Positions 1 to 64,000 of a stretch of 64,000 nt of DNA are shown one piece after another. Location of the stretch: the NCBI RefSeq assembly GCF_030817415.1, contig NZ_JAUSZI010000002.1:8184001-8248000 (forward strand), given 5' to 3'. A model generated the notes under the pieces. It saw only the letters and a program-made list of their open reading frames with translations. It made no database searches and was not told the origin of the DNA. The stretch's first letter is position 1. The number at the start of each line of letters is the position of its first letter. Both the position numbers and the translations under genes were made by a program. The DNA is from Streptomyces umbrinus. GTDB taxonomy: Bacteria; Actinomycetota; Actinomycetes; Streptomycetales; Streptomycetaceae.

Positions 1-1134
1 GCGAGACGCGAGCTCCGTACGGAGCTTCCCGAGGCGGAGGCCGCACGGCACCGGGTGGCGGCCCGTGCCGTCATCGCACGCGTACGCGGCCTCGAACCGG
101 CAGCCGTACGAAGGGAGTTGGCGCCCACCGGATACACCGCACCCCATCTGCCCCCGCCGTACGGACTCGGTGCAGGACCCGTCCAGCAGCTCGCCGTACA
201 GGAGGAACTGGCAGCCGCCGGAGTACGCGTCGGCGATCTCGGGATCGCCACCTGGGTCGTACCGTCGCTCATCGCCTACGGGACCCGGGAACAGCAGGAG
301 CGGTATCTGCTGCCCACGCTGTGCGGGGACGTGCTGTGGTGCCAGCTTTTCTCGGAGCCCGGTGCCGGGTCCGACCTCGCCTCGCTCCGCACCCGGGCCG
401 AGCGGACCGCTGACGGGCGGTGGCGGGTCAACGGGCAGAAGGTGTGGACGAGTTCGGCCCAGTGGGCGGACTACGGGATCCTCCTCGCCCGGACGAACCC
501 GGACGCGCCAAAGCACAAGGGGCTCACGTACTTCGTCGTCGACATGAAGGAGACGGACGGCATCGAGATCCGTCCGCTGAAGGAGATCACGGGCGAATCG
601 CTCTTCAACGAGGTCTACTTCGACGACGTGGTGCTGCCCGCCGACGCCGTGGTCGGTTCGGTCGACGACGGCTGGCGGGTCGCACGCAACACCCTCGGCA
701 ACGAACGCGTCCACATGGCCGACCAGTTGACCTTCGGCACCGGCCTCGAAGCGATCGTCGCCCGCTCCGCCGACCTCGACGACACCGTGCGGGAACGCGT
801 CGGAACCCTGATCGCGGAGGCTCACGCGCTGGGCTGCATCGGGCTCCGTACGACCATGCGGCAGGTCTCGGGAGTGGACCCGGGCGCCGGAGCCTCCGTA
901 CGCAAGCTCGTCCAGACCGCGCACCAGCAGAAGGTTGCCGAGCTGGCACTCGAACTCCTCGGCCCGGCCGGTGCGTTGCGCGAGGGCGCCGGCGAGCGGG
1001 CCGTGCACGGATTCCTGCTCAGCCGGTGTCTGACCATCGCCGGCGGGACGACGCAGGTGCAGCTGAACGTGGTCGCGGAGCGCATCCTCGGTCTGCCGAG
1101 GGACCAACCAACGGGAGACCGGGGAGAGTCATGA
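1..1134 (+). CDS. Acyl-CoA dehydrogenase, 5' end outside window
   Basis: FAD-dependent acyl-CoA dehydrogenase, which would make the alpha-beta double bond of an acyl-CoA thioester in the cytoplasm. The frame is open from base 1 and no convincing start is visible, so the true start lies upstream; a GTG at 55 is in frame but internal to the fold. Visible family marks are the FSEPGAGSD flavin/substrate loop, the [10 protein letters not shown] segment, a middle beta domain ending in [10 protein letters not shown], and a C-terminal helical domain with [19 protein letters not shown]. The stop overlaps the next start as ATGA (1131-1134), so it is translationally coupled to the thiolase. The substrate cannot be read from sequence; association with an SCP2-type thiolase suggests a branched, side-chain or aromatic acyl-CoA. 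Confidence 0.93.
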
Positions 1135-2345
1135 AGGCATACGTCGTCGGTGTGGGCATGACCAAGTTCGAGAAGCCGGAGACCCGGGACTGGCAGTACT
1201 GGGACATGGTCCGGGAGGCGGGCACGGGCGCCCTCGCGGACGCCGGGGTCTCGTACGACGCCGTGGAGCAGGTGCCCGTCGGCTACTGCTTCCAGGCCTC
1301 CACGGCAGGGCAGCGGGCCGTGTACGAACTCGGTCTGAGCGGTGTGCCCGTCTACAACGTGAACAACAACTGCGCGACCGGCTCGACCGCGCTGATGCTC
1401 GCCCGGCAGTTCGTGGAGGGCGGCGCGAGCGACTGCGTACTGGCGGTGGGGTTCGAGAAGATGGCGCGGGGTGCGCTCGGGGGCGGGGCCGATGGTGGTG
1501 CCCGCGGCGGAGCCGCTGATGACTGGAGCAAGACGTCACCTGTGGCGCGTCATTACGCCGTGATGGCGGCGCGGCACGGCTTCGAGATGACGCCGCCCAC
1601 CGCCCAGATCTTCGGCGACGCGGCGCGCGAGCACATGGAGAAGTACGGCACGACCGAGGCGCAGCTCGCCGCCGTGGGAGCCAAGAACCACCGGCACTCG
1701 GCGAGCAACCCCTACGCGCAGTTCCAGGACGTCTACTCGGTCGACGAGATCCTCGCCGCGCGTAGCGTGCACGCGCCGCTGACCAAACTCCAGTGCTCGC
1801 CCACCTCGGATGGGGCCGCCGCGGCCGTCGTCGTGTCGGAGCGGTTCGTGGAACGGCACGGGCTGGGGGAGCGGGCCGTGGAGATCGTCGCGCAGGCGAT
1901 GACCACCGACACGGAGGAGTCGTTCGCGTCCGGGTCGTGCATCGACGTCGTCGGGCAGCCGATGTCGCGGGCCGCCGCCCGGCAGGTGTACGAGAGGGCC
2001 GGGCTCGGCATCGAGGACGTCGACGTCGTGGAACTCCACGACTGCTTCTCCGTCAACGAGCTGCTGACGTACGAGGCGCTCGGCATGTGCGAGGAGGGGG
2101 AGTCCGGGAAGCTCGTCGAGTCGGGTGCGACGACGTACGGCGGACGCTGGGTGGTGAACCCCTCGGGCGGCCTCATCTCCAAAGGACACCCCCTGGGAGC
2201 CACCGGCATCGCCCAAGTCGCCGAACTGGTATGGCAGTTGAGGGGCGAGGCGGCGGCCCGGCAGGTGACGGGCGCCCGCGTCGGCCTCGCGCACAACATC
2301 GGGCTCGGGGGCGCGGCGGTGGTGACCCTGCTGAGGCGGGGCTAG
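1131..2345 (+). CDS. Thiolase / SCP2-type lipid-transfer acetyl-CoA acyltransferase
   Basis: A 404-residue thiolase-fold protein of the SCP-x / lipid-transfer class that would cleave a 3-ketoacyl-CoA. The nucleophile is Cys81 in NNNCATGS. The ELHDCFS segment and the C-terminal [17 protein letters not shown] signature with the catalytic His are intact. The ATG overlaps the dehydrogenase stop by 4 bp. The TAG stop (2343-2345) lies in the CTAG end of a mobile repeat and in the target duplication of the IS that follows, so the native C-terminus may have been altered slightly. The frame stays open far upstream of 1131, but that part is an out-of-frame reading of the dehydrogenase gene. Any downstream co-transcribed gene is now cut off by the insertion. 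Confidence 0.93.
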
Positions 2346-2347
2346 GG

Positions 2348-3796
2348 CCAATGCCGTTGCGTTATGGGTCTGTGGGTTGGGGTCGTTTGATGAGGATGGC
2401 TTGGGTGCCGGTGCGGGTGGGCTGGGGCCAGTGGCGGTGTTCAGCCCGTTTGAGCCAGTAGTTGGACATCTTTCGTTTGACGACGCGGGGCTGGCTGCGC
2501 AGGCGTCTGGCGGGGAGGAGTCTTTCCAGCAGGTCTTCCTGGAGTAATCGCAAGGCCTGGACCAGGAGGTCAGGGGGAAAAGCTGCCGGGCGTGACGGTC
2601 ACACTGCGGCGGGCGGAGCGCAGGGTCTCGGTGAAGGAGATGCGGTCGGGGTCGAGTTGGCGGGTAGCCGCGGTTCTGAGCATCAGTTCCCGCAGTGCAT
2701 GGTGGACCAGGAGATGGGCCCAGATCTGTTGCAGGACACCGTCGGGTGTCTTGCTGCTGAGGACCACCTTCGCGCCGCGCTGGTGGGTTTTGATCTCGGC
2801 GAAGACGGATTCGATCTCCCAGCGTTCGCGGTAGAGGGCGGCCAGTTGCCGGGCCGGATAGCGGCGGGCGTCCAGGAGAGTGGTGATCAGGCGGTAGTCC
2901 TGGGCCGTGTCTTTGAGCTGGTAGGCCAGGACACGCACGGTGACCGGGTTGCGGTGGGAGGCGTCGGTGCCGGCATGGATGCGTGAGATCCAGGACCCGT
3001 CGCGCAGTGGCCTGTCGATGGGCAGGACACGGTTGGCGGGCACCCGCCACAGCAGGTCGGCGCCGGTGGCGGTGAAGGCCTGCCACAGCGGGACGCCGAG
3101 GAACTCGCGGTCGGCCAGCACGAGTTGGCCTGGCCCGCAGGAGCGGGGCAGGCGGCCCACCAGGGTCACTTCCCCGGTGCGGCAGCCGGCGAGTTCGGCG
3201 TCCAGCACTGCATGGCTGCCCACCTCCACCAAGGCGGCCATCCGCACCTGCACAAAGGCGCTCCGGCCGGTCCCACGACCGTTGCCGGGACGGCCGAAGG
3301 CCGCTTGATTGGCCTCACTGTCGGCGACATCCCAGCAGGTCCCGTCCACCGCCAGAACCCGCAGGCCCCGCCAGAACGCCCCCGGAGTCGCCTCGGTGGC
3401 CATCGGCTTCGCGGTCGTGGCGAACAGCACCCGCAGCGGCTCGGATCCCAGCCGCTGCCGGGCCCGAAACAGTGACGACTTCGCCGGAACATGCCAGTCA
3501 CCCAGCAGTCCCAGACCGCGAAGCCCCGCGACCAGGTGCCGCATCACTTCTAGATACGGGGCGGGAGAGAACAGCGCCAGCCCCAGCACGAAGTACACCA
3601 CCAGCCGGGCGGGCAGCAGCCGCTTACGCCGCTCGGACCGGCCACACGCTGCCACCACCCGATCCACCAACCCCGGCGGATACACCCAGGTCAACAGCCC
3701 CAGACCCGATAAGTCAGACACACTCGCGGCCACCCGCACCACCCCCGGGACCCACTCCCAACCAGCCTACGCCCAAGGCAAAAGCAACGGCATTGG
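2348..3796 (-). mobile_element. IS4-family insertion sequence, 1449 bp
   Basis: The element is bounded by a perfect 13-bp terminal inverted repeat, CCAATGCCGTTGC at 2348-2360 and its reverse complement at 3784-3796. It is flanked by an 8-bp direct repeat, ggctaggg, at 2340-2347 and 3797-3804. If one or two bases of the terminal repeat are given to the flank, the duplication can be read as 9 or 10 bp. It carries one transposase gene on the minus strand, broken by a frameshift. It is inserted inside the left end of another repeat element (see 3799-4004). Confidence 0.9.
2362..3742 (-). pseudogene. IS4-family DDE transposase, frameshifted near its C-terminus
   Basis: DDE transposase of the IS4 family. 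The main frame (3742 down to 2570, 390 residues) has the first Asp in VLAVDGTCWD, the second in LVLADREF, and the YREK-type signature with the catalytic Glu in YRERWEIESVFAEIK. That frame stops at TGA just after a TTTTCCCCC run (minus strand, near 2572-2580). The conserved IS4 C-terminus, containing SQPRVVKRKMSNYW, continues in another frame from about 2553 to 2362. One base too many in the run explains this. All catalytic residues are before the break, so residual activity cannot be excluded. A sequencing error in the homopolymer is the alternative to true decay. A programmed shift is less likely because a -1 slip does not enter the conserved frame. Confidence 0.8.
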
Positions 3797-3798
3797 GG

Positions 3799-4004
3799 CT
3801 AGGGCCTGTCTGACAATTCCCTCCCCCAGCCTCCGGCCGGGAGGTGCCCCCAGCCTCACGACGCCATGCACGCACTCTCGCCGCACCATGCGCAGAGCCA
3901 AGTACGTCCAGTACGAGGCTCTACGCCCGGCACGCCGAGAGCACGCACCTGACGCCGCGAGGCCGCCCTCCGGGCGACGACGGGAATTGTCAGACAGGCC
4001 CTAG
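3799..4004. repeat. MITE-like palindromic-ended element, target of the IS4 insertion
   Basis: A roughly 206-bp element with 23-bp perfect terminal inverted repeats beginning CTAGGGCCTGTCTGAC (3799-3821) and ending with the complement (3982-4004). It has no coding capacity that I can support. This terminal sequence is one I associate with a repeat scattered through Streptomyces genomes, which would need a genome search to confirm. Its CTAG end supplies the thiolase stop codon, and the IS4 element is inserted exactly in that end. Confidence 0.8.
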
Positions 4005-4096
4005 CGGGTGCGAGAGGGCGGCAGAGGTCCTAGGTCCTGCGGCGGACGGATCGTCCAGCGAAATTCCGATGTACGGGGCACAAGACCGCTGCGAGC

Positions 4097-5533
4097 ATGA
4101 CACCCATGCCCACGCTCAGAGCCGCCGCAGAGATACCCGTGTCCGGTCGTTCCGCGCCACCCACCTGGGTGGTGGTCGCACTCGCGTGCGCGGGACAGTT
4201 CCTCGTCGTCCTCGATGTGTCCGTGGTCAATACGGCGCTGCCGTCGATGCGGGCCGACCTGGGGCTCAGCGCCCCGGGGCTCCAGTGGGTCGTCAACGCG
4301 TACACGATCGCCTTCGCCGGATTCATGCTGCTCGGCGGGCGGGCCGGGGACCTGTACGGCCGCAAGCGGATGTTCCTGATCGGGCTCGCGCTGTTCACGC
4401 TGGCCTCGCTCGCGGGCGGGCTCGCCCAGGAGGGCTGGCAGCTGCTGGCCGCACGGGCCGTGCAGGGTCTCGGGGCGGCGGTGCTCGCGCCCTCGACGCT
4501 GACGATCCTGACGTCGGCCGTGCCCGAGGGCGCGGCACGCGCGCGGGCCATCGCGACCTGGACCGCCGTCGGCGGGGGCGGCGGCGCGGCGGGCGGGCTC
4601 GTCGGCGGGGTCCTGGTCGACGGGCTGTCGTGGCGGTGGGTCCTGCTGATCAACGTGCCCATCGGTGCTGTGGTGCTGGCCGGCGCCCTGCTCTGGCTCG
4701 TCGAGAGCCGGGCCGGCGGCGGACGGCGGATCGACCTGCCGGGAGCCCTGCTGGTGACGGCGGGCCTCGCGACACTCGCGTACGGGATCGTGCAGACCGA
4801 GGCCGAGGGGTGGACCTCGGCCGCGACCCTGGTTCCGCTGGCCGCCGGGGCCGCCCTGATCGGGCTGTTCCTGCTGGTCGAGGCGCGGACGAAGGCGCCC
4901 CTGATGCCGCTGAAGCTGTTCCGCCTGAGGTCCGTGTCCTCGGCGAACGTGGCGATGTTCCTGTGCGGCTCGGCCATGTTCTGCATGTGGTTCTTCATGA
5001 CGCTGTACGCGCAGAACGTGCTCGGCTACTCGCCGCTGGACGCCGGACTCGCGCTCGTGCCCAGCTCGCTCGCGGTGATCCTCGGCTCGAAGGTCGCGCC
5101 GCGGCTGATGCCCGTTGTGGGAGCGCGGAATGTCGCCGTGCTCGGGGCGCTGGTGGCCGCTGCCGGGTTCGGCTGGCAGTCCACGATGACCGCCGACGGT
5201 GCGTATCTCACCGCGATCATGTTCCCCGGCATCCTGATGATGCTCGGCGCCGGACTGTCCGCGACGCCCCTCGCCGCGCTGGCCACGTCGGGGGCGGAGC
5301 CGGGGGAGGCGGGGCTGGTGTCGGGGCTGATCAACACGTCCCGCACGATGGGGGGTTCTCTCGGGCTCTCCGTGATGGCGACGATCGCCGCGGCGCGGAC
5401 CGGGGGCGGGCGGTCGCCGGAGGCACTGGCGGAGGGGTATGCGCTGGTGTTCCGCACGGGTGGGGGTGTGTTGCTGGTGGGGGTTGTGCTGATGCTGGTG
5501 TGGCTCCCGCGGGGGGTTGTGGGGCGGGGTTGA
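4097..5533 (+). CDS. MFS drug/proton antiporter of the DHA2 (EmrB/QacA) type
   Basis: A 478-residue integral membrane exporter, probably 14 transmembrane helices. The first helix carries VVLDVSVVNTALPSM, typical of the DHA2 14-helix family, and is followed by the loop GGRAGDLYGRKRMF (motif A) and by the motif C-like region after RWVLLINVPIG. It would use the proton gradient to extrude small, probably cationic or amphiphilic, compounds. ATG at 4097 is the first plausible start; no strong ribosome binding site is visible, and the short leader suggests a nearby promoter in the mobile repeat's right flank. No neighbouring regulator shares its strand, so the substrate is unknown. Confidence 0.9.
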   Translation: MTPMPTLRAAAEIPVSGRSAPPTWVVVALACAGQFLVVLDVSVVNTALPSMRADLGLSAPGLQWVVNAYTIAFAGFMLLGGRAGDLYGRKRMFLIGLALFTLASLAGGLAQEGWQLLAARAVQGLGAAVLAPSTLTILTSAVPEGAARARAIATWTAVGGGGGAAGGLVGGVLVDGLSWRWVLLINVPIGAVVLAGALLWLVESRAGGGRRIDLPGALLVTAGLATLAYGIVQTEAEGWTSAATLVPLAAGAALIGLFLLVEARTKAPLMPLKLFRLRSVSSANVAMFLCGSAMFCMWFFMTLYAQNVLGYSPLDAGLALVPSSLAVILGSKVAPRLMPVVGARNVAVLGALVAAAGFGWQSTMTADGAYLTAIMFPGILMMLGAGLSATPLAALATSGAEPGEAGLVSGLINTSRTMGGSLGLSVMATIAAARTGGGRSPEALAEGYALVFRTGGGVLLVGVVLMLVWLPRGVVGRG

Positions 5534-5540
5534 GGTTCGC

Positions 5541-5690
5541 TGCGGGTGGGTGGGGGCTGGTCGCGCAGTTCCCCGCGCCCCTGAAGACAAAAGCCGGGGC
5601 TACCGCCCCTGTCTTTTGTCTTCAGGGGGCGGTAGCCCTTGCTTTTAAGGGGCGCGGGGAACTGCGCGACCAGCCCCCACCGGCCCGCAG
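5541..5690. repeat. Large nested palindrome, dispersed GGGGCTGGTCGCGCAG repeat
   Basis: Two long complementary arms (about 5541-5581 and 5648-5690) read gggctggtcgcgcagttcc one way and its complement the other. Between them is an inner hairpin with arms TGAAGACAAAA / TTTTGTCTTCA. It lies between the converging MFS exporter and response regulator genes, so it can end transcription from both sides. The same arm sequence recurs at 6392-6497, 18931-18974, 19045-19088 and 19860-19911, so it is a dispersed family. Confidence 0.8.
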
Positions 5691-5702
5691 TCAACGAACC
5701 CC

Positions 5703-6344
5703 TTACAGCCACCCCTGCTGGCGAGCCTCCCGCATGGCCTCCATGCGATTCCGCGTCGCCGTCTTGCCGATCGCCGACGAGAGGTAGTTGCGGACGGTCG
5801 ACTCGGAGAGATGGAGCTTCGACGCGATGTCGGAGACCGTCGCCCCGTCCACCGAGGCCTTCAGCACATCGCACTCACGCGCAGTGAGCGGGTTCGGCCC
5901 GGCACTCAACGCGGCCGCCGCGAGCGCGGGATCGATGACCGTCTCACCGGTCAGTACCCGGCGGATCGCCTCGGCCAGCTCCTCCACGGGCCCGTCCTTG
6001 ACGAGGAACCCCGCGGCGCCCGCCTCCATGGCCCGCCGCAGATAGCCCGGCCGGCCGAAGGTGGTGAGGATCAGCACCCGGCAGTCGGGCGCCTCGTCCC
6101 GGAGCAGCGCGGCGGCGTCCAGGCCGCTGATGCCGGGCAGTTCGATGTCCAGCAGCGCCACGTCCGGCCGCCACTCCAGGGCCGCGCCCACGATCGCGTC
6201 CCCCGTCCCGACCTGCGCGACCACCTCGATGTCCGCCTCCAGGCCGAGGAGGAGGGCGAGGGCGCCCCGCATCATCCCCTGGTCCTCGGCGAGCAGAACG
6301 CGGATGGACTTGGCGGGCCGGTAGTCCCGGGGCATCTCGTTCAC
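5703..6344 (-). CDS. NarL/LuxR-type response regulator
   Basis: A 213-residue two-component response regulator. The receiver domain has the acidic pocket in LLAEDQ, the phosphoacceptor Asp in VALLDIELPG and the Lys in GFLVKDG. The C-terminal LuxR-type helix-turn-helix is LTARECDVLKASVDGATVSD followed by IASKLHLSESTVRNYLSSAIGK. It resembles the DesR branch. The partner is the histidine kinase encoded just upstream on the same strand (6519-7814), with a palindromic repeat between. A GTG (6344) or an ATG nine bases later (6335) can be the start; GAGG lies before both. The likely target is the neighbouring ABC exporter, which is inference from gene order. Confidence 0.92.
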   Translation of the reverse strand: MNEMPRDYRPAKSIRVLLAEDQGMMRGALALLLGLEADIEVVAQVGTGDAIVGAALEWRPDVALLDIELPGISGLDAAALLRDEAPDCRVLILTTFGRPGYLRRAMEAGAAGFLVKDGPVEELAEAIRRVLTGETVIDPALAAAALSAGPNPLTARECDVLKASVDGATVSDIASKLHLSESTVRNYLSSAIGKTATRNRMEAMREARQQGWL

Positions 6345-6391
6345 GGCCTCAGAGTAGGCCGCGTCAGCGCTCCGCTGGGGGTGCGTTGTTT

Positions 6392-6497
6392 GGCTGCGGG
6401 CCCGGTGGGGGCCGGTCGCGCAGTTCCCCGCGCCCCTGGCTTTTGTCTTTTAAGGGGCGCGGGGAACTGCGCGAGCAACCCCCACCCACCCGCAGCC
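6392..6497. repeat. Dispersed palindromic repeat between kinase and regulator genes
   Basis: Complementary arms of about 45 bases flank a short T-rich centre (cttttgtctttt). The sequence belongs to the same family as 5541-5690. It lies inside the kinase-regulator intergenic space and could form an attenuating hairpin in the shared transcript. Confidence 0.75.
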
Positions 6498-6518
6498 GCA
6501 CATCACACCCCAGCGGAG

Positions 6519-7814
6519 CTACCGGCTGGGCACGCGCCCAGTCGATAGCTCCGGCACACCCATCCGCTCGCCCGGATCCACCGGAAGCTCCGCCGCCACA
6601 GTGAACCCGTTCCGCGTCCCGGGCCTCGCCTCCAACGACCCCCCGGCCGCCGCAAGCCGCTCGGTCAGCCCCTTCAGGCCGGTACCGCCGATGCCGGGCA
6701 CGGGCAATTCCGGCGACCCCGGCCCGCCGGGCGGCGCCACCCCCCGACCATCGTCCGTGATGCGGAGCCGGACACGCTCAGCCGAACCATCCACCGTGAT
6801 CTCACAACGCCCCGCGCCACTGTGGCGCACCACGTTGGTGACCGCCTCGCGGACGACCCAGCCGAGCAGGACCTCGGTCTGGGCGGCGAGCGGCGGCCCG
6901 GACTGCCGGACGACCGGTTCGATACCGGCGGCCCGCAGGGCCGATCCCGCCCGGTCGAGATCCGCGGCGAGGCTGCCCTCGCGGTAACCGGTGACCGCCT
7001 CGCGGATCTCGGTCAGCGCCTGGCGGCCGACCGACTCGATGTCGGAGACCTGGACCAGCGCCGCGTCCATGTCGCGGGGCGCGAGCCGACGGGCAGCCTC
7101 CGACTTCACGACGATGACGGAGAGCGTGTGGCCGAGGAGGTCGTGCAGGTCACGGGAGAAGCGAAGACGTTCCTTCTCGACTGCCTGCCGGGCCAACTCC
7201 TCGCGGGCTGCGCGCAGTTCACGTACGGCGTCCGACAGGGAGAGGATCGCCGCGGTCACCATGGTGGACAGGAACGTGCCGTACGCGACGTTCACCGCGC
7301 CCCAGCCGTCCCGCAGCCCGGCCACGACACCCGCGAGCGCGCTCAGCCCGATGCCGGTCCTGCCGAGCCACCGCCCCCGGACGATCGCGCCCGCGGCCAG
7401 GCCGAGCAGCGGGAAGAAGAGCAGCCAGCTGCCGCCGTACAGGCCGCCGAGGAAACAGGTCACGATGCCCAGCGCGAGCAGCGCGCCCCGGGTGGAGCGG
7501 GCCTCGCGGGCCTCCTTGGTGAAGGCCCGGAACACCACATGGATGTAGAGGGAGTTGAAGACGAGGAGGCCGATGCCGCCGATCCACGGGTTCGGGGTTT
7601 TGCCCTGGAAGAGGTTGGAGAAGGCGCCCATGCCCATCAGGAGCCAGGGGAGCAGGGCGAAACCGCTGGGCGGCGGGCCCAGGTGCTCCGGGAGCTTTCC
7701 GGTCTTCTGCACGGCATTCCGGTCGGCGACGAACGCGTCCCGGTCGGCCTTCCGGTCCGTCCGCGACTCCTGCAACTCGGCCATCCGGCAGCTGACCCTT
7801 CGAAACCACGACAT
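6519..7814 (-). CDS. Membrane sensor histidine kinase, DesK/NarX-like
   Basis: A 431-residue sensor kinase. A charged N-terminal stretch is followed by about five hydrophobic segments (roughly residues 50-190), then a short linker coiled coil. The HisKA_3 dimerisation helix carries the phosphoacceptor His in SRDLHDLLGHTL. The HATPase domain has the N box VREAVTNVVRHSG, the G1 box DDGRG and the GTGLKGLTERL lid. It would phosphorylate the regulator at 5703-6344. It lies 15 bases downstream of the ABC permease gene on the same strand, so ABC ATPase, permease, kinase and regulator form one probable operon, as in many bacitracin- or lipid-stress modules. The signal is unknown. Confidence 0.92.
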   Translation of the reverse strand: MSWFRRVSCRMAELQESRTDRKADRDAFVADRNAVQKTGKLPEHLGPPPSGFALLPWLLMGMGAFSNLFQGKTPNPWIGGIGLLVFNSLYIHVVFRAFTKEAREARSTRGALLALGIVTCFLGGLYGGSWLLFFPLLGLAAGAIVRGRWLGRTGIGLSALAGVVAGLRDGWGAVNVAYGTFLSTMVTAAILSLSDAVRELRAAREELARQAVEKERLRFSRDLHDLLGHTLSVIVVKSEAARRLAPRDMDAALVQVSDIESVGRQALTEIREAVTGYREGSLAADLDRAGSALRAAGIEPVVRQSGPPLAAQTEVLLGWVVREAVTNVVRHSGAGRCEITVDGSAERVRLRITDDGRGVAPPGGPGSPELPVPGIGGTGLKGLTERLAAAGGSLEARPGTRNGFTVAAELPVDPGERMGVPELSTGRVPSR

Positions 7815-7829
7815 GGCCTCAGCCCCCTT

Positions 7830-8552
7830 TCAGACGGTCCGCGCGGTCCTGCGGTACGAGACCACAGCGTACGAGCCGAAGGCCAGCAGCCATCCGGTCA
7901 GCACCAGCACCGCCCCGAGGGCCGGCGCGTGCCCGTCGGCGACCGATGTGCCGAGCTGCGCGAACCGGTTCGTGGGTGTGTAGGAGGACAGGGACCGGAG
8001 CCAGGAGGGGAAGAGGCTCAGCGGGAACCACAGGCCGCCGACCACCGCGAGCGTCAGGTTGCACACCATGTTCATCACGCCCGTGGCCTGCGCGGTCAGC
8101 CGGTAGCCGTTGCCGAGGCCGAGCAGGGTGAAGGGGATCGAGCCGAGCCACAGCAGCAGCGCGATCACCGCCCACTTCCAGGCGTCGAGCCGTACGCCGT
8201 TGACCAGGCCGCCCGCCACCAGGACCGCGACGATCGCGGGCAGCACCGTCACCGCACCCGTGAGCGCCCGGCCCATCACGACCTGGCGCGGGCTCATCGG
8301 CGTGATCCGCAGTTGCCGCAGCCAGCCGACGGTCCGGTCCTCGGCGACTCCGCCGCCGGTGTTGAGGGCCGAGCCCATCGCGCCGTACGCGGCCATGCCG
8401 ATCATCGAGGCGGTCCGCCACTCGTTGTCGGCGCCGTCGCCGAGGTTCGTGAACAGCAGATACATCACCACCGGCATCACGACACCGCCGATCACGAAGC
8501 CGGTGTCGCGCAGCGTCCGGCGGACTTCGAGGCGCAGGTAGTCGAGCGTCAC
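7830..8552 (-). CDS. ABC-2 type exporter permease
   Basis: A 240-residue integral membrane permease with about six hydrophobic segments, including VIGGVVMPVVMYLLF near the start, VLPAIVAVLVAGG mid-protein and AVLVLTGWLLAFGSYAVV near the end. It has the layout of ABC-2 permeases. The GTG start overlaps the stop of the ATPase gene by 4 bp (GTGA, 8549-8552), so the two are coupled and should form one exporter. The kinase gene follows after 15 bases. Confidence 0.9.
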   Translation of the reverse strand: MTLDYLRLEVRRTLRDTGFVIGGVVMPVVMYLLFTNLGDGADNEWRTASMIGMAAYGAMGSALNTGGGVAEDRTVGWLRQLRITPMSPRQVVMGRALTGAVTVLPAIVAVLVAGGLVNGVRLDAWKWAVIALLLWLGSIPFTLLGLGNGYRLTAQATGVMNMVCNLTLAVVGGLWFPLSLFPSWLRSLSSYTPTNRFAQLGTSVADGHAPALGAVLVLTGWLLAFGSYAVVSYRRTARTV

Positions 8553-9541
8553 ACCGTCTCCAGGAAGGTACGGGCAGTACCGGTAGGGGCGTCGGAGGAG
8601 GTCAGGGCGAGGAACGCGTCGTCCAGCGAGGCCGGCGCGACCTCCAGGGCGTGTATCGCGCCGCGCTCGGCCAGCGCGATCACCGTCGCGTCCGAGTCGT
8701 CGGTCCGCAGCCGCGCCCGGTCGCCGCGCACCTCTACGGAGACCACCCCGGGAAGGTCCGCCAGCCCGTCCGGGGCGGCGCCGGCGAGGTCGAAGGCGAC
8801 GAGGCTGCCGCCCGCGGCCCGCTTCAGCTGCTCGCCGGTGCCGTCGGCGACGATCCGGCCGTGGTCGATGACGACGATCCGGTCGGCGTTGGCGTCCGCC
8901 TCCTCCAGATAGTGGGTGGAGAAGAGGACGGTGTGACCGCGCCGCGTGAACGCCCGCATCGAGTCCCAGAAGGCGTACCGCGCCTCCACGTCCAGCGCCG
9001 CGGTCGGCTCGTCGAGCACGACCAGCGCGGGGTTCCCGACGAGCGCGACCGCGAACCGCACCCGCTGCGTCTGGCCCCCGGAGAGCCGGTCCACGCGCCG
9101 CCCGGCCAACTCGGCGATGCCCGCGAGCTCCAGCGCCTCGGCGACGGGCATCGGCGCGGGATACGTACCGGCCACGAACCCGACCAGTTCGCCCACCGTC
9201 ACCCGTGGTACCGGCCGGCTGTCCTGGAGCATTGCGCCCACGCGCCCCGCCCGCACGGCCTCCTCCGTGGTGCCGCCGAAGAGGCGTACGACGCCCTCGT
9301 CCGGCTCGTTCAGGCCCAGCAGGAGCGAGATCGTGCTGGACTTGCCGGCGCCGTTGCGGCCCAGCAGTGCGACCGTCTCGCCGCGCGCGATCTCCAGGTC
9401 GACGCCGTCCACGGCCCGTACCGCACCGAAGGCCTTCACCGCCCCCGCGATGGAAACGGCCTGGTCCGCGGGCTCGCCCGCCCTGGTCTCCGCCGCCGTA
9501 TTCCTGGTGTCGGCCATCGCCCTCGTCCCCGTCTTCGTCAT
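8549..9541 (-). CDS. ABC exporter ATP-binding subunit
   Basis: Cytoplasmic nucleotide-binding subunit of about 330 residues. Walker A is GRNGAGKSS, the signature motif is LSGGQTQRVRF, Walker B is ALVVLDEPTAALD and the switch His is in LFSTHYLEEAD. A C-terminal extension of about 80 residues is typical of drug- or antibiotic-export ABC-2 systems. It pairs with the overlapping permease. ATG 9541 is used here; an ATG at 9517 with a purine-rich upstream stretch is an equally good start. The frame remains open to 9661, but that region is promoter-like. Confidence 0.9.
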   Translation of the reverse strand: MTKTGTRAMADTRNTAAETRAGEPADQAVSIAGAVKAFGAVRAVDGVDLEIARGETVALLGRNGAGKSSTISLLLGLNEPDEGVVRLFGGTTEEAVRAGRVGAMLQDSRPVPRVTVGELVGFVAGTYPAPMPVAEALELAGIAELAGRRVDRLSGGQTQRVRFAVALVGNPALVVLDEPTAALDVEARYAFWDSMRAFTRRGHTVLFSTHYLEEADANADRIVVIDHGRIVADGTGEQLKRAAGGSLVAFDLAGAAPDGLADLPGVVSVEVRGDRARLRTDDSDATVIALAERGAIHALEVAPASLDDAFLALTSSDAPTGTARTFLETV

Positions 9542-9699
9542 GGGTACGACGCTACGAATCCGGGGGCCGGCGGGGCAGATGCGCAATGTACGGACTCGGG
9601 CAGGACAAATGTCACTGCCGTGTCCGTGCCACCCATCTGACATGCCGTCAGGAGTCTTCACATGTGCCGGACCCTGAGCTATACAGGTGGTCGCCGGAC

Positions 9700-9713
9700 T
9701 GGAACGCGTTCTA
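9700..9713. promoter_or_regulatory. KstR-type palindromic operator
   Basis: TGGAACGCGTTCTA fits the published KstR/TetR steroid-regulon pattern TnnAACnnGTTnnA at every fixed position. It lies about 100 bases before the MaoC start and about 160 bases from the divergent ABC ATPase start, in a 267-bp intergenic region that otherwise holds no gene. That the site controls the MaoC/dehydrogenase/SDR genes is inference. Confidence 0.6.
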
Positions 9714-9808
9714 GAACAGGCGGGTTCCCCGGCTCAGTGTCGACCTCGGTGCGGCCGACGGTGCGGACGGCCGCACCGGGGTCTTCCCCGCCGGCAGTCA
9801 GGAGCCCC

Positions 9809-10684
9809 ATGCCCATCGACGTTGCCCAGGCCCTCGCGGCCGAGCCCCGGTCCGCCGGGATCGCCTGGGGTCACAAGGACGTCCAGCTCTACCACCTCGG
9901 CCTCGGCGCCGGCGCGAACCCCGACAAGGACAGCCCCGCGACGGACCCCGACGAGCTGCGCTACACCCTGGAGTCCCGGCTGCACGTGCTGCCGAGCTTC
10001 GCCACCGTCGCGGGCGCCGGCTCCCCGGGCGTGATCAACAGCCTTTCCATGCCGGGCATCGACGTCAACCTCGCGCACGTTCTGCACGGCGGCCAGACCG
10101 TCACGCTGCACCGTCCGATCCCCGTCGAGGGCCGGGCGACCGCCACCGGACGGATCGCGGCCGTCTACGACAAGGGCAAGGCCGCCATCCTCGTCATGCG
10201 CACCGAAGTCGCCGACGACGAGGGCCCGTTGTGGACCAACGACGCCCAGATCTTCGTACGCGGCGAAGGGGGCTTCGGTGGCGACCGGGGCCCCTCCACC
10301 CGCCCCGAACCGCCGACAGGCGAACCGGACCGGACGGTCGAGCGCGCGATCCGTGAGGACCAGGCGCTCCTGTACCGGCTCTCCGGCGACTGGAACCCGC
10401 TGCACGCCGACCCCGAGTTCGCCAAACTCGCCGGCTTCGACCGCCCGATCCTGCACGGGCTGTGCACGTACGGGATGACGCTGAAGGCCGTCGTGGACAC
10501 GGCACTCGGCGGCGACGTCGGCCGGGTCCGCTCCTACGCCACGCGCTTCGCCGGGGTCGTGTACCCGGGCGAGACGCTGCGCATCCGTATGTGGCAGGGG
10601 GACGGCACGGTCCGTGTGACGGTGGGCGCGGCCGAACGGGACGACGCACCGGTCCTCGCCGACACCGTCGTCGAACACATCTGA
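9809..10684 (+). CDS. MaoC-like enoyl-CoA hydratase
   Basis: A 291-residue double hot-dog hydratase that would add water to a 2-enoyl-CoA in a peroxisomal-type (MFE-2-like) beta-oxidation. The C-terminal hot-dog domain holds the hydratase 2 signature: LSGDWNPLHADPEFAKLAGF with the catalytic Asp and His, then PILHGLCTYG. ATG 9809 has GGAG six to nine bases upstream. The frame is open further upstream, but that part overlaps the putative operator and reads as non-coding. It is the first gene of a probable three-gene unit with the dehydrogenase and SDR that follow, functionally continuous with the dehydrogenase and thiolase at the left edge. Confidence 0.92.
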   Translation: MPIDVAQALAAEPRSAGIAWGHKDVQLYHLGLGAGANPDKDSPATDPDELRYTLESRLHVLPSFATVAGAGSPGVINSLSMPGIDVNLAHVLHGGQTVTLHRPIPVEGRATATGRIAAVYDKGKAAILVMRTEVADDEGPLWTNDAQIFVRGEGGFGGDRGPSTRPEPPTGEPDRTVERAIREDQALLYRLSGDWNPLHADPEFAKLAGFDRPILHGLCTYGMTLKAVVDTALGGDVGRVRSYATRFAGVVYPGETLRIRMWQGDGTVRVTVGAAERDDAPVLADTVVEHI

Positions 10685-10725
10685 GGGACCAGGGACCTAC
10701 GTACGTTTCCGAGGGGAGCCGCACC

Positions 10726-11802
10726 ATGCGCGCAGCCGTACTGCACGAGATAGGCCAGGACAAGCTGGAGATACTCGACGACGTCGAGGCGACGGGCTTC
10801 GGCCCCGGACGGGTCAGGATCCGGGTGCGGGCCACCGGCCTGTGCCACTCGGACCTCTCGGCGATGGCCGGGGTGCTGCCGCAGCCCGCGCCGTTCGTGC
10901 CCGGGCACGAAGGGGCGGGCGAGATCCTGGAGGTGGGCGAGGGCGTCACCAACGTCAAGCCCGGCGACCGGGTCGTCGTCTGCTGGCTGCCCGCCTGCGG
11001 CGCCTGTCCGGCCTGCAAGCGCGGTCAGACCGAGCTGTGTCTCGCCGGGTTCATGAACGCGGGCACACCCAACTTCAAGCGCCCCGGCGGCGATGTCTTC
11101 GGCTTCGCGGGCACCGGCACCTTCACCGAGGAGGTCGTCGTTGACGCGGGCTGCGCCGTGCCGATCCCGGACGACGTGCCCTTCGACATCGCCGCCCTCA
11201 TCGGCTGCGGCGTCACCACCGGACTCGGCGCCGCCCTCAACACCGCGGACGTGGAAGCCGGTTCGTCGGTCGCCGTCATCGGCTGCGGAGGCGTCGGCAT
11301 CTCCGCGATCCAGGGCGCCCGGCTCAAGGGCGCCGCCGAGATCGTCGCCGTCGACCCGGTCGCCTCCCGCCGCGAGGCCGCGCTGAAGTTCGGCGCCACC
11401 AGGGCCGTGTCGCCCGACGAACTCCCCGACGCCAAGCAGACGGTGACCGCGGGCGAGGGATTCGACTACGTCTTCGAGGTCGTCGGCCGCTCCGCCACCG
11501 CCCGCACCGCGTACGACAACACCCGCCGCGGTGGCACCCTGGTCGTCGTCGGCGCGGGCGCCATGGACGACAATCTCCAGCTCAACATGTTCGAGCTGTT
11601 CTTCGACGAGAAGCGGATCCTGCCGTCCATGTACGGCGGCGGGGACGTCCTGCGGTCGTACGAGCGGACCATCGCGCTGTGGCGCGCCGGACGCATCGAC
11701 CTGGAGGGGCTCATCACCCACCGGGTGCCGCTGAGCGACATCAACGAGGCGCTCGACCAGATGCGTTCGGGCGTGGCGCTGCGTACGTGCATCGAGATCT
11801 GA
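10726..11802 (+). CDS. Zn-dependent alcohol dehydrogenase (MDR family)
   Basis: A 358-residue medium-chain dehydrogenase. Catalytic zinc ligands are visible in GLCHSD and GHEGAGE. The structural zinc site is the four-Cys lobe CGACPACKRGQTELC. The Rossmann dinucleotide loop is VIGCGGVGISA. The conserved GDVFGFAGTGTFTEEVVV segment is typical of class III-like bacterial enzymes. ATG 10726 follows a GAGGGGAG site. It lies 41 bases after the MaoC gene. It may oxidise a 3-hydroxy or alcohol intermediate of the same pathway; the substrate is not readable. Confidence 0.92.
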   Translation: MRAAVLHEIGQDKLEILDDVEATGFGPGRVRIRVRATGLCHSDLSAMAGVLPQPAPFVPGHEGAGEILEVGEGVTNVKPGDRVVVCWLPACGACPACKRGQTELCLAGFMNAGTPNFKRPGGDVFGFAGTGTFTEEVVVDAGCAVPIPDDVPFDIAALIGCGVTTGLGAALNTADVEAGSSVAVIGCGGVGISAIQGARLKGAAEIVAVDPVASRREAALKFGATRAVSPDELPDAKQTVTAGEGFDYVFEVVGRSATARTAYDNTRRGGTLVVVGAGAMDDNLQLNMFELFFDEKRILPSMYGGGDVLRSYERTIALWRAGRIDLEGLITHRVPLSDINEALDQMRSGVALRTCIEI

Positions 11803-11868
11803 CCTCCTGATCCGATCTCCTGATCCGACCTCGCCATCTTCTGGCTACCGACGGCTGAAGGGACCTTG

Positions 11869-12822
11869 ATGTCACTGCCACTTGAGGGCCGGTCCGCGAT
11901 CGTCACGGGTGCGGGCCGCGGCCTGGGCCGGGCGGAGGCGCTGGAGCTTGCCCGGCTCGGCGCCGCCGTCGTCGTCAACGACTTCGGACAGCCCGGCCGG
12001 GACGGCTCCGGCGCCGCGTCCGCCACGCCCGCCGAGGAGGTCGCCGCCGGGATCCGGGCTGCGGGCGGCCGCGCCGTCGCGCACACCGGGGACGTGGCCG
12101 ACCACCAACAGGCCCGGGAACTGGTCGAGTTGGCTGTCGGCGAGTTCGGACAGCTGGACATCCTCGTCAACAACGCGGGCATCCTGCGTGACCGGATGGT
12201 CTTCTCGATGTCCGAGGACGAGTGGGACTCGGTGATCCGGGTCCATCTGAAGGGCCACTTCAACACCACCCACTTCGCGGCCGCACACTGGCGGGCCCGG
12301 TCCAAGGCGGCGGACGCGCCGGTGTACGGGCGGATCGTGAACACCTCCTCGGAGGCGTTCCTCGCGGGCTCCGCGGGACAGCCCAACTACGCCGCCGCGA
12401 AAGGCGGAATCGTCGGGCTCACCACCTCGACGGCACTGGCGCTCGCGAAGTACGGCGTCACGGCGAACGTCATCTGCCCGCGCGCCCGGACCCGTATGAC
12501 GGCGGACGTCTTCGCGGGCTTCCAGGAACCGGCGGGCGACGGGTCCGAGGACCGGCTCGACCCGCTCGCACCCGAGCATGTCGCCCCGCTCGTCGGCTAC
12601 TTGGCCTCGCCTGCCGCCGCACACGTCAACGGCCAGCTCCTCGTCGTGCACGGCGGGATGGTCGCGGTCGTCGAACGGCCGCGGGTGGCCGCCAAGTTCG
12701 ACACCAAGCAGGACGCCTTCACGTACGACGAACTCGACGCGCTGCTCACACCGCACTACGCGGACCGGCCGGCGGGGGAGACGTTCGCGGCGGCGGAGGT
12801 ACTGGGGCTCAAGCACGAGTGA
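11869..12822 (+). CDS. SDR family 3-hydroxyacyl-CoA dehydrogenase, MFE-2/HSD17B4-like
   Basis: A 317-residue short-chain dehydrogenase. The cofactor loop is TGAGRGLGRA, the NNAG motif is present, and the catalytic triad is Ser in NTSSEAF, then Tyr and Lys in PNYAAAKGG. A long C-terminal tail and the insert after VVVNDFG match the dehydrogenase part of peroxisomal multifunctional enzyme type 2. A TTG directly before could also start, but ATG 11869 has GAAGGGA at the right distance. It likely follows the MaoC hydratase in the pathway. Confidence 0.92.
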   Translation: MSLPLEGRSAIVTGAGRGLGRAEALELARLGAAVVVNDFGQPGRDGSGAASATPAEEVAAGIRAAGGRAVAHTGDVADHQQARELVELAVGEFGQLDILVNNAGILRDRMVFSMSEDEWDSVIRVHLKGHFNTTHFAAAHWRARSKAADAPVYGRIVNTSSEAFLAGSAGQPNYAAAKGGIVGLTTSTALALAKYGVTANVICPRARTRMTADVFAGFQEPAGDGSEDRLDPLAPEHVAPLVGYLASPAAAHVNGQLLVVHGGMVAVVERPRVAAKFDTKQDAFTYDELDALLTPHYADRPAGETFAAAEVLGLKHE

Positions 12823-12848
12823 CCGGTTGTGGTGCCGCTCGTACGGAA

Positions 12849-12880
12849 CGGCCCCGCCCGACGAGTGTCGGGCGGGGCCG
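12849..12880. terminator. Strong hairpin terminator after the SDR gene
   Basis: Two perfect 14-base arms (cggccccgcccgac and complement) surround a GAGT loop. It lies between the SDR gene and a converging small gene and can stop both. There is no T-tract, which is usual in high-GC actinomycetes. Confidence 0.8.
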
Positions 12881-12904
12881 TGTGACGCTCCGGACCTGAG
12901 GTTG

Positions 12905-13081
12905 TCAGGCCCCCGTGTCGCCGTGCTCGGCGGGCTTGCGATGCCGGCCGCGAGGGGTCGCCTCGCTCTCCTGCGCGGAGACGGGCCCCCGGTGCCGGCC
13001 GTGGCCACCGTCGTCTGCTGCCTGGGCCACCGTCGCCCGCGGGTCGGTGGCCGTCGTCTCCATGGTGTTCGTGTCGCTCAT
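12905..13081 (-). CDS. Small charged His/Arg-rich protein, unknown function
   Basis: A 58-residue hydrophilic protein starting MSDTNTMET, with two GRHR-type blocks (GGHGRHRGPV and PRGRHRKPAEHG). It has no membrane segment or known catalytic motif. ATG 13081 follows GGGGTGA at nine bases; a GTG at 13093 is in frame. Small proteins of this look are common in Streptomyces but I cannot assign a function. Confidence 0.55.
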   Translation of the reverse strand: MSDTNTMETTATDPRATVAQAADDGGHGRHRGPVSAQESEATPRGRHRKPAEHGDTGA

Positions 13082-13171
13082 GTGGAAATTCACCCCGTGT
13101 CAACATGATCCTTCGGTACAGCGCGGGCGAGTCTAACGGGCGGGTGTGACAGTGCTGAGGGGTGGTTGGGG

Positions 13172-15298
13172 CTACTCGGTGGTCACTTTGAGGGGGGCGG
13201 GAGGGGGCGTCGTTTCGGCGCTCGCCCGGAGAGCACGGAGGGCCGGCGGGCACTCGGTACTCACCTGCTCGACCTGGAGTGGGTTCACCGGGAATGGAGC
13301 TGGGGGCGGGGGAGGGGCTGGGGCTGAGGGCGGGGTGGGCCGGGCTCCAGAAGGAGCGCCTTGCGGGATCACCGGCTGAACCACCGGTTGAACCGCAGCC
13401 CGAACCGCAGGCTGCATCTCCGGCTGGGCTGACGCCTGGTCCGCCGTCTGGTCCGCGGTCTGGACTGTCCTCCGGACTGCTGGGCGAATGCTTTCAGCGG
13501 GAGCCCCGCCGGTCCCCTCGGCGGCCATGGGGCCGGAGCTTTCCGGGTCGATCGGGACCAGGAGAAGGGTGCTTTCCGTGTCCGCCGGGACCATGTACAG
13601 GGGGTGTCCGGCGGCTACATCACTGACGCCCTCGACGGGTGCACGGCCCGTACCCTCGGCGCTCGCGCGGTTCGTGCGCTCCGCGCCCGGGCGGCCGGTG
13701 ACCGCACCGGGCACGGGGCTTGCACTCTCGGCGGTCGCACGGCTCGTGTGCTCGGCGGCCGAGTTGCCCGCGCCCTCCGCATCCAACTGCCCCGTGCCGT
13801 CGGCAGTCCAGCCCGCACCCGACTGCCCCGTGTCCTCGACGGCAGTCCAGCCCGCACCCGATTCCCCGGTGCCCTCGACGCCAGTCCAGCCTGCGCTCAC
13901 CGGCCCCGTGTCCTCGACGGCAGTCCAGCCCGTGCCCTCCCTGCGGACAGGGACCGGCTCCGGGGCCTGGGCGGCCACCCAGCCCGTGCCGCCCGCCGCT
14001 CCAACCGGCCCCGCACTCGGGCCGGTTGACCGTCCCGCTCCCGGTCCCGCCGCCTGTGCCAGCCGGCGGCCCGCGAACGCGTTCGCCATCAGGCGTCCCG
14101 TCAGCGGTGCCTGCTGGAGTGGTACCGGGCGGGCTGTCGCGGGCTCCGGGGGACCCGTGACCGACGGCCCCCGTGGCGCGTCCCCCCGCGCCTCAGCCGT
14201 ACGGTCCGGATCCCCCGGGCCCCCGTCCCCTGCCCCCGTGGGCGCTCCCACCCGTGACACGCCGCACGGCACCGCCCCCGTCGCGTACGGCAGATGGAGC
14301 ACCCCGTCCCTGGTCCACTGGCCCGCGCCCGCCAACCAGCCGTTGGGCGCGGGCAGTTGATGGAGATACCGCTCGGCGGGACGCCACATTCCGAGCCAGC
14401 TGCCGGAGGGGCCGCCGATCCGCAGGGCGACCGCGCAGCTCTCCGGGGTGAGCACCTGCCCCGGCTGGATCGCGAACGGAGCGACCGCGCGGCCGGGCAG
14501 TTGCAGATACTCCGGGAAGCGCACCGGTAGCGTGCTCCCCAACACGCCCCAGCCGAGCCGCTCCTGGCCGGGCGACGGCGCGTCCGAGCGGATCAGGAGC
14601 AGCCCGCTGTCGGCGTCCGCGAGCAGCAGCCGGTCGTTGCTCTCCTCGGAGATCTGCAACAGCGGCGACACCTCGCCCCCGCGCTCCAGATCGACCACGA
14701 CCGTCTTGGTCCGGCCGTCCAACTGCCGGTCCAGCGCGAGCAGTCGGTCCCCGCCGCCCAGCCACACCCCGCCCGAGCAACGGCCCGGTACCTCCGCGAG
14801 GTGCTCGGGCCCGAAGGCGCCGCCCGCGACGAGCCACACGGCCGTCGAACCCCGGCCCACGGCAAGGGCGTACGCACGGGTGCCGGCCGGAGCGGGCGGC
14901 AGCAGCCGCAACTCCGTGCCCACGTCCGGGCATTCCACCGCGCCGAGCAGTACCTCACCCGTCCCCGGGCCCGTCGGATACAGCAGCGAGAACGTGTGCC
15001 GTCCGTCGACGAGGCGGTGGATGAGTACCCGCCCGTCCGCCATCGGCAGCACTTCCGTGCCGGGCTCCTCGGGCTGGTTGCCGGGCAGGGGGACGGCGTA
15101 CGGCTCGGGGCCGTCCAGTGTCCAGCGCTCCGGGAACCAGGAGTCGCCGCTTCGGGCCAGGCGGGCAGCGTACGACCCGTCGACGGTGATCACGCACCCT
15201 GCTCGCGCGGCCCATTCGTTCTCGTTCACCGCCGCGGACGATGGGGTTCCCCCCTGCTCGAGCGAAGTCGAGACCTCGGGGGAGGCACAGGCCGTCAT
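13172..15298 (-). CDS. Large protein with propeller-like N-terminus and low-complexity repeat tail
   Basis: About 708 residues, no family recognised. Residues 1-350 hold successive beta-rich segments with GGGDRLLALD, GRVLIHRLVDG and similar strands, suggesting a beta-propeller or WD-like fold. After that comes a long Gly/Thr/Pro-rich tail with four degenerate repeats of about 14 residues containing GAGWTAVEDTG, then a Pro-rich end (APAPPPPPAPFP). There is no signal peptide or membrane helix. ATG 15298 (MTACASPEVS) is preferred; the frame is open to 15337. The DNA for residues 5-17 includes an imperfect palindrome (near 15250-15285) that may be another dispersed repeat captured as coding sequence. 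Confidence 0.75.
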   Translation of the reverse strand: MTACASPEVSTSLEQGGTPSSAAVNENEWAARAGCVITVDGSYAARLARSGDSWFPERWTLDGPEPYAVPLPGNQPEEPGTEVLPMADGRVLIHRLVDGRHTFSLLYPTGPGTGEVLLGAVECPDVGTELRLLPPAPAGTRAYALAVGRGSTAVWLVAGGAFGPEHLAEVPGRCSGGVWLGGGDRLLALDRQLDGRTKTVVVDLERGGEVSPLLQISEESNDRLLLADADSGLLLIRSDAPSPGQERLGWGVLGSTLPVRFPEYLQLPGRAVAPFAIQPGQVLTPESCAVALRIGGPSGSWLGMWRPAERYLHQLPAPNGWLAGAGQWTRDGVLHLPYATGAVPCGVSRVGAPTGAGDGGPGDPDRTAEARGDAPRGPSVTGPPEPATARPVPLQQAPLTGRLMANAFAGRRLAQAAGPGAGRSTGPSAGPVGAAGGTGWVAAQAPEPVPVRREGTGWTAVEDTGPVSAGWTGVEGTGESGAGWTAVEDTGQSGAGWTADGTGQLDAEGAGNSAAEHTSRATAESASPVPGAVTGRPGAERTNRASAEGTGRAPVEGVSDVAAGHPLYMVPADTESTLLLVPIDPESSGPMAAEGTGGAPAESIRPAVRRTVQTADQTADQASAQPEMQPAVRAAVQPVVQPVIPQGAPSGARPTPPSAPAPPPPPAPFPVNPLQVEQVSTECPPALRALRASAETTPPPAPLKVTTE

Positions 15299-15448
15299 CG
15301 TTCGGTCACCTCCGGCCACGAAACCTAGTTTTCGCACGCGCAGGCGTGGGACCGGCAGGTGACCGCTTCACACATAAGAGTGGCCCGTTTCTGATTCGCC
15401 TGAGGGAACGGGGGCGGGTGTGCTGAGCGGCGGTGGGGCGGTTTATGG

Positions 15449-15462
15449 TTAGGGCTGCCTAA
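15449..15462. promoter_or_regulatory. Iron box (DmdR/IdeR-type)
   Basis: TTAGGgctgCCTAA is a near-perfect 14-bp dyad within ggTTAGGgctgCCTAAgt. It fits the core of the actinobacterial iron-regulator box TTAGGTTAGGCTnACCTAA. It lies about 145 bases before the siderophore-binding lipoprotein start, in the 308-bp space between divergent genes, which otherwise holds no gene. Repression by an iron-loaded DmdR-type regulator is inferred. Confidence 0.7.
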
Positions 15463-15606
15463 GTGGCGCCTGAGGGCTTCCTGTGGGGTTTCTGGGTTCC
15501 CCGCCGCGCCTTCGCGTGCCACCGGGCAGGGCCGGGGCGGCACGCGACCGATCCCGTTCCTGAGCCCATCCTGAACCTGACCATGAACCACCGGAGTGTG
15601 TGCCTG

Positions 15607-16650
15607 ATGTCCCTACGACGCCGCGGTTCCGCCGCCGTCGCCCTCGCTGTGGCGGCCGCTCTCTCGCTCGCCGCCTGCGGGTCGGGCGACTCGGACTCGG
15701 GTTCCGGCTCCGGAAAGTCCGACAACGGCGCAGGCAGCAAGTCCGTCGCCACCGGCGGGGAAGACTTCGCGAAGGCGGCCGAGGAAACGGCCAAGATGGG
15801 GACCACGGCCAAGGCCGGCGAGTTCCCGCGCACGATCGAGCACGCCATGGGCGAGACCGAGCTGAAGGCCGAGCCCAAGCGCGTGGTCGTCCTCGACGTC
15901 GGCGAGCTCGACAACGTCGTCTCCCTCGGCGTGCAGCCCGTCGGGTGGGCGCCCACCGAGGGCTCGGCCGGTATCCCCTCGTACCTGAAGAAGGACGCGG
16001 GCAGCCCCAAGGACGTCGGCACGATCAACGCCCTCAACCTGGAGGCGATCGCGGGCCTGAAGCCCGACCTGATCCTCGGCAGCGAGTTGCGCGCCGCCAA
16101 GCTCTACCCGCAGCTCTCCAAGATCGCCCCCACCGTGTTCTCCATCCGTCCGGGCTTCACCTGGAAGGAGAACTACCTCCTCAACGCGGCCGCGCTCGAC
16201 AGGACTGCCGAGGCGAAGACCCAGCTCGCCGCGTACGAGAAGAAGGCCAAGGCCCTCGGCGACGAACTCGGCCCCGACAAGCCGACCGTCACCATGCTCC
16301 GCTACCTGCCGGGCATGATCCGCCTCTACGCGAAGGCTTCCTTCATCGGCACGATCCTTGAGGACGTCGGCATCCCGCGCCCCAGGAACCAGCAGATCAA
16401 CGACCTCGCGGCGGAGATCAGCCCGGAGAAGATCGACGACGCCGACGCCGACTGGATCTTCACCGGCGTCTACGGCGACGCCAAGAAGACCGACCGCGCC
16501 ACCGCCGAGGACAACCCGCTCTGGAAGAAGCTCGGCGCGGTCCAGGACGGCCAGGCCAAGGACGTACCCGACGAGACCTGGTACCTCGGCCTCGGCGTCA
16601 CCGCGGCTGGCGAGGTCCTCGACGACCTCAAGGGCTTCCTCGCCAAGTAG
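15607..16650 (+). CDS. Iron-siderophore ABC transporter substrate-binding lipoprotein
   Basis: A 347-residue exported lipoprotein. It has an Arg-rich n-region, a hydrophobic core and the lipobox LSLAACGSG, with the Cys to be lipidated, then a Ser/Gly-rich linker. The mature part is a FecB/FepB-like periplasmic-binding fold: KRVVVLDVGELDNVVSLGVQPVGWA, GLKPDLILGS, and the C-terminal lobe with DADADWIFTGVYGD. It would deliver ferric siderophore to a permease encoded elsewhere; no permease lies next to it. The start is ATG 15607; an in-frame ATG at 15583 would add eight residues. The upstream iron box supports the role. Confidence 0.92.
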   Translation: MSLRRRGSAAVALAVAAALSLAACGSGDSDSGSGSGKSDNGAGSKSVATGGEDFAKAAEETAKMGTTAKAGEFPRTIEHAMGETELKAEPKRVVVLDVGELDNVVSLGVQPVGWAPTEGSAGIPSYLKKDAGSPKDVGTINALNLEAIAGLKPDLILGSELRAAKLYPQLSKIAPTVFSIRPGFTWKENYLLNAAALDRTAEAKTQLAAYEKKAKALGDELGPDKPTVTMLRYLPGMIRLYAKASFIGTILEDVGIPRPRNQQINDLAAEISPEKIDDADADWIFTGVYGDAKKTDRATAEDNPLWKKLGAVQDGQAKDVPDETWYLGLGVTAAGEVLDDLKGFLAK

Positions 16651-16690
16651 GACGACGACCGCACGGCCACCTCGCCGAGCGGCCGGGGCG

Positions 16691-16762
16691 GGACAGACAG
16701 CCGGACGGACAGCCGGACGGACAGCCGGACAGTCAGCTGGACAGACAGCTGGACAGTCGCCC
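16691..16762 (+). repeat. 12-bp tandem repeat, six units
   Basis: Six head-to-tail units of consensus GGACAGACAGCC with small changes lie between the lipoprotein stop and the Nif3 start. The 193-bp gap holds nothing else visible. The repeat is a candidate variable-number locus. Confidence 0.85.
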
Positions 16763-16843
16763 GCAGCGGGTTCGCCCGGTCACGGCTGGTCAAGTAGCCC
16801 GCGACCGGTGGGGCACGGACACAAGGCAGGTAGCCTTTTGTTC

Positions 16844-17684
16844 GTGCCCCGTCTGTCTGAAGTCATCGCCGCGCTCGACGCTCTCTGGCCCCCCGCGAGC
16901 GCGGAGGACTGGGACGCGGTCGGGACGGTCTGCGGAGACCCCGACCAGGAGGTCTCCCGCGTACTCTTCGCCGTCGACCCGGTCCAGGAGATCGTGGACG
17001 AGGCGGTGAAGCTGGACGCCGACCTGCTGGTCACCCACCACCCGCTCTATCTGCGGGGTACGACGTCGGTCGCGGCCTCGACCTTCAAGGGCCGCGTCGT
17101 GCACACCCTCATCAAGAACGACATCGCGCTGCACGTCGCCCACACGAACGCCGACCGCGCCGACCCGGGCGTGAGCGACGCCCTCGCCGGAGCCCTGGAC
17201 CTCCGCGTCGTACGCCCCCTCGTGCCGGACCCCACCGACGCCGACGGCCGCCGGGGCCTCGGCCGGGTCTGTGAGCTGGACCACCCGCTGACCGTCCGCG
17301 AGTTCGCCGCCCGCACCGCCGAGCGGCTGCCCGCCACCGCGCAGGGCATCCGCGTCGCGGGCGACCCGGAGGCGCTGGTGCGGAGCGTCGCGGTCAGCGG
17401 CGGCTCGGGCGACAGCCTCTTCGCCGATGTACGCGCCGCCGGCGTGGACGCCTTCCTCACCGCGGACCTGGCGCCACCACCCGGCGTCGGAGGCCCGCGC
17501 CCACAGTCCCCTCGCGCTGCTCGACGCGGCGCACTGGGCCACCGAGTGGCCCTGGTGCGAGCTGGCCGCCGCCCAGCTCGACGAGATTTCCGACCGTCAC
17601 GGCTGGGACCTGCGGGTCCATGTCTCGAAGACGGTCACCGACCCGTGGAACTCCCACTCCCCTTCACCTGGAGCCCCCAACTGA
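16844..17684 (+). pseudogene. Nif3-like dinuclear metal protein, frameshifted
   Basis: Nif3/YbgI-family GTP cyclohydrolase-1-like protein. GTG 16844 begins MPRLSEVIAALDALWPP. Metal-binding blocks LLVTHHPLYL and HVAHTNAD are intact. After FLTADL the frame breaks: an extra G near 17470 (minimal edit) pushes the expected RHHPASEARAHSPLALLDAA region, with the last metal-binding His residues, into the next frame, where it runs to TGA 17682-17684. The two pieces together give a full-length family member of about 279 residues. Either the gene is recently inactivated or the base is a sequencing error. It is first in a conserved actinobacterial unit with the zinc-ribbon protein and RNase H-phosphatase. 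Confidence 0.82.
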
Positions 17685-18424
17685 ACGCCGCGCCCGCCGA
17701 CCAGATCCGACTTCTCGACGTCCAGTCCCTCGACGCCCGCCTGCAGCAGCTCGCGCACAAGCGGAGGTCGCTGCCCGAGCACGCCGAGATCGAGTCGCTG
17801 ACCAAGGACCTCACGCAGCTGCGCGACCTGCTCGTCGCCTCGCAGACCGAGGAGAGCGACTGCTCCCGCGAGCAGACCAAGGCGGAGCAGGACGTCGACC
17901 AGGTGCGCCAGCGCGCCTCCCGCGACCAGCAGCGCCTCGACTCCGGCGCCGTCACGTCCCCCAAGGACCTGGAGAACCTCCAGCGCGAGATCGCCTCCCT
18001 CGCCAAGCGCCAGGGTGACCTGGAGGACGTCGTCCTGGAGATCATGGAGCGCCGCGAGTCCGCGCAGGAGCGGGTCGCCGAGCTGACCGAGCGGGTCTCG
18101 TCCGTCCAGTCGAAGATCGACGACGCGACGGCCCGCCGGGACGCCGCGCAGGAGTCCCTCGACGGCGAGGCCGCCTCGGCGACGAAGGAGCGCGAGGTCA
18201 TCGCGGGCTCCGTCCCCGCCGACCTGCTCAAGCTCTACGAGAAGCTCCGCGAGCAGCAGGGCGGCGTCGGTGCGGCCCGCCTCTACCAGCGCCGCTGCGA
18301 GGGCTGCCGCCTGGAGCTCAACATCACCGAGGTGAACGACGTGAAGGCGGCTTCCCCGGACACGGTCCTGCGCTGCGAGAACTGCCGCCGCATCCTGATC
18401 CGCACGTCGGAGTCGGGCCTGTAG
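17681..18424 (+). CDS. C4-type zinc-ribbon coiled-coil protein
   Basis: A 247-residue protein beginning NAAPADQIRLLDVQSLDARL after its initiator. A long coiled coil covers roughly residues 20-175, and a C-terminal four-Cys zinc ribbon follows (CEGCRLEL ... CENCRRIL). The family is thought to bind nucleic acid or act with Nif3; its role is not settled. The best start is an unusual CTG (17681-17683): it has GGAG seven bases upstream and overlaps the Nif3 stop as CTGA, exactly where ATGA or GTGA would be expected. The alternative GTG at 17645 has no comparable site. The frame is continuous with the frameshifted Nif3 upstream, which would look like a fusion but is not one. Confidence 0.88.
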   Translation: MNAAPADQIRLLDVQSLDARLQQLAHKRRSLPEHAEIESLTKDLTQLRDLLVASQTEESDCSREQTKAEQDVDQVRQRASRDQQRLDSGAVTSPKDLENLQREIASLAKRQGDLEDVVLEIMERRESAQERVAELTERVSSVQSKIDDATARRDAAQESLDGEAASATKEREVIAGSVPADLLKLYEKLREQQGGVGAARLYQRRCEGCRLELNITEVNDVKAASPDTVLRCENCRRILIRTSESGL

Positions 18425-18468
18425 GTCGGTGGATCGGTGGACCGGTGGATCGGTAAGGAGCCTTCGGC

Positions 18469-19812
18469 TTGCGCGAGTTGATCGTCGAGGCGGCCGGGGG
18501 TTCCCGGGGAAACCCGGGGCCCGCGGGCTACGGAGCCGTGGTCATCGACGCGGCCACGGGGGAGACGCTGGCCGAGGCGGCGGAGTACCTCGGCGTCACC
18601 ACGAACAACGTCGCCGAGTACAGCGGCCTGGTCGCAGGCCTCCGCGCGGCCCGCGACCTCGACCCCACGGCCACCGTGCGGGTCCGCATGGACTCCAAGC
18701 TCGTGGTCGAGCAGATGTCGGGCCGCTGGCAGATCAAACACCCAGCGATGCGCCCCCTGGCGGCAGAGGCCCGCTCCATCCTCCCGCCCGACCGGGTCAC
18801 GTACGAGTGGATCCCCCGCGCCGAGAACAAGCACGCGGACCGCTTGGCCAACGAGGCGATGGACGCGGGGAAGAGGGGCGAGCAGTGGTCGCCGTCGGGG
18901 TCGACGGCGGACGCGGGGTCAGCGCCCCGCAAGGGGCGCGGGGAACTGCGCGATCAGCCCCCACCGGCCCGCAGCGAGACGACTTCCGCGAGCAGTACTG
19001 ACGTACGGGGGTCGCTGGCAGCACCGGCCACGGTGGCGCCCCTTAAGGGGCGCGGGGAACTGCGCGACCAGCCACAACCGCCCCGCAGCCAAACAACTCC
19101 CGCCAGCACCCCCCACACCAACGACATCCGAGCCGCACGGAACGTGGCCTCCGAGGCACCGGCCACTGGAGGCCCGCCCCCAGACCTCGGCACCCCCGCC
19201 ACCCTCGTACTGCTCCGGCACGGCGAGACCCCCTTGACCCCCCAGAAGCGGTTCTCCGGGAGCGGCGGCAGCGACCCCGCCCTGTCGGACACCGGCCGCC
19301 ACCAGGCCGACCGCGTCGCAACCGCGCTAGCCGCACGCGGGACCGTACAGGACATCATCTCGTCCCCCCTCACCCGTTGCCGCGAAACGGCAGAGATCGT
19401 CGCCGCCCGGCTCGGACTGGACGTACGGATCGAGGACGGGCTCCGCGAGACGGACTTCGGGGCATGGGAAGGGCTGACGTTCGCCGAGGTCCGCGAGCGG
19501 TACCCGGACGACATGAACGCCTGGCTGAGCTCCCCGGACGCCGAACCCACCGGCGGCGGCGAGAGTTTCGAGGCGGTGGCCCAGCGGGTGGCCGCGGCCC
19601 GCGACGAGTTGCTCGCGGCGCACACCGGCCGCACCGTGCTCCTCGTTTCCCACGTCACGCCCATCAAGACCCTCGTACGGCTGGCCCTGGGCGCCCCGCC
19701 GGAGGCCCTGTTCCGGATGGAACTGTCGGCGGCGTCGCTGTCGGTGGTGGCGTACTACGGGGACGGCAACGCGAGTGTGCGTCTCCTTAATGAGACGTCA
19801 GCGTTGCGCTGA
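18469..19812 (+). CDS. Bifunctional RNase H / alpha-ribazole-type acid phosphatase with repeat-derived linker
   Basis: A 447-residue two-domain protein. Residues 1-135 are an RNase HI-like domain: GGSRGNPGPAGYG, Glu in NNVAEYSGL, Asp in VRMDSKLVVEQ and the late Asp in HADRLANEA. Residues about 245-447 are a histidine phosphatase domain with LLRHGETPLT, the Arg/His partners in SSPLTRCRETA and VLLVSHVTPIK. It would cleave RNA in hybrids and dephosphorylate a phospho-ester (CobC-like). The start is TTG 18469 with GGAG nine bases upstream. The linker of about 100 residues is unusually long and contains KGRGELRDQP twice; both come from dispersed palindromic repeat arms. Confidence 0.92.
   Translation: MRELIVEAAGGSRGNPGPAGYGAVVIDAATGETLAEAAEYLGVTTNNVAEYSGLVAGLRAARDLDPTATVRVRMDSKLVVEQMSGRWQIKHPAMRPLAAEARSILPPDRVTYEWIPRAENKHADRLANEAMDAGKRGEQWSPSGSTADAGSAPRKGRGELRDQPPPARSETTSASSTDVRGSLAAPATVAPLKGRGELRDQPQPPRSQTTPASTPHTNDIRAARNVASEAPATGGPPPDLGTPATLVLLRHGETPLTPQKRFSGSGGSDPALSDTGRHQADRVATALAARGTVQDIISSPLTRCRETAEIVAARLGLDVRIEDGLRETDFGAWEGLTFAEVRERYPDDMNAWLSSPDAEPTGGGESFEAVAQRVAAARDELLAAHTGRTVLLVSHVTPIKTLVRLALGAPPEALFRMELSAASLSVVAYYGDGNASVRLLNETSALR
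18931..18974 (+). repeat. Dispersed repeat arm inside coding sequence, copy 1
   Basis: A 44-base copy of the repeat arm beginning aaggggcgcggggaactgcg. It is read in frame as KGRGELRDQPPPARS within the linker of the RNase H-phosphatase. Confidence 0.85.
19045..19088 (+). repeat. Dispersed repeat arm inside coding sequence, copy 2
   Basis: A second 44-base copy in the same orientation and reading frame, 114 bases after the first, encoding KGRGELRDQPQPPRS. A short complementary stretch (gcgcccctt) directly precedes it, so a hairpin can still form. Confidence 0.85.
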
Positions 19813-19886
19813 GCGGGGGTTGGGCTCGAGGTGGGCTCAGGTGGTGGGTCGGCTGCCGGCCGGTGGGGGGTGATCGTGCAGTTCCC

Positions 19887-19911
19887 CGCGCCCCTGAAAA
19901 AAAGGGGCGCG
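19887..19911. terminator. Hairpin terminator between converging genes
   Basis: Nine-base perfect arms (cgcgcccct / aggggcgcg) surround a GAAAAAA loop. It is part of another dispersed-repeat copy and ends three bases before the stop of the aldolase gene, so it can serve both the phosphatase and aldolase transcripts. Confidence 0.75.
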
Positions 19912-19913
19912 CC

Positions 19914-20585
19914 TCAGCTCGAGGCGTGTCCCAAGCCTGCGGCCTCCCTCGCCAGGGTCTCCACCCGAGCCCAGTCCCCGCCCGCGATCGCGTCCTGCGG
20001 GAGCATCCAACTCCCGCCCACACACAGGACGTTGGGCAGGGCCAAGTACTCCGGTGCGACGGCCGGCCCGATGCCCCCCGTCGGGCAGAAGCGAGCCTGG
20101 GGGAGCGGCCCCGCCAGGGACTTGAGGTACGCCGTACCGCCGGCCGCCTGGGCCGGGAAGAACTTCATGTCACTCACGCCCCGCTCCAGCAGCGCCACGA
20201 CTTCCGACGTCGTGGAGACCCCCGGCAGGAACGGCACCCCGGACGCCTTCATGGCATCGAGCAGTACGTCCGTCCAGCCCGGGCTCACCAGGAAGCGCGC
20301 CCCGGCGGCCACCGACTGGGCCACCTGTTCGGGCGAGATGACCGTGCCGGCCCCGACCACCGCCTCCGGGACCCCGTCGGCGATCGCCCGGATCGCGTCG
20401 AGTGCCACCGGGGTCCGCAGCGTCACCTCGATCGCGGGCAGCCCGCCCGCGACGAGCGCGCGGGCCAGCGGCACGGCGTCCGCGACGTCGTCGACGACGA
20501 CCACGGGGACGACGGGCGCCAGTTCGAGCACGGACGAGGACAACGGTGACGAGGACAGCGACGACGAGGGCAGCGGCGAAACCAT
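19914..20585 (-). CDS. eda: KDPG / 4-hydroxy-2-oxoglutarate aldolase
   Basis: A 223-residue class I aldolase that would split 2-keto-3-deoxy-6-phosphogluconate into pyruvate and glyceraldehyde 3-phosphate (Entner-Doudoroff). The catalytic Glu is in LPAIEVTLRT, the phosphate/pyruvate loops are AVVGAGTV and FLVSPGW, and the Schiff-base Lys is in DMKFFPAQAAGG, followed by FCPTGGI. The N-terminus starts with a Ser/Pro-rich stretch (SPLPSSSLSSSPLSSS) of simple-sequence origin, so the true start may be slightly later; no Met follows before the first beta strand. Confidence 0.92.
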   Translation of the reverse strand: MVSPLPSSSLSSSPLSSSVLELAPVVPVVVVDDVADAVPLARALVAGGLPAIEVTLRTPVALDAIRAIADGVPEAVVGAGTVISPEQVAQSVAAGARFLVSPGWTDVLLDAMKASGVPFLPGVSTTSEVVALLERGVSDMKFFPAQAAGGTAYLKSLAGPLPQARFCPTGGIGPAVAPEYLALPNVLCVGGSWMLPQDAIAGGDWARVETLAREAAGLGHASS

Positions 20586-20726
20586 GCGCTCATCCTGCCC
20601 GCGCCCCGCAGCATGCGCAAAGCCCGTTGCGTATGTTGCAACAGGCGGCTCGCGCGCCCAGCGAACCCCGCGTGCCCGGTAAGCACAGGGGGGCGTCGCC
20701 GGTGCTGAGCAAGCCGCCCCGCGCGC

Positions 20727-21509
20727 TCAGTGAATCTCGTCCACCAGCACGTCCAGCATCCAAGCCCGTCCCGCCCCCGCAGGAGCCGCCGCCTCCACCA
20801 CGTACCCGAGATCCCGCAGCGCCTCCACCAGCTCGGCGGGCCCCGAAGGCGCAGCACCGGACTGCATGAGGCTGCGGACGATGCGTCCCTTGGTCGCCTT
20901 GTTGAAGTGGCTGACGACCTTCCGGGTCGGCGCGTGCAGCACCCGTACGCTCGCCGTGCGCCCCGCGACCTCCCCCTTCGGCTTCCACGCGGCCGCGTAC
21001 GCCGAGGACCGCAGGTCGAGCACGAGCCCGCTCCCGGCCGCCTCGGGCAGCACGGCGGCCATCGGCGCCCGCCAGTGCGCGCCCAGCGCCCCGAGGCCCG
21101 GCAGCTTCACACCCATCGAGCAGCGGTACGAGGGAATCCGGTCCGTCACCCGGACCGCACCCCACAGCCCCGAGAAGACGAGCAGCGAGCGCGCCGCCCG
21201 CCGCTTGGCCGCAGTGTCGAGCGAGGCCAGGTCGAGGGCGTCGTACAACACCCCCGTGTAGATCTCCCCGGCGGGCCGCGCCCCCGCGGTCCGCAGCTCC
21301 GTGTTCTTGGCGACCTCGCCGCGCAGGCCCTCGCTCAGCCCGAGCACCTCGCGGGCCTTCTCCTCGTCGCCCGCGCAGAGTTCGACGAGTTCCTCGAACA
21401 CCGCCTGCCGCGCCTCCGCGAGCCCCGGCAACGACAGCGACTCCGGCTTCAACGGCGCGCCCCGCCCGGAGGGAGCCTTTCCTTCGGACGGCGGCAGCAG
21501 CACAAGCAC
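20727..21509 (-). CDS. yaaA: YaaA family peroxide-stress protein
   Basis: A 260-residue DUF328/YaaA protein beginning LVLLPPSEGKAPSGRG, the family's hallmark start, with GEIYTGVLYDALD mid-protein and the basic motif SHFNKATKGRIVRSL near the C-terminus. In E. coli the family lowers free iron and DNA damage under peroxide stress; biochemical activity is DNA-binding. It stands alone, divergent from the RNB ribonuclease gene. Confidence 0.92.
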   Translation of the reverse strand: MLVLLPPSEGKAPSGRGAPLKPESLSLPGLAEARQAVFEELVELCAGDEEKAREVLGLSEGLRGEVAKNTELRTAGARPAGEIYTGVLYDALDLASLDTAAKRRAARSLLVFSGLWGAVRVTDRIPSYRCSMGVKLPGLGALGAHWRAPMAAVLPEAAGSGLVLDLRSSAYAAAWKPKGEVAGRTASVRVLHAPTRKVVSHFNKATKGRIVRSLMQSGAAPSGPAELVEALRDLGYVVEAAAPAGAGRAWMLDVLVDEIH

Positions 21510-21525
21510 GGCGGTTCTCCCTGGG

Positions 21526-21573
21526 GCGTTCGGTACGGCGTTCGGTACGGCGTCGGGTACGGAGTTCGGTACG
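21526..21573. repeat. 12-bp tandem repeat, four units, in a divergent promoter region
   Basis: Four units of GCGTTCGGTACG (third and fourth diverged) lie between the divergent yaaA and RNB ribonuclease genes, where both promoters must be. The rest of the 126-bp gap shows nothing else. Confidence 0.8.
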
Positions 21574-21635
21574 TGAGAGGGGTACGCGCAAGCCTACGGG
21601 GTGCCGCCCGCCCCACCCCGCCATACGCTCGCCCT

Positions 21636-23081
21636 ATGCCCCGCCGCCAGATACGTGTGACCGGCGCAGCCGAGGCGCCCCTGCGGGCCGCGCTGCGCGC
21701 ACTGCGCACCGAACTCGACGTACCCGAGGCCTTCGAGCCGCGGGTGCTCGCCGAGGCGGAACGGGCCGCCCGTGAACCCACGCTTCCGGCGTACGATGCC
21801 ACGAACATCCCCCTCTTCACCATCGACCCGCTGACGTCCACCGACCTCGACCAGGCGATGCACCTGTCCCGCCGCCCGGACGGCTACCGCGTGCGGTACG
21901 CCATCGCGGACGTCGCGGCTTTCGTCGTACCAGGCGGTCTCCTGGACGCGGAGGCACACCGCAGGGTCACAACCCTCTACTTCCCGGACGGGAAGATCCC
22001 CCTCCACCCGCCGGTGCTGAGCGAGGGCACCGCGAGCCTGCTCCCGGACCAGACCTGCCCGGCCGTCCTGTGGACCATCGACCTGGACGCGGACGGCCGC
22101 CCCACGTCCACCGACGTCCGCCGCGCCCTCGTCCGCAGCCGCGCCAAGCTCGACTACGAGTCCGTCCAGAAACAGCTCGACGCGGGCACCGCCGAGGAAG
22201 CGCTGGCCCTCCTCAAGGACATCGGACTCCTACGCGAACAACAGGAAGTGGCCCGCGGCGGCATCTCCCTCAACGTCCCCGAGCAGGAGATCGCCGAGCG
22301 CGACGGCGCGTACGAACTCGTCTACCGCGCCCCGCTTCCCGCCGACGGCTGGAACGCGCAGATCTCCCTCCTCACGGGTATGTCCGCGGCCGAGCTGATG
22401 CTGGCGTACGGCACGGGCGTGCTGCGCACACTCCCGGCCGCGCCCGACGGTGCTGTCGGCCGGCTGCGGCGTACCGCGCAGGCGCTGCGCATCGACTGGC
22501 CGCACCATGTCTCGTACGCCGAGCTGATCCGTTCCCTCGACCCGCACCTGCCCCACCACGCGGCCTTCCTCCAGGAGTGCACGACGCTGCTGCGCGGCGC
22601 GGGCTACACGGTCTTCCGGGGCGGCGTCACCCCGGACCTCACCACCCACGCCGCCGTGGCCGCGCCGTACACGCACTGCACGGCCCCGCTCCGCCGCCTG
22701 GTCGACCGTTATGCCTCAGAGCTGTGCCTGGCGGCGGCTGCCGGGGAGGAACCGCCGGAGTGGGTGCTCGGCGCCCTCGACGACCTGCCGAAGCGGATGG
22801 CCGAGGGCACCCGCCGCGCTGGCACGGTCGAGCGCGAGTGCGTCGACATCGTCGAGGCGGCGCTGCTCAAGGACCGCGTCGGCGAACTCTTCGACGGCAC
22901 GGTCGTGGACGTACAGGAACGCGAACCCACCGTGGGAACCGTCCAGTTGGAGTCCCCCGCCGTCGTCGCTCGCATCAAGAGCGAGGAGGGGGCCGGGGCG
23001 CTGCCGCTGGGGGAGCGGTTGCGGATACGGCTCAGGCAGGCCGACCCGGGTTCGTCGAAGGTGCTGTTCGCTCCCGCGTGA
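21636..23081 (+). CDS. RNB-domain exoribonuclease
   Basis: A 481-residue RNase II/R-type catalytic domain without recognisable cold-shock or S1 domains at full strength. The metal site is in FTIDPLTSTDLDQAMHL: three of the four Asp positions of RNase II are present, and the fourth is Gln, a change I believe is common in this actinobacterial subgroup. The later RNB blocks YFPDGKIPLHPPVLSEG and PYTHCTAPLRRLVDRY are intact. It would degrade single-stranded RNA 3' to 5'. ATG 21636 follows a purine-poor leader. Its last 50 bases overlap the converging membrane protein gene. Confidence 0.9.
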   Translation: MPRRQIRVTGAAEAPLRAALRALRTELDVPEAFEPRVLAEAERAAREPTLPAYDATNIPLFTIDPLTSTDLDQAMHLSRRPDGYRVRYAIADVAAFVVPGGLLDAEAHRRVTTLYFPDGKIPLHPPVLSEGTASLLPDQTCPAVLWTIDLDADGRPTSTDVRRALVRSRAKLDYESVQKQLDAGTAEEALALLKDIGLLREQQEVARGGISLNVPEQEIAERDGAYELVYRAPLPADGWNAQISLLTGMSAAELMLAYGTGVLRTLPAAPDGAVGRLRRTAQALRIDWPHHVSYAELIRSLDPHLPHHAAFLQECTTLLRGAGYTVFRGGVTPDLTTHAAVAAPYTHCTAPLRRLVDRYASELCLAAAAGEEPPEWVLGALDDLPKRMAEGTRRAGTVERECVDIVEAALLKDRVGELFDGTVVDVQEREPTVGTVQLESPAVVARIKSEEGAGALPLGERLRIRLRQADPGSSKVLFAPA

Positions 23082-23709
23082 GTTCCAGAGCGGCGCGTAT
23101 CTCCCGTACCAGCGCCTCCGGTTCGTCGGCGTGGAAGCGGATCGTGGTGAGGTCCTTGGGGCGCCCGAGGAAGGTGAAGTGCCGTACGGGGGAGGAGAGT
23201 TCGAGTGTGATCGTGGTCTGCGCGCCGATGGCCAGGTCGAGCCGGCCGTCGCGCTTCTCGTGCGTGGTGACCAACTCGCGGCGTACGGAGGCGATCGCGG
23301 CGAGCGGAACGCGAACGTCGACGTGGGCGGCGCGGCGAATACGCAGGACTGTGTCGTCGAGCACGTGGGGGCGAGTCACGGACGCCGCGTGCATGCCGAC
23401 GACCAGAAGCAGTGTGTAGACGTCGAGCGTGAACACGACCCGGTGGACGGCGGGATGGTTCCGCAGGAGCACCGCCATACAGACGCTTTCGAGGACGCAC
23501 ACGAACCCGAAGCCGAACATCATCGCGCCCTGGCCGCGACCGTACGAGAAGGCCCGCCCGCGCCCGATACCGTGCGGCCGCCGGGCCACCCACCGGGCGA
23601 TGCTCGCCAGCAGCCGCACCTCGTGCGCGACGAGCCGCCGCACGATCCGCACGACGCCGGTCGCCGGCGCACGGCCCGCCGTCGTCACCGTGTCCGCCGC
23701 CGCGCTCAT
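23032..23709 (-). CDS. Two-helix membrane protein with PH-like C-terminal domain
   Basis: A 225-residue protein of unknown function. A basic N-terminal region (about 1-55) is followed by two hydrophobic segments (AMMFGFGFVCVLESVCMAVLL and VVFTLDVYTLLLVVGMHAASV, about 62-110), then a beta-rich cytosolic domain with RVPLAAIASVRRELV and HFTFLGRPKDLTTIRFHAD, resembling bacterial PH domains. The start overlaps the stop of the MerR regulator gene as ATGA, so the regulator and this protein are one operon. Its 3' end overlaps the RNB gene by 50 bases. Confidence 0.75.
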   Translation of the reverse strand: MSAAADTVTTAGRAPATGVVRIVRRLVAHEVRLLASIARWVARRPHGIGRGRAFSYGRGQGAMMFGFGFVCVLESVCMAVLLRNHPAVHRVVFTLDVYTLLLVVGMHAASVTRPHVLDDTVLRIRRAAHVDVRVPLAAIASVRRELVTTHEKRDGRLDLAIGAQTTITLELSSPVRHFTFLGRPKDLTTIRFHADEPEALVREIRAALELTRERTAPSTNPGRPA

Positions 23710-24485
23710 CGCGCACGCTCCACGAGCAGTTCGATCGTCCGGCGGACCGCCGCGGCCTGCGCGGGGGCGAAGTCGTCGAGAAAGGCGCGGAAGAAGCTGC
23801 CGCTGCCGGTCATGTCGGTTCCCTCCAGGTCGAGTTGGCCGAGGCCCATGCCTTCCAGGGCCTCGTCGGGCAGGCAGTCGGCGAGGGCGCGGGCGGCCTG
23901 CTCGACGCGGGGGTCGGCCGGGTCGACGTCGACGAGCGCGTCGAGTTGGGCGTACGCCTCGTGCGTCCGCTCCAGGGCGCCGGGCACGTCCGCGGCGGCG
24001 CGCATCGCGGACAGCAGGCGCTCACGGTCCTCCGGGGCGGCGACCGTTTCGAGGAAGGCGATCATCTCGCGGTCCTTCGCGGCCATGGCCGGTTCCCGGT
24101 GCCGGGTCAACTCTCCGAAGATCGCGGCCAGTTCGGGAGACACGGGCCCCTCGGCGGTCAATCCGCTCCCGTCCAGCAGGGCGCGCAGCCGCAGCCGCCG
24201 CTCCCGGATTGCCGCCTCCTGGCGCGCCAGGTCGTCGTCGAGCTCCGCGAGCACCTCGGCGAGATCGCGCCCCGCGTCGTCCGCGAGGGCGTCCCGCACC
24301 TCGGCGAGACCGAGCCCCAGCTCGGTCAGCCGTTTGATCCGGGCGAGCATGACCGCGTGCCGCAGGCCGTAGTCGCGGTAGCCGTTGGAGCGCCGCTCGG
24401 GTTCGGGCAGCAGCCCGAGGTGGTGGTAGTGCCGGACGGTCCGCGTCGTGACGCCGACGGTGGCGGCGAGTTCTCCGATCCGCAT
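23706..24485 (-). CDS. MerR family transcriptional regulator
   Basis: A 259-residue MerR regulator. The winged helix-turn-helix is at the start (IGELAATVGVTTRTVRHYHHLGLL, then NGYRDYGLRH). A dimerisation coiled coil covers about residues 70-120, followed by a C-terminal helical effector domain. There is no Cys-rich metal site, so a small organic ligand or protein signal is more likely. A MerR-style promoter precedes it and probably leads to autoregulation. It is co-transcribed with the membrane protein. Confidence 0.93.
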   Translation of the reverse strand: MRIGELAATVGVTTRTVRHYHHLGLLPEPERRSNGYRDYGLRHAVMLARIKRLTELGLGLAEVRDALADDAGRDLAEVLAELDDDLARQEAAIRERRLRLRALLDGSGLTAEGPVSPELAAIFGELTRHREPAMAAKDREMIAFLETVAAPEDRERLLSAMRAAADVPGALERTHEAYAQLDALVDVDPADPRVEQAARALADCLPDEALEGMGLGQLDLEGTDMTGSGSFFRAFLDDFAPAQAAAVRRTIELLVERAR

Positions 24486-24491
24486 GCCCTC

Positions 24492-24522
24492 AGTAGAAAC
24501 GTTGACGTTGCGGCAGGGTCAA
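24492..24522 (-). promoter_or_regulatory. MerR-type promoter with 19-bp spacer, leaderless
   Basis: On the minus strand, -35 TTGACC (24522-24517) and -10 TCTACT (24497-24492) are 19 bases apart, the overlong spacing typical of MerR-activated promoters. The spacer holds the near-dyad AACGTCAACGTT. The regulator's ATG is seven bases after the -10 box, so the transcript would be leaderless. Confidence 0.65.
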
Positions 24523-24561
24523 GCGGTGACTCTCCCGGCGGGTCGCGGAACATCCATTGAC

Positions 24562-24605
24562 GGCTAACGGTGTTAGCCGTACGGTCGCGGCTAACGGCGT
24601 TAGCC
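24562..24605. promoter_or_regulatory. Pair of perfect 17-bp TetR-type operators
   Basis: GGCTAACggtGTTAGCC (24562-24578) and GGCTAACggcGTTAGCC (24589-24605) are identical perfect dyads 27 bases apart, start to start. They precede the DUF4260-TetR operon. Autoregulation by the TetR protein encoded second in that operon is the simplest reading. Confidence 0.8.
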
Positions 24606-24662
24606 AGATACTCGCGGCGCCAGTCCGCCGCACAGCCCGACCGTCAGCCGCAGGAGGCAGCA

Positions 24663-25136
24663 ATGAGCACGGCAGCAATGAGTACGATCACCGCGCCCGG
24701 CACCGCCGAGGCCGCGGACGCCGACGTCACGGCCACCGTTCCCCGGCGCCGCCGCGTCCTCTCGGCCGCCCGCCGGACCGCCTGGCTGCTGAACGCGCTC
24801 TTCTGGTCGGCCTTCGCCGTGCTCGAGGCCGTGAACCACGGCTGGCTCGCGGGACTCCTGGCCGCCGCGTTCTTCATAGCGCCCGACCTGACGTTCCTCG
24901 TCGGCATCGGTGATGCGCGGGGGATGGCGAAGGGCCGCCTGCAGCCCCGCGCGGTCCCGTACTACAACACCGCCCACCGCGCCCTGGTCCCACTCGCCCT
25001 CATGACGCTCTACGCCTTCGGACCGGTCGCCTGGGCCCCGGCCTTCGCGGCCCTGTGCGGGTGGCTGGCTCACATCTCGTACGATCGCGCCTTCGGCTAC
25101 GGCCTGCGGACGAAGGAGGGCTTCCAGCGTGACTGA
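24663..25136 (+). CDS. DUF4260-type membrane protein
   Basis: A 157-residue protein with an unstructured N-terminus (about 1-40) and about four hydrophobic helices: ARRTAWLLNALFWSAFAVLEAV, HGWLAGLLAAAFFIAPDLTFLV, ALVPLALMTLYAFGP and APAFAALCGWLAHISYDRAFGYG. The last carries the HISYDRAFGYGLR motif that marks DUF4260. ATG 24663 is preceded by AGGAGG. It overlaps the TetR gene by 8 bp. The function is unknown; such proteins are often the sole target of their TetR neighbour. Confidence 0.85.
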   Translation: MSTAAMSTITAPGTAEAADADVTATVPRRRRVLSAARRTAWLLNALFWSAFAVLEAVNHGWLAGLLAAAFFIAPDLTFLVGIGDARGMAKGRLQPRAVPYYNTAHRALVPLALMTLYAFGPVAWAPAFAALCGWLAHISYDRAFGYGLRTKEGFQRD

Positions 25137-25755
25137 CGGGCAGGGCAACCAAGGTGCCGACGGACCAGGCACCCAAGTCGGTGACCGGCAGGAGGCCCAC
25201 GGCGCTCAAGGCGCCCAGGGGGCCCAGGGCGGGGAGCTCGGTGGGCTGTCGCCACGGGCCCGCTCGATCGTCGCGGCGGCCCGTGCCCTCCTGGAGGAGT
25301 CGGGCCCCGCCGCGCTGACGATGCGGGCCCTAGCCGACCACCTGGGCATCAAGGCCCCGTCCCTTTACAAGCACTTCCCCGACAAGTCGGCCGTAGAGGT
25401 CGAGCTGATCGCACAGATGCTCTCCGAGTCCGCGGCGGCACTGGAGGAGGCCGAGGCCCAGGCCCCGGGCTCGATCCCGGCCCTGGCCGAGGCGTATCGC
25501 GCGTACGCCCTCGAACACTCCCACCTCTACTGCCTGGCCACCGAGCGCCCCCTGCCCCGCACCTTCCTCCCGCCCGGCCTGGAGGACCGCGCGGCCGCGC
25601 CCCTGGTCCGGGCCTGCGGTGGCGACATGGACCTGGCCCGGGCGACCTGGGCGTTCGCCCACGGGATGGTGATCCTGGAGATCCACGGCCGATTTCCGGA
25701 CGACGCCGACCTGGCCGGGGCATGGAAGAAGGGCACGCGGGCGTTGCACCCCTGA
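25129..25755 (+). CDS. TetR family regulator
   Basis: A 208-residue repressor. A low-complexity N-terminus with a GAQ triplet repeat (HGAQGAQGAQGG) precedes the TetR helix-turn-helix (ALTMRALADHLGIKAPSLYKHF). A WHG/TetR_C-like ligand domain follows. GTG 25129 starts inside the end of the DUF4260 gene (8-bp overlap). It probably binds the twin dyads at 24562-24605. Confidence 0.92.
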   Translation: MTDGQGNQGADGPGTQVGDRQEAHGAQGAQGAQGGELGGLSPRARSIVAAARALLEESGPAALTMRALADHLGIKAPSLYKHFPDKSAVEVELIAQMLSESAAALEEAEAQAPGSIPALAEAYRAYALEHSHLYCLATERPLPRTFLPPGLEDRAAAPLVRACGGDMDLARATWAFAHGMVILEIHGRFPDDADLAGAWKKGTRALHP

Positions 25756-25769
25756 GGAGGTACGACGCC

Positions 25770-26783
25770 ATGGGGGCACGGGGTGATGGTGAGGTGGCGG
25801 GTGGGCTGCACCGGCAGGGCGGGTACGGGCAGACGTCTGGCCGCGAGCCGGCGGGTGGGCGTGATTCGGCGACTGACAGTAAGCCCGTGAGTGGCCATGA
25901 GCAGGCGACTGGCCGTGAGCGGGCGACTGGCCGTGATCCGGTGAGCGGACGTGATCCGGTGGGTAGGCGCGAGCAGGCCGTCTGGACCCGGGCGACGCTC
26001 GGCCGCGGCGGCCGCCCCCTCGACCTCCTCACCGCCCGCTTCGACCGTCACCGCTACGCACCGCACGCTCACGAGGAGTTCACCATCGGAGTCTGCGTCG
26101 GCGGCTCCGAGTTCATCGACTACCGAGGCGGCCGCATCGAGACGAGCCCCGGCTCGATAGTCGTTCTCGCGCCCAGCGAGACGCACACCGGCGGCCCGGC
26201 GGCATCCGACGGCTACGCCTACCGCGCCCTATACGCGGAGGTCCCCCTGCTCACCGAAGGCACGTACGGCATCCCGCACTTCCGCGACCCCGTCCTCGAC
26301 GACCCCGAACTGGCCACCGCCCTCCGCCTCACGCACACCGAACTGAGCGTCTGCCCGGACCCGTTGGAGGCGGAGTCCCGCATCCCGTGGCTGCTGACAG
26401 CCCTGGCCCGCCGCCACTCCACGGCCCGCCCGGTGTGCGACAGGATCCCGGGGGCGGACCGCATAGCCGAGACGGTCCGCACCCGCCTGACAGACGAACT
26501 CCTCTCCCCACCCTCCCTCTCCGCCCTGGCCGCGGACCTGGACCTGTCCCGCTACCAACTGCTCCGAGCCTTCCGTACGAGCACGGGGATGCCCCCGTAC
26601 GCCTGGCTGGCCCAGCACCGCGTGAACAGGGCCCGCTGCCTGCTGGAGAAGGGCCACCGCCCCGCCGAGACGGCGGCACTGGTGGGCTTCGCGGACCAGG
26701 CGCACCTGACGCGCTGGTTCCGCCGAGTACTGGGCGTGACCCCGGCGGCGTACCGCAACAGCGTTCAAGACACCCGCCGCTGA
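25770..26783 (+). CDS. AraC family regulator with cupin sensor domain
   Basis: A 337-residue regulator. The first 70 residues are a degenerate repeat rich in GR and RDP units (ATGRERATGRDPVSGRDP), probably disordered. Then come an AraC_binding cupin (HRYAPHAHEEFTIGVCVGG, ending VLAPSETHTGG) and two C-terminal helix-turn-helices (SLSALAADLDLSRYQLLRAF; PAETAALVGFADQAHLTRWF). ATG 25770 has GAGGAGG upstream, 14 bases after the TetR stop. The EamA gene 19 bases downstream is the likely target, as in many AraC-EamA pairs. Confidence 0.92.
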   Translation: MGARGDGEVAGGLHRQGGYGQTSGREPAGGRDSATDSKPVSGHEQATGRERATGRDPVSGRDPVGRREQAVWTRATLGRGGRPLDLLTARFDRHRYAPHAHEEFTIGVCVGGSEFIDYRGGRIETSPGSIVVLAPSETHTGGPAASDGYAYRALYAEVPLLTEGTYGIPHFRDPVLDDPELATALRLTHTELSVCPDPLEAESRIPWLLTALARRHSTARPVCDRIPGADRIAETVRTRLTDELLSPPSLSALAADLDLSRYQLLRAFRTSTGMPPYAWLAQHRVNRARCLLEKGHRPAETAALVGFADQAHLTRWFRRVLGVTPAAYRNSVQDTRR

Positions 26784-26802
26784 CCCGACCGAGACTGCGC
26801 GC

Positions 26803-27798
26803 ATGACTGCACGCGGCTGGTTTCTCTTCTCCCTGATGGGAGTGCTCTGGGGCATCCCCTACCTGATGATCAAAGTGGCGGTGGACGGTGGCATGTCCGC
26901 GTCCATGGTGGTGTTCACGCGATGCGCGCTGGGCGCGGCACTGCTGCTGCCCTTCGCGATCCGCCAGGGAAATCTGATCGGAGTCGTACGAGCGCACTGG
27001 CGCCCCATGCTGGCGTTCGCGTGCATAGAGATCATCGGCCCCTGGTGGACCCTGACCGACGCGGAACGCCACCTCTCCAGCTCGACGGCCGGCCTGCTGA
27101 TCGCGGGCGTACCCATCGTCGGCATACTCCTGGCCCGCTACTTCGGAGACACGGAACGCCTGGGCGCCCGCCGCATGGTCGGCCTGGGGCTGGGCCTGGC
27201 CGGCGTGGCGGTCCTGACGGCCCCACACCTGACCGGCGGAAACGCCCGCGCCCTGACGGAGATGCTGGTGACGGTGGTGGGCTATGCAACGGCCCCGCTG
27301 ATCATGGCCCGCTACCTGAAGCCGGTCCCGACCCTGCAACTGATAGCCCCGTGCCTGCTCCTGGCGGCGCTGGTATACGCCCCGGCAGCGGCGCTGACAT
27401 GGCCGACATCGCCGCCATCCCCCTCGGTCCTGGCGTCTCTCACCGGCCTGGGAGTGATCTGCACGGCACTGGCTTTCGTGGTCTTCCTGGAACTGATCAG
27501 GGAGGCGGGCCCGACGCGGGCGGTGGTCTTCACGTACGTCAACCCGGCGGTGGCGGTGACGGCGGGCGTGCTGTTCCTGAACGAGGAGCTGACAGCGGGG
27601 GTGGTTGCGGCATTCACCCTCATCCTCCTGGGCTCGTTCCTGGCGACGGCGGCCCCGACGGCTCCGGTTCCAGGGCGGGCCGCGGGCCCGGTACCATGGT
27701 CGACACGGCAGACGAGCCGGGCGGACGGCCGCGTGGAGTCCCCTTCGGGGGCGCTTCCCGAGGAACGTCCGGGCTCCACAGGGCAGGGTGGTGGCTAA
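26803..27798 (+). CDS. EamA/DMT family transporter whose 3' end overlaps RNase P RNA
   Basis: A 331-residue membrane protein with ten predicted helices in two EamA repeats (MGVLWGIPYLMIKVAV; then GVICTALAFVVFLELIREAG and TYVNPAVAVTAGVLFLNEEL). It would export an amino acid or metabolite. The last 30 codons (from 27707) lie inside the RNase P RNA gene and encode an atypical hydrophilic tail (SRADGRVESPSGALPEERPG), so the ancestral stop was probably lost. It is likely controlled by the AraC regulator just upstream. Confidence 0.88.
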   Translation: MTARGWFLFSLMGVLWGIPYLMIKVAVDGGMSASMVVFTRCALGAALLLPFAIRQGNLIGVVRAHWRPMLAFACIEIIGPWWTLTDAERHLSSSTAGLLIAGVPIVGILLARYFGDTERLGARRMVGLGLGLAGVAVLTAPHLTGGNARALTEMLVTVVGYATAPLIMARYLKPVPTLQLIAPCLLLAALVYAPAAALTWPTSPPSPSVLASLTGLGVICTALAFVVFLELIREAGPTRAVVFTYVNPAVAVTAGVLFLNEELTAGVVAAFTLILLGSFLATAAPTAPVPGRAAGPVPWSTRQTSRADGRVESPSGALPEERPGSTGQGGG

Positions 27799-28122
27799 CG
27801 GCCACCCGGGGTGACCCGCGGGACAGTGCCACAGAAAGCAAACCGCCAGGGACCTCGGTCCCAGGTAAGGGTGAAACGGTGGTGTAAGAGACCACCAGCG
27901 CCTGAGGCGACTCAGGCGGCTAGGTAAACCCCACCCGGAGCAAGGTCAAGAGGAGCCGCCGCAAGGCGCGCTCTGCGCGGACGTTCGAGGGCTGCCCGCC
28001 CGAGTCCGCGGGTAGACCGCACGAGGCCGGCGGCAACGCCGGCCCTAGATGGATGGCCGTCTCCCGGCCGACCGCGAGGTCGACCGGCGACAGAACCCGG
28101 CGTACAGCCCGACTCGTCTGCC
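27707..28122 (+). ncRNA. rnpB: RNase P RNA, type A
   Basis: Catalytic RNA of RNase P, which trims the 5' ends of tRNA precursors. Universally conserved blocks are present: GAGGAACGTCCGGGCTCC, then GGCAGGGTGGTGGCTAACGG, then CCACAGAAA, then GGTAAGGGTGAAACGG and GTAAGAGACCACC, then GGTAAACCCC, then AGATGGATGGC and the 3' ACAGAACCCGGCG block. Outer helix P1 pairs 27707-27716 (ggcagacgag) with 28113-28122 (ctcgtctgcc). Length and order fit the bacterial A type. The promoter must lie inside the upstream transporter gene. Confidence 0.97.
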
Positions 28123-28125
28123 TCT

Positions 28126-28167
28126 AAGGGCCTGCGGCCAGCGAAAGTACTGGTCAGGGGCCCTTTT
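28126..28167 (+). terminator. Intrinsic terminator of the RNase P RNA gene
   Basis: The outer stem AAGGGCC (28126-28132) pairs with GGCCCTT (28159-28165) and runs into TTTT. An inner CCAG/CTGG stem closes a GAAA-containing loop. It starts four bases after the mature RNA end. Confidence 0.8.
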
Positions 28168-28194
28168 GCCGGATCGGAAGCTTGGCCGGACCCG

Positions 28195-28563
28195 GTGTCT
28201 GCCCTCCTCCGAGCGACCGTCCTCGGCTGTTACGAGGAGGACGGCTATGGCCCCCAGGTGCTGGCCCTCACCGCTCAGCTGCGGGACTATCCGGAGGTTC
28301 TCGCCCGGCCCCTCCACCTCGCGGGCCTCGGTCAGTAGTACGCGTTGCCGCGGGGGCAGGAGGAGGCTCTGGCGGGCGATGACGTGGCTCCAGCCGCGGA
28401 TCTCGATCCGGCGAAGTACCTCGCACCCGGCCTGGAGGAGGAACCTGAGGCGTGGATGAACAGTCGCTCTCTTTGCGGAGCCGTTCCAGGAGTAGCTAGG
28501 GGAGTTAGTACACAGGTGGGAAATGAAGCGATCGTTAACGCCGTCAACGAATTCGTGCGTTGA
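28195..28563 (+). other. Possible decayed coding segment before the defence island
   Basis: One frame reads coding-like in two parts separated by TAG at 28336: a 47-codon stretch containing CYEEDGYGPQVLALTAQLRD and a 72-codon stretch containing AKYLAPGLEEEPEAWMNSRS. No family is recognised, codon bias is weaker than in neighbours, and the antisense strand is also open. It may be a relic at the island boundary. The rest of 28168-28560 shows nothing else. Confidence 0.25.
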
Positions 28564-28588
28564 TGGCTTGATCGACCTTGTGTACGGT
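28560..28588 (+). promoter_or_regulatory. Vegetative-type promoter, leaderless methylase transcript
   Basis: -35 TTGATG (28560-28565), 17-base spacer, -10 TACGGT (28583-28588). The methylase ATG (28596) is seven bases after the -10 box and has no ribosome binding site, so translation from a leaderless mRNA is likely. Confidence 0.65.
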
Positions 28589-28595
28589 TGCCCGT

Positions 28596-30248
28596 ATGAC
28601 GGACACCCCCGCCCCATCGGCCGGCCCGCTGGTCACCGGCTCCGAGATCGCCCGGCTGGCGGGCGTCACCCGCGCCGCTGTCTCGAACTGGCGGCGACGC
28701 TACGACGACTTCCCGACGCCGGCCGGTGGCGGTGCCAACAGTCCGCTGTTCGACCTGACCGAGGTACAGGCCTGGCTGGACAGGCAACGCAAAGGGCAGG
28801 ACGTCTCGGTGGACGTGCAGCTGTGGCAGGAACTGCGCGGAGTCTACGGTGACGACATGATCGGCGGGCTTGCCGACGTCACTCAACTCATTGCCGAGGG
28901 GAAGGCGCCCGCGGAGCTACCAGCGGACGTGGTCCGGCTCGCGACGGATCTGACGGAGAGCAGTGGGGCGGCCGAGGTGGTGAGCGCCCTCGCGGAGCGC
29001 TTCACCGACTCCGTGCGCCGGGCAGGATCGGACCAGGTCACCTCGCCGCGCATCGTCCGTGCAGTGCGCCATTTCGTCGGCGAAGTGGCGTCCGGCGCGA
29101 CTCTCTTCGACCCGGCCTGCGGCATCGGCACCTTGCTGCTTGCCGTTGGCCCGGAGCATGGGCCCACACGGCGGGGGCAGGAGTCCGACGCTCGCAGTGC
29201 TCGGTTCGCGCAATTGCGGGCCGACCTCACCGGACGGACTGGTGTGGTGGTCGCCACCGCAGACTCGCTGCGCGACGACCGATGGACGGAGCTGAGCGCC
29301 GACCTCGTAGTCTGCGATCCGCCGGTCGGCGAGCCCGACTGGGGGCGCGAGGACCTGCTGCTCGACTCACGTTGGGAGTTCGGCATTCCGTCGCGCGCCG
29401 AAGGCGAACTCGCCTGGTTGCAGCATGCCTACGCGCACACTGTGCCCGGCGGTCGCGTGCTCATGGTCATGCCCGCCTCGGTTGCCTACCGCAAGGCGGG
29501 CCGCCGTATCCGTGCCGAGCTCGTGCGACGGGGCATCCTCACCCAGGTGACCGCCCTTCCGTCAGGTACTGCGGCTTCGCACGCACTCCCGATTCATCTG
29601 TGGCACCTGCGCCGCCCGCTAGCCCTGGGCGACGCCGTCACTGTCGTCCGCATGGTCGATCTGACGGCGGGCGACCCCGACGGCTCTCTGGAACCGGGGC
29701 GCGACCAGCTGGCGGACGTTCCCCTGATCGATCTGCTCGACGACACTGTCGACCTCACGCCAGGCCGCCACGTTGAGGAGTCCCATCGCGACTACGTTGT
29801 TGAATACCAGGCTCTGAGAAGGGAGCTGAACGAGCAGGTGCGGCTGTTGGCCGAGCTGCTGCCGGCGCTGGCAGCGGGTGCCGGCCCCAGTTCCGTGGAC
29901 GGCCCTACCGTCAGCGTCGCCGACCTCGCCCGCGCCGGGCTCGTCGAGTATGGGGATCCGGAGCCGGTCTCGGTCAGCGACCAGCTTGACACCGACTACC
30001 TTCAGGGGTTTCTGCGCAGCGCAGCGAACACGCGACGTTCTACGAGCTCCAGTGGCACCTTTCGCCTCGACGGTAAGGGTGCCCGCATCCCGCAGATGGA
30101 CATCACTGGTCAACGCCGGTACGGGGCAGCCTTCCGCGCTCTCCAGGAGTTCGAGGAGCGATCGCGAAGGTTGGCGGAGCTGAGCCGGGACGTAGCGAGT
30201 CTGGCGAGAGACGGTCTCGGTAACGGGGCGCTCGCACCCGATAACTGA
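28596..30248 (+). CDS. N6-adenine-type DNA methylase with HTH N-terminus and altered catalytic motif
   Basis: A 550-residue HsdM/Eco57I-like gamma-class methylase. An N-terminal MerR/XRE-like helix-turn-helix (about 16-36, SEIARLAGVTRAAVSNWRRR) is followed by a helical region. The AdoMet motif I is DPACGIGTLL (172-181). Where the catalytic motif IV N/D/S-PP-Y/F is expected the protein has CDPPVGEPD (240-248), with Val replacing the aromatic residue. The C-terminal 130 residues resemble a target-recognition or coiled-coil end. No cognate nuclease of type I form is adjacent; the converging SF1 helicase and McrBC are the neighbours. Either a divergent active methylase or a DNA-binding, non-catalytic relative is possible. 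Confidence 0.85.
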   Translation: MTDTPAPSAGPLVTGSEIARLAGVTRAAVSNWRRRYDDFPTPAGGGANSPLFDLTEVQAWLDRQRKGQDVSVDVQLWQELRGVYGDDMIGGLADVTQLIAEGKAPAELPADVVRLATDLTESSGAAEVVSALAERFTDSVRRAGSDQVTSPRIVRAVRHFVGEVASGATLFDPACGIGTLLLAVGPEHGPTRRGQESDARSARFAQLRADLTGRTGVVVATADSLRDDRWTELSADLVVCDPPVGEPDWGREDLLLDSRWEFGIPSRAEGELAWLQHAYAHTVPGGRVLMVMPASVAYRKAGRRIRAELVRRGILTQVTALPSGTAASHALPIHLWHLRRPLALGDAVTVVRMVDLTAGDPDGSLEPGRDQLADVPLIDLLDDTVDLTPGRHVEESHRDYVVEYQALRRELNEQVRLLAELLPALAAGAGPSSVDGPTVSVADLARAGLVEYGDPEPVSVSDQLDTDYLQGFLRSAANTRRSTSSSGTFRLDGKGARIPQMDITGQRRYGAAFRALQEFEERSRRLAELSRDVASLARDGLGNGALAPDN

Positions 30249-30276
30249 CCGGTCATCACGTCACTGTCCTGATAAG

Positions 30277-32412
30277 TCACTTCGGCTGCGGTACGAACGA
30301 ACTCACGGTCCCGCTCCACGAAACCGCCAAGGCCTCCCGCGACCGCGTGCAAGCCACGAACAGCAGGCACCTCTCCCGCAGCAGATCCGAATCATGCTGC
30401 AGCGTGTCCACGGAGACAGGCGTCACCTCACGAGAGAACGGCATCGCACCTGCCGTCACCCCCAGGACGGCGACACAGCGGAACTCCAGCCCTTTCATCG
30501 CGTGCATGGTGGCGAGCCGTACCCCATCCACGGTCGGCCCCGGGTTGTCCCTGACCCGGACCACCGGCACCTCGGCCGCGGCCAGCTTGTCGTACGCCTT
30601 GTCCAGCAGGACGTTGAAACGGGCACATACGCCGATCTCCGAAGGGCGGATGCCCTGGGCTATCCAGCCGTCGACGCGCTCTACGAGGGCCGCGACCTCC
30701 GCCTGCTCGGAGCCATACCCGTCCGTGTGGGGCCTTCGGCCGTGCAGCAGCGAGCGGTATCCGGCGAGGCTGTCGCTGCCTTCACCGCCCAGGTCGTCGA
30801 CCGATACCGGGCTGAGGATGCCGGTCGACCAGACGAGGATCTCTTCCGTGGAGCGGTAGTTGATGCGCAGACGGTGGGTGCGTCCGGTCACCGAGATGCC
30901 CAGGGAGCCGAGAGAGACCTTCGAGTCGTAGATCCGTTGGTGAGGGTCGCCCGTGATGAACAGGTCGTCGCTGCCGGGTGCCACTGCACCGCGCAGGACG
31001 CGCCACTGGGTGGGGTGGAGGTCCTGGGCCTCGTCGACCACGACGTGGTCGTGGGTGGGCGCCGAGCCTGCCAGGAGGTCCGCCGCTCGCGCGCACACCT
31101 TCAGATGCGTTGTGGCTTTCTGAGTACGCAGCATCGACTCGAACAGCTCGACGGCGGACCATAGTTCGTTGCGTCGAGCGGACGGCAGAGCGCTCCCGCG
31201 ACCGCGCCGCAAGGCGGTCCGGTAGGCGTCGGGGGTGCGCAGGTCCTGAGCAAGGATGACGTGTCGGTACTCCTGAGCGAGGAACTGCTCCGACCATGGC
31301 AGCTCCAGCTTCTTGACGACACGTTGCCACAACTGCCGTTCCTCCCGGTCGTTCACGGGGGAGGGGGACTTGCCGTCGAGACGGGTCACCACGCCGTGCG
31401 CGTAGGCGTTTACCGTAGTCACGTCGACGCGACCGAGGAGCGCCTCGTCGCCGTCCAGGAGCAGGGACAGGTTCTCGCGCAGTGACGCGGCAAGGGCGTT
31501 CGTGTACGTGGTGAGCAGCACCCGGGTGTCGGGCGAGCGCGCGAGGAGATGCTTGACGCGATGCAGGGCCGCGACCGTCTTGCCCGTGCCAGGACCGCCC
31601 GTGATCTGGACCGGGCCGCCATACGACACTCGGTAGGCGACTCGGCGCTGCGAGGGGTGGAGGAATACCCGCCAGGCCGTGAACGGCTTCTCCAGAATAT
31701 CCGCCAGCTCTTCGGGCCCCGTGACCAACGTGATGCGGCTCGTAGTGTTGGCGATGGCGACAGCCAGACTCTCGTCCGGGTCGGGACCCGCGTCGATCGG
31801 GCGGCGTACGGCGACCACGTCCCGGTACACCTCGTCGGGGCTGAACCCCTCGGAGAGGAAGTGCAGTACCTCGAACTGGTCCTCCGGCAGCAGCGTCTCG
31901 AAAGCGTTGAGCTGCACCTTGTCGACGATGGTCCGCACCGCGCGCAACACCTGGTCATCGATGCCGAGTTCGCGCAGCACCGTGTCCGAGTACTTCGAGA
32001 AGAGCAGGGAGTCGGAGGCCGCGGCAGCTTTCTCCAGGGCCGGGGTCAGCTGCTCGATGGCAACTACGTTGCGGACTTCGAGCGCTCGCGTCGCGGAGTT
32101 CGTCGTGTACAGCCGCTTGGCCGCCCAGGTGTACGCGTCGTCGTGCCGTACGACGTTGACGAGCAGGAACACATCACTGCCGTCGTCGGGCGCGAGGACG
32201 ACGCCGCGCCAGAAGTCGTTGATGCGGATGGTTCGCATGCGTGCGTCCTGCGCGTTCTGTACGGACTCCAGGTGGAGACCCTTGTCCGCTTGCAGTTCGG
32301 GCACGGTGAGCAGCTGGAACTTCTGCATCGCCTTGCGTACGCCGGCCTTGACGGGCTTCTCCAGGATGTCGTAGCTCTCCCAGAAGCTGTTGGCGAACGC
32401 GAGCTGCGGCAC
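30277..32412 (-). CDS. SF1 (UvrD/Rep-like) helicase with RelE-like N-terminal domain
   Basis: A 711-residue protein. Residues about 5-115 resemble a ParE/RelE-type fold (KAGVRKAMQKF ... RIRINDFWRGVV-like strand, VNVVRHDDAYTWAAKR). The helicase core has Walker A GGPGTGKT (272-279), motif II VVVDEAQD (457-464), SF1 motif III around FITGDPHQRIYD and the late ATMHAMKGLEF (motif V). It would move on or cut DNA under ATP control. GTG 32412 is chosen because GGAG lies eight bases before it. The frame runs open to 32592 through the end of mcrC, where it reads as a shadow. It lies 46 bases after mcrC on the same strand, so it is likely co-transcribed. Confidence 0.88.
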   Translation of the reverse strand: MPQLAFANSFWESYDILEKPVKAGVRKAMQKFQLLTVPELQADKGLHLESVQNAQDARMRTIRINDFWRGVVLAPDDGSDVFLLVNVVRHDDAYTWAAKRLYTTNSATRALEVRNVVAIEQLTPALEKAAAASDSLLFSKYSDTVLRELGIDDQVLRAVRTIVDKVQLNAFETLLPEDQFEVLHFLSEGFSPDEVYRDVVAVRRPIDAGPDPDESLAVAIANTTSRITLVTGPEELADILEKPFTAWRVFLHPSQRRVAYRVSYGGPVQITGGPGTGKTVAALHRVKHLLARSPDTRVLLTTYTNALAASLRENLSLLLDGDEALLGRVDVTTVNAYAHGVVTRLDGKSPSPVNDREERQLWQRVVKKLELPWSEQFLAQEYRHVILAQDLRTPDAYRTALRRGRGSALPSARRNELWSAVELFESMLRTQKATTHLKVCARAADLLAGSAPTHDHVVVDEAQDLHPTQWRVLRGAVAPGSDDLFITGDPHQRIYDSKVSLGSLGISVTGRTHRLRINYRSTEEILVWSTGILSPVSVDDLGGEGSDSLAGYRSLLHGRRPHTDGYGSEQAEVAALVERVDGWIAQGIRPSEIGVCARFNVLLDKAYDKLAAAEVPVVRVRDNPGPTVDGVRLATMHAMKGLEFRCVAVLGVTAGAMPFSREVTPVSVDTLQHDSDLLRERCLLFVACTRSREALAVSWSGTVSSFVPQPK

Positions 32413-32458
32413 GAGGTGAACTCCCCACCCTGGATGGACTCCAACACTCCGCAGTCGA

Positions 32459-33709
32459 TCACACGCGCGGGGTGTCCGCCAGCCGTTGGGCCACTGATCC
32501 GATGTCAGCAAGCAGGCCGGCTGGTTCCTGGTCCAGGTCGAGGGCGTGCTGATGGATGACGATGCCTGCGTGCCGCACCTGGTGGGCGGCATGCGAGGCG
32601 TTGCCCTTCGCGTACACCAGGTGTCCCTCGCGCAGCCCGAGAGCTGTGCAGTAGGCCAGCATCTGGTACAGGTCGGCGTCCGGATAGCCGTCCCGCTTCT
32701 CCGCCTTGTACTTGGCGTCCACCACGGCGCACGGCGATCCGTCCGCGCCGTACAGCACGAAGTCGGGCTTCATGCGGATCTCGGCAGCGGTGTCGAGGTG
32801 GTGCGGATCCTGGAGACGGGCCGTGTGACCTGTGCCCCGGAAGGCCTCCCGCAGTGCCACCGTCACGAAGTCCTCGAAGAGTTTGTTCATGTCGAACAGG
32901 AACCCGTCGACGCGGAGCCCGCCGGGCGCGTGCTCGGCGGAGGCTCCGTCCAGGACGGCACGAGCGAGGTGCAGGGCATGGTGGTAGCGGGAGTTGAGAC
33001 GGGTGGGCTGCCAGCCGGGGAGGGGCTGTCCGCGCACGATCGTGGTGACATCGGCCAGGCGGGCACGCTGGTGAAGCAACCTGCGGCGCACCTCGCGAGG
33101 GACACTTGGTAGGCGCAGCAGACGCTCGACGGCGGCCCGCAGGATGCGGTTCTCCGCAATGTCGGTGGTGAACTCGTCGTACGCCACTTCCACAGGCAGC
33201 GTCATGCCGAAGTGTCGCCGTATCTGCTCGGCCTCCCGGATGCGTCCGCGTACGACGAGGGCGGTCACCTCCGTCGCCCGGTATCCCTGCAGCAGACCTT
33301 GCCGGAGGGCCCGGTCCACCTGCCGCTCCACGGCGTGGGCGAGCGCGGGCAGCACCTCGCGGTGCTCGGCCACCGACACCTGCCCGTCACGCCAGGCACC
33401 CTTCGGGTCAAGGCTGTGACCGAGCAGGAAGAAGAGCCGGGCGATGGGCACCTTCGGTGTGATGCGGATGGTGACAGGCTCGCTGACACCCGGCATGGCG
33501 ACGCCCACAGCACCGACCTTGCTGTCGGCCCGCAGTGACCAGTTGCCCGGTGCGTACGGATCCGGAGCGGCGTCCACGATGCGCGCGGCGTTGAGGGCCC
33601 GGCCGACGGTGTCCGTCAGAGGTACGGAAACGGCCGGTGCGTGTTCGACGAGATGCACAGACTCGACAGTCGGCACGATCGCCAACACGGGCTCGGTGCC
33701 GGCGGTCAC
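32459..33709 (-). CDS. mcrC: McrC-like restriction subunit, copy 1
   Basis: A 416-residue McrC protein. GTG 33709 overlaps the mcrB stop as GTGA. The N-terminal half is the DNA-binding/bridging domain (VTIRITPKVPIARLFFLLGHSL). The C-terminal half holds the PD-(D/E)XK nuclease: Asp in RMKPDFVLYG, DAKYK in CAVVDAKYKAEKRDG and the following QMLAYC helix. With McrB it should cut modified DNA in a GTP-dependent way (type IV restriction). The helicase gene follows on the same strand. Confidence 0.92.
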   Translation of the reverse strand: MTAGTEPVLAIVPTVESVHLVEHAPAVSVPLTDTVGRALNAARIVDAAPDPYAPGNWSLRADSKVGAVGVAMPGVSEPVTIRITPKVPIARLFFLLGHSLDPKGAWRDGQVSVAEHREVLPALAHAVERQVDRALRQGLLQGYRATEVTALVVRGRIREAEQIRRHFGMTLPVEVAYDEFTTDIAENRILRAAVERLLRLPSVPREVRRRLLHQRARLADVTTIVRGQPLPGWQPTRLNSRYHHALHLARAVLDGASAEHAPGGLRVDGFLFDMNKLFEDFVTVALREAFRGTGHTARLQDPHHLDTAAEIRMKPDFVLYGADGSPCAVVDAKYKAEKRDGYPDADLYQMLAYCTALGLREGHLVYAKGNASHAAHQVRHAGIVIHQHALDLDQEPAGLLADIGSVAQRLADTPRV

Positions 33710-35544
33710 CCCAGTGACTCCCGAACCAGCGACTGCCGCAGGGCTGCCAGCCCGTATCGCTTCTCGATGTCCACGCCCTCTCCGTAGTGGTGCTCCTCCA
33801 GTAGGGGCAGGATCTTCGTCCGCCAGGTCCGCTCCAGGCCGCCCTCCCGGTAGACGCCCTTCTTCATCAGGTACGAGGGCCCGATGCGGAAGTCGGCGTC
33901 GTCGATCCTGGAGTTGAGCGCGTCGAGCAGATCGGCGGGCTCGGTGTCCTTGCCCTCCTTGGCCAGCCAGCGGCGCAGCAGCCCGCTCGTCGGCTCCGTG
34001 CGCGGGGACAGTTCGACGAAGGCGAAGCGGCGACGCATCGCCGCGTCCACGAGCGCGATGGACCGGTCGGCGGTGTTCATCGTGCCGATCACGAACAGGT
34101 TCGGCGGCAGCGCGAAGTCGTCGCCGGAGTAAGGCAGTTGCAGGGACTTGTTCCGGTATTCGAGGAGGAAGTACAGCTCGCCGAAGACCTTGGCCAGATT
34201 GGCGCGGTTGATCTCGTCGATGATCAAGAAGTGTGGGATGTGCCGGTTGCCCTCGCGGCCCGCGAGCGCGGCCAGGTCGCGCAGTGGGCCCGCGGTGATC
34301 CTGAAGGCGACCTCCTTGGTTTTCGAGTCCTCCTTCGGCCGGAACCCTTCGACGAAGTCCTCGTACGCGTACGAGGGATGGAACTGGATGAGTTTCACCT
34401 GCTCGGGCCCGCCGCCCAGGAACTCGGCGAGTTTCAGGGCCAGATACGTCTTGCCGGTACCCGGCGGGCCGTACAGCACCAACTGCCGCTCGTCCGAGAG
34501 TAGATCGCGCACCTCGCGCAGCCATTCCGTGTCGTGGACCAGGAGCTCGGCAGCCAGCTCGTCCGTGGGGTCCGGCAACTCCAGCTCGCGGCGGGCGACC
34601 AGCGCAGGGACCTCCACGCTCGGATCGCGCTCTATGGCCTCGGCCTCTTCCGCCAGCTCCTCGTCGCTCAGGCCGAGCCCTTCGACGAGGGCCTGGACGG
34701 TGGAGAGGTCGACGACGTCGTGCTGGATCGACAGCTTCTGCTGAAGCTCCTCCGGAAGATCGTCATACGGATATCCGGTCGGCTGCCAGTCCACCGGCCG
34801 GCGCAGATTGGACCGCCGGTCCTCTGACTCCGTTTGCTCCGCCTCGCCGGTGACCTCACCGATGTACAACTGTCCGCCGGAGATGGTGCACACCGTGTCG
34901 CCGGGCTTCATCCGGGAGAGGAAGGCGTGCAGCTCCTCGACGAGCTGCTGTTTCTGTCCGTATGTGGCCGTCGACTCGTAGTCTTCCTGGACGAAGGTGC
35001 GCAGGTCGTCCTTGCTGGTGCCCTGCCGCACGCCCTGCCGGAGTCGGGAAGCGGCGAGGGAGATGCGGCCCTCGGGAAGCCAGAGGCGCTGGACCAGGTC
35101 CAGCCCCGTGACGTTCGAACCGCGGATGAGCCAGGGGCGGTTGGGGCCCGCCCACACCCCCGACATATAGTCGGACAGCGGTGCTCCGTCCTCGGTCCGC
35201 CACTCCTCCCACCCGTTGCGAGGGGCGCCGACCAGCAGCACGGCGGCGAAGGAGGGCGAGCCGCACACCACGTCCTCTGTCAGTTCCAACCAGCCCGGCC
35301 AGCGCGTGGAAGCAACGAGTACGCCCTGTTCTTTGAGCTCTGTGCGCCGCCTGGATGGGCTCTTGAAGTGTGTGGCGAGCGACGGCATCACATGATCGCG
35401 CGCGGGTGATCCGGCCCGCACGAGGAACTTCCTGCTCCCGTTCGTCCCGGTCTCGTCCAGCAGCACTCCACGCGCCCGGTTGATCCCGTCCCCGTTCGGC
35501 AGCCGCAGCCGGAACTCCGGGTATTCCGTGTGCTCGTCAACCAT
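33706..35544 (-). CDS. mcrB: McrB-like GTPase with DUF4357-type N-terminus, copy 1
   Basis: A 612-residue AAA+ motor of a McrBC system. The N-terminal part (about 25-116) matches the look of DUF4357 (GVLLDE, LVRAGSPARDHVMPS, SPSFAAVLLVGAPRNGWEEW). Residues about 205-260 form a small beta domain with KPGDTVCTISGGQLYIGEV, a PUA/EVE-like reader candidate. The motor has Walker A GPPGTGKT (359-366), Walker B IIDEINRAN (441-449) and the McrB signature NTADRS. ATG 35544 is preceded by GGGGAGCA. The N-terminal domains are probably the modified-base reader; this is inference. Confidence 0.92.
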   Translation of the reverse strand: MVDEHTEYPEFRLRLPNGDGINRARGVLLDETGTNGSRKFLVRAGSPARDHVMPSLATHFKSPSRRRTELKEQGVLVASTRWPGWLELTEDVVCGSPSFAAVLLVGAPRNGWEEWRTEDGAPLSDYMSGVWAGPNRPWLIRGSNVTGLDLVQRLWLPEGRISLAASRLRQGVRQGTSKDDLRTFVQEDYESTATYGQKQQLVEELHAFLSRMKPGDTVCTISGGQLYIGEVTGEAEQTESEDRRSNLRRPVDWQPTGYPYDDLPEELQQKLSIQHDVVDLSTVQALVEGLGLSDEELAEEAEAIERDPSVEVPALVARRELELPDPTDELAAELLVHDTEWLREVRDLLSDERQLVLYGPPGTGKTYLALKLAEFLGGGPEQVKLIQFHPSYAYEDFVEGFRPKEDSKTKEVAFRITAGPLRDLAALAGREGNRHIPHFLIIDEINRANLAKVFGELYFLLEYRNKSLQLPYSGDDFALPPNLFVIGTMNTADRSIALVDAAMRRRFAFVELSPRTEPTSGLLRRWLAKEGKDTEPADLLDALNSRIDDADFRIGPSYLMKKGVYREGGLERTWRTKILPLLEEHHYGEGVDIEKRYGLAALRQSLVRESLG

Positions 35545-35657
35545 TGTCCCTGCTCCCCCTCGACAGAAGCGACAGAAGATCCCTTGCAACAGTAGGGGCC
35601 CGCACTGACAACAGTCCCGAACCGTACGGGCAGCCGCCGACTACGAGATAGGAAGCG

Positions 35658-36110
35658 TCACAGATCGTCAGGGAGCAGCCGGAAGGCAGGCTGACCAGTG
35701 AGCGGCCGCATCATGCGGAAGTGGCTGTCCGTGGTGAACATGTCCGCGGTCTGGAAGGCCGACGCAAGGGCGACATTCATCGCGTCGACGAGCCCCACTC
35801 CCTCCCCACCGTCCGCGTCCGCGTACCCCCGCATCACGGCCATGGCGCTCCGGAGGTGTGGTGCGGTGTCGGGGATCTCGAATCGGCGGGCCTCCGCTTG
35901 ACCAGCGATGAAGTCGAGCGCGTTCATGGCCGCCGCGGGGCCGATCCGCGAGGTCAGTAGATAGTCGAGCTCGGTGAGCACCATGGATGACACCACGAGG
36001 TGGCCTGTGCGGGCGAGGGCTTCCCGGTGGGCCGCGTGGCGGGGGTCCTTGGGTGTGAACAACCGATACAGAGCGTTGGTGTCGGCGATGGCGACCGGAA
36101 TGTCAGTCAT
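35658..36110 (-). CDS. PIN-domain toxin ribonuclease (VapC-like)
   Basis: A 150-residue PIN domain. Acidic metal ligands are Asp in AIADTNALYRLF, Glu in LTELDYLL, Asp in GLVDAMNVALA and Asp in MFTTDSHF. It should be an endoribonuclease held inactive by the antitoxin encoded just before it. ATG 36110 lies inside the antitoxin gene (8-bp overlap), as expected for a coupled pair. Confidence 0.92.
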   Translation of the reverse strand: MTDIPVAIADTNALYRLFTPKDPRHAAHREALARTGHLVVSSMVLTELDYLLTSRIGPAAAMNALDFIAGQAEARRFEIPDTAPHLRSAMAVMRGYADADGGEGVGLVDAMNVALASAFQTADMFTTDSHFRMMRPLTGQPAFRLLPDDL

Positions 36111-36393
36111 CGGTCCCCGCATCGTCGGCGGCTGTGCCCATGCCTCGCAGCGCCGCCTCGATCTCGTCGTCGTCCAGCACAGGGCCGCCCAGGTCCGGAA
36201 GATCCAGGTCGCCCATGGGGTCGGTACGGAACGGGTAGGCGGGCCGGCCCGTCAGTGCACCGCGGGGCACGATGTCCCCTATGGGCACCCCGTCCTTGGT
36301 GATGGTCACTGTTTCCCCGGCCGCCACACGGGCCAGGACCCGCGATGTCTGCTGGTTGAGCTCCCTCAGCGGGACCTCCGCGTTGTCACTCAT
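36103..36393 (-). CDS. Phd/YefM-family antitoxin
   Basis: A 96-residue antitoxin. The N-terminal Phd fold is clear: VPLRELNQQTSRVLARVAAGETVTITKDGVPIGDIVPR. The C-terminus is acidic (DDDEIEAALRGM) and would wrap the toxin. GGTGGAG precedes the ATG. It probably represses its own operon. The 116 bases upstream hold nothing else visible. Confidence 0.92.
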   Translation of the reverse strand: MSDNAEVPLRELNQQTSRVLARVAAGETVTITKDGVPIGDIVPRGALTGRPAYPFRTDPMGDLDLPDLGGPVLDDDEIEAALRGMGTAADDAGTDD

Positions 36394-36509
36394 GTCTCCA
36401 CCGTACTACTCGTTCTACATGGCGGCGAGCTTGTGGCCTTTGCCTACGTCGCCGCTGAGCGCGTACTGGACCTGACGGTCCTGGGTGTGGGTCGCGTCGC
36501 CCTTCCACC

Positions 36510-38147
36510 TCAGGTCAGGGTGTTGCTGAGGTGCGGACCGATGTAGCCGATGAGGATCCCGTGGTCGGTGCAGGCCCCGTCGTAGTAGTGCAGGCGGGGT
36601 GCGACGGTGTTGCCACCGCCTATGCGCAGATGGGCGCCCATGAAGACCCTGCCGTCCGGATGCACGCCGTCGGGGACCGGGAACGTGCGCGCTTTGCGCC
36701 AGGCGCCGTTCGTCTTCACCGTCTTCGACTCGTCTCGGACGACCTTGCGGGGTGAGATGACGTGCGACCCCTCGGGTGCGTCGGCGCACCACTGCTTGAA
36801 GTCGCAGTTCGCCTTTCCGGTCGCGGCCGAGTCGGCGAAGTCCTGGAGCGCCAGCAGCGCGTCCCAGGCCATGCGGACCCATGACGAGCCGTAGGCCTGG
36901 TCGTCGAGTTCCAAGGTGTACTTGCGACGTCCGGTGAAGTGCACCCGCGGCATGTCACTGACCCGGTCCAGAATCTCCGCGAAGGACGTGGGCGCGTTCG
37001 CGGAGAGATCCACCGGCGCGTACGCCTGCTCGGCGGCGCCCAGTTCCAGAAGCCGTTTCTGCAGTTCCCGGACCTGCGCCCTGGCCTTGTGGAATTCCTT
37101 GTACTGCTCGTCGTAGTCGACGACGAGTTGGGTCTCGTTGAGCTCCGTCTGGCGGAGTTCGTGCTTGAGATCGCGGATCTCGTCGGCCCTGACACGCTGC
37201 TCGCGCCCCGCCTCCTCAAGGATCTCCAGCAACACGTCGTTCTCGTCGCGCAGTCGCTCCAGGTCGGAGCTGCCCATGCCGTCCCGGGCCCGCATCCGCA
37301 TGACGGGTACGGAGTCAAGTGCGTCGGGCAGCGGCAGGCGGGTGGCCAGGCTCTGCGGGAGCTGTGCCAGGATGCGGCGGGCCTGCTGCGGTCTCTCTGT
37401 GATCAGGCGTTTGGACATCACGCGGTGCCTCTGACCGTCGGCTGGCCAGGCGGGGTCGACTCCGGGCAGGTAGGTGCGGATGCCGCCGTTGTAAACGCGG
37501 TGATACTCCAGTGCCCGGTTGAGGGTCGACTCGGCGCTCGGTGTGAGGATGTAGAGGATGGCCAGCCCCGCCAGGGGACGGACGAGGGGGTCGACCGTCC
37601 CTTCCAACCAGGCGTCGAAATCCACACCGTACGGTGTGCTCGCCATGACGACGGGGAGACGTCGGTTGGTGTCGCACAGTTCGTCGATGACGGATTCGAC
37701 GTCCTCGGTCTCGATGACCTGAGGCATGGCTGTCACGTCTGCCCGGCCATCGCGTGCGTCGAGCACGTCGAGCAGGCTCTTGGCCAGCCGGGGCGTCTTG
37801 GCGGGTACGGGAATGGCGTCGGGGTCGTCAGGCAGGTGTTCGACGTCGAGTTGTACCCAGGTGGGTTCGTCGGTGATCTGCCGCGTCACCACGGTGGTTT
37901 GCCATGTACCGCCGGGCGCGGTTTCCCGGAGCCGCCAACGGCCGTAGGTGCCGGTGGCGGCGGTGACCGAGTCGTGGTCGAGGGTGACCCCGTGGGCTAT
38001 CTCGTTGCGGCCTTCGACGAAGGCGTCGATGTTGTAGGTCTTCGGCGGTTGGGTGAGCCAGTCACGCAACTGCTCGTCGATCAGCGCTCCGGTCCTCACG
38101 TAGTCGGCCTGGCTGGTGACCACCATGCGGTAGCGGCGGGCGTCCAT
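36510..38147 (-). CDS. Coiled-coil protein of an SMC-like ATPase operon, unknown function
   Basis: A 545-residue protein, no family recognised with confidence. The N-terminal region (1-200) is mixed alpha/beta with a VIDELCDTNRRLPVVMAS segment. A central part contains the RTYLPGVDPAWPADGQRHRV block. A coiled coil covers about 290-385 (ERLRDENDVLLEILEEAG onwards). The C-terminal domain (about 400-545) has FTGRRKYTLELDDQ, a basic stretch, and an ending GAHLRIGGG ... HYYDG ... LIGYIGPHL that has the strand pattern of RelE-like small toxins. ATG 38147 has AGGAG seven bases upstream. It lies 41 bases downstream of the helical protein gene, last in the operon. It could be the effector. Confidence 0.7.
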   Translation of the reverse strand: MDARRYRMVVTSQADYVRTGALIDEQLRDWLTQPPKTYNIDAFVEGRNEIAHGVTLDHDSVTAATGTYGRWRLRETAPGGTWQTTVVTRQITDEPTWVQLDVEHLPDDPDAIPVPAKTPRLAKSLLDVLDARDGRADVTAMPQVIETEDVESVIDELCDTNRRLPVVMASTPYGVDFDAWLEGTVDPLVRPLAGLAILYILTPSAESTLNRALEYHRVYNGGIRTYLPGVDPAWPADGQRHRVMSKRLITERPQQARRILAQLPQSLATRLPLPDALDSVPVMRMRARDGMGSSDLERLRDENDVLLEILEEAGREQRVRADEIRDLKHELRQTELNETQLVVDYDEQYKEFHKARAQVRELQKRLLELGAAEQAYAPVDLSANAPTSFAEILDRVSDMPRVHFTGRRKYTLELDDQAYGSSWVRMAWDALLALQDFADSAATGKANCDFKQWCADAPEGSHVISPRKVVRDESKTVKTNGAWRKARTFPVPDGVHPDGRVFMGAHLRIGGGNTVAPRLHYYDGACTDHGILIGYIGPHLSNTLT

Positions 38148-38188
38148 CGTGTGACTCCTGACGGGCGTGAGAGAGGCGGGTCGGGGAC

Positions 38189-38596
38189 TCAGACTTTGCC
38201 GGCGGCCAGGACACGCAGCAGTTCACTCACGTCCTGGTGCCAGGCCCGCACCTCGGCGGGTGTGGGCGGCAGTTCATACGTGTGGTGGTGGCACGCGGCG
38301 CTGAGGGCGGACCATACGGCGTACCACTGGCGGGCCACGGAGGGGGCGACGTACCACTGCAGGCAGAGCATCCGGGTGCGACCGTTGCTGCGGGTCATGC
38401 GAGGGCTGACCATCTGCCAGTAGGCGTCGAGAGTTTCGTCGAGGGCAAGACGGAGCAACATCGCCGCGGCGCGTGCTCGGACACCGGGAGTGAGAGTGGT
38501 ATCGCCCGGTGGGTTGAGCAGGTGGTCGGCGGCGGTGACCAGAGCGTTCGTGGAGAGACCAGCCCTGGGCGCGGAGGAGTGGGTGAGACCGGTCAC
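38189..38596 (-). CDS. Small all-helical protein of an SMC-like ATPase operon
   Basis: A 135-residue, probably all-alpha protein with a CHHHTYELPPTPAEVRAW motif near the C-terminus and ARAAAMLLRLALDETLDAYW mid-protein. It has no membrane segment. The spacing of Arg and His does not meet the HEPN RNase motif (Rx4-6H), so I do not call it HEPN. GTG 38596 overlaps the ATPase stop as GTGA, so stoichiometric expression with the ATPase is likely. It could be the equivalent of the small accessory subunits in SMC-based defence such as Lamassu, which is inference from layout only. Confidence 0.7.
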   Translation of the reverse strand: MTGLTHSSAPRAGLSTNALVTAADHLLNPPGDTTLTPGVRARAAAMLLRLALDETLDAYWQMVSPRMTRSNGRTRMLCLQWYVAPSVARQWYAVWSALSAACHHHTYELPPTPAEVRAWHQDVSELLRVLAAGKV

Positions 38597-41076
38597 CGGG
38601 CCTGCACCGCCTTGGCGAGCCGCTCCGTACGCCTGACCAGATCACGGCGGTCGCCGACAGGCTTGGTCGGGGTCTGGTGGGAGGCCTGGTTCAGTTGCCG
38701 GATCAAGTCCCGTGCAGAGGTGCCGTGATCGCGTGCGATCGCGTCCAGCACGTCGACCGGTCCCGCCCCCTCCATGCCCATCGCGATCGCGGCGAGGCCG
38801 GTGAGGGGTCCGGGCTGTGTGACTTTCTCTTGAATCTTGCTCTGCTCCAGCCCCGCGTCACGAAGGGTGCGCCGGGCGATGACCTGGTACGCGGCTTCCA
38901 CCGCGAGGCGGCACATCGGGGGCAGCACCCGGTCGGCCACCTCCGGCGGCAGATGGGGGTCGCGGGCGACGGCCCTCGCGTCCTCCAGCGCCTGGCTCAC
39001 CGGGTCGCTGACGGGGACGACTTCGACGACGGAGTCGATCTGCCGGGAGACCGCCATGACCGTGGCTCGCAGACCGAGCCGGCTGATGGCCTCCTTGAGC
39101 CGGGCGTCGTGGGTGAAGACGACGACCTGCCGGTGCTGGGCGTACAGATCGAGGACCCTGGCGAGGCCGTCCACCTTCTCCGGATCCATGGACTGCACCG
39201 GGTCGTCGATGATCACGAAACCGAACGGGCTGTCCTGATGGGTGGCGCGCGGGATGAACAGGGAGAGGGCGAGTGAGTGCAGCTCACCCTGGCTCATGAC
39301 GCCGAACGCGGGCGCGTCTGCGTCGTCCACGGAGACGGGAAGACTGACCTGCCGCTGCGGGCCGACGCCCGCGAGCCCGATCGCACCCAGCGAGACACTG
39401 CTGCGCTCGCACAACAGCCGCCAGATCTCCCCGGATTGGTCGGCGAACGGCTTGAACCGGGCGTCCCGCAACTCATCGGTGAGCGCGCGCAGCCAGGCGC
39501 GTACCGCCTTGATCTGCTTGGTGACCGGCTTCGTAGCCTGCGCGGCCTCCGCCTGCCCAAGCCACGTGGACAGCCGTGCTGCTACAGGCTGCCAGCGCCC
39601 GTCCTGTGCCGTGATGCGGCGGATGGCGTCGTCGCGCACTTGGAGGCAAGCGTCGGCGAGGACGGCCGCGGCGCGTTCCGCGCGGTCCGCCAGCTCGCGT
39701 GGCTCGCGTGCGGCGCGGCAGGCCGTCAGATCGCGCCAGAGTGCGGCGAGCGAGGGTTCGTCGGCCTGGAGCCAGGCAGGAGGAGGCTGCATCAGGTCGT
39801 GCATCTCCCGTACAGCGGCCGTCAGTTCGCGGTGTGCGGCCTCGGCGTCGGCCGCCTCTGCCTGGAGTCTTTCGACCTGCGCGCGCGTCCGCTCCGCCCA
39901 GGCGCGGTCCAGCAGATCCGTGCTGCCGCAGACCGGGCAGTCGGAGACGTCGGGGTGGCGGCGGCGGTGTTCCAGCGCCGTATCGAGCAGTTTGATCAGC
40001 TGCCGGGCGTCCTCGGCGGAGCCATGACGGGCGTCGTCGGCCACGGTTGCTGCCGAGCGCAGCCGGGAGACGGCTTTCGTGACGGTCGGGAGGTTGGGGC
40101 CCTCCAGAGCGGCAAGCCGGCGCAGCCGGGACAGGTGCACTTCGTCCGCGGCACTGTGGCCCTTCAGCAGTGCCCGGACCAGGTCGAGGTCGGGGTTCCG
40201 GCCGGACAGGGCCGCGACCGCCTCAGCGGCGCGCGGGTCGTCCACTGTTGACAGCTCCTGGATCACTGTGGCGGTGAGGGCCTTGGCCGCGTTCTCGGTC
40301 TCGGTCAGCGTCTTGGCCCGAGCCCGGGCCGCCGTGTCGGAGTCACTGAGGAGTTCGAGGCCGAGGATCCGGGAGATCTCGTCGTGCAAGGCGGTGAGCG
40401 GCCCGTTGATGACTGCACCCAGCTGCGTGTAGGGGAGGAACGGCCGATACAGCGTCAGCTGTTCGGCGTCGATCACGTCGTGCAGGTCTTCGCCGGTGGG
40501 CTTTCCGGCTTGTTCCACGACGGTACGGGACTCATCGAGCCCTTCGCCGTGCCAGACCCGGCGTACGGTCACGGGCTTCTTGGCGCCGTCACTGTCAGCG
40601 TCGAAGCAGAGTTCGACAGCGACCTCGGGCGAGGAGTGCTCGTGGAGGTTGCGCCAACCCTTCTTCCACACCTGAGTGCGCCCCTGCCAGCGGAAGTTGT
40701 CGCCCGTCAGAGCCATCTCCGCGGCCTCGGCGAAGCTCGACTTCCCGGAACCGTTGCGGCCCGTCACCAGCGTCAGCCCGGGGCCGGGGCGCAGCTGGAC
40801 GGTGGCGGCGGGCCCGATGCCTCGCCAGCCGGCCGCGGTGATGGATTGCATGTACACGGTTCCGGAATGGCCACCGTTCCGTGCCTGCGCGGCCGGCAGC
40901 AGAGCACGCAGCTGGGCCTGCTCTTCCACGGACAGCCCGGATTTGGGCAGGCGGGCGAGGAGTAGATCACGGAGGCGGTGTCGCTCATGGCTCGGCTTCC
41001 TCGGGTGCGCTGGAGGCTGCGGCAGGCGTGCCCGAGGTGTCGCCAGGGGACGGTGTGCCGTTGTCAACACGAGCAT
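38593..41076 (-). CDS. Rad50/SMC-like ATPase with zinc hook
   Basis: An 827-residue ATPase. Walker A is GRNGSGKSS (106-114), the middle is coiled coil with a CPVC zinc hook (SDCPVCGSTDLL), the signature motif is SQGELHSLALSLF and Walker B with the D-loop is FVIIDDPVQSMDPE. The H-loop follows in VVFTHDARL. The N-terminal 75 residues precede the usual SMC start (YMQSITAAGWRGIG) and include a helical stretch from about 28; the true start could be later than ATG 41076. It probably senses DNA ends or foreign DNA and drives the two following proteins. Confidence 0.85.
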   Translation of the reverse strand: MLVLTTAHRPLATPRARLPQPPAHPRKPSHERHRLRDLLLARLPKSGLSVEEQAQLRALLPAAQARNGGHSGTVYMQSITAAGWRGIGPAATVQLRPGPGLTLVTGRNGSGKSSFAEAAEMALTGDNFRWQGRTQVWKKGWRNLHEHSSPEVAVELCFDADSDGAKKPVTVRRVWHGEGLDESRTVVEQAGKPTGEDLHDVIDAEQLTLYRPFLPYTQLGAVINGPLTALHDEISRILGLELLSDSDTAARARAKTLTETENAAKALTATVIQELSTVDDPRAAEAVAALSGRNPDLDLVRALLKGHSAADEVHLSRLRRLAALEGPNLPTVTKAVSRLRSAATVADDARHGSAEDARQLIKLLDTALEHRRRHPDVSDCPVCGSTDLLDRAWAERTRAQVERLQAEAADAEAAHRELTAAVREMHDLMQPPPAWLQADEPSLAALWRDLTACRAAREPRELADRAERAAAVLADACLQVRDDAIRRITAQDGRWQPVAARLSTWLGQAEAAQATKPVTKQIKAVRAWLRALTDELRDARFKPFADQSGEIWRLLCERSSVSLGAIGLAGVGPQRQVSLPVSVDDADAPAFGVMSQGELHSLALSLFIPRATHQDSPFGFVIIDDPVQSMDPEKVDGLARVLDLYAQHRQVVVFTHDARLKEAISRLGLRATVMAVSRQIDSVVEVVPVSDPVSQALEDARAVARDPHLPPEVADRVLPPMCRLAVEAAYQVIARRTLRDAGLEQSKIQEKVTQPGPLTGLAAIAMGMEGAGPVDVLDAIARDHGTSARDLIRQLNQASHQTPTKPVGDRRDLVRRTERLAKAVQAR

Positions 41077-41363
41077 GACGCTACCCTGTTAGCACTATCA
41101 ACATGTTTGCGTGAATAGATATCGATCAAGAATGTGTACATTCGTTCTAGGGCCTTCGCCCGCCGAGTCCGTCTCAAGGGCACCTGAGGTGTCAGCGCTT
41201 GAAAGTCTCGACCTTGAACATCGCGTGATACATGCTGTCGGCGAACTCCAGGACACTCCCGTTGGGGCACCGGTGCCATGGGCGCGCCGCCTGGGCTGAA
41301 AAAGGTCTGTCCTGACTGCTGTTGAGCCTGATGTGATCTTGTCTGCGGCCTATGACGAGCCAC

Positions 41364-41392
41364 CGACAGCGGCCGTGATCCGGCCGCTGTCG
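41364..41392. promoter_or_regulatory. Perfect 12-bp-arm palindrome
   Basis: Arms cgacagcggccg and complement surround a 5-base centre. It lies in the 402-bp gap between the divergent SMC-like ATPase and DUF2786 genes, about 87 bases before the latter. It is an operator or hairpin candidate. The rest of the gap shows no supported gene. Confidence 0.55.
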
Positions 41393-41478
41393 AGGTTCAT
41401 AGGATATGAACTCGTTTCGATCGCGGGGTGCGGACGGCCGCCTCGTGCGGTTGGCCCATGGGGAGGGCGTAAAAAGTC

Positions 41479-43836
41479 ATGACGGAGCAGAGCACAGCCC
41501 ATGCACCGGCTTCGGTTGCGGACTTCGGCTCAGCCCGAAAGGTCTGGCTGCGGGCGCGGGTCACTGAGCTGAGCGAGGCACTGAGTGACTTCGGTCCGCA
41601 GCTGCATGCGCTGATCCCCGCGGATCTGGGAGACCGGCGGCTGGTGGACGCCCTGGTCCTGTGCCGAGTCGCGGCAGACGAGGCACGCGTCCAACCTGTC
41701 GCGGAGACAGTCGCGTGGCTGGAGCTGCTGATCCCGCACGGCCATCGTCACGACCTGGCCGACGCGGTGCGCCGACTGCGCTCGGCTCTCACCGTGGCCG
41801 AGGACCCGGCGCTGTGGTCCTGGCACGCGCAAGAGTGGGAGGAGCTCGTCCTCGCGCTCTGGAGGAGTGACCGGGCCAGGGCTGTCGAGCCTGGCCGGAC
41901 CGACGACGAGCTGGTCTCGCGGTGGGGCGTGCGGACGGCCGACAGCCCGCACCCCGAGTGGGCACAGCACGAGAACGGGCTGTCGTTCACGCCGTTGACC
42001 GAGCATCTGGCGGACGAGGCCGAAGAGCCCCTGAGTCTGCTCGCGGGGGCGGTCCTGTCGCAGCCTCATGTCGTCGAAGCGATCGAGAACTCCCTGGCCG
42101 TATACGAGGGTGGTCTTCAGGGTGCCGGACACCTCACGCTCATCGCCGAACAGGAGCTCTGTGCACAGGAGTTGGGGGCGTGGTGCGACAAGCATCCGGG
42201 CGGCGCGTCCCAAGCGACGGAAGACTTCCTGACAGAGCTGTACGAGTCCGTAGAGACCTACTCCGCCGAGGTCCTCGATCCGTTGATCCGCTCGCTCTCG
42301 GCCTACGAGCGAACCCTGTTCCGCACTGCCATGTCTCCCGAGCGGCGTGACAGGAACGCGTACTTGACCGAATTCCTCGACTGCGTGGCAAACCCTTCGG
42401 CAAGCGCCTGGACGGACGGAGTGCTCGACCCCGGTGTCGCGGAGGAAGCTGCCGAACGCCAGGCGCGAGGGGAACTCACATGGCACTCCATGCGTGGCTC
42501 CGTACCGGTCTGGTACCACATTGTCACCTCCCCCCAGGAGCGGGCGGCCGCGCTGGCCTTCTCCGGAACGGCCTCGTCGTCCGCGATCCGTGTGGACGTC
42601 GATGTCGTCCTTGCCCGTCAGGGGACCCTGTTCGAGGGGCTGGGACTGGACGGACCGGAGGACTGGTATCCCGAGCCCGGTATCGGGCTGCGCTACTCCC
42701 AGCACAGCGCCACCGACCTGTGCGAACTCCTGACCCTCGCCGAACTCGGCCACGCCCGCCTGGAGTTCGTGATCCGGGGCACGGACGGCAGATTCGTACT
42801 GCTCCGGTCGCTGCGGGCCGAGGTCCAGGACGCCGACGCCTCGGCCTGGTGCCGGGGCGTGCTGTACGCCCTGCGGAAACTGGTACCTGACGTCGATGAC
42901 CTGGCAGACGTCATCGCGTCCGAAGAGCCCACGGACCACCAGGACGACGAAGACGAATGGGAAGACGGGTGGGACGACGAAGAGGAGGACGAGCAGGGGC
43001 AGCCGGATGCCACCCCCACCGCGAGCGGCTCGGACACCCCCGAGGCGCCGGCGCCGCCCAAGTCCGCCCGGCTGTCCGATGAGTTGCTGGCCAAGGTGAA
43101 GGCCATCCTGCGCCTGGCCGAGAATCCGGCGGCCACGAAGGCCGAGGCGGAGGCCTTCTTGCAGAAGGCGACGGCCATGATGGCCAAGTACGGCATCGAG
43201 CAGGCCATGCTTCGCGGCGACGACCCCGCCGTGCGCGAAAAGCCGGCGGATCGTGTGGTCGAGGTCGTCGCCCCCTGGATGGGCGAGTGCAAGCGACTCC
43301 TGTCGGCCATCGCATTCGCGATGCGCTGCCACCCCATCTATCCAGGGGGCAAGGCGAACAAGCACCGGGTCCACTTGTTCGGCTTCCCCTCGGACCTGCA
43401 CTCCGTCGAAGTCCTGTACGCGAGCCTGCGCCTGCAGATGCTGCAAGGCGCCGACCGGGCAGACGCGCGGCACCGGCCGCCGGGGGAGCTCCCGCGGGCC
43501 TATAAGCGTTCCTGGATGCTCGGCTTCATCCGGGCTGTGGCCCTGCGGATCGGAGAAGCCGAACGTGCGGCCCGTGAGGACAGCGAGCGCGAACGCGCCG
43601 AGGCCGCCGCGACGGACACTTCCGTGCAGGGCCGCAGTGTGGCACTCGTCCTCGCCGACCGGACCACCGAGGTCGAGACCGAGGTCGCCTCCCGCTACCC
43701 GAAACTGGGCAAGGTACGGCGTACGCGCTTCACCGGCAGCGGATACCGGCAGGGGCACGTGGACGGGCAGCAGGCTGACATCGGAGGCCTCGCCCTGGAC
43801 GACGAGAACGAGGAGTGGGACGAGCTCACCGCCTGA
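41479..43836 (+). CDS. Large DUF2786-containing protein
   Basis: A 785-residue protein. The first 470 residues are helical with no recognised domain. An acidic linker (about 475-510: EDEWEDGWDDEEEDEQG) leads to a DUF2786 block (KVKAILRLAENPAATKAEAE, then AFLQKATAMMAKYGIEQAML) and a C-terminal domain with KRLLSAIAFAMRCHPIYPGG and RGRSVALVL-type strands. DUF2786 proteins occur in phage and mobile regions; their biochemical role is not known to me. It ends three bases from the converging second mcrC. Placement within the island suggests a conflict-related role. Confidence 0.75.
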   Translation: MTEQSTAHAPASVADFGSARKVWLRARVTELSEALSDFGPQLHALIPADLGDRRLVDALVLCRVAADEARVQPVAETVAWLELLIPHGHRHDLADAVRRLRSALTVAEDPALWSWHAQEWEELVLALWRSDRARAVEPGRTDDELVSRWGVRTADSPHPEWAQHENGLSFTPLTEHLADEAEEPLSLLAGAVLSQPHVVEAIENSLAVYEGGLQGAGHLTLIAEQELCAQELGAWCDKHPGGASQATEDFLTELYESVETYSAEVLDPLIRSLSAYERTLFRTAMSPERRDRNAYLTEFLDCVANPSASAWTDGVLDPGVAEEAAERQARGELTWHSMRGSVPVWYHIVTSPQERAAALAFSGTASSSAIRVDVDVVLARQGTLFEGLGLDGPEDWYPEPGIGLRYSQHSATDLCELLTLAELGHARLEFVIRGTDGRFVLLRSLRAEVQDADASAWCRGVLYALRKLVPDVDDLADVIASEEPTDHQDDEDEWEDGWDDEEEDEQGQPDATPTASGSDTPEAPAPPKSARLSDELLAKVKAILRLAENPAATKAEAEAFLQKATAMMAKYGIEQAMLRGDDPAVREKPADRVVEVVAPWMGECKRLLSAIAFAMRCHPIYPGGKANKHRVHLFGFPSDLHSVEVLYASLRLQMLQGADRADARHRPPGELPRAYKRSWMLGFIRAVALRIGEAERAAREDSERERAEAAATDTSVQGRSVALVLADRTTEVETEVASRYPKLGKVRRTRFTGSGYRQGHVDGQQADIGGLALDDENEEWDELTA

Positions 43837-43839
43837 TCG

Positions 43840-45108
43840 TCATCGTCGTGGCGGTAGCGGGGCTTGGGCGGAGGCCAGTGCTGACCGGATCCACGTGGTC
43901 GCGGAGTCGGGAAGCGCATGGGTGTTGATGCCGAGGACGTCGATGATGCCGAGTCCGCCTCGCGGGCCTTCGACCTGGAGGGTGCGGCGGGCGTGTCCGC
44001 CGGGCTGGGGATGGATGATCACGGCCCTCGAGGCGTCGCTGGGGGCGTAGCCGACGCTGTAGGTGAGGAGTTGGTGGATGTCGGCGGCACTGATGCTGTG
44101 GCGGTCGTAGCGCTTGTACTTCGCGTCCACCGGCAGCAGCGTGCGTTGGACCGCGTCACGCCGGGGAAGGCTGAGCAGGAGATCGGGTCGGAAGGTCGAG
44201 GTGCTGCCGAGGTCTCCACGTACGGTGATCGCCCCCCGGCCGCTGCTGGCAACGGCGTGCCCACCGTGCAGAGAACCGGCCTCGGTTGCCAGTCGGCGAA
44301 CGACCGCCTCCCAGAGCGCGGGCATGGCCAGCAGCAGGCCGTCCGCCGTGGTGCCGTGGTCGGTGAGAAGGTCGGTCACGCCTCCGCCGCGCAGCAAGAG
44401 GCGGGCCCAGGTGTGGGCGGCAAGGTAGCGGGCGTTCAGACGCGTGTATTGGGTGCGGTCTAGAGCGCGCAGCGCCGCGGTCGGGTTGGGCGCGCACGGA
44501 AAGGCGATGGCGATTCCGTGGAGGTCGCGGGCCAGGTCGGAGCCGGCGGCCAGGCTGAGCGCGACTCTCAGCGCGCTTCCCAGGACGCGGTTGTCCCAGT
44601 TGTCCGGCTCCCGGTCGAAGGTACGGACGTGTAGCTGGTCCAGTTGCCCGTAGCGGCGGGTGACCTGGGAGGAAGCGTCCAGACGCCCCCGGAGCACCGG
44701 TTCGAGACTCTGGCGGCGCACGTAGTCCCGGCGCAGCCCCTCCCGCAGCAGCTTCTCGCACTCCCCGAGAAGGGCGGCGGCCACCAGGTCGGCGTAGCCG
44801 TCCGGGCCGGTGGCCCACCGTCTGGCGGTCGCCGGGACGGGCGTGCCGAGGGCGTAGGCGAGCCAGCTCATGAGCTGCTCTCCTGGAATGGCGAACTTGG
44901 GCTCGACGATCAGGCGGACACGGTCCAGGACCAGGATCCCGACGGTCCCGTCGGCCTTGAGCCGCCACCCGGTGCGGTCCGGGGACAGTGTGAGGCAGCC
45001 GCGTGCCTGGAGCGCACCCAGGCGGTCGATGTCGCTGGGGGTGAGTTGTTCGAAGCCTAGTTGGGCGGACTCGTACTCGCCGAGCCGGACCTCGGTGCGG
45101 TCAGGCAT
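43840..45108 (-). CDS. McrC-like restriction subunit, copy 2
   Basis: A 422-residue McrC homologue, well diverged from copy 1. The N-terminal domain contains VRLIVEPKFAIPGEQLMSWLAYALG. The nuclease centre has Asp in FRPDLLLSL and VDAKYKRYD, followed by IHQLLTYSVGYA. Its ATG overlaps the second mcrB stop by 8 bp, so the two belong together. Confidence 0.9.
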   Translation of the reverse strand: MPDRTEVRLGEYESAQLGFEQLTPSDIDRLGALQARGCLTLSPDRTGWRLKADGTVGILVLDRVRLIVEPKFAIPGEQLMSWLAYALGTPVPATARRWATGPDGYADLVAAALLGECEKLLREGLRRDYVRRQSLEPVLRGRLDASSQVTRRYGQLDQLHVRTFDREPDNWDNRVLGSALRVALSLAAGSDLARDLHGIAIAFPCAPNPTAALRALDRTQYTRLNARYLAAHTWARLLLRGGGVTDLLTDHGTTADGLLLAMPALWEAVVRRLATEAGSLHGGHAVASSGRGAITVRGDLGSTSTFRPDLLLSLPRRDAVQRTLLPVDAKYKRYDRHSISAADIHQLLTYSVGYAPSDASRAVIIHPQPGGHARRTLQVEGPRGGLGIIDVLGINTHALPDSATTWIRSALASAQAPLPPRR

Positions 45109-47211
45109 CGGGGCCCGGTGCGCCGCTGGTGAACTCGGTCGCCAGCGCGTCGGCGAGATCCTGCGAGGACATGAGGACGGGGCGTCCGGTGTTCGCGTCG
45201 ACGAGGCCGCCGAGGATGCGGTGCAGCAGGTCAGCCCGGCCGAGACAGTAGTCCTCCAGGAGCGGGATCACCTCGTGGTGGAAGGCGGCGGCCAGATCCT
45301 CCTCGGTAGCGATCGGCTCGCCGTCGCGCAGCAGGTAGGCGTGCCCGATCTGATGGTCGGCGTCGAGATGGCTGGTGATGCGGGTGTTGAGGGACTCGAA
45401 GAACGCGGCCAGGTCGAGAGGGCCGACGGTTCCCGAGACGGCGTCCGGGTCGGGGCCGACGGGCAGGAAGGCGAACCGGCGTCGGACCGCGGCGTCCAGG
45501 TGGCTGATGCTCCGGTCCGCGGTGTTCATCGTGCCGATGATCCGGACGTTCGGCGGCACGGAGAAGCGCCGCTTGCTGATTGGCAGGGCGACCGGCAGGT
45601 TCCGCTTGTCGAGTTCGAGGAGCGTTATCAACTCACCGAAGATCCGCGGCAGGTCACCGCGGTTGATCTCGTCGATGACCAGAAGGAACGTCTGCTCGGG
45701 GTGGGCGGCAGCCCGGCTGCACAGAGTGTGGAACAGACCGTCCGCCAGGGCGAGGGTGAGTCCGGGGCCCGTGGCGCTCAGGTCCGGCTTGAAGCCCTCT
45801 ACGAAGTCCTCGTATCCGTACGAGGGGTGGAAGGTGACCAGGTGGATACGGTCGCCGTGCAGCATCTCGGCCTGGGCTTTGGCACGTTGACGGGCGTCGG
45901 CTCCGAGCATGTCGGCGCGGCCCGCCAGGGCGAGGGCGGCGCCGAGCGCGAGCCGTGTCTTGCCCGTACCGGGCGGCCCGTGCAGAATCACCTGCCCTTT
46001 GCGCTCCAGCGCGTCCAGTACGGCTTGCACGTCCTCGGGCAGCGTGACTGGCACGCCCGCCTGAGCCTGGCCCAGGTCCGGGCTGGAGTCGGCGTGGTGT
46101 GCGGTGAACTTGGCGAAGAGGGCCGGGTCGACCTTGGCGAATGTGGAACGCCACCCGTGCTGGGGCTTCGACAGCTTCTGTGCGTGGGAGACGTCCCAAT
46201 TCACCGAGACGACTTGCGGAAATTCCGGACGGTCCGGTTCGAAGCGGTAGTTCCCGTCGACCGTGCCGGTGGCCAGGATCTCGTCCATCCCGCGGTTGGC
46301 GACGACCCGGTCTCCCGCCTCCAGGTCCCGGAAGGCCAGCAGCCGGCGGGCGAGAGTCAGACTGCCCCCACTGCTGCGCGGCCAGTGCTCATCCAACGCC
46401 TGCTTCAGTTCGGTGTCGCTCTGGTACTGGCCGAGATCGCCGAGCTCGCCCCATCCGACGCAGATGAACCCGCCGTCCCGGCACTCCTCCCACAAGCGGC
46501 CGCGCTCACCGGGGGCGATCTTCCAGATGGTGCGCTGCCGGGGACGCGGATCGAAGTGCGTGTACAGGAAGCGCATCACCTCCTGCCCCGTCCAGCCTTC
46601 GAATTCGACACGCTCGCCCACGAGTTCCCGCAACTGACGATTTCTGCGCCAGGCAGGTGCGTCGGCCTCCGCCGCGCCGGCCAGCAGGGTGACGAACCTG
46701 CGCAGATGCTCGGCCGCGTAGATGGGCAGGAAGTGCTGGGGGAAATAGGTCGCGAGTGACTTCGTCACCAACGTTGGCCCGAATCGCAGAACTTCGAGGT
46801 CGTCCAGGGCCTCGAAGTCCCCCGCCCCTACAGCCTCGAAGGCACGGACGAACTGTCCGCGCAGTTCCGCCCAGGCGTCCTGCGGATCCATACCGCGTAG
46901 GGGAGCAGCCAGCCGCCACTCGCCGGAGACGTGGTGATACATGATGTGCTTCGCGGCACTGCCGCCCTTGATGCTGCCCAGGTGCGGAGTGCCGAACTCC
47001 ATGAGTCGGCAGTACGCCGGCCCCGATCCGGACGGCGCGACCTGCCCGAGTAGCGCTCCAGCGGCAGCCCCGCCCACTCCTCCAGAGGAAACAGGGACAG
47101 CACCTGCTTGCGCTCGTCCTCGGCCGCCGACTCGATCTCCGCCACGGCACGCCGGTCGAACTCGGCCGCCGCCGCGCGCACATCCACCCCACCTGTCATG
47201 AAGGTCATCAT
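45101..47211 (-). pseudogene. McrB-like AAA+ GTPase with EVE-like domain, copy 2, N-terminal frame break
   Basis: The main frame from about 47050 to 45101 encodes an EVE/PUA-like reader (ERGRLWEECRDGGFICVGWG ... AGDRVVANRGMDEILATG) and the McrB motor: Walker A HGPPGTGKT, Walker B VIDEINRGD, and GTMNTADRS. The expected N-terminus (ATG 47211 or 47199; FDRRAVAEIESAAEDERKQ then LFPLEEWAGLPLERY) is in another frame, and the switch falls at 47050-47053, where a missing base (or four) would restore ERY-LGQ. The main frame itself has no good start in place. The gene may be inactive, read through a frameshift, or carry a sequencing error. Confidence 0.8.
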
Positions 47212-47338
47212 GCCGGAATCGGCGGCAATGTCCCCTGAGCAAACCGAGGTTGAGTGACTTCCTGCGGGCGGCCTACGCGGGTGGCACCATGGCGGGCCAC
47301 GGCGAATCCGTTCCTGGGTCAGAGCGGACGCCACGGCG

Positions 47339-47740
47339 ATGGGGGAGATCGTGGAGGACTGGATCTACATCCTCAACCCGAACAAGGACACCCTGGACGG
47401 GGAGCCTTCCGGCAAGGAGACCCTCCGCCGTCTCGCCCGCGAAGACCCCGGACGCGACTTCTGGCTCAGCCGACGCAACCGCATGAACCCGGGCGACCGC
47501 CTGTGGTTCTTCTTCAGCCACCCGGAATCGGCGGTGGGCGAGGTCGACAGGGAGCCCCGGGAGGTCCCCGACGACCCGGACTTCCCGTACCGGGTCGATG
47601 TGACCCTGCTGCCCAAAGCGACGGACGCGCTGTACCGCGATCCGGTGGGCCGGGACGAGCTGGAACTCGGCCAGGTGCGGTCGGTGCAGAAGGTCAAGCC
47701 GGGGGCGTTGCCGATCTTGCTGGCGCGGGCCGGTCTGTGA
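47339..47740 (+). CDS. EVE-like (PUA-fold) small protein
   Basis: A 133-residue protein with the EVE pattern: WIYILNPNKDTL at the start, the NPGDRLWFFFSHPES core and VDVTLLPKATDALY strands. EVE domains bind modified bases such as 5-methylcytosine derivatives. It lies 127 bases from the second mcrB and is transcribed away from it, so it could be the separate reader for that McrBC. ATG 47339 or GTG 47351 may start it; the latter has GGGGGAG close by. Confidence 0.65.
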   Translation: MGEIVEDWIYILNPNKDTLDGEPSGKETLRRLAREDPGRDFWLSRRNRMNPGDRLWFFFSHPESAVGEVDREPREVPDDPDFPYRVDVTLLPKATDALYRDPVGRDELELGQVRSVQKVKPGALPILLARAGL

Positions 47741-47766
47741 GACGACCGCGGCTTCACGACGTTCTT

Positions 47767-47785
47767 GATCTGGACAATCCAGATC
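47767..47785. promoter_or_regulatory. Perfect 8-bp-arm palindrome
   Basis: GATCTGGA and its complement surround a CAA centre. It lies 26 bases after the EVE gene stop and 138 bases before the next gene. It may be a terminator stem or an operator. Confidence 0.45.
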
Positions 47786-47922
47786 ATCGCAGGTGAGGGG
47801 CACCCTTCCGTTGCCAGATCGTCGGTTCACCTGGAGACGGCGCCCGTAGCCGAATACACGAGGTTCATGCCGTTCTTGTCGGACGTCAGCCGTAGGCTGT
47901 CGCTGGAAAACAGGGGGAGACG

Positions 47923-49236
47923 ATGACTGACGACCGCAAGGCAATCGTTCCGGTGTGGACGCTGGCGACCGGTGACGTCCGGGTGCCCGCAGTGGCCGGA
48001 GACGAGCCGATGACGGCTGAGCGCTTGGCCGAACTGCGCAGTGTGCTGGCCGGCCTGGCCGACGAGCCGATTGCCACACTTGAGGTACATCCTCTACCCG
48101 ACAAGCTCGACCGCAGCCGAGGTATTCCGCTCGATGCCGCGAGTCCTTTGGCACAGCACCTGTCGCAGCTCATTACGCAATCACAGCGAAGTTCCTCTGC
48201 GGCGGCTACGGCGACCGCTGCCGGCGAAGGCCTGTATCGCATGGTGGTTCCGGCGAAGGTTGCCGCCCAGCTCGGTCACGGCATCGTTCGTCCGATGGCG
48301 TCGAAGGTGGCGGCCGGTGGCGTCCACGGTGCACTCGTTAACTCAACGGGCATCGCCGCCCAGGCGACGTTCGTGCCAGTCGGTAAAGCGGCAGCAGCAG
48401 GCGCAGTCGGTGGAGCCGGTGCAACGGCCGGCGTCGCGGTCGCCGGCAGCGCGGCGCTCACCGTGGCCGCGCCGCTCGTGCTCATGGCCGTAGCGGTGGG
48501 GGTGAGCGCGAATGCCGACCGTAAGCGCCAGCAGGCTATCGAGCACATCACAGAACTGCTGGAGCAACTGCACGAAGAGAAGCTCGATGACGAGCGCAGC
48601 GAACTCGACGGCTGCCGCGATGCCATTGACAAAGCCACTGCCATTCTTCTCGATCAGGACAAGCTCGGTGTCTCACTAGGACTGGACTCGGCAGTGCACG
48701 CCATCAGCAAGGCACTGGCCGCCGCTGACCGCCGCCTTGTCCAGTGGCAGAGCGCACTCGACAAGTTGCCGGACGGCAAGGCCGTCGAGATCGGCACGCT
48801 GACCAAGTCGTTCCCCGGCGTCGACGACCAGGGCGGCACATTCCGCACCCACCTCGAACTCGCTGCCCTGGCCATTGCGCTGAAACAGCGGGTCATCGTC
48901 CTGCAGGCCGTCGAGCATGCCCAGAGCGACCCTGGCAACTTGTTCGAGAACTTCGCTCGCGCACTCAAGACCGACCATCAGCGCCTCGACAAACTGGAGG
49001 CGAGCATCGCTGGTGTCCTGCAACGCCTGTCGGCGCTGGAGCTTGCACGCCCGCAGGGTCTGAGGCCCGTCTTCACGACCGGTGAAGTCGATCGCCTGAT
49101 GCGCGCGGCAAACCGGATTCACAAGCTGGGCGACGGCGTCGTGGTCAACAGCCGCACGACAGACGTGGCGGTTGAGATTGCCCGCGACAAGGACGGTTCG
49201 GTGGTCGTGTTCCCTGCGCTGCCCGCGTCGGCGTAG
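47923..49236 (+). CDS. Membrane-hairpin / coiled-coil protein, possible effector
   Basis: A 437-residue protein, family unknown. An N-terminal helical region is followed by a Gly/Ala-rich hydrophobic stretch (about 140-205) that could form two membrane helices (AAAAGAVGGAGATAGVAV and SAALTVAAPLVLMAVAVGV). Then comes a long helical domain (about 205-390; QQAIEHITELLEQLHEEKLD) and a small beta C-terminus (DVAVEIARDKDGSVVVFPAL). Clean AGGGGGAG site before ATG 47923. The layout recalls membrane-acting effectors, but no motif proves it. Confidence 0.65.
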   Translation: MTDDRKAIVPVWTLATGDVRVPAVAGDEPMTAERLAELRSVLAGLADEPIATLEVHPLPDKLDRSRGIPLDAASPLAQHLSQLITQSQRSSSAAATATAAGEGLYRMVVPAKVAAQLGHGIVRPMASKVAAGGVHGALVNSTGIAAQATFVPVGKAAAAGAVGGAGATAGVAVAGSAALTVAAPLVLMAVAVGVSANADRKRQQAIEHITELLEQLHEEKLDDERSELDGCRDAIDKATAILLDQDKLGVSLGLDSAVHAISKALAAADRRLVQWQSALDKLPDGKAVEIGTLTKSFPGVDDQGGTFRTHLELAALAIALKQRVIVLQAVEHAQSDPGNLFENFARALKTDHQRLDKLEASIAGVLQRLSALELARPQGLRPVFTTGEVDRLMRAANRIHKLGDGVVVNSRTTDVAVEIARDKDGSVVVFPALPASA

Positions 49237-49320
49237 GCGCGCTCGCACTCACTTGGTGAGTGGTACAGGGTTGTCCGAAACCTCGAACGCGGTTGTGGCT
49301 CTCTTCGCATTGTTCAGCAC

Positions 49321-50039
49321 TGAGCGTTTTCAGCGTTGCCTCTCCAGGGTGAGGACGGCTTTGGCGATGACGGTCATACGGTTGGGGCTGATGCGAGCTC
49401 TGCGGAAGATCTGCCAAGCCTTCAGTCGTGCCATGCCGCGTTCGACCGGTGCCCTGGCCGCTGCCAGGGCCCGGTTGACGGTGCGCTGGGTGAGGGTGAG
49501 TTCGCCGCCCGGTGGGCGTTTGAGTCCGGTGGTGACCCAGGGGCCGGCGCCCTGGTAGGCGCGGTCGGCAAGGGCCGGGATGCCTTGTCGTTCGCAAATC
49601 CGGATGATGTGGTGGGTGCGGGCGGCGGTCAGGTCGTGCGCGCGGCCCGGCAGCGCGGGTGAGATCCACAGCACCTCACCGGCGGGGTCGGTCACGACCT
49701 GAACGTTCACGCCGTGCCGGCGGTGCTTGGCCGAGTAGTCCGCCCGGCTGTCACCGACACGGTCGCACTCGGCGAGGGTTTCGGATACCCCGAAGCCGGC
49801 CGCGATCCGGGCGAGGGCGTCGTGACGCCGTAGGTACACCAGAGCGACGAGCGCGCGTTGGTGCGGCGACAGTTTGCACCGCCGGTCGCCCTCACGGGTG
49901 ACGATAAGCATCGTGACCCACTCGACCAAAGCATGGGGCAGGTCGAGTGCGGCAGGGTAGATGACCAACGAGGCCCTTGAGCAGCGTGATTGAGACGTCA
50001 GACATCTCGATCAACGGCGCGGGGGCCTCGCTCGTTGCG
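49321..50039 (-). mobile_element. IS5-type element, copy 1 (minus orientation)
   Basis: A 719-bp block shared with 53690-54408 in inverted orientation. The end next to the transposase stop reads TGAGCGTTTTCAGCG in both copies. The other end, at CTCGTTGCG, is where the copies diverge, so it may not be the exact IS terminus. No clear target duplication flanks it. It has an internally deleted transposase. Confidence 0.75.
49330..49968 (-). pseudogene. IS5-family transposase with internal in-frame deletion, copy 1
   Basis: A 212-residue DDE protein. The N-terminal helix-turn-helix region ([26 protein letters not shown]) runs straight into [19 protein letters not shown]. In full-length relatives about 50-60 residues between these parts include LDGT, which carries the first catalytic Asp; here it is missing. 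The second ([12 protein letters not shown]) and third ([13 protein letters not shown]) acidic positions remain. It is therefore probably inactive. TTG is the likely start. The protein is identical to copy 2. Confidence 0.8.
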
Positions 50040-50135
50040 CCTCGCGGGGACCATCACCTGATCGGTGGCCACCTCGAAGAATTCGCTGACACCCCTGCGC
50101 TTGTACTACCCACCGGTTTGACCGGTTCCCGGTAC

Positions 50136-50165
50136 TCGACATCGACATCGGCACGGCCATAATCT
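50136..50165 (+). promoter_or_regulatory. Putative promoter of the radical SAM-caspase operon
   Basis: TCGACA (50136-50141), an 18-base spacer, and TAATCT (50160-50165), about 64 bases before the radical SAM start. Two ACCGGT palindromes flank a TTG triplet just upstream (50112-50126). Confidence 0.4.
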
Positions 50166-50228
50166 GAGCTGGCCACTTCGACGCGGCTGGGAGTCGTCTA
50201 CCCATCCGCCCATACGCAAGGGGCCACA

Positions 50229-51083
50229 ATGGAATACGATCCTGACGCGAACACCTTCTCCGGGGCCCCTCACACAGGACTGCCACAGGTAATGTGGCAC
50301 ATAACGGATGTATGCGCCCTTACGTGCCCATTCTGTTTCTCGACCAAGTCCGGCCTCGGTACTCCGCACAAGTATCTTGAGTCGATCGCGGAGAGACTCA
50401 AGCAGATCGGCGTTCTAAAAGTAGATTTCGGCGGCGGCGAACCCGTTTCGTACGATCGATTCGCTGAGGCTGTCGACTTATGTGAGCGGCGTAGTATGTA
50501 TCTGACCGTGACCACGAGCGGAGTGATCTCGCCGAGGTCCCGGTGCTGGCTTCTGGAAAACCACGAACGTTTCACGCGTGTGATCGTGTCCATAGATGGA
50601 ACATCGATGGTACATGATCGTCTTCGAGGCCGAATCGGAGCCTTCGATGATGCGATGGGCGTTATGACCGACCTACTCGATCTTGGCGCAAAGGTTCGAG
50701 TGAACACGGTACTCACCTCGGTTCTCACGCAAGAAGTGTTGACGGGCCTCCAGCGCGCACTGGAAGAGAAATGTCTGCCGGAATGGTGTCTGATACAGCC
50801 CCACCCTTCGAACGCGAAAGAGTATTTCGACACCTACGCCGTTGAGGACGCAAGCTTCCGCACGCTCGTCGCCCGGGTGCACGAGGAGTCCGACGCAGAG
50901 ACCAAGGTGATAGAACGTCCGCGGTCCGCCTACGTCGGCTACTGGACGCTGCACCCCGGGGGGCGGATGCGTCCTCAGCAGACCGGGGCCGAAGACGGCA
51001 AAGGCTTCCACCTCCTGGAAGTGAGCCTGGAGGAAGCAATGCTCGAAATCAGCAAGGTTCCCGTCAAAGTTCCCACCGAATGA
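50229..51083 (+). CDS. Radical SAM enzyme without SPASM domain
   Basis: A 284-residue radical SAM protein. The cluster motif is C29-x3-C33-x2-C36 (DVCALTCPFCF), the SAM-binding GGGEP is at 68-72, and the barrel continues with TTSGV, VIVSIDGTS and VRVNTVLTS. The C-terminus lacks the Cys-rich SPASM or twitch extension, so only one iron-sulfur cluster is evident. The substrate is unknown: the small protein encoded 12 bases later or a nucleotide is possible. GC and codon bias are visibly lower than in the chromosome. AAGGGG precedes ATG 50229. Confidence 0.88.
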   Translation: MEYDPDANTFSGAPHTGLPQVMWHITDVCALTCPFCFSTKSGLGTPHKYLESIAERLKQIGVLKVDFGGGEPVSYDRFAEAVDLCERRSMYLTVTTSGVISPRSRCWLLENHERFTRVIVSIDGTSMVHDRLRGRIGAFDDAMGVMTDLLDLGAKVRVNTVLTSVLTQEVLTGLQRALEEKCLPEWCLIQPHPSNAKEYFDTYAVEDASFRTLVARVHEESDAETKVIERPRSAYVGYWTLHPGGRMRPQQTGAEDGKGFHLLEVSLEEAMLEISKVPVKVPTE

Positions 51084-51095
51084 CGAGGCTGTAGC

Positions 51096-51425
51096 GTGTC
51101 TGACGAAGTGACGAGGATAGACAACCCCAACTCCTCGGAGTACGTGTCCCAGTTGCTCGGACTCACGATCCAAAATCTTGCCGGGACGGGTGTCGTGACC
51201 GAGGTCACCGACGCGCCCGCTCCAGGCAGAAAGTCGTCCTTAATCGTTGACATCACCATAGGACTGGGTGTTGCTGCCGCGTGGGACATGCTCAAATTTT
51301 CCGCCAGCGCTTTGCGTCCTTCTCGGCGTCCATCGACCGGTGACGAAATCATCTTGAACGGCAAGAGGTATTCGATCTCCGAGATCGACGAGGAAGGCTC
51401 GGATGCCCCCGTCGATGATGAATGA
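51096..51425 (+). CDS. Small protein between radical SAM and caspase genes
   Basis: A 109-residue protein without Cys. A hydrophilic N-terminus (1-45) is followed by a hydrophobic segment (SLIVDITIGLGVAAAWDML, about 48-66), then a short beta-hairpin (DEIILNGKRYSISEID) and an acidic tail. GTG 51096 with GAGG seven bases upstream. The shape (hydrophobic helix then small beta unit) vaguely recalls the EACC1 constant component known next to caspase-type effectors, but similarity is not strong enough to assign it. It may be the regulator, adaptor or radical SAM substrate. Confidence 0.7.
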   Translation: MSDEVTRIDNPNSSEYVSQLLGLTIQNLAGTGVVTEVTDAPAPGRKSSLIVDITIGLGVAAAWDMLKFSASALRPSRRPSTGDEIILNGKRYSISEIDEEGSDAPVDDE

Positions 51426-51437
51426 CCGGGAAACCGA

Positions 51438-53261
51438 GTGAAACAGACGAAAACGGTAGTGGTGTCCATAGGTGTGTCGGAGTATGCCGGCAGCCGACAA
51501 CTTGAAGATATCCCCTGCGCACACCAGGACGCACATAATCTTCACAAAAGTCTGCGTCTTGGGCTTGGCGAAGCGTATGACATGTGGAGAAGCGTCACAA
51601 TGTTGGACCCGTCTGCCAACGAAGCGCTTGCCGTCCTAACGTCGACGTCCAGGGGCCTGCGTGACGAAGAACTGCTGGTCGTCTACTTCAGTGGCCATGC
51701 CCGGCTTCGCAGAAGCGTCCTGTCCTTAGCCTTCTCCGACGCGCTGGATGATGGCCGAGGTCACCTCTCGATATCTGAGCTGGCCCGTAGCTGCGCCGAG
51801 GTGAGAGCCTCGTTGATACTTGATTGCTGTCATTCCGGGGCTGCCGCAAGTATGGCCAACAGGCCCGATATCCTCAGCCCCACGGCGATCTCTGTCCTGG
51901 CATCGAGTGCAGCGTTTTCCACCGCAGTCCACCTGCCCGAGGGGAGCCCTTTCACGACGGATTTGATCAAGGTGCTAGAAGATGCTTCCGTGATCGGGGC
52001 GGAACTTTCACTCGTTACTTTGGCCAAGGAGTTGAACTCGGGTAAGGGTGCACTGGAAAAATGTGTCGTAAATATTGCTGAGGGTGATGAGGATGTCGTC
52101 CTTCTTCAGGAGCAACGCGATGCGGTCGGCGCCAGAGAAACAGCTGACAGGTTCGTCAGTCGACTTGAGAGCGTGGACCGGGCGGCTCGGGAGTTGATGT
52201 GGTACTCGGCAGCCGAACTTCCCCGAGCATATCAATCCGTTCTGGTCGGCGAAGTGTTCTCGGCGGGCATTGCTGGCGAGGCAAGCTGGCTTACCCGACG
52301 TGCGGTCGGGTCATTCTTGGACCGCCAGCCGGGGCACTCTCGCATTCGAAACGAAGTCGCTGGCGACCTGATCAATTCGGAGAATTGGATGGAGGTCTGT
52401 GCCGGTCTGATCGGTGCTCGCCGCCTTTTCGCCACCGACGCCGACCTCCGTACGGCGGCGCTGAACGTTCTCGTCTCTCGCGCCCCGGCTAATGCGACGT
52501 GGCTAGCCAGCATGTACCTAACTGATTGCAGAGAGTTCGACTTCGACTCCACCGAGCGCAGTCAACTGGCGAAAACTTCTTGGGGCATTACAGAGATCCT
52601 TGAGCATTTTCGCGCGGCCGGGAAGGACCGGGAGTGGCTGTCACATTGGGCCCTGGACCTGGCGACGGCCACTCGGGACGATAGCGTACTTGCAGAAGTC
52701 GCCACGCACCTGAGACTCAATGGACTCTTTGTCCCAGCCGGTACAGATGTTACTCAAGTCGCCGAGGAGCCACTCTCCACGTACTTGTACTCTTTGGCGC
52801 CACGGGGAAAGCTGGTGTCATCGAGCGGCAAGTGGTTGCTGTCAAGCCTGTTTGGCAACTGGCGACGGGACGGCAGGTCGAACCTTCGGACATACGCTGC
52901 CAGTAGACGTCCGAGTGCCGTCCTGAAAAGCCTTGAACGCATGGGAGCTCTTCCTGCGGTCGCCTTGCGCACGGCGGTCTTGTCGGACCCTTGGACCGCT
53001 GAGCACCCGGATCGAGTAGAGACCGTCCTGAGCTGGGGTCTCGTGGACGAGTACCCGTGGGTTCGCCAGGCGGCGGTGGAACTGGCCTCCGACGGGCGGA
53101 TCGGGCCGATCACCGAACAGCTCATCGACATGGCCAGACGCCCTGGCCTGTTCGATCTTCTGCTGACCCTCAAAGATCGTGATGGCGGCGCGGGGTCATT
53201 GCTCGAGCTTCTCGAATTGACACCGGTCGAGCGGGCCGCGTTGACCCGGGATGGCTGCTGA
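51438..53261 (+). CDS. Caspase-like (C14) protease with helical repeat C-terminus
   Basis: A 607-residue protein. The N-terminal caspase fold (1-230) begins VVVSIGVSEYAG and has the catalytic His87 in VVYFSGHARL and Cys131 in LILDCCHSGAA, so the dyad is intact. Residues about 240-600 are alpha-helical, with HEAT-like units near the end (EYPWVRQAAVELASDGRIGP) that probably form a sensor or substrate arm. GTG 51438 lies 12 bases after the small protein gene. In known bacterial systems caspase-like proteases kill or arrest the cell once triggered; that role is inferred here. Confidence 0.9.
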   Translation: MKQTKTVVVSIGVSEYAGSRQLEDIPCAHQDAHNLHKSLRLGLGEAYDMWRSVTMLDPSANEALAVLTSTSRGLRDEELLVVYFSGHARLRRSVLSLAFSDALDDGRGHLSISELARSCAEVRASLILDCCHSGAAASMANRPDILSPTAISVLASSAAFSTAVHLPEGSPFTTDLIKVLEDASVIGAELSLVTLAKELNSGKGALEKCVVNIAEGDEDVVLLQEQRDAVGARETADRFVSRLESVDRAARELMWYSAAELPRAYQSVLVGEVFSAGIAGEASWLTRRAVGSFLDRQPGHSRIRNEVAGDLINSENWMEVCAGLIGARRLFATDADLRTAALNVLVSRAPANATWLASMYLTDCREFDFDSTERSQLAKTSWGITEILEHFRAAGKDREWLSHWALDLATATRDDSVLAEVATHLRLNGLFVPAGTDVTQVAEEPLSTYLYSLAPRGKLVSSSGKWLLSSLFGNWRRDGRSNLRTYAASRRPSAVLKSLERMGALPAVALRTAVLSDPWTAEHPDRVETVLSWGLVDEYPWVRQAAVELASDGRIGPITEQLIDMARRPGLFDLLLTLKDRDGGAGSLLELLELTPVERAALTRDGC

Positions 53262-53331
53262 CGGCAGCGGCCCCGGCCGCCCAGGACCCTCGCATGAACA
53301 TCCGCTACTGCCGCTGCTGGGCAGCTGGCGG

Positions 53332-53532
53332 ATGAACACTTTCGACCACAAGGTCGCCGAGGGCCTACAGTCCCCGCAACGCAGGGGCGTCGGCCTGGCC
53401 GCGCAGGGGAATGCCTTCGACACGCCGAAGGCAATCCTGCTGAACGCGAATCGGATGGGAATGTCCGACGACAACCCTGTCGTGGGGATCAAGCCGCCGC
53501 AGTACGACCCCGATCGGGTGGTTGTCCCCTGA
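53332..53532 (+). pseudogene. C-terminal fragment of an unidentified protein
   Basis: 66 codons from ATG 53332, with the frame open back to 53251. The end (GVGLAAQGNAFDTPKAILLN then GMSDDNPVVGIKPPQYDPDR) reads like a conserved, GC-rich-coded protein C-terminus, unlike the cassette genes before it. The family is not recognised. It is probably the remnant of a gene cut by the insertion events. The rest of 53262-53690 holds a flank repeat and no other gene. Confidence 0.4.
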
Positions 53533-53590
53533 CTCACTCGCCCAACTGTCCCAGATACGCACCGCCGGAAGCGACAGCTTCGCAACTGAC

Positions 53591-53655
53591 CGGGGGCCTC
53601 GCTCGTCGCGCCTCGGGACCATCATCTGATCGGTGGCCACCTCGAAGAAGCTCAC
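53591..53655 (+). repeat. Direct repeat of the IS copy 1 edge and flank
   Basis: About 60 bases from gggggcctcgctcgt to ccacctcgaagaa match 50021-50085 closely, in the same orientation, with a 3-base gap and a few changes. Half of it equals the IS end sequence and half is beyond the shared 719-bp block. So the cassette is flanked by this direct repeat as well as by the inverted IS copies. Confidence 0.75.
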
Positions 53656-53689
53656 TGATCGGGGTACGCCAGTGAGGTGGGGCGGGGGC

Positions 53690-54408
53690 CGCAACGAGCG
53701 AGGCCCCCGCGCCGTTGATCGAGATGTCTGACGTCTCAATCACGCTGCTCAAGGGCCTCGTTGGTCATCTACCCTGCCGCACTCGACCTGCCCCATGCTT
53801 TGGTCGAGTGGGTCACGATGCTTATCGTCACCCGTGAGGGCGACCGGCGGTGCAAACTGTCGCCGCACCAACGCGCGCTCGTCGCTCTGGTGTACCTACG
53901 GCGTCACGACGCCCTCGCCCGGATCGCGGCCGGCTTCGGGGTATCCGAAACCCTCGCCGAGTGCGACCGTGTCGGTGACAGCCGGGCGGACTACTCGGCC
54001 AAGCACCGCCGGCACGGCGTGAACGTTCAGGTCGTGACCGACCCCGCCGGTGAGGTGCTGTGGATCTCACCCGCGCTGCCGGGCCGCGCGCACGACCTGA
54101 CCGCCGCCCGCACCCACCACATCATCCGGATTTGCGAACGACAAGGCATCCCGGCCCTTGCCGACCGCGCCTACCAGGGCGCCGGCCCCTGGGTCACCAC
54201 CGGACTCAAACGCCCACCGGGCGGCGAACTCACCCTCACCCAGCGCACCGTCAACCGGGCCCTGGCAGCGGCCAGGGCACCGGTCGAACGCGGCATGGCA
54301 CGACTGAAGGCTTGGCAGATCTTCCGCAGAGCTCGCATCAGCCCCAACCGTATGACCGTCATCGCCAAAGCCGTCCTCACCCTGGAGAGGCAACGCTGAA
54401 AACGCTCA
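53690..54408 (+). mobile_element. IS5-type element, copy 2 (plus orientation)
   Basis: A 719-bp inverted copy of 49321-50039. Together the copies bracket about 3.65 kb containing the radical SAM-caspase genes. The encoded proteins are identical, pointing to recent duplication or gene conversion. Confidence 0.75.
53761..54399 (+). pseudogene. IS5-family transposase with internal in-frame deletion, copy 2
   Basis: Identical 212-residue product to copy 1, with the same junction [12 protein letters not shown] and the same loss of the first catalytic Asp region. Start TTG 53761. The fact that both copies carry one deletion means it occurred before the duplication. Confidence 0.8.
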
Positions 54409-54520
54409 CTGTGAGTGGTGCTCCCCCACGCGTCTCCTGGCTGGGAACGGATCGTGGCGAGGCTGCGTGGCAGGGGCGGAACGGGGAAGCTGCCCCAACT
54501 GACTTGTGGGGGAAAGGGCT

Positions 54521-54955
54521 TCAGCACGACCGCGGACTCATCTCCGCCCACACGGTCTTGCCGCTCGGCGGATAGGGATCCGTGCCCCAGCGGTCGGCGA
54601 GGGCGGAGACCAGGAGTAGGCCGCGGCCGGACTCGTTCGCCGCGTCGGCCGCGGGAATGACTGGAAGTTGTTCGCCGCGTGCGTCCGTGACCGAGCAGCG
54701 TACTGTGCCGGTCGCCTCGTCCAGGGTGAGGGCGACCTGGAAGTCGCGGCCCTGGACGCGGCCGTGCAGCGCGGCGTTGGCAGCGAGTTCGGCCACGACC
54801 TGTTCGGCGCGTTCGGTGACGGCGAGTGACACCTGCCAGGCCTGGAGCCGCTCGACGGCGAGCAGCCGGGCGAGGCGTGCGCCGCGGCGGGTGGAGGACA
54901 GCCGCTGGGCGAAAGTGCGTACGACGGCGGTGGCTTGGGGCGTGAGGGCGCTCAT
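54521..54955 (-). CDS. HATPase (anti-sigma-type) regulatory protein
   Basis: A 144-residue GHKL ATP-binding protein: N box VVAELAANAALHG, GRGLLLVSALADRWG near the end. It is an SpoIIAB/RsbW-like fold without kinase partner domains. In Streptomyces such genes lie beside XRE/DUF397 pairs and affect development; the exact role is uncertain. It is divergent from the XRE gene, sharing a 162-bp control region. Confidence 0.88.
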   Translation of the reverse strand: MSALTPQATAVVRTFAQRLSSTRRGARLARLLAVERLQAWQVSLAVTERAEQVVAELAANAALHGRVQGRDFQVALTLDEATGTVRCSVTDARGEQLPVIPAADAANESGRGLLLVSALADRWGTDPYPPSGKTVWAEMSPRSC

Positions 54956-55000
54956 GAGACCACCGTGGCGGGCGCGCGGGGGCGTGTTCCAGGGGTATGG

Positions 55001-55025
55001 CCCGTACGCTGCGTCAGCGTACGGG
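55001..55025. promoter_or_regulatory. Perfect 11-bp-arm operator in a divergent promoter
   Basis: CCCGTACGCTG and its exact complement surround a CGT centre, midway between the HATPase and XRE genes. The XRE protein is the obvious candidate ligand. Confidence 0.65.
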
Positions 55026-55117
55026 GACGTTCTGTAGACGGTACGTCGATCTTGCCGTCACCCTGGGTGAGTCGATCGCCGGGAACAGCGCACGTACGCA
55101 CCTGGAGGTGGCCGCGT

Positions 55118-55996
55118 ATGACCGACTGCACGGAGAGCATGGACGGCGCGGGCAGTGATGACCTGACGGCTTGTGAGGTGGAGCGGGAGCCCGACCCCTC
55201 GGACAGTCTGCGGACCTTCGGGGCCGTCGTCCAGGCTCTGCGCGAGCACGCCGGGTTCAGCAGGGCCGACTTCGGTGACCTGGTCCGGTTCTCCAAACAC
55301 ACGGTGGAGTCGGTGGAGTTGGGGCGCCGGATGCCGGACGAGTCCTTCGTGGAGCGGGCGGAGGACGTGCTGGGCAACACGGGCGCGCTGCGGAGGTCGG
55401 CGAGATTTCTTACGCGGGGGGAGGCGGGGCTGGCGGCTTGGTTCCGGCGGTGGGCGAGGCTGGAGCGGGTGGCGGTGAGTCTTTGTACGTATGAGTGCCG
55501 GCTGGTGCCGGGGTTGTTGCAGTCGGAGGACTACGCGCGGGCGGTGTTCGAGGGCACGATTCCAGTGGTCACGGACGGGCAGTTGGAGGCGCTGCTGGCT
55601 GTGCGGTTGGAGCGGCAGAGGATGCTGCACGAGCGGCCGACCGTCCCGTTCAGCTTCATCGTCGAGGAGCATGTCTTCCGGCGCCGATTCGGGGACGCCG
55701 AGCAGATGCGGGCCATGCTTGACCACGTCCTGGAGCACAGTGCGCCGCGCAATGTGACGCTTCAAATCATGCCGCTGGATGGCGGGTTGCACGCGTGTCT
55801 CGATGGTCCCGTACAGCTTCTGGAGACTCCGGAGCGTCGGCGGCTCGCGTACTCGGAAGGGCAGCAGAACGGTCGTCTGATCAGCGACGCAAAAGAGGTG
55901 AGCCTCCTCTATCAGCGCTATGACACACTGCGCTCGCAGGCCCTGAACCCCAAAGAATCGCGGGGTCTGTTGGAGCGACTCCGAGGAGAGCTATGA
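55118..55996 (+). CDS. XRE/HTH_31 regulator with DUF5753 domain
   Basis: A 292-residue regulator. The helix-turn-helix (FGAVVQALREHAGFSRADFG, then VRFSKHTVESVELGRRMPDE) is followed by a DUF5753 domain starting at AWFRRWARLERVAVSL and ending in LRSQALNPKESRGLLERL. ATG 55118 has GGAGG at the right distance; the frame is open to 54935 but runs through the promoter. Stop and next start overlap as ATGA, pairing it with the DUF397 protein. Confidence 0.93.
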   Translation: MTDCTESMDGAGSDDLTACEVEREPDPSDSLRTFGAVVQALREHAGFSRADFGDLVRFSKHTVESVELGRRMPDESFVERAEDVLGNTGALRRSARFLTRGEAGLAAWFRRWARLERVAVSLCTYECRLVPGLLQSEDYARAVFEGTIPVVTDGQLEALLAVRLERQRMLHERPTVPFSFIVEEHVFRRRFGDAEQMRAMLDHVLEHSAPRNVTLQIMPLDGGLHACLDGPVQLLETPERRRLAYSEGQQNGRLISDAKEVSLLYQRYDTLRSQALNPKESRGLLERLRGEL

Positions 55997-56178
55997 GCAC
56001 GACGGAACTCGCCTGGTTCAAGTCCAGCTACAGCGGTAGCCAGGGCGACAGTTGCGTTGAGGTCGCCGTCACCGAACAGGCCATCTGCGTACGGGACTCC
56101 AAGGACGTGGCACGCCCTCACTTCGCGGTCGGGCTCGCCGGTTGGACGTCCTTCGTTCGGTACGCCGCGCACGGCTGA
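55993..56178 (+). CDS. DUF397 small protein
   Basis: A 61-residue DUF397 protein: ELAWFKSSYSGSQGDSCVEV at the start, VRDSKD in the middle and WTSFVRYAAHG at the end, as usual. It acts with the XRE regulator in a conserved toxin-antitoxin-like or developmental switch pair; the activity of this copy is not readable. Confidence 0.92.
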   Translation: MSTTELAWFKSSYSGSQGDSCVEVAVTEQAICVRDSKDVARPHFAVGLAGWTSFVRYAAHG

Positions 56179-56215
56179 GCCTTTCGGGCGGGCCCAGCCG
56201 TACGGCAGCGAAACC

Positions 56216-59200
56216 TCAGCCGTCCACGGGCCGGGCCTCGTGGCGGGGGCCCTGGCCTGGGGGCGGGGTGAGGGTGGAGGTGTAGTTCGTGCCGTCGGTC
56301 AGCGGGGTCTCCAGACTGAGTCTGGCCTTCGCCATGCGGTCGTATTCGGCGAGGATCAGGCGTTTGGTGCGGTATTCGCCATACTTGGAGATCTCGTTGT
56401 TCTTGAGGCCGCCGTTCGCCGTCTGGAAGGACTCCAGGATGTAGTCGGTGTCCTCGCGGCCGACACCGTAGAGGTGGAAGAAATAGGCGTCCAGTTCGGC
56501 TCGGAGTTGGGCGCGGCGGTCTTCGTTCCAAGTGAAGGGGGCGCTGGTGTCGCCGAGGTCCTTCGCCAGGGGCTGCATGCCCCAGGTAGTGTAGACGAGT
56601 TCGAGGACGCGGGGGGTGAGGAACGGGGTGTGGGAGGCGAGGTCGTCGGGGTGGGGGACAGGGAGTTGCTTCCAGGTCATCAGAGCCATGTGGATGCCGC
56701 CCACCTTCTGGCGAGCCAGGAAGTCGAAGACCAGGGAGCTCTGGGCTGCGACCAGCGCCGCGGCCTGATGGGCGGGCCTGTCCGGGAACATCAACGGCAA
56801 GGTGTGGAGCGCAGCTACTCTTGGCAAGAATGTTGGGATGGCGGTGCGCTCATTGGTCGCAGCCGTCACGTCACACCAGCCGATCAGCCAATCGCGTTCC
56901 CAGTTCACCTCTGCCAGACGGAGCGCAAGACCTGGGACGTGCGCTTCCTTTCCCTTATGTACAGCCCGGACGCGGCCAGATTCTGCGACCCAGTAGCGTG
57001 GGAGCGGAAGGCGATTCGGATCGCGTAGCTCCGATTCCGTGAGATAGCTGGGCTGGTTTTGCCGGTTGACGGCTGTCAGGCTTTTGACTACATCAGCCGC
57101 GCGAGGATTAAAGAAGTCGACCATCTTTGCCTCGTACAACGGCAGCATCTGCTCGCCTTCCCGCACGAAGATGTTTCCCGTTAGCTCCCAGCCCTCGTTC
57201 TCCAGCGTGGCCCGGTCGCGTAGCAAGTCAGCATCGTTAGCGCTGCGGAACAGGTACTTGAAGGTGATGTGCCATGGGTTGCCGTCCGCACGTACTTCAT
57301 TGACCAGTACCGGAATCCGGCGCTGAATGTTTGCCGTAAGGTCAGCGTCCCGCCGCGTCCGGAAGACTGGAAGCGTCCCGGTATTCGGATTGATGAGCTT
57401 GATCTCCTCGGGTGACAGATCGAACGCGGCCTGGCCGCTGGCGAGTTCGTCTGTGTGGCCTAGAGAGAACGCAAACTGCGCCGCAGGTTCGGTCAGTCCT
57501 CGGCCTGTGAGGGAGATCAGGGCGAACTGGTAGCCGGGATGCACCGCCGGGAACAGCTTCTCTCGCTTACCGTTCTCGAAATCGTACAGGTGCTTCACTG
57601 CACCTCGCCCCGTCAGGTCCTGAAAGAGGAACTGCGCGCCGGCTCCTGTGGCGATCTGCGTGGGCACCACTGTGCCGCACCGTCCTTCGGGTGCGGTTAC
57701 TGAGACAAACCTCTCGGTGAACAATTGGTCCACTTGAAGCTTGGTTACGCCACCAAGTGAAAGCCCCTTCGCGCACAAGGGGAATGTGCCGGAGGTTCCT
57801 GTGAACATGAACGTTGACTTGAGTTTGCGCCTAGCTTCGATGTATCGCTGACCACTCTCTGGGCTCTCTGACATCCATGCTTCGATGCGTTTGCGGCGCG
57901 CTGTGTCCCCGGAGATCTCAGCGATGGACGGCTCTACTGCACTGAAGTACTTCTTGTCCTCGAATTCGAGTCGGTCCCACGGCGGGTTCCCCAACACACA
58001 GTCGAAGCCTCCCGCCCACCCCGTAACCGGATCAACCCCCGCCGCCGATAGATCCCCCGGCACGTTGAAGACATCCGGGAACTCCAAGTGCCAGTGGAAG
58101 AACCGGTACTCCCCACTCAGCCGCTCGACCTCCCGATGCGTCTCCTCCAGCGCCCCCACTCCCTCGGCGGACTGGAGCGACAGAAAGACCCGCTGAGTCA
58201 CCGGCGGCGGCGCATCCTCGGTCTTCTCCCACATGAACGCGCCGCACCAGGCATCCGCGATCTTCAGGGCATCCGTATACGCGCGGGACTTCTCCCACGC
58301 GTGATACCGCTCGGCAAGCTTCCGAACCTGTCCGAGTTTCGCAGTCGGCGACTTCTCCACCAGATCGCGCAATTCGGAGGCGAACGTCGTGTTCGTGACG
58401 CTCACCGACTCCTCCATCTCGGCATCCAGTGTGACGATCCCCTGGTGTTCCTCCTTGTTGCGCTTGAGCCAAGCGTTCGCGACCGACTTGTCGTCACCCT
58501 CGACGACCTTGAACGCCGCGTCCGGAATCCCTCCCCGCAGCAGCGCCGGCGTCGCGCCGATCAGCCCGTTGCCGAGCTTCACGTGCGCGTCGAGGAAGCC
58601 CAGTGCCTTCCCCGGCTCCAGCGCCTCCATCCACAGCGAGACCTTGGCCAGCTCCACAGCCATGGGGTTGAGGTCGACGCCGTACACGCACCGCGCGATG
58701 ACCTCATGCAGCGCGCTCCGGACGCTCTCCGGCGTCGGCTCCGGCGTCTGGTCGTTTACCGCCGCCACCCGCTTCGCGATGCGGCGCGCGGCGGCGACGA
58801 GGAAGTGGCCGGAGCCGCAGGCCGGGTCGCAGACGGTCAGGGAGAGCAGCTCGGCGACGATGGTCTTCCGTGCGTCCTCGTCCGACTGCTTGGCTTCTGC
58901 CGCTTTCTTCTCGCCTCGCTCCTGCGCCGCCTGGATGACCGGGTCGAGCGTGGAATCCAGCAACACCTCGACCAGCGAACTCGGCGTGTAGTACGAACCG
59001 GTCTTCTTGCGCTCGTTGCCCGCTCGGGGCACCAGCTCGAAGGTGCGGTCCGCGCCGGCCTGGGGGACCAAGTCCAACAACGATTCGTAGATCGCGCCCA
59101 GTTCCTCGGCGTCCAGTGTGCGGTAGTCGACCGTCCGCCAGCGCTGGGCCTCCGTGTCACGGACGACGGCGAGATGGCGTACGGCAGCCAGCAGGTGCTC

Positions 59201-60379
59201 GTTGGAGAGGGACAGCTCGTGCAGCGGGGCGTCCGCCGGGATGGGGTCGAAGAGACCCCCGAGGCCCGGCAGCCCCAGCTCCGGGCGGCCCGCCTCGTCG
59301 CCCAGCGCCGCGAGCACCAGCCGCAGCGCCTCCCACCGGTCCGAGTGCGACGTACCCCGGCGGCGACGGGACTGCTCCCGCAGCCGAGCCGTGGCGAAGT
59401 AGTCGGCATACCGCTTGCGTGCCTTCGCAGTCGCCTCGGGCGGGTGCAGCGCGTTACGGTCCTCCGCGACGAAGACGAACAGCAGCCGGTACACCAGCCG
59501 CAGCAGGGCCGCGTGGTACTCGTCGCGGTCGAAGTTCTCGCGCAGGACGCCGTTGGCCGGGTGCTTCAGGAAGCCGGTGCCCAGTTCCTTGATGGCCAGA
59601 CGTACGCCTTCGCTTATGTCCTCGAGGAACCGCGCGCCAAGACGAATCGCGGCGTCCCGCCACACCTCCAGCCAGCACGTCCACTGGGAGCCGCCCTGCG
59701 GGCTCTCGAAACGGGACGCATGGAGCAGCCGGTAGAGGATCACGAACTCGCTGAACAACTCGCCGTCGAAGATGGCTTCCAGGTCGAACTCGACGTACGA
59801 CGTGGTGGCCAGCGCGTTGGAGTCGCGCAGCAGGCGCAGCTGGCGGCCGTTGGTGAGCAGGGCCCACAGGTGAGCGTCCGTGCGGTTCAGCGCTTCCTGC
59901 AACAACGACTGCGGAGCCGGAGAGCCTGCGCCTTGGTGCTTGTCGAGCTTGACGTTCCACGCCGTCACGTGGACCAGCGTGTTGTCCCGCCGGTGACTGA
60001 TCGGGAACGTCTTCGTGCCGTCGTCGGCCGCGATCTCCCCGTCGCCGACAGGAGCGAGGTGGCCGAAGCCGAGGGCGTCGAACAGCGGCTCCACCCAGTT
60101 GGCGCGGGCGTAACCGGTGCTGTCGGGGCGCACCGACGACTCCGGCTCCGGGGGCAGCTTCTCGCGCAGCTCACGCCACAGCGACTTCAGGTTCTCCCAC
60201 TGCCGCTCCGCCTCATCGCGTACCGAACGGGAGCCCGGGATGCGGTAGTCCGCAGGGGCGAGACCCTTGAGGTCCTTGGTGACCTTGCCCTCGGAGATCC
60301 GCAACAGCATGTCGGCCGGCAGCAGCCCCCCGACCGTGTGGACCGCAGTGAACACCTGGTGGCGGGTGGTGGCGGACAT
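56216..60379 (-). CDS. drmMI: DISARM-like large adenine methylase (DrmMI-type)
   Basis: A 1387-residue protein. The N-terminal 440 residues are helical and may hold regulatory or nuclease-like parts. GSYYTP (461-466) precedes motif I DPACGSGHF (518-526), and motif IV is VLGNPPWDRLEF (near 830), so the catalytic NPPW is intact. The C-terminal half is the target-recognition part with TaqI/Eco57I-like looks. Its ATG overlaps the SNF2 helicase stop by one base (TGATG). GC and codon use fall in the stretch coding the recognition half (about 56.9-57.9 kb), suggesting replacement of that specificity region. As in DISARM, it should mark host DNA as self. Confidence 0.88.
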   Translation of the reverse strand: MSATTRHQVFTAVHTVGGLLPADMLLRISEGKVTKDLKGLAPADYRIPGSRSVRDEAERQWENLKSLWRELREKLPPEPESSVRPDSTGYARANWVEPLFDALGFGHLAPVGDGEIAADDGTKTFPISHRRDNTLVHVTAWNVKLDKHQGAGSPAPQSLLQEALNRTDAHLWALLTNGRQLRLLRDSNALATTSYVEFDLEAIFDGELFSEFVILYRLLHASRFESPQGGSQWTCWLEVWRDAAIRLGARFLEDISEGVRLAIKELGTGFLKHPANGVLRENFDRDEYHAALLRLVYRLLFVFVAEDRNALHPPEATAKARKRYADYFATARLREQSRRRRGTSHSDRWEALRLVLAALGDEAGRPELGLPGLGGLFDPIPADAPLHELSLSNEHLLAAVRHLAVVRDTEAQRWRTVDYRTLDAEELGAIYESLLDLVPQAGADRTFELVPRAGNERKKTGSYYTPSSLVEVLLDSTLDPVIQAAQERGEKKAAEAKQSDEDARKTIVAELLSLTVCDPACGSGHFLVAAARRIAKRVAAVNDQTPEPTPESVRSALHEVIARCVYGVDLNPMAVELAKVSLWMEALEPGKALGFLDAHVKLGNGLIGATPALLRGGIPDAAFKVVEGDDKSVANAWLKRNKEEHQGIVTLDAEMEESVSVTNTTFASELRDLVEKSPTAKLGQVRKLAERYHAWEKSRAYTDALKIADAWCGAFMWEKTEDAPPPVTQRVFLSLQSAEGVGALEETHREVERLSGEYRFFHWHLEFPDVFNVPGDLSAAGVDPVTGWAGGFDCVLGNPPWDRLEFEDKKYFSAVEPSIAEISGDTARRKRIEAWMSESPESGQRYIEARRKLKSTFMFTGTSGTFPLCAKGLSLGGVTKLQVDQLFTERFVSVTAPEGRCGTVVPTQIATGAGAQFLFQDLTGRGAVKHLYDFENGKREKLFPAVHPGYQFALISLTGRGLTEPAAQFAFSLGHTDELASGQAAFDLSPEEIKLINPNTGTLPVFRTRRDADLTANIQRRIPVLVNEVRADGNPWHITFKYLFRSANDADLLRDRATLENEGWELTGNIFVREGEQMLPLYEAKMVDFFNPRAADVVKSLTAVNRQNQPSYLTESELRDPNRLPLPRYWVAESGRVRAVHKGKEAHVPGLALRLAEVNWERDWLIGWCDVTAATNERTAIPTFLPRVAALHTLPLMFPDRPAHQAAALVAAQSSLVFDFLARQKVGGIHMALMTWKQLPVPHPDDLASHTPFLTPRVLELVYTTWGMQPLAKDLGDTSAPFTWNEDRRAQLRAELDAYFFHLYGVGREDTDYILESFQTANGGLKNNEISKYGEYRTKRLILAEYDRMAKARLSLETPLTDGTNYTSTLTPPPGQGPRHEARPVDG

Positions 60380-63345
60380 CAGGCGGACACTCCCGGAGCA
60401 GTCGCGGCGGTGGCAGCGGTGGTGGGCAGGTAGACGTACACGCCGAGGATGTCGGCGGGCTTCTGGGCCGTGACGGACAGACCGCGGACGATCTCACCGG
60501 ACGCGGCCCGCACCCGCCGGTGCGAGGCGTCGAGATCGGCGGCCAGTTCCTCGCCGTACGCCGCCAAGTGGTCTTTCACACCAGGGAGTAGCTGGTCGAG
60601 GGTACGTGTCATCGTGCGCGTGCCGAAGTGCGGCGGCGTGCTCATGGACGCCGTTGCGTCGAGCAGCTCGGCGGCCCGCTCTGGTGCCAGCCAGACGGCC
60701 TTCTTCGGGGAGCCCTCGAAGGCCACCAACCGGGCGTCCTCCGCCACGAGTTGCTTGTCGCCGCTGCGGGAAGGCAGCGTGAGGTGGAAGCGGTAGCGGA
60801 CCAGGAGCAGGGTCGTCATCGTGCCGACCGCGTCCGTCGTGACGACCCCGCAGCGGCGGGCCGGGCGGGCCCCGGGCGCGTCTTTGTCCAGCGCGGCGTT
60901 CAGGACGTGGGACGCGAGCGCGCCGACGACCGGGTCCGTGCGGACCAGCGCCGCCTCGCCGCGGGCCACCGCTGGATCCGAGCGGAACGGGATCGGGCGG
61001 TCCTTCTCGATCACCTCCGCGCCTATGGCCGGCGCGAGGGCGTCCTGCAAGCCGATGGGCGTGCCGCCGACCTGTGCGGTGAAGTCCTCGTCGCCTCCGC
61101 GCAGCACCGCGCCCAGGGCCTCCAGTGACTCCCGTACGAACGTCGTGATCTCGCCCGCGCCGCCCAGCGCCTCCCGGATCGAGGCGACCTCGCGGGCCAC
61201 CTCCTGCGGGTGGATGGACCGCTGTGCGAACCGTGAACGAGACTGCTTCTCGCGCTCGGCCGCCGAGTTCCAGTCGGTCTCCACCTTGCCCGCCGCCGTG
61301 TCGAGGGCCTCGGAGCCGAACAGGGTGTCTTGCTGGCCCTCACGACCGCGCATCAGCAGCCATTCGACGATCGCGTCCGTGACGCCCGTTGACAGCTCGT
61401 CAGGGATGGAGACGGAGATGCCCAGGTCCTTCTTGATCTGGCGGTGCTTTTTGATCAGGACTTCGAGGACCTTGCCGTCGATGCCGTTGTCGTCGCCGTA
61501 GATCGTGATGACGCGGACCTGGTCGCGGCGCTGCCCGTACCGGTCGACGCGGCCCTCGCGCTGGTCGTGGCGGGTCGGGTTCCAGGCCAGGTCGTAGTGG
61601 ACGACGGCGTCGAAGTGATGCTGGAGATTGACTCCCTCGGAGAGGCAGTCCGTGGCGATGAGGACGCGGCGCGCGGCGGCGTCCTCACCCGCCTCGACGG
61701 CGAGTGCCTCGATCCGCTCGATGCGCTGCTGCGGGGAGATCGTGCCGGTGACCGCCTTGACGACGGTCTTGGCACCGAGCGGGCCGCGCTTGCCGCTGTC
61801 CTTGTCGTTCTCCAGCTGCTCGGCGAGGTACTCGGCGGTCGGGATGTAACGGCAGAACACGATCGGGTTGTGGCCGTCCGCCAGCAGTCCCTTGAGGTGC
61901 TTGATGAGCGCCTTGAGCTTGAGGTCCTTGGCGGGGCCCTCCAACTCCTGGGCGCGGTCGGCGAGTTCACCCAGACGGGAGCGAGGGTCGTCCTCGTTGA
62001 TCTCCGCGCCTGGTGCGATGTCCATGCCCTCCATGGAGTCACTGTCGGCCGCGTCGCTGGTGAGCGGAGCGCCCAGCTTGTCGGCTTCCTCCGCCGATGC
62101 TGCGATCGCCGCCGCCGATCGCGTCCGCAGGGTCTTCGCGGCGGCCCGCGGCGACGACACCAGCGACCGCAGGAGCGCGATCGCCGACCACCACGCGATC
62201 CGCGCCTCCCGCCGGCCCTGACCGCCCGCCTCCTCGACCCGCTCACTCGCGTACGCGATCGCGTCGTCGAGCAGGGCCCGGTACTCAGGGGACAGCTTGT
62301 ACGTCTCGTCCTTGAAGTAGCGGTCCGAGGGGAACGCGGTGCGCTCGGCCAGCGAGTCGTCGCTGAGGCCGTCCTCCTTGGTGAGGTACTGGCGTACGTC
62401 CGCCCGCTTGCGCGCCACGAAGTGCTGGGCCAGCAGTTTCCTGCCGGACTCCGACTCCAGGCTCACCGAAGCCAGTTCGGGCTTGACCAGCCCCAGCAGA
62501 TTGCGGAAGGCGGATTCCTTGCCGCTGTGCGGGGTCGCCGTCACGAGGAGCAAATGACGGGTGTCGTCGTCAGCGACGCGGCGCAGCAACTCGTAACGGA
62601 GCTGGTTCTGTGTACTCGTCGACGTGTCGTCGGCGGCCACACACGTGTGGGCTTCGTCCACGATCACCAGGTCGGGGCAGTGGCGTACGAAGTCGTCGCG
62701 GTGGCGCGGGGACTTGATGAAGTCCGTCGACACGATCACGTGCGGATACTTGTCGAAGAGGGACTGGCCGAGGTCCAGGCGGCGTTCGAGACGCGAGACG
62801 GTCGACGACAGGACCAGTTCGGCGTCGATGCCGAACTTGCTCCGCAGCTCCTGCTGCCACTGTTCGGCGAGCGCGGGTGAGCAGAGCACCGCCAGGCCCG
62901 TCGCTTCGCCCTGCGCGAGGAGTTCGCTGGCGACCAGGCCCGCCTCGATCGTCTTGCCGATGCCGACATCGTCGGAGATCAGCATGCGGACCGTCTTCTG
63001 GCGGAGGGCCATGAGGAGAGGCACGAGCTGGTAGGCGCGCGGCTCCACCGCGATCCCGGCCAGCGAGCGGAACGGGCCCGCGCCCGAGCGGAAGCCGACC
63101 CGCAGCGCCGTGCGGAGCAGGCCGGCGGCACGCTGGTTGCCGAGGTCGCCGGGCTCCGGCGGCGCGAACCTGGCCTCGTCCACCGTCTCGAACGCCGGGA
63201 ACACGGCGGCGATGTCGTCGTCCGAGCCGCCCAGTGGGCGCAGCACGAGCAGATCGGGCTTGCTCTCCGGGAGCACCACCCATTCGCGGCCTCGGGCCTT
63301 CACCAGGGAACCGGTGGCGTAAGTCTGGGACATGTCGGTCGTCAA
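60379..63345 (-). CDS. drmD: DISARM-like SNF2 helicase (DrmD-type)
   Basis: A 988-residue SF2 ATPase. The start KARGREWVVLPESKPDLLVL, then VLRPLGGSDDD, is the pattern I associate with DrmD. Motif I is ISDDVGIGKT (123-132), motif II VIVDEAHTC, motif III VTATPHSGK, and motifs V-VI DCLSEGVNLQ and QREGRVDRYGQ. TTG 63345 and ATG 63333 are both possible starts after AGAGG. In class 1 DISARM this helicase accompanies the methylase and restricts incoming phage DNA. Confidence 0.88.
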   Translation of the reverse strand: MTTDMSQTYATGSLVKARGREWVVLPESKPDLLVLRPLGGSDDDIAAVFPAFETVDEARFAPPEPGDLGNQRAAGLLRTALRVGFRSGAGPFRSLAGIAVEPRAYQLVPLLMALRQKTVRMLISDDVGIGKTIEAGLVASELLAQGEATGLAVLCSPALAEQWQQELRSKFGIDAELVLSSTVSRLERRLDLGQSLFDKYPHVIVSTDFIKSPRHRDDFVRHCPDLVIVDEAHTCVAADDTSTSTQNQLRYELLRRVADDDTRHLLLVTATPHSGKESAFRNLLGLVKPELASVSLESESGRKLLAQHFVARKRADVRQYLTKEDGLSDDSLAERTAFPSDRYFKDETYKLSPEYRALLDDAIAYASERVEEAGGQGRREARIAWWSAIALLRSLVSSPRAAAKTLRTRSAAAIAASAEEADKLGAPLTSDAADSDSMEGMDIAPGAEINEDDPRSRLGELADRAQELEGPAKDLKLKALIKHLKGLLADGHNPIVFCRYIPTAEYLAEQLENDKDSGKRGPLGAKTVVKAVTGTISPQQRIERIEALAVEAGEDAAARRVLIATDCLSEGVNLQHHFDAVVHYDLAWNPTRHDQREGRVDRYGQRRDQVRVITIYGDDNGIDGKVLEVLIKKHRQIKKDLGISVSIPDELSTGVTDAIVEWLLMRGREGQQDTLFGSEALDTAAGKVETDWNSAAEREKQSRSRFAQRSIHPQEVAREVASIREALGGAGEITTFVRESLEALGAVLRGGDEDFTAQVGGTPIGLQDALAPAIGAEVIEKDRPIPFRSDPAVARGEAALVRTDPVVGALASHVLNAALDKDAPGARPARRCGVVTTDAVGTMTTLLLVRYRFHLTLPSRSGDKQLVAEDARLVAFEGSPKKAVWLAPERAAELLDATASMSTPPHFGTRTMTRTLDQLLPGVKDHLAAYGEELAADLDASHRRVRAASGEIVRGLSVTAQKPADILGVYVYLPTTAATAATAPGVSA

Positions 63346-63399
63346 ATCCTCTGGTCCTCTGGGCCTCTGATGCTCTGGGCAGGTTCTCTGGGAAGGCGG

Positions 63400-64000
63400 T
63401 CAGCCGGCGGCCGGGGAGCCGAAGTAGTGGACGTTGGCGGTGGCGATGGCTTCCCAGTCGGCGCCCTCCGGGAAGCGGACGACGTCCCAGCGGGCGTTGA
63501 ACAGGCGTTCCTCGGCGTCCTCGTCGCGGAAGGCGTCCTGCTCCTTTGTCTGCGAGTCCACGAAGACGGCGACGTTCACGCCGGGCAGCCGGTAGACGTA
63601 GTCGGGCGTCGCGTTCGCCTCGGTGAGGAACGCGCCCGGCTCGTCCGGCAGCCGCAGTCCGCGCGCCTTCGCCCAGCCCAGGAAGTCGCCCTGAGCGGCC
63701 AGTTCGGCGGCCGAGGCCTCGACGGGGGTCGACTCGGCGGGGGACTGGTCGAGCAGTCGCCGGTACTGCTCCGAACGCGACTCCCCGCGGGACTCCCGCC
63801 GGGCCTTCGCCGAGGCGAGCCGCACCAGCAGATCCTTCACGGAGTGTCGGTTGATCAGCGCGTGGTTGAGCTGATTGCCGTACGTCAGGAGGCACTCGTA
63901 GCAGCCGAGCGCGCAGGCCCGGCCAGGGCGGTGCTCCTCATCGCCCTTGTCCTTGCCGTCCGGGCCGAAGTGGCAGATGGACAGTGCGTATCGGGCCGCC
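63400..64000 (-). CDS. DUF1998-type protein, C-terminal part only (DrmB-like), cut by window edge
   Basis: The frame is open to base 64000, so only the last 200 residues or so are visible. They hold the DUF1998 end: ACALGCYECLLTYGNQLNHA with paired Cys residues, then LINRHSVKDLLVRL. After that is an extra domain of about 110 residues ending VAVFVDSQTKEQDAF and EERLFNARWDVVRFP, which looks like a Vsr/PD-(D/E)XK-type beta core. In DISARM, DrmB carries DUF1998; a DrmA/DrmB-related helicase with this tail is the alternative. It lies upstream of drmD on the same strand. Confidence 0.75.
   Translation of the reverse strand, partial: AARYALSICHFGPDGKDKGDEEHRPGRACALGCYECLLTYGNQLNHALINRHSVKDLLVRLASAKARRESRGESRSEQYRRLLDQSPAESTPVEASAAELAAQGDFLGWAKARGLRLPDEPGAFLTEANATPDYVYRLPGVNVAVFVDSQTKEQDAFRDEDAEERLFNARWDVVRFPEGADWEAIATANVHYFGSPAAG

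What the first reader, a model, noticed from the sequence alone, without database searches (positions are those of the whole stretch)
50229..53261. Radical SAM / small protein / caspase-like protease operon
Three genes with 12-bp gaps encode an intact radical SAM core (CxxxCxxC, GGGEP, no SPASM), a 109-residue protein with a hydrophobic segment, and a caspase with intact His/Cys dyad plus a long helical arm. GC is lower than in all surrounding genes, and the set sits in a defence island between IS copies. Caspases paired with other sensors are known in bacterial immunity; this combination with a radical SAM enzyme is one I cannot name. The radical SAM could make a signal molecule or modify the small protein to trigger the protease.
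Basis: partly seen in the sequence, partly recalled or inferred. Interest (0 to 1): 0.85.

Follow-up and report, generated by a model that had tools for sequence, protein, structure and literature searches.

The report
Viperin-like enzyme encoded beside a caspase
A Streptomyces-like bacterium carries a compact gene trio that pairs a relative of the antiviral enzyme viperin with a small, probably membrane-linked protein and a caspase-like protease; the same trio occurs in two other bacterial phyla, there next to nucleotide kinases, so it is probably a rare, mobile immune module linking modified nucleotides to a death protease.

Summary
In detail: three intact genes with 12-nt gaps, G+C 59.0% against 69.0% for the window, bracketed by an inverted pair of near-identical IS copies in a defence island. 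The radical SAM enzyme is related to viperin: viperin is the best NCBIfam family for it and for 6 of 6 relatives scanned (all below cut-off), and its ten best structural matches by Z are viperins. It forms its own clade and lacks five residues invariant in nine annotated viperins. The caspase is a divergent EACC1-type caspase with a helical arm. The small protein sits where EACC1 sits and has its layout, but homology to EACC1 stayed unproven. The same gene order recurs in a Clostridiales element and an Azospirillum megaplasmid (3 of 3 loci with readable flanks). Both of those carry a nucleotide-monophosphate kinase, of different families, immediately upstream; the window locus does not. I infer a nucleotide-acting, viperin-related enzyme wired to a caspase, probably abortive phage defence; peptide modification of the small protein is a rival. 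No named system with this set was found in the searches made. New variant of a known kind; function untested.

The parts
50229..51083 (+). viperin-related radical SAM enzyme, 284 aa; C29/C33/C36, GGEP at 69-72, family signatures MWH (22-24), EWCxI (185-189), PHPxN (191-195), YxxYW (235-239); no SPASM found
51096..51425 (+). 109-aa small protein with one hydrophobic, small-residue-rich segment (48-66) and a short C-terminal tail; EACC1-like by position and layout, homology unproven
51438..53261 (+). 607-aa caspase-family protease: caspase domain about 5-212 (H87, C131), all-helical HEAT-like arm about 224-604
49318..50046 (-). left IS copy (212-aa DDE_Tnp_4 transposase at 49330-49968)
53683..54411 (+). 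right IS copy, inverted relative to the left one (transposase 53761-54399)

Best explanation
A mobile, probably anti-phage module in which a viperin-related radical SAM enzyme modifies a nucleotide (or deoxynucleotide), with supply by an NMP kinase encoded in the operon in two lineages and presumably by host kinases in the window's lineage. The modified nucleotide, or interference with it by a phage, is read out by a membrane-type small protein that partners a caspase. The caspase's HEAT-like arm serves as sensor or scaffold, and its H87/C131 protease then cuts proteins and stops the infected cell. SHOWN here: gene order conserved in three phyla, intact active-site motifs, viperin fold and kinship, kinases upstream in 2 of 3 loci, caspase plus helical arm, low G+C and IS bracketing. 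INFERRED: nucleotide substrate, product acting as a signal, membrane insertion, protease activation, abortive infection.
Confidence: 0.5

Rival explanations
1. Peptide route: the radical SAM enzyme modifies the 109-aa protein (RiPP-like), and the modified protein activates or becomes a substrate of the caspase.
For: Small ORF directly beside a radical SAM gene in 3 of 3 loci. Kaur et al. 2020 describe a radical SAM domain that 'likely modifies a peptide-effector' in another conflict system, the FtsH ternary one (passage seen). SkfB and SuiB maturases are the next-best folds.
Against: No RiPP-maturase or SPASM family reaches its cut-off among the best 25 families shown per protein. The small protein is the least conserved of the three (20-23% identity to the window protein in the other phyla, 5 invariant columns among 5 rows), whereas the enzyme's active-site strips are invariant. 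In position and layout the small protein resembles EACC1, which is described as part of a two-gene system without such an enzyme. Kinases upstream in 2 of 3 loci.
Confidence: 0.2
2. Direct-acting viperin plus fail-safe: the enzyme makes a chain-terminating nucleotide that blocks phage polymerases, and the small protein and caspase guard it, killing the cell only when the first layer is inhibited or overwhelmed.
For: [quoted passage not shown] coli (PMC9642334, passages); same kinship and kinase evidence as above.
Against: The altered conserved residues do not predict ddh-nucleotide chemistry specifically. In 9 of 9 annotated viperin loci read, no caspase is annotated within the 2.5-4 kb shown (that gene table is incomplete), so viperins usually seem to need no such partner.
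Confidence: 0.2
3. Not defence: a metabolic or developmental module (for example, programmed cell death in multicellular bacteria) that sits in a defence island by chance.
For: EACC1 systems are enriched in multicellular bacteria (PMC7159879); no phage data.
Against: Sporadic distribution (full-length only in the window's own genome in each of four overlapping draws), a relaxase-bearing element and a megaplasmid in the other two phyla, IS copies here, neighbours MzaB/C and McrBC-like genes.
Confidence: 0.1

Closest known systems
Viperin / prokaryotic viperins (SAND; NCBIfam NF038283, PADLOC pVip)
   Different: 73 bits against a cut-off of 180; 14 rows form a separate clade; viperin-invariant N22, N30, N97, S124 and K187 (window numbering) replaced, with own invariants EWCxI, PHPxN and YxxYW; linked to a small protein and caspase, which none of 9 viperin loci read showed as annotated
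EACC1-caspase two-gene conflict system (Kaur et al. 2020, System 4; Pfam PF19953, NCBIfam NF047832)
   Same: 5' short protein with one hydrophobic, small-residue-rich segment and a 3' caspase with a variable C-terminal partner domain; the caspase's only NCBIfam match is NF047832
   Different: Small protein has no PF19953 match (E up to 1); caspase 70.6 bits against a cut-off of 140; a third, enzymatic gene; far rarer (EACC1 in 38 of 61 genomes of the window's genus; this enzyme full-length in 1 of 392, the window's own)
Nucleotide-signal immune systems such as CBASS, Pycsar and Thoeris (recalled, not tested)
   Same: Proposed logic: a nucleotide-acting enzyme next to a membrane or death effector
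   Different: None of the three genes matched a cyclase, CD-NTase or TIR family; a radical SAM enzyme would be the nucleotide-modifying part; a signalling product is not shown
Radical SAM RiPP maturases (SkfB, SuiB)
   Different: No SPASM or auxiliary-cluster domain matched; no strongly conserved candidate peptide

Membership tests
Viperin (NCBIfam NF038283) | curated bit-score cut-off 180 | tested here: not met
   73.4 bits for the window enzyme; 70.9-90.3 for 6 relatives; still the best-scoring family for 7 of 7 proteins scanned
Viperin (NCBIfam NF038283) | CxxxCxxC cluster motif and GGEP, no SPASM, about 270-320 aa | tested here: met
Viperin (NCBIfam NF038283) | overall fold | tested here: met
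   Foldseek ranks 1-8 and VIA ranks 1-10 are viperins or viperin-like enzymes; a shared fold does not show function, and RiPP maturases follow closely
Viperin (NCBIfam NF038283) | residues invariant in annotated viperins | tested here: not met
   positions 22, 30, 97, 124 and 187 (window numbering) are N, N, N, S, K in 9 of 9 viperins and differ in 14 of 14 family rows; H24 is shared by all 23
Viperin (NCBIfam NF038283) | grouping with viperins in a tree | tested here: inconclusive
   separate clade (91/94); new plus viperin not rejected (AU p 0.37) but MoaA, a long branch, falls inside
Viperin (NCBIfam NF038283) | converts an NTP to its 3'-deoxy-3',4'-didehydro form | not testable with these tools
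   needs biochemistry
EACC1-caspase system | EACC1 domain (PF19953) in the 5' gene | tested here: not met
   no PF19953 match at E up to 1; PF19953 rings twice elsewhere in this genome but not here
EACC1-caspase system | distant homology of the small protein to EACC1 | tested here: inconclusive
   profile-profile score above 200 of 200 column shuffles, but in single-sequence tests 3 of 300 and 7-8 of 300 unrelated hydrophobic segments, some overlapping one another, equal or beat the window protein, and the other four family members do worse
EACC1-caspase system | single hydrophobic helix with a small-residue patch | tested here: met
   best 19-residue mean KD 1.3-1.8 in 5 rows against 1.1-2.2 in 31 EACC1; membrane insertion itself not tested
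EACC1-caspase system | caspase domain in the 3' gene with intact His/Cys | tested here: met
   PF00656 34.1 bits against 21.4; H87 and C131 invariant in 7 rows; NF047832 70.6 bits, below its cut-off of 140
Radical SAM RiPP maturase | SPASM domain or a RiPP-maturase model above its cut-off | tested here: not met
   best 25 families per protein shown, none above cut-off; Pfam shows only Radical_SAM above gathering; an RRE domain was not searched for separately
Named defence system with these three genes | a PADLOC model for each gene | tested here: not met
   pVip and a weak 'caspase' (2.1e-4) match, none for the small protein (library of 2023)

The most novel reading that the evidence does not exclude
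A radical SAM enzyme of viperin descent makes a modified nucleotide that serves as an immune second messenger and switches on a membrane-linked bacterial caspase: viperin-type chemistry as the signal generator of a cell-death pathway, with thymidylate-type and phage-type NMP kinases recruited to feed it.
Probability: 0.28. Interest if true: 0.92.

Novelty: new variant of a known kind. Interest (0 to 1): 0.68.

Why it matters
Viperin and caspases are both hallmarks of animal antiviral immunity with bacterial relatives. Here a viperin relative and a caspase share one small operon found in three phyla. If the enzyme's product controls the protease, it would be a radical-SAM-made immune signal. 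If not, it would still define a viperin-related family with changed conserved residues and a testable substrate, and give a compact layered defence to dissect.

Tried and rejected
Rejected: anonymous radical SAM plus unknown peptide. The window enzyme and 6 of 6 relatives scanned have viperin as best NCBIfam family.

Rejected as proven: 'the small protein is EACC1'. Column shuffles looked decisive (0 of 200), but two tests with real unrelated hydrophobic segments (3 of 300; 7-8 of 300) did not support it, so I call it EACC1-like in position and layout only. My first extraction of EACC1 rows read the minus-strand loci in the wrong direction; one search corrected it, and only that alignment was used.

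Led nowhere: genome-contig scan with A1 gave one locus. Viral-contig scans gave nothing with A1; with A6 the same element as L008 plus a partial caspase match, L065, not followed up; with A2 the same element again. Genome draws with the enzyme profile, overlapping, with only the best 6-8 candidates scored per genome: 392 of the window's genus (9 matches at E <= 1e-20, the own genome full-length and eight partial ones at 1e-22 to 1e-21 over about 130 residues, which I treat as other radical SAM families without testing them), 396 of the phylum, 296 relatives and 394 of the class, the last three at E <= 1e-35: only the own genome. Plasmid records: the caspase is found in 1 of 72,556 (Azospirillum, where 104 adds one weak helicase match). 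Phage records gave no caspase match and two partial radical SAM matches. A viperin-family search of 198 genomes rang nowhere, controls included, so it is uninformative. Papers on viperin substrate residues and on prokaryotic viperins were not held, so no residue is assigned a substrate contact here.

No print match: searches (CC-licensed PMC only; listings and starts of abstracts seen, and several lists were capped, e.g. 20 of 476 and 20 of 3,094). 'Viperin' occurs 0 times in the main text of the two EACC1 papers (passage searches). A subscription paper, or one below the capped lists, could still describe the set.

Dropped rows: P0004 was left out of A1; P0004, P0006-P0008 and P0011 were left out of A2 and of the tree as similar to rows kept (one search used 14 family rows, 9 viperins, 5 outgroups). 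Two outgroup rows (MoaA, BlsE) are very long branches.

Full report
WHAT IS THERE. Three intact ORFs lie at 50229-51083, 51096-51425 and 51438-53261 on the + strand, with 12 nt between neighbours. The block is 59.0% G+C; the window is 69.0% and the poorest 3033-nt stretch outside the block is 62.7%. A 729-nt inverted pair of IS copies (99% complementary) brackets it at 49318-50046 and 53683-54411. A DNA search of the 12.4-Mb genome lists 14 matches, of which only these two are (near) full-length (40 of 211 candidate places scored). The arrangement is composite-transposon-like, although a further IS-end fragment lies at the inner right edge and I did not establish target duplications. Neighbours include McrC-like (PF10117, 9.5e-35) and McrB-like AAA genes and a 1387-aa DrmMI/type IIG-like methylase.

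THE PROTEASE. Pfam Peptidase_C14 34.1 bits (cut-off 21.4). The only NCBIfam match is 'caspase, EACC1-associated type' at 70.6 bits, below its cut-off of 140. H87 and C131 are invariant in 7 rows. The arm is all-helical in a model of moderate quality (mean pLDDT 71.4, pTM 0.45), with weak, sub-threshold HEAT matches in relatives. The caspase part matches MALT1, raptor and metacaspases. The whole length, arm included, aligns at 30% with the Clostridiales protein.

THE SMALL PROTEIN. It has one hydrophobic segment and no convincing family match. Versions in the other two phyla are 20-23% identical. It stands 5' of a caspase and has the layout described for EACC1: a single helix with small residues and short alpha/beta flanks (PMC7159879, section 33 read; hydropathy). 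Homology is not proven: 0 of 200 column shuffles reach the profile score, yet single-sequence nulls of real hydrophobic segments reach it in 3 of 300 and 7-8 of 300.

CONSERVATION. The same order, radical SAM - small - caspase, occurs in a Clostridiales MAG next to a relaxase gene (L008) and on an Azospirillum argentinense megaplasmid (L018): 3 of 3 loci with readable flanks. Enzyme identity to the window is 29% and 40%, caspase 30% and 27%. The Azospirillum caspase gene has a frameshift near its start. Two further co-occurrences are inferred from identical organism names and contig lengths in protein listings: Streptomyces mirabilis, enzyme P0005 and small protein P0021, contig 193,619; Nocardia sp. 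NPDC019255, enzyme P0013 and caspase P0025, contig 261,736. These are 2 of the 16 enzymes; for the other 14 the listings neither show nor exclude the partners. For a Bacillus cereus caspase, P0027, I could not see neighbours. The system is rare: a full-length enzyme was found only in the window's own genome among 392 genomes of its genus, and in further overlapping draws of 396, 296 and 394 genomes, with only the best 6-8 candidates scored per genome, against EACC1 in 38 of 61 genomes of the genus.

THE KINASES. In Azospirillum the ORF immediately upstream, overlapping the enzyme gene, is a thymidylate-kinase-family protein (PF02223 7.1e-22; PDB thymidylate kinases to 5.3e-16). In Clostridiales the ORF 48 nt upstream is a P-loop protein related over about 90% of its length to proteins in 30 phage records; of the 20 rows shown, two (33% and 30% identity) are annotated as deoxynucleoside monophosphate kinase and the rest as hypothetical. 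Its own match to that PHROG is weak (0.0015) and it has no Pfam match above gathering, but its Ruminococcus plasmid homologue (39.9%) matches the PHROG at 9.9e-11. The two kinases show no meaningful similarity by BLASTP, so the slot seems to have been filled twice by different NMP-kinase families. In 2 of 9 annotated viperin loci read, an annotated deoxynucleoside kinase lies upstream of viperin (the others, several with hypothetical neighbours). The window locus has an IS where the kinase would be, and no kinase remnant that I recognised by reading the flanks in six frames.

HOW IT PROBABLY WORKS. The kinship and the kinases point to a nucleotide substrate. The small protein and caspase point to the membrane-linked, protease-executed conflict systems predicted by Kaur et al. 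I commit to: enzyme modifies a nucleotide; the product, or disturbance of it, is read by the small protein and caspase arm; the caspase stops the infected cell. Everything after the gene-level facts is inference. Rivals are peptide modification of the small protein (0.2), a direct-acting viperin with a protease fail-safe (0.2), and a non-defence role (0.1).

NOVELTY. Each half is a known kind or a relative of one; the combination is not in the papers my searches showed (CC-licensed PMC only, capped lists), and the word viperin is absent from the main text of both EACC1 papers (passage searches). I therefore call it a new variant of a known kind, with a more radical reading (a radical SAM-made messenger for a caspase) that the evidence does not exclude.

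Noticed in passing
G000:C3:37323-38305 and G000:C2:1446367-1447417 (L001, L002, L019, L020): Two ordinary EACC1-caspase pairs elsewhere in the same genome, both over the family cut-offs, one on the 73-kb contig C3.
   Followed up: partly
L018:6840-7340: A 166-aa ORF with no match in the family libraries overlaps the start of the thymidylate-kinase gene in the Azospirillum operon; it could be a fifth, lineage-specific component.
   Followed up: no
L018:11787-16207: MzaB and MzaC defence genes lie downstream of the Azospirillum copy.
   Followed up: partly
L064, L066 (IMGVR_UViG_3300022753_003565): The Clostridiales element with the same operon is listed in IMG/VR as a viral contig although it carries a relaxase; it looks like a mobilizable element rather than a phage.
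   Followed up: partly
window:56216-60379: A 1387-aa DrmMI/type IIG-like methylase; I did not check for partner genes.
   Followed up: no
window:47923-49236: A 437-aa Ala/Val-rich protein with no confident family between the McrB-like gene and the left IS.
   Followed up: no
window:53583-53649: A fragment resembling the IS end and the sequence next to it (direct-repeat families D3 and D6) lies just inside the right IS copy, hinting at repeated IS insertion at this edge.
   Followed up: no
L065: A second IMG/VR contig with a partial match (39% over query residues 77-144) to the caspase family; context not read.
   Followed up: no
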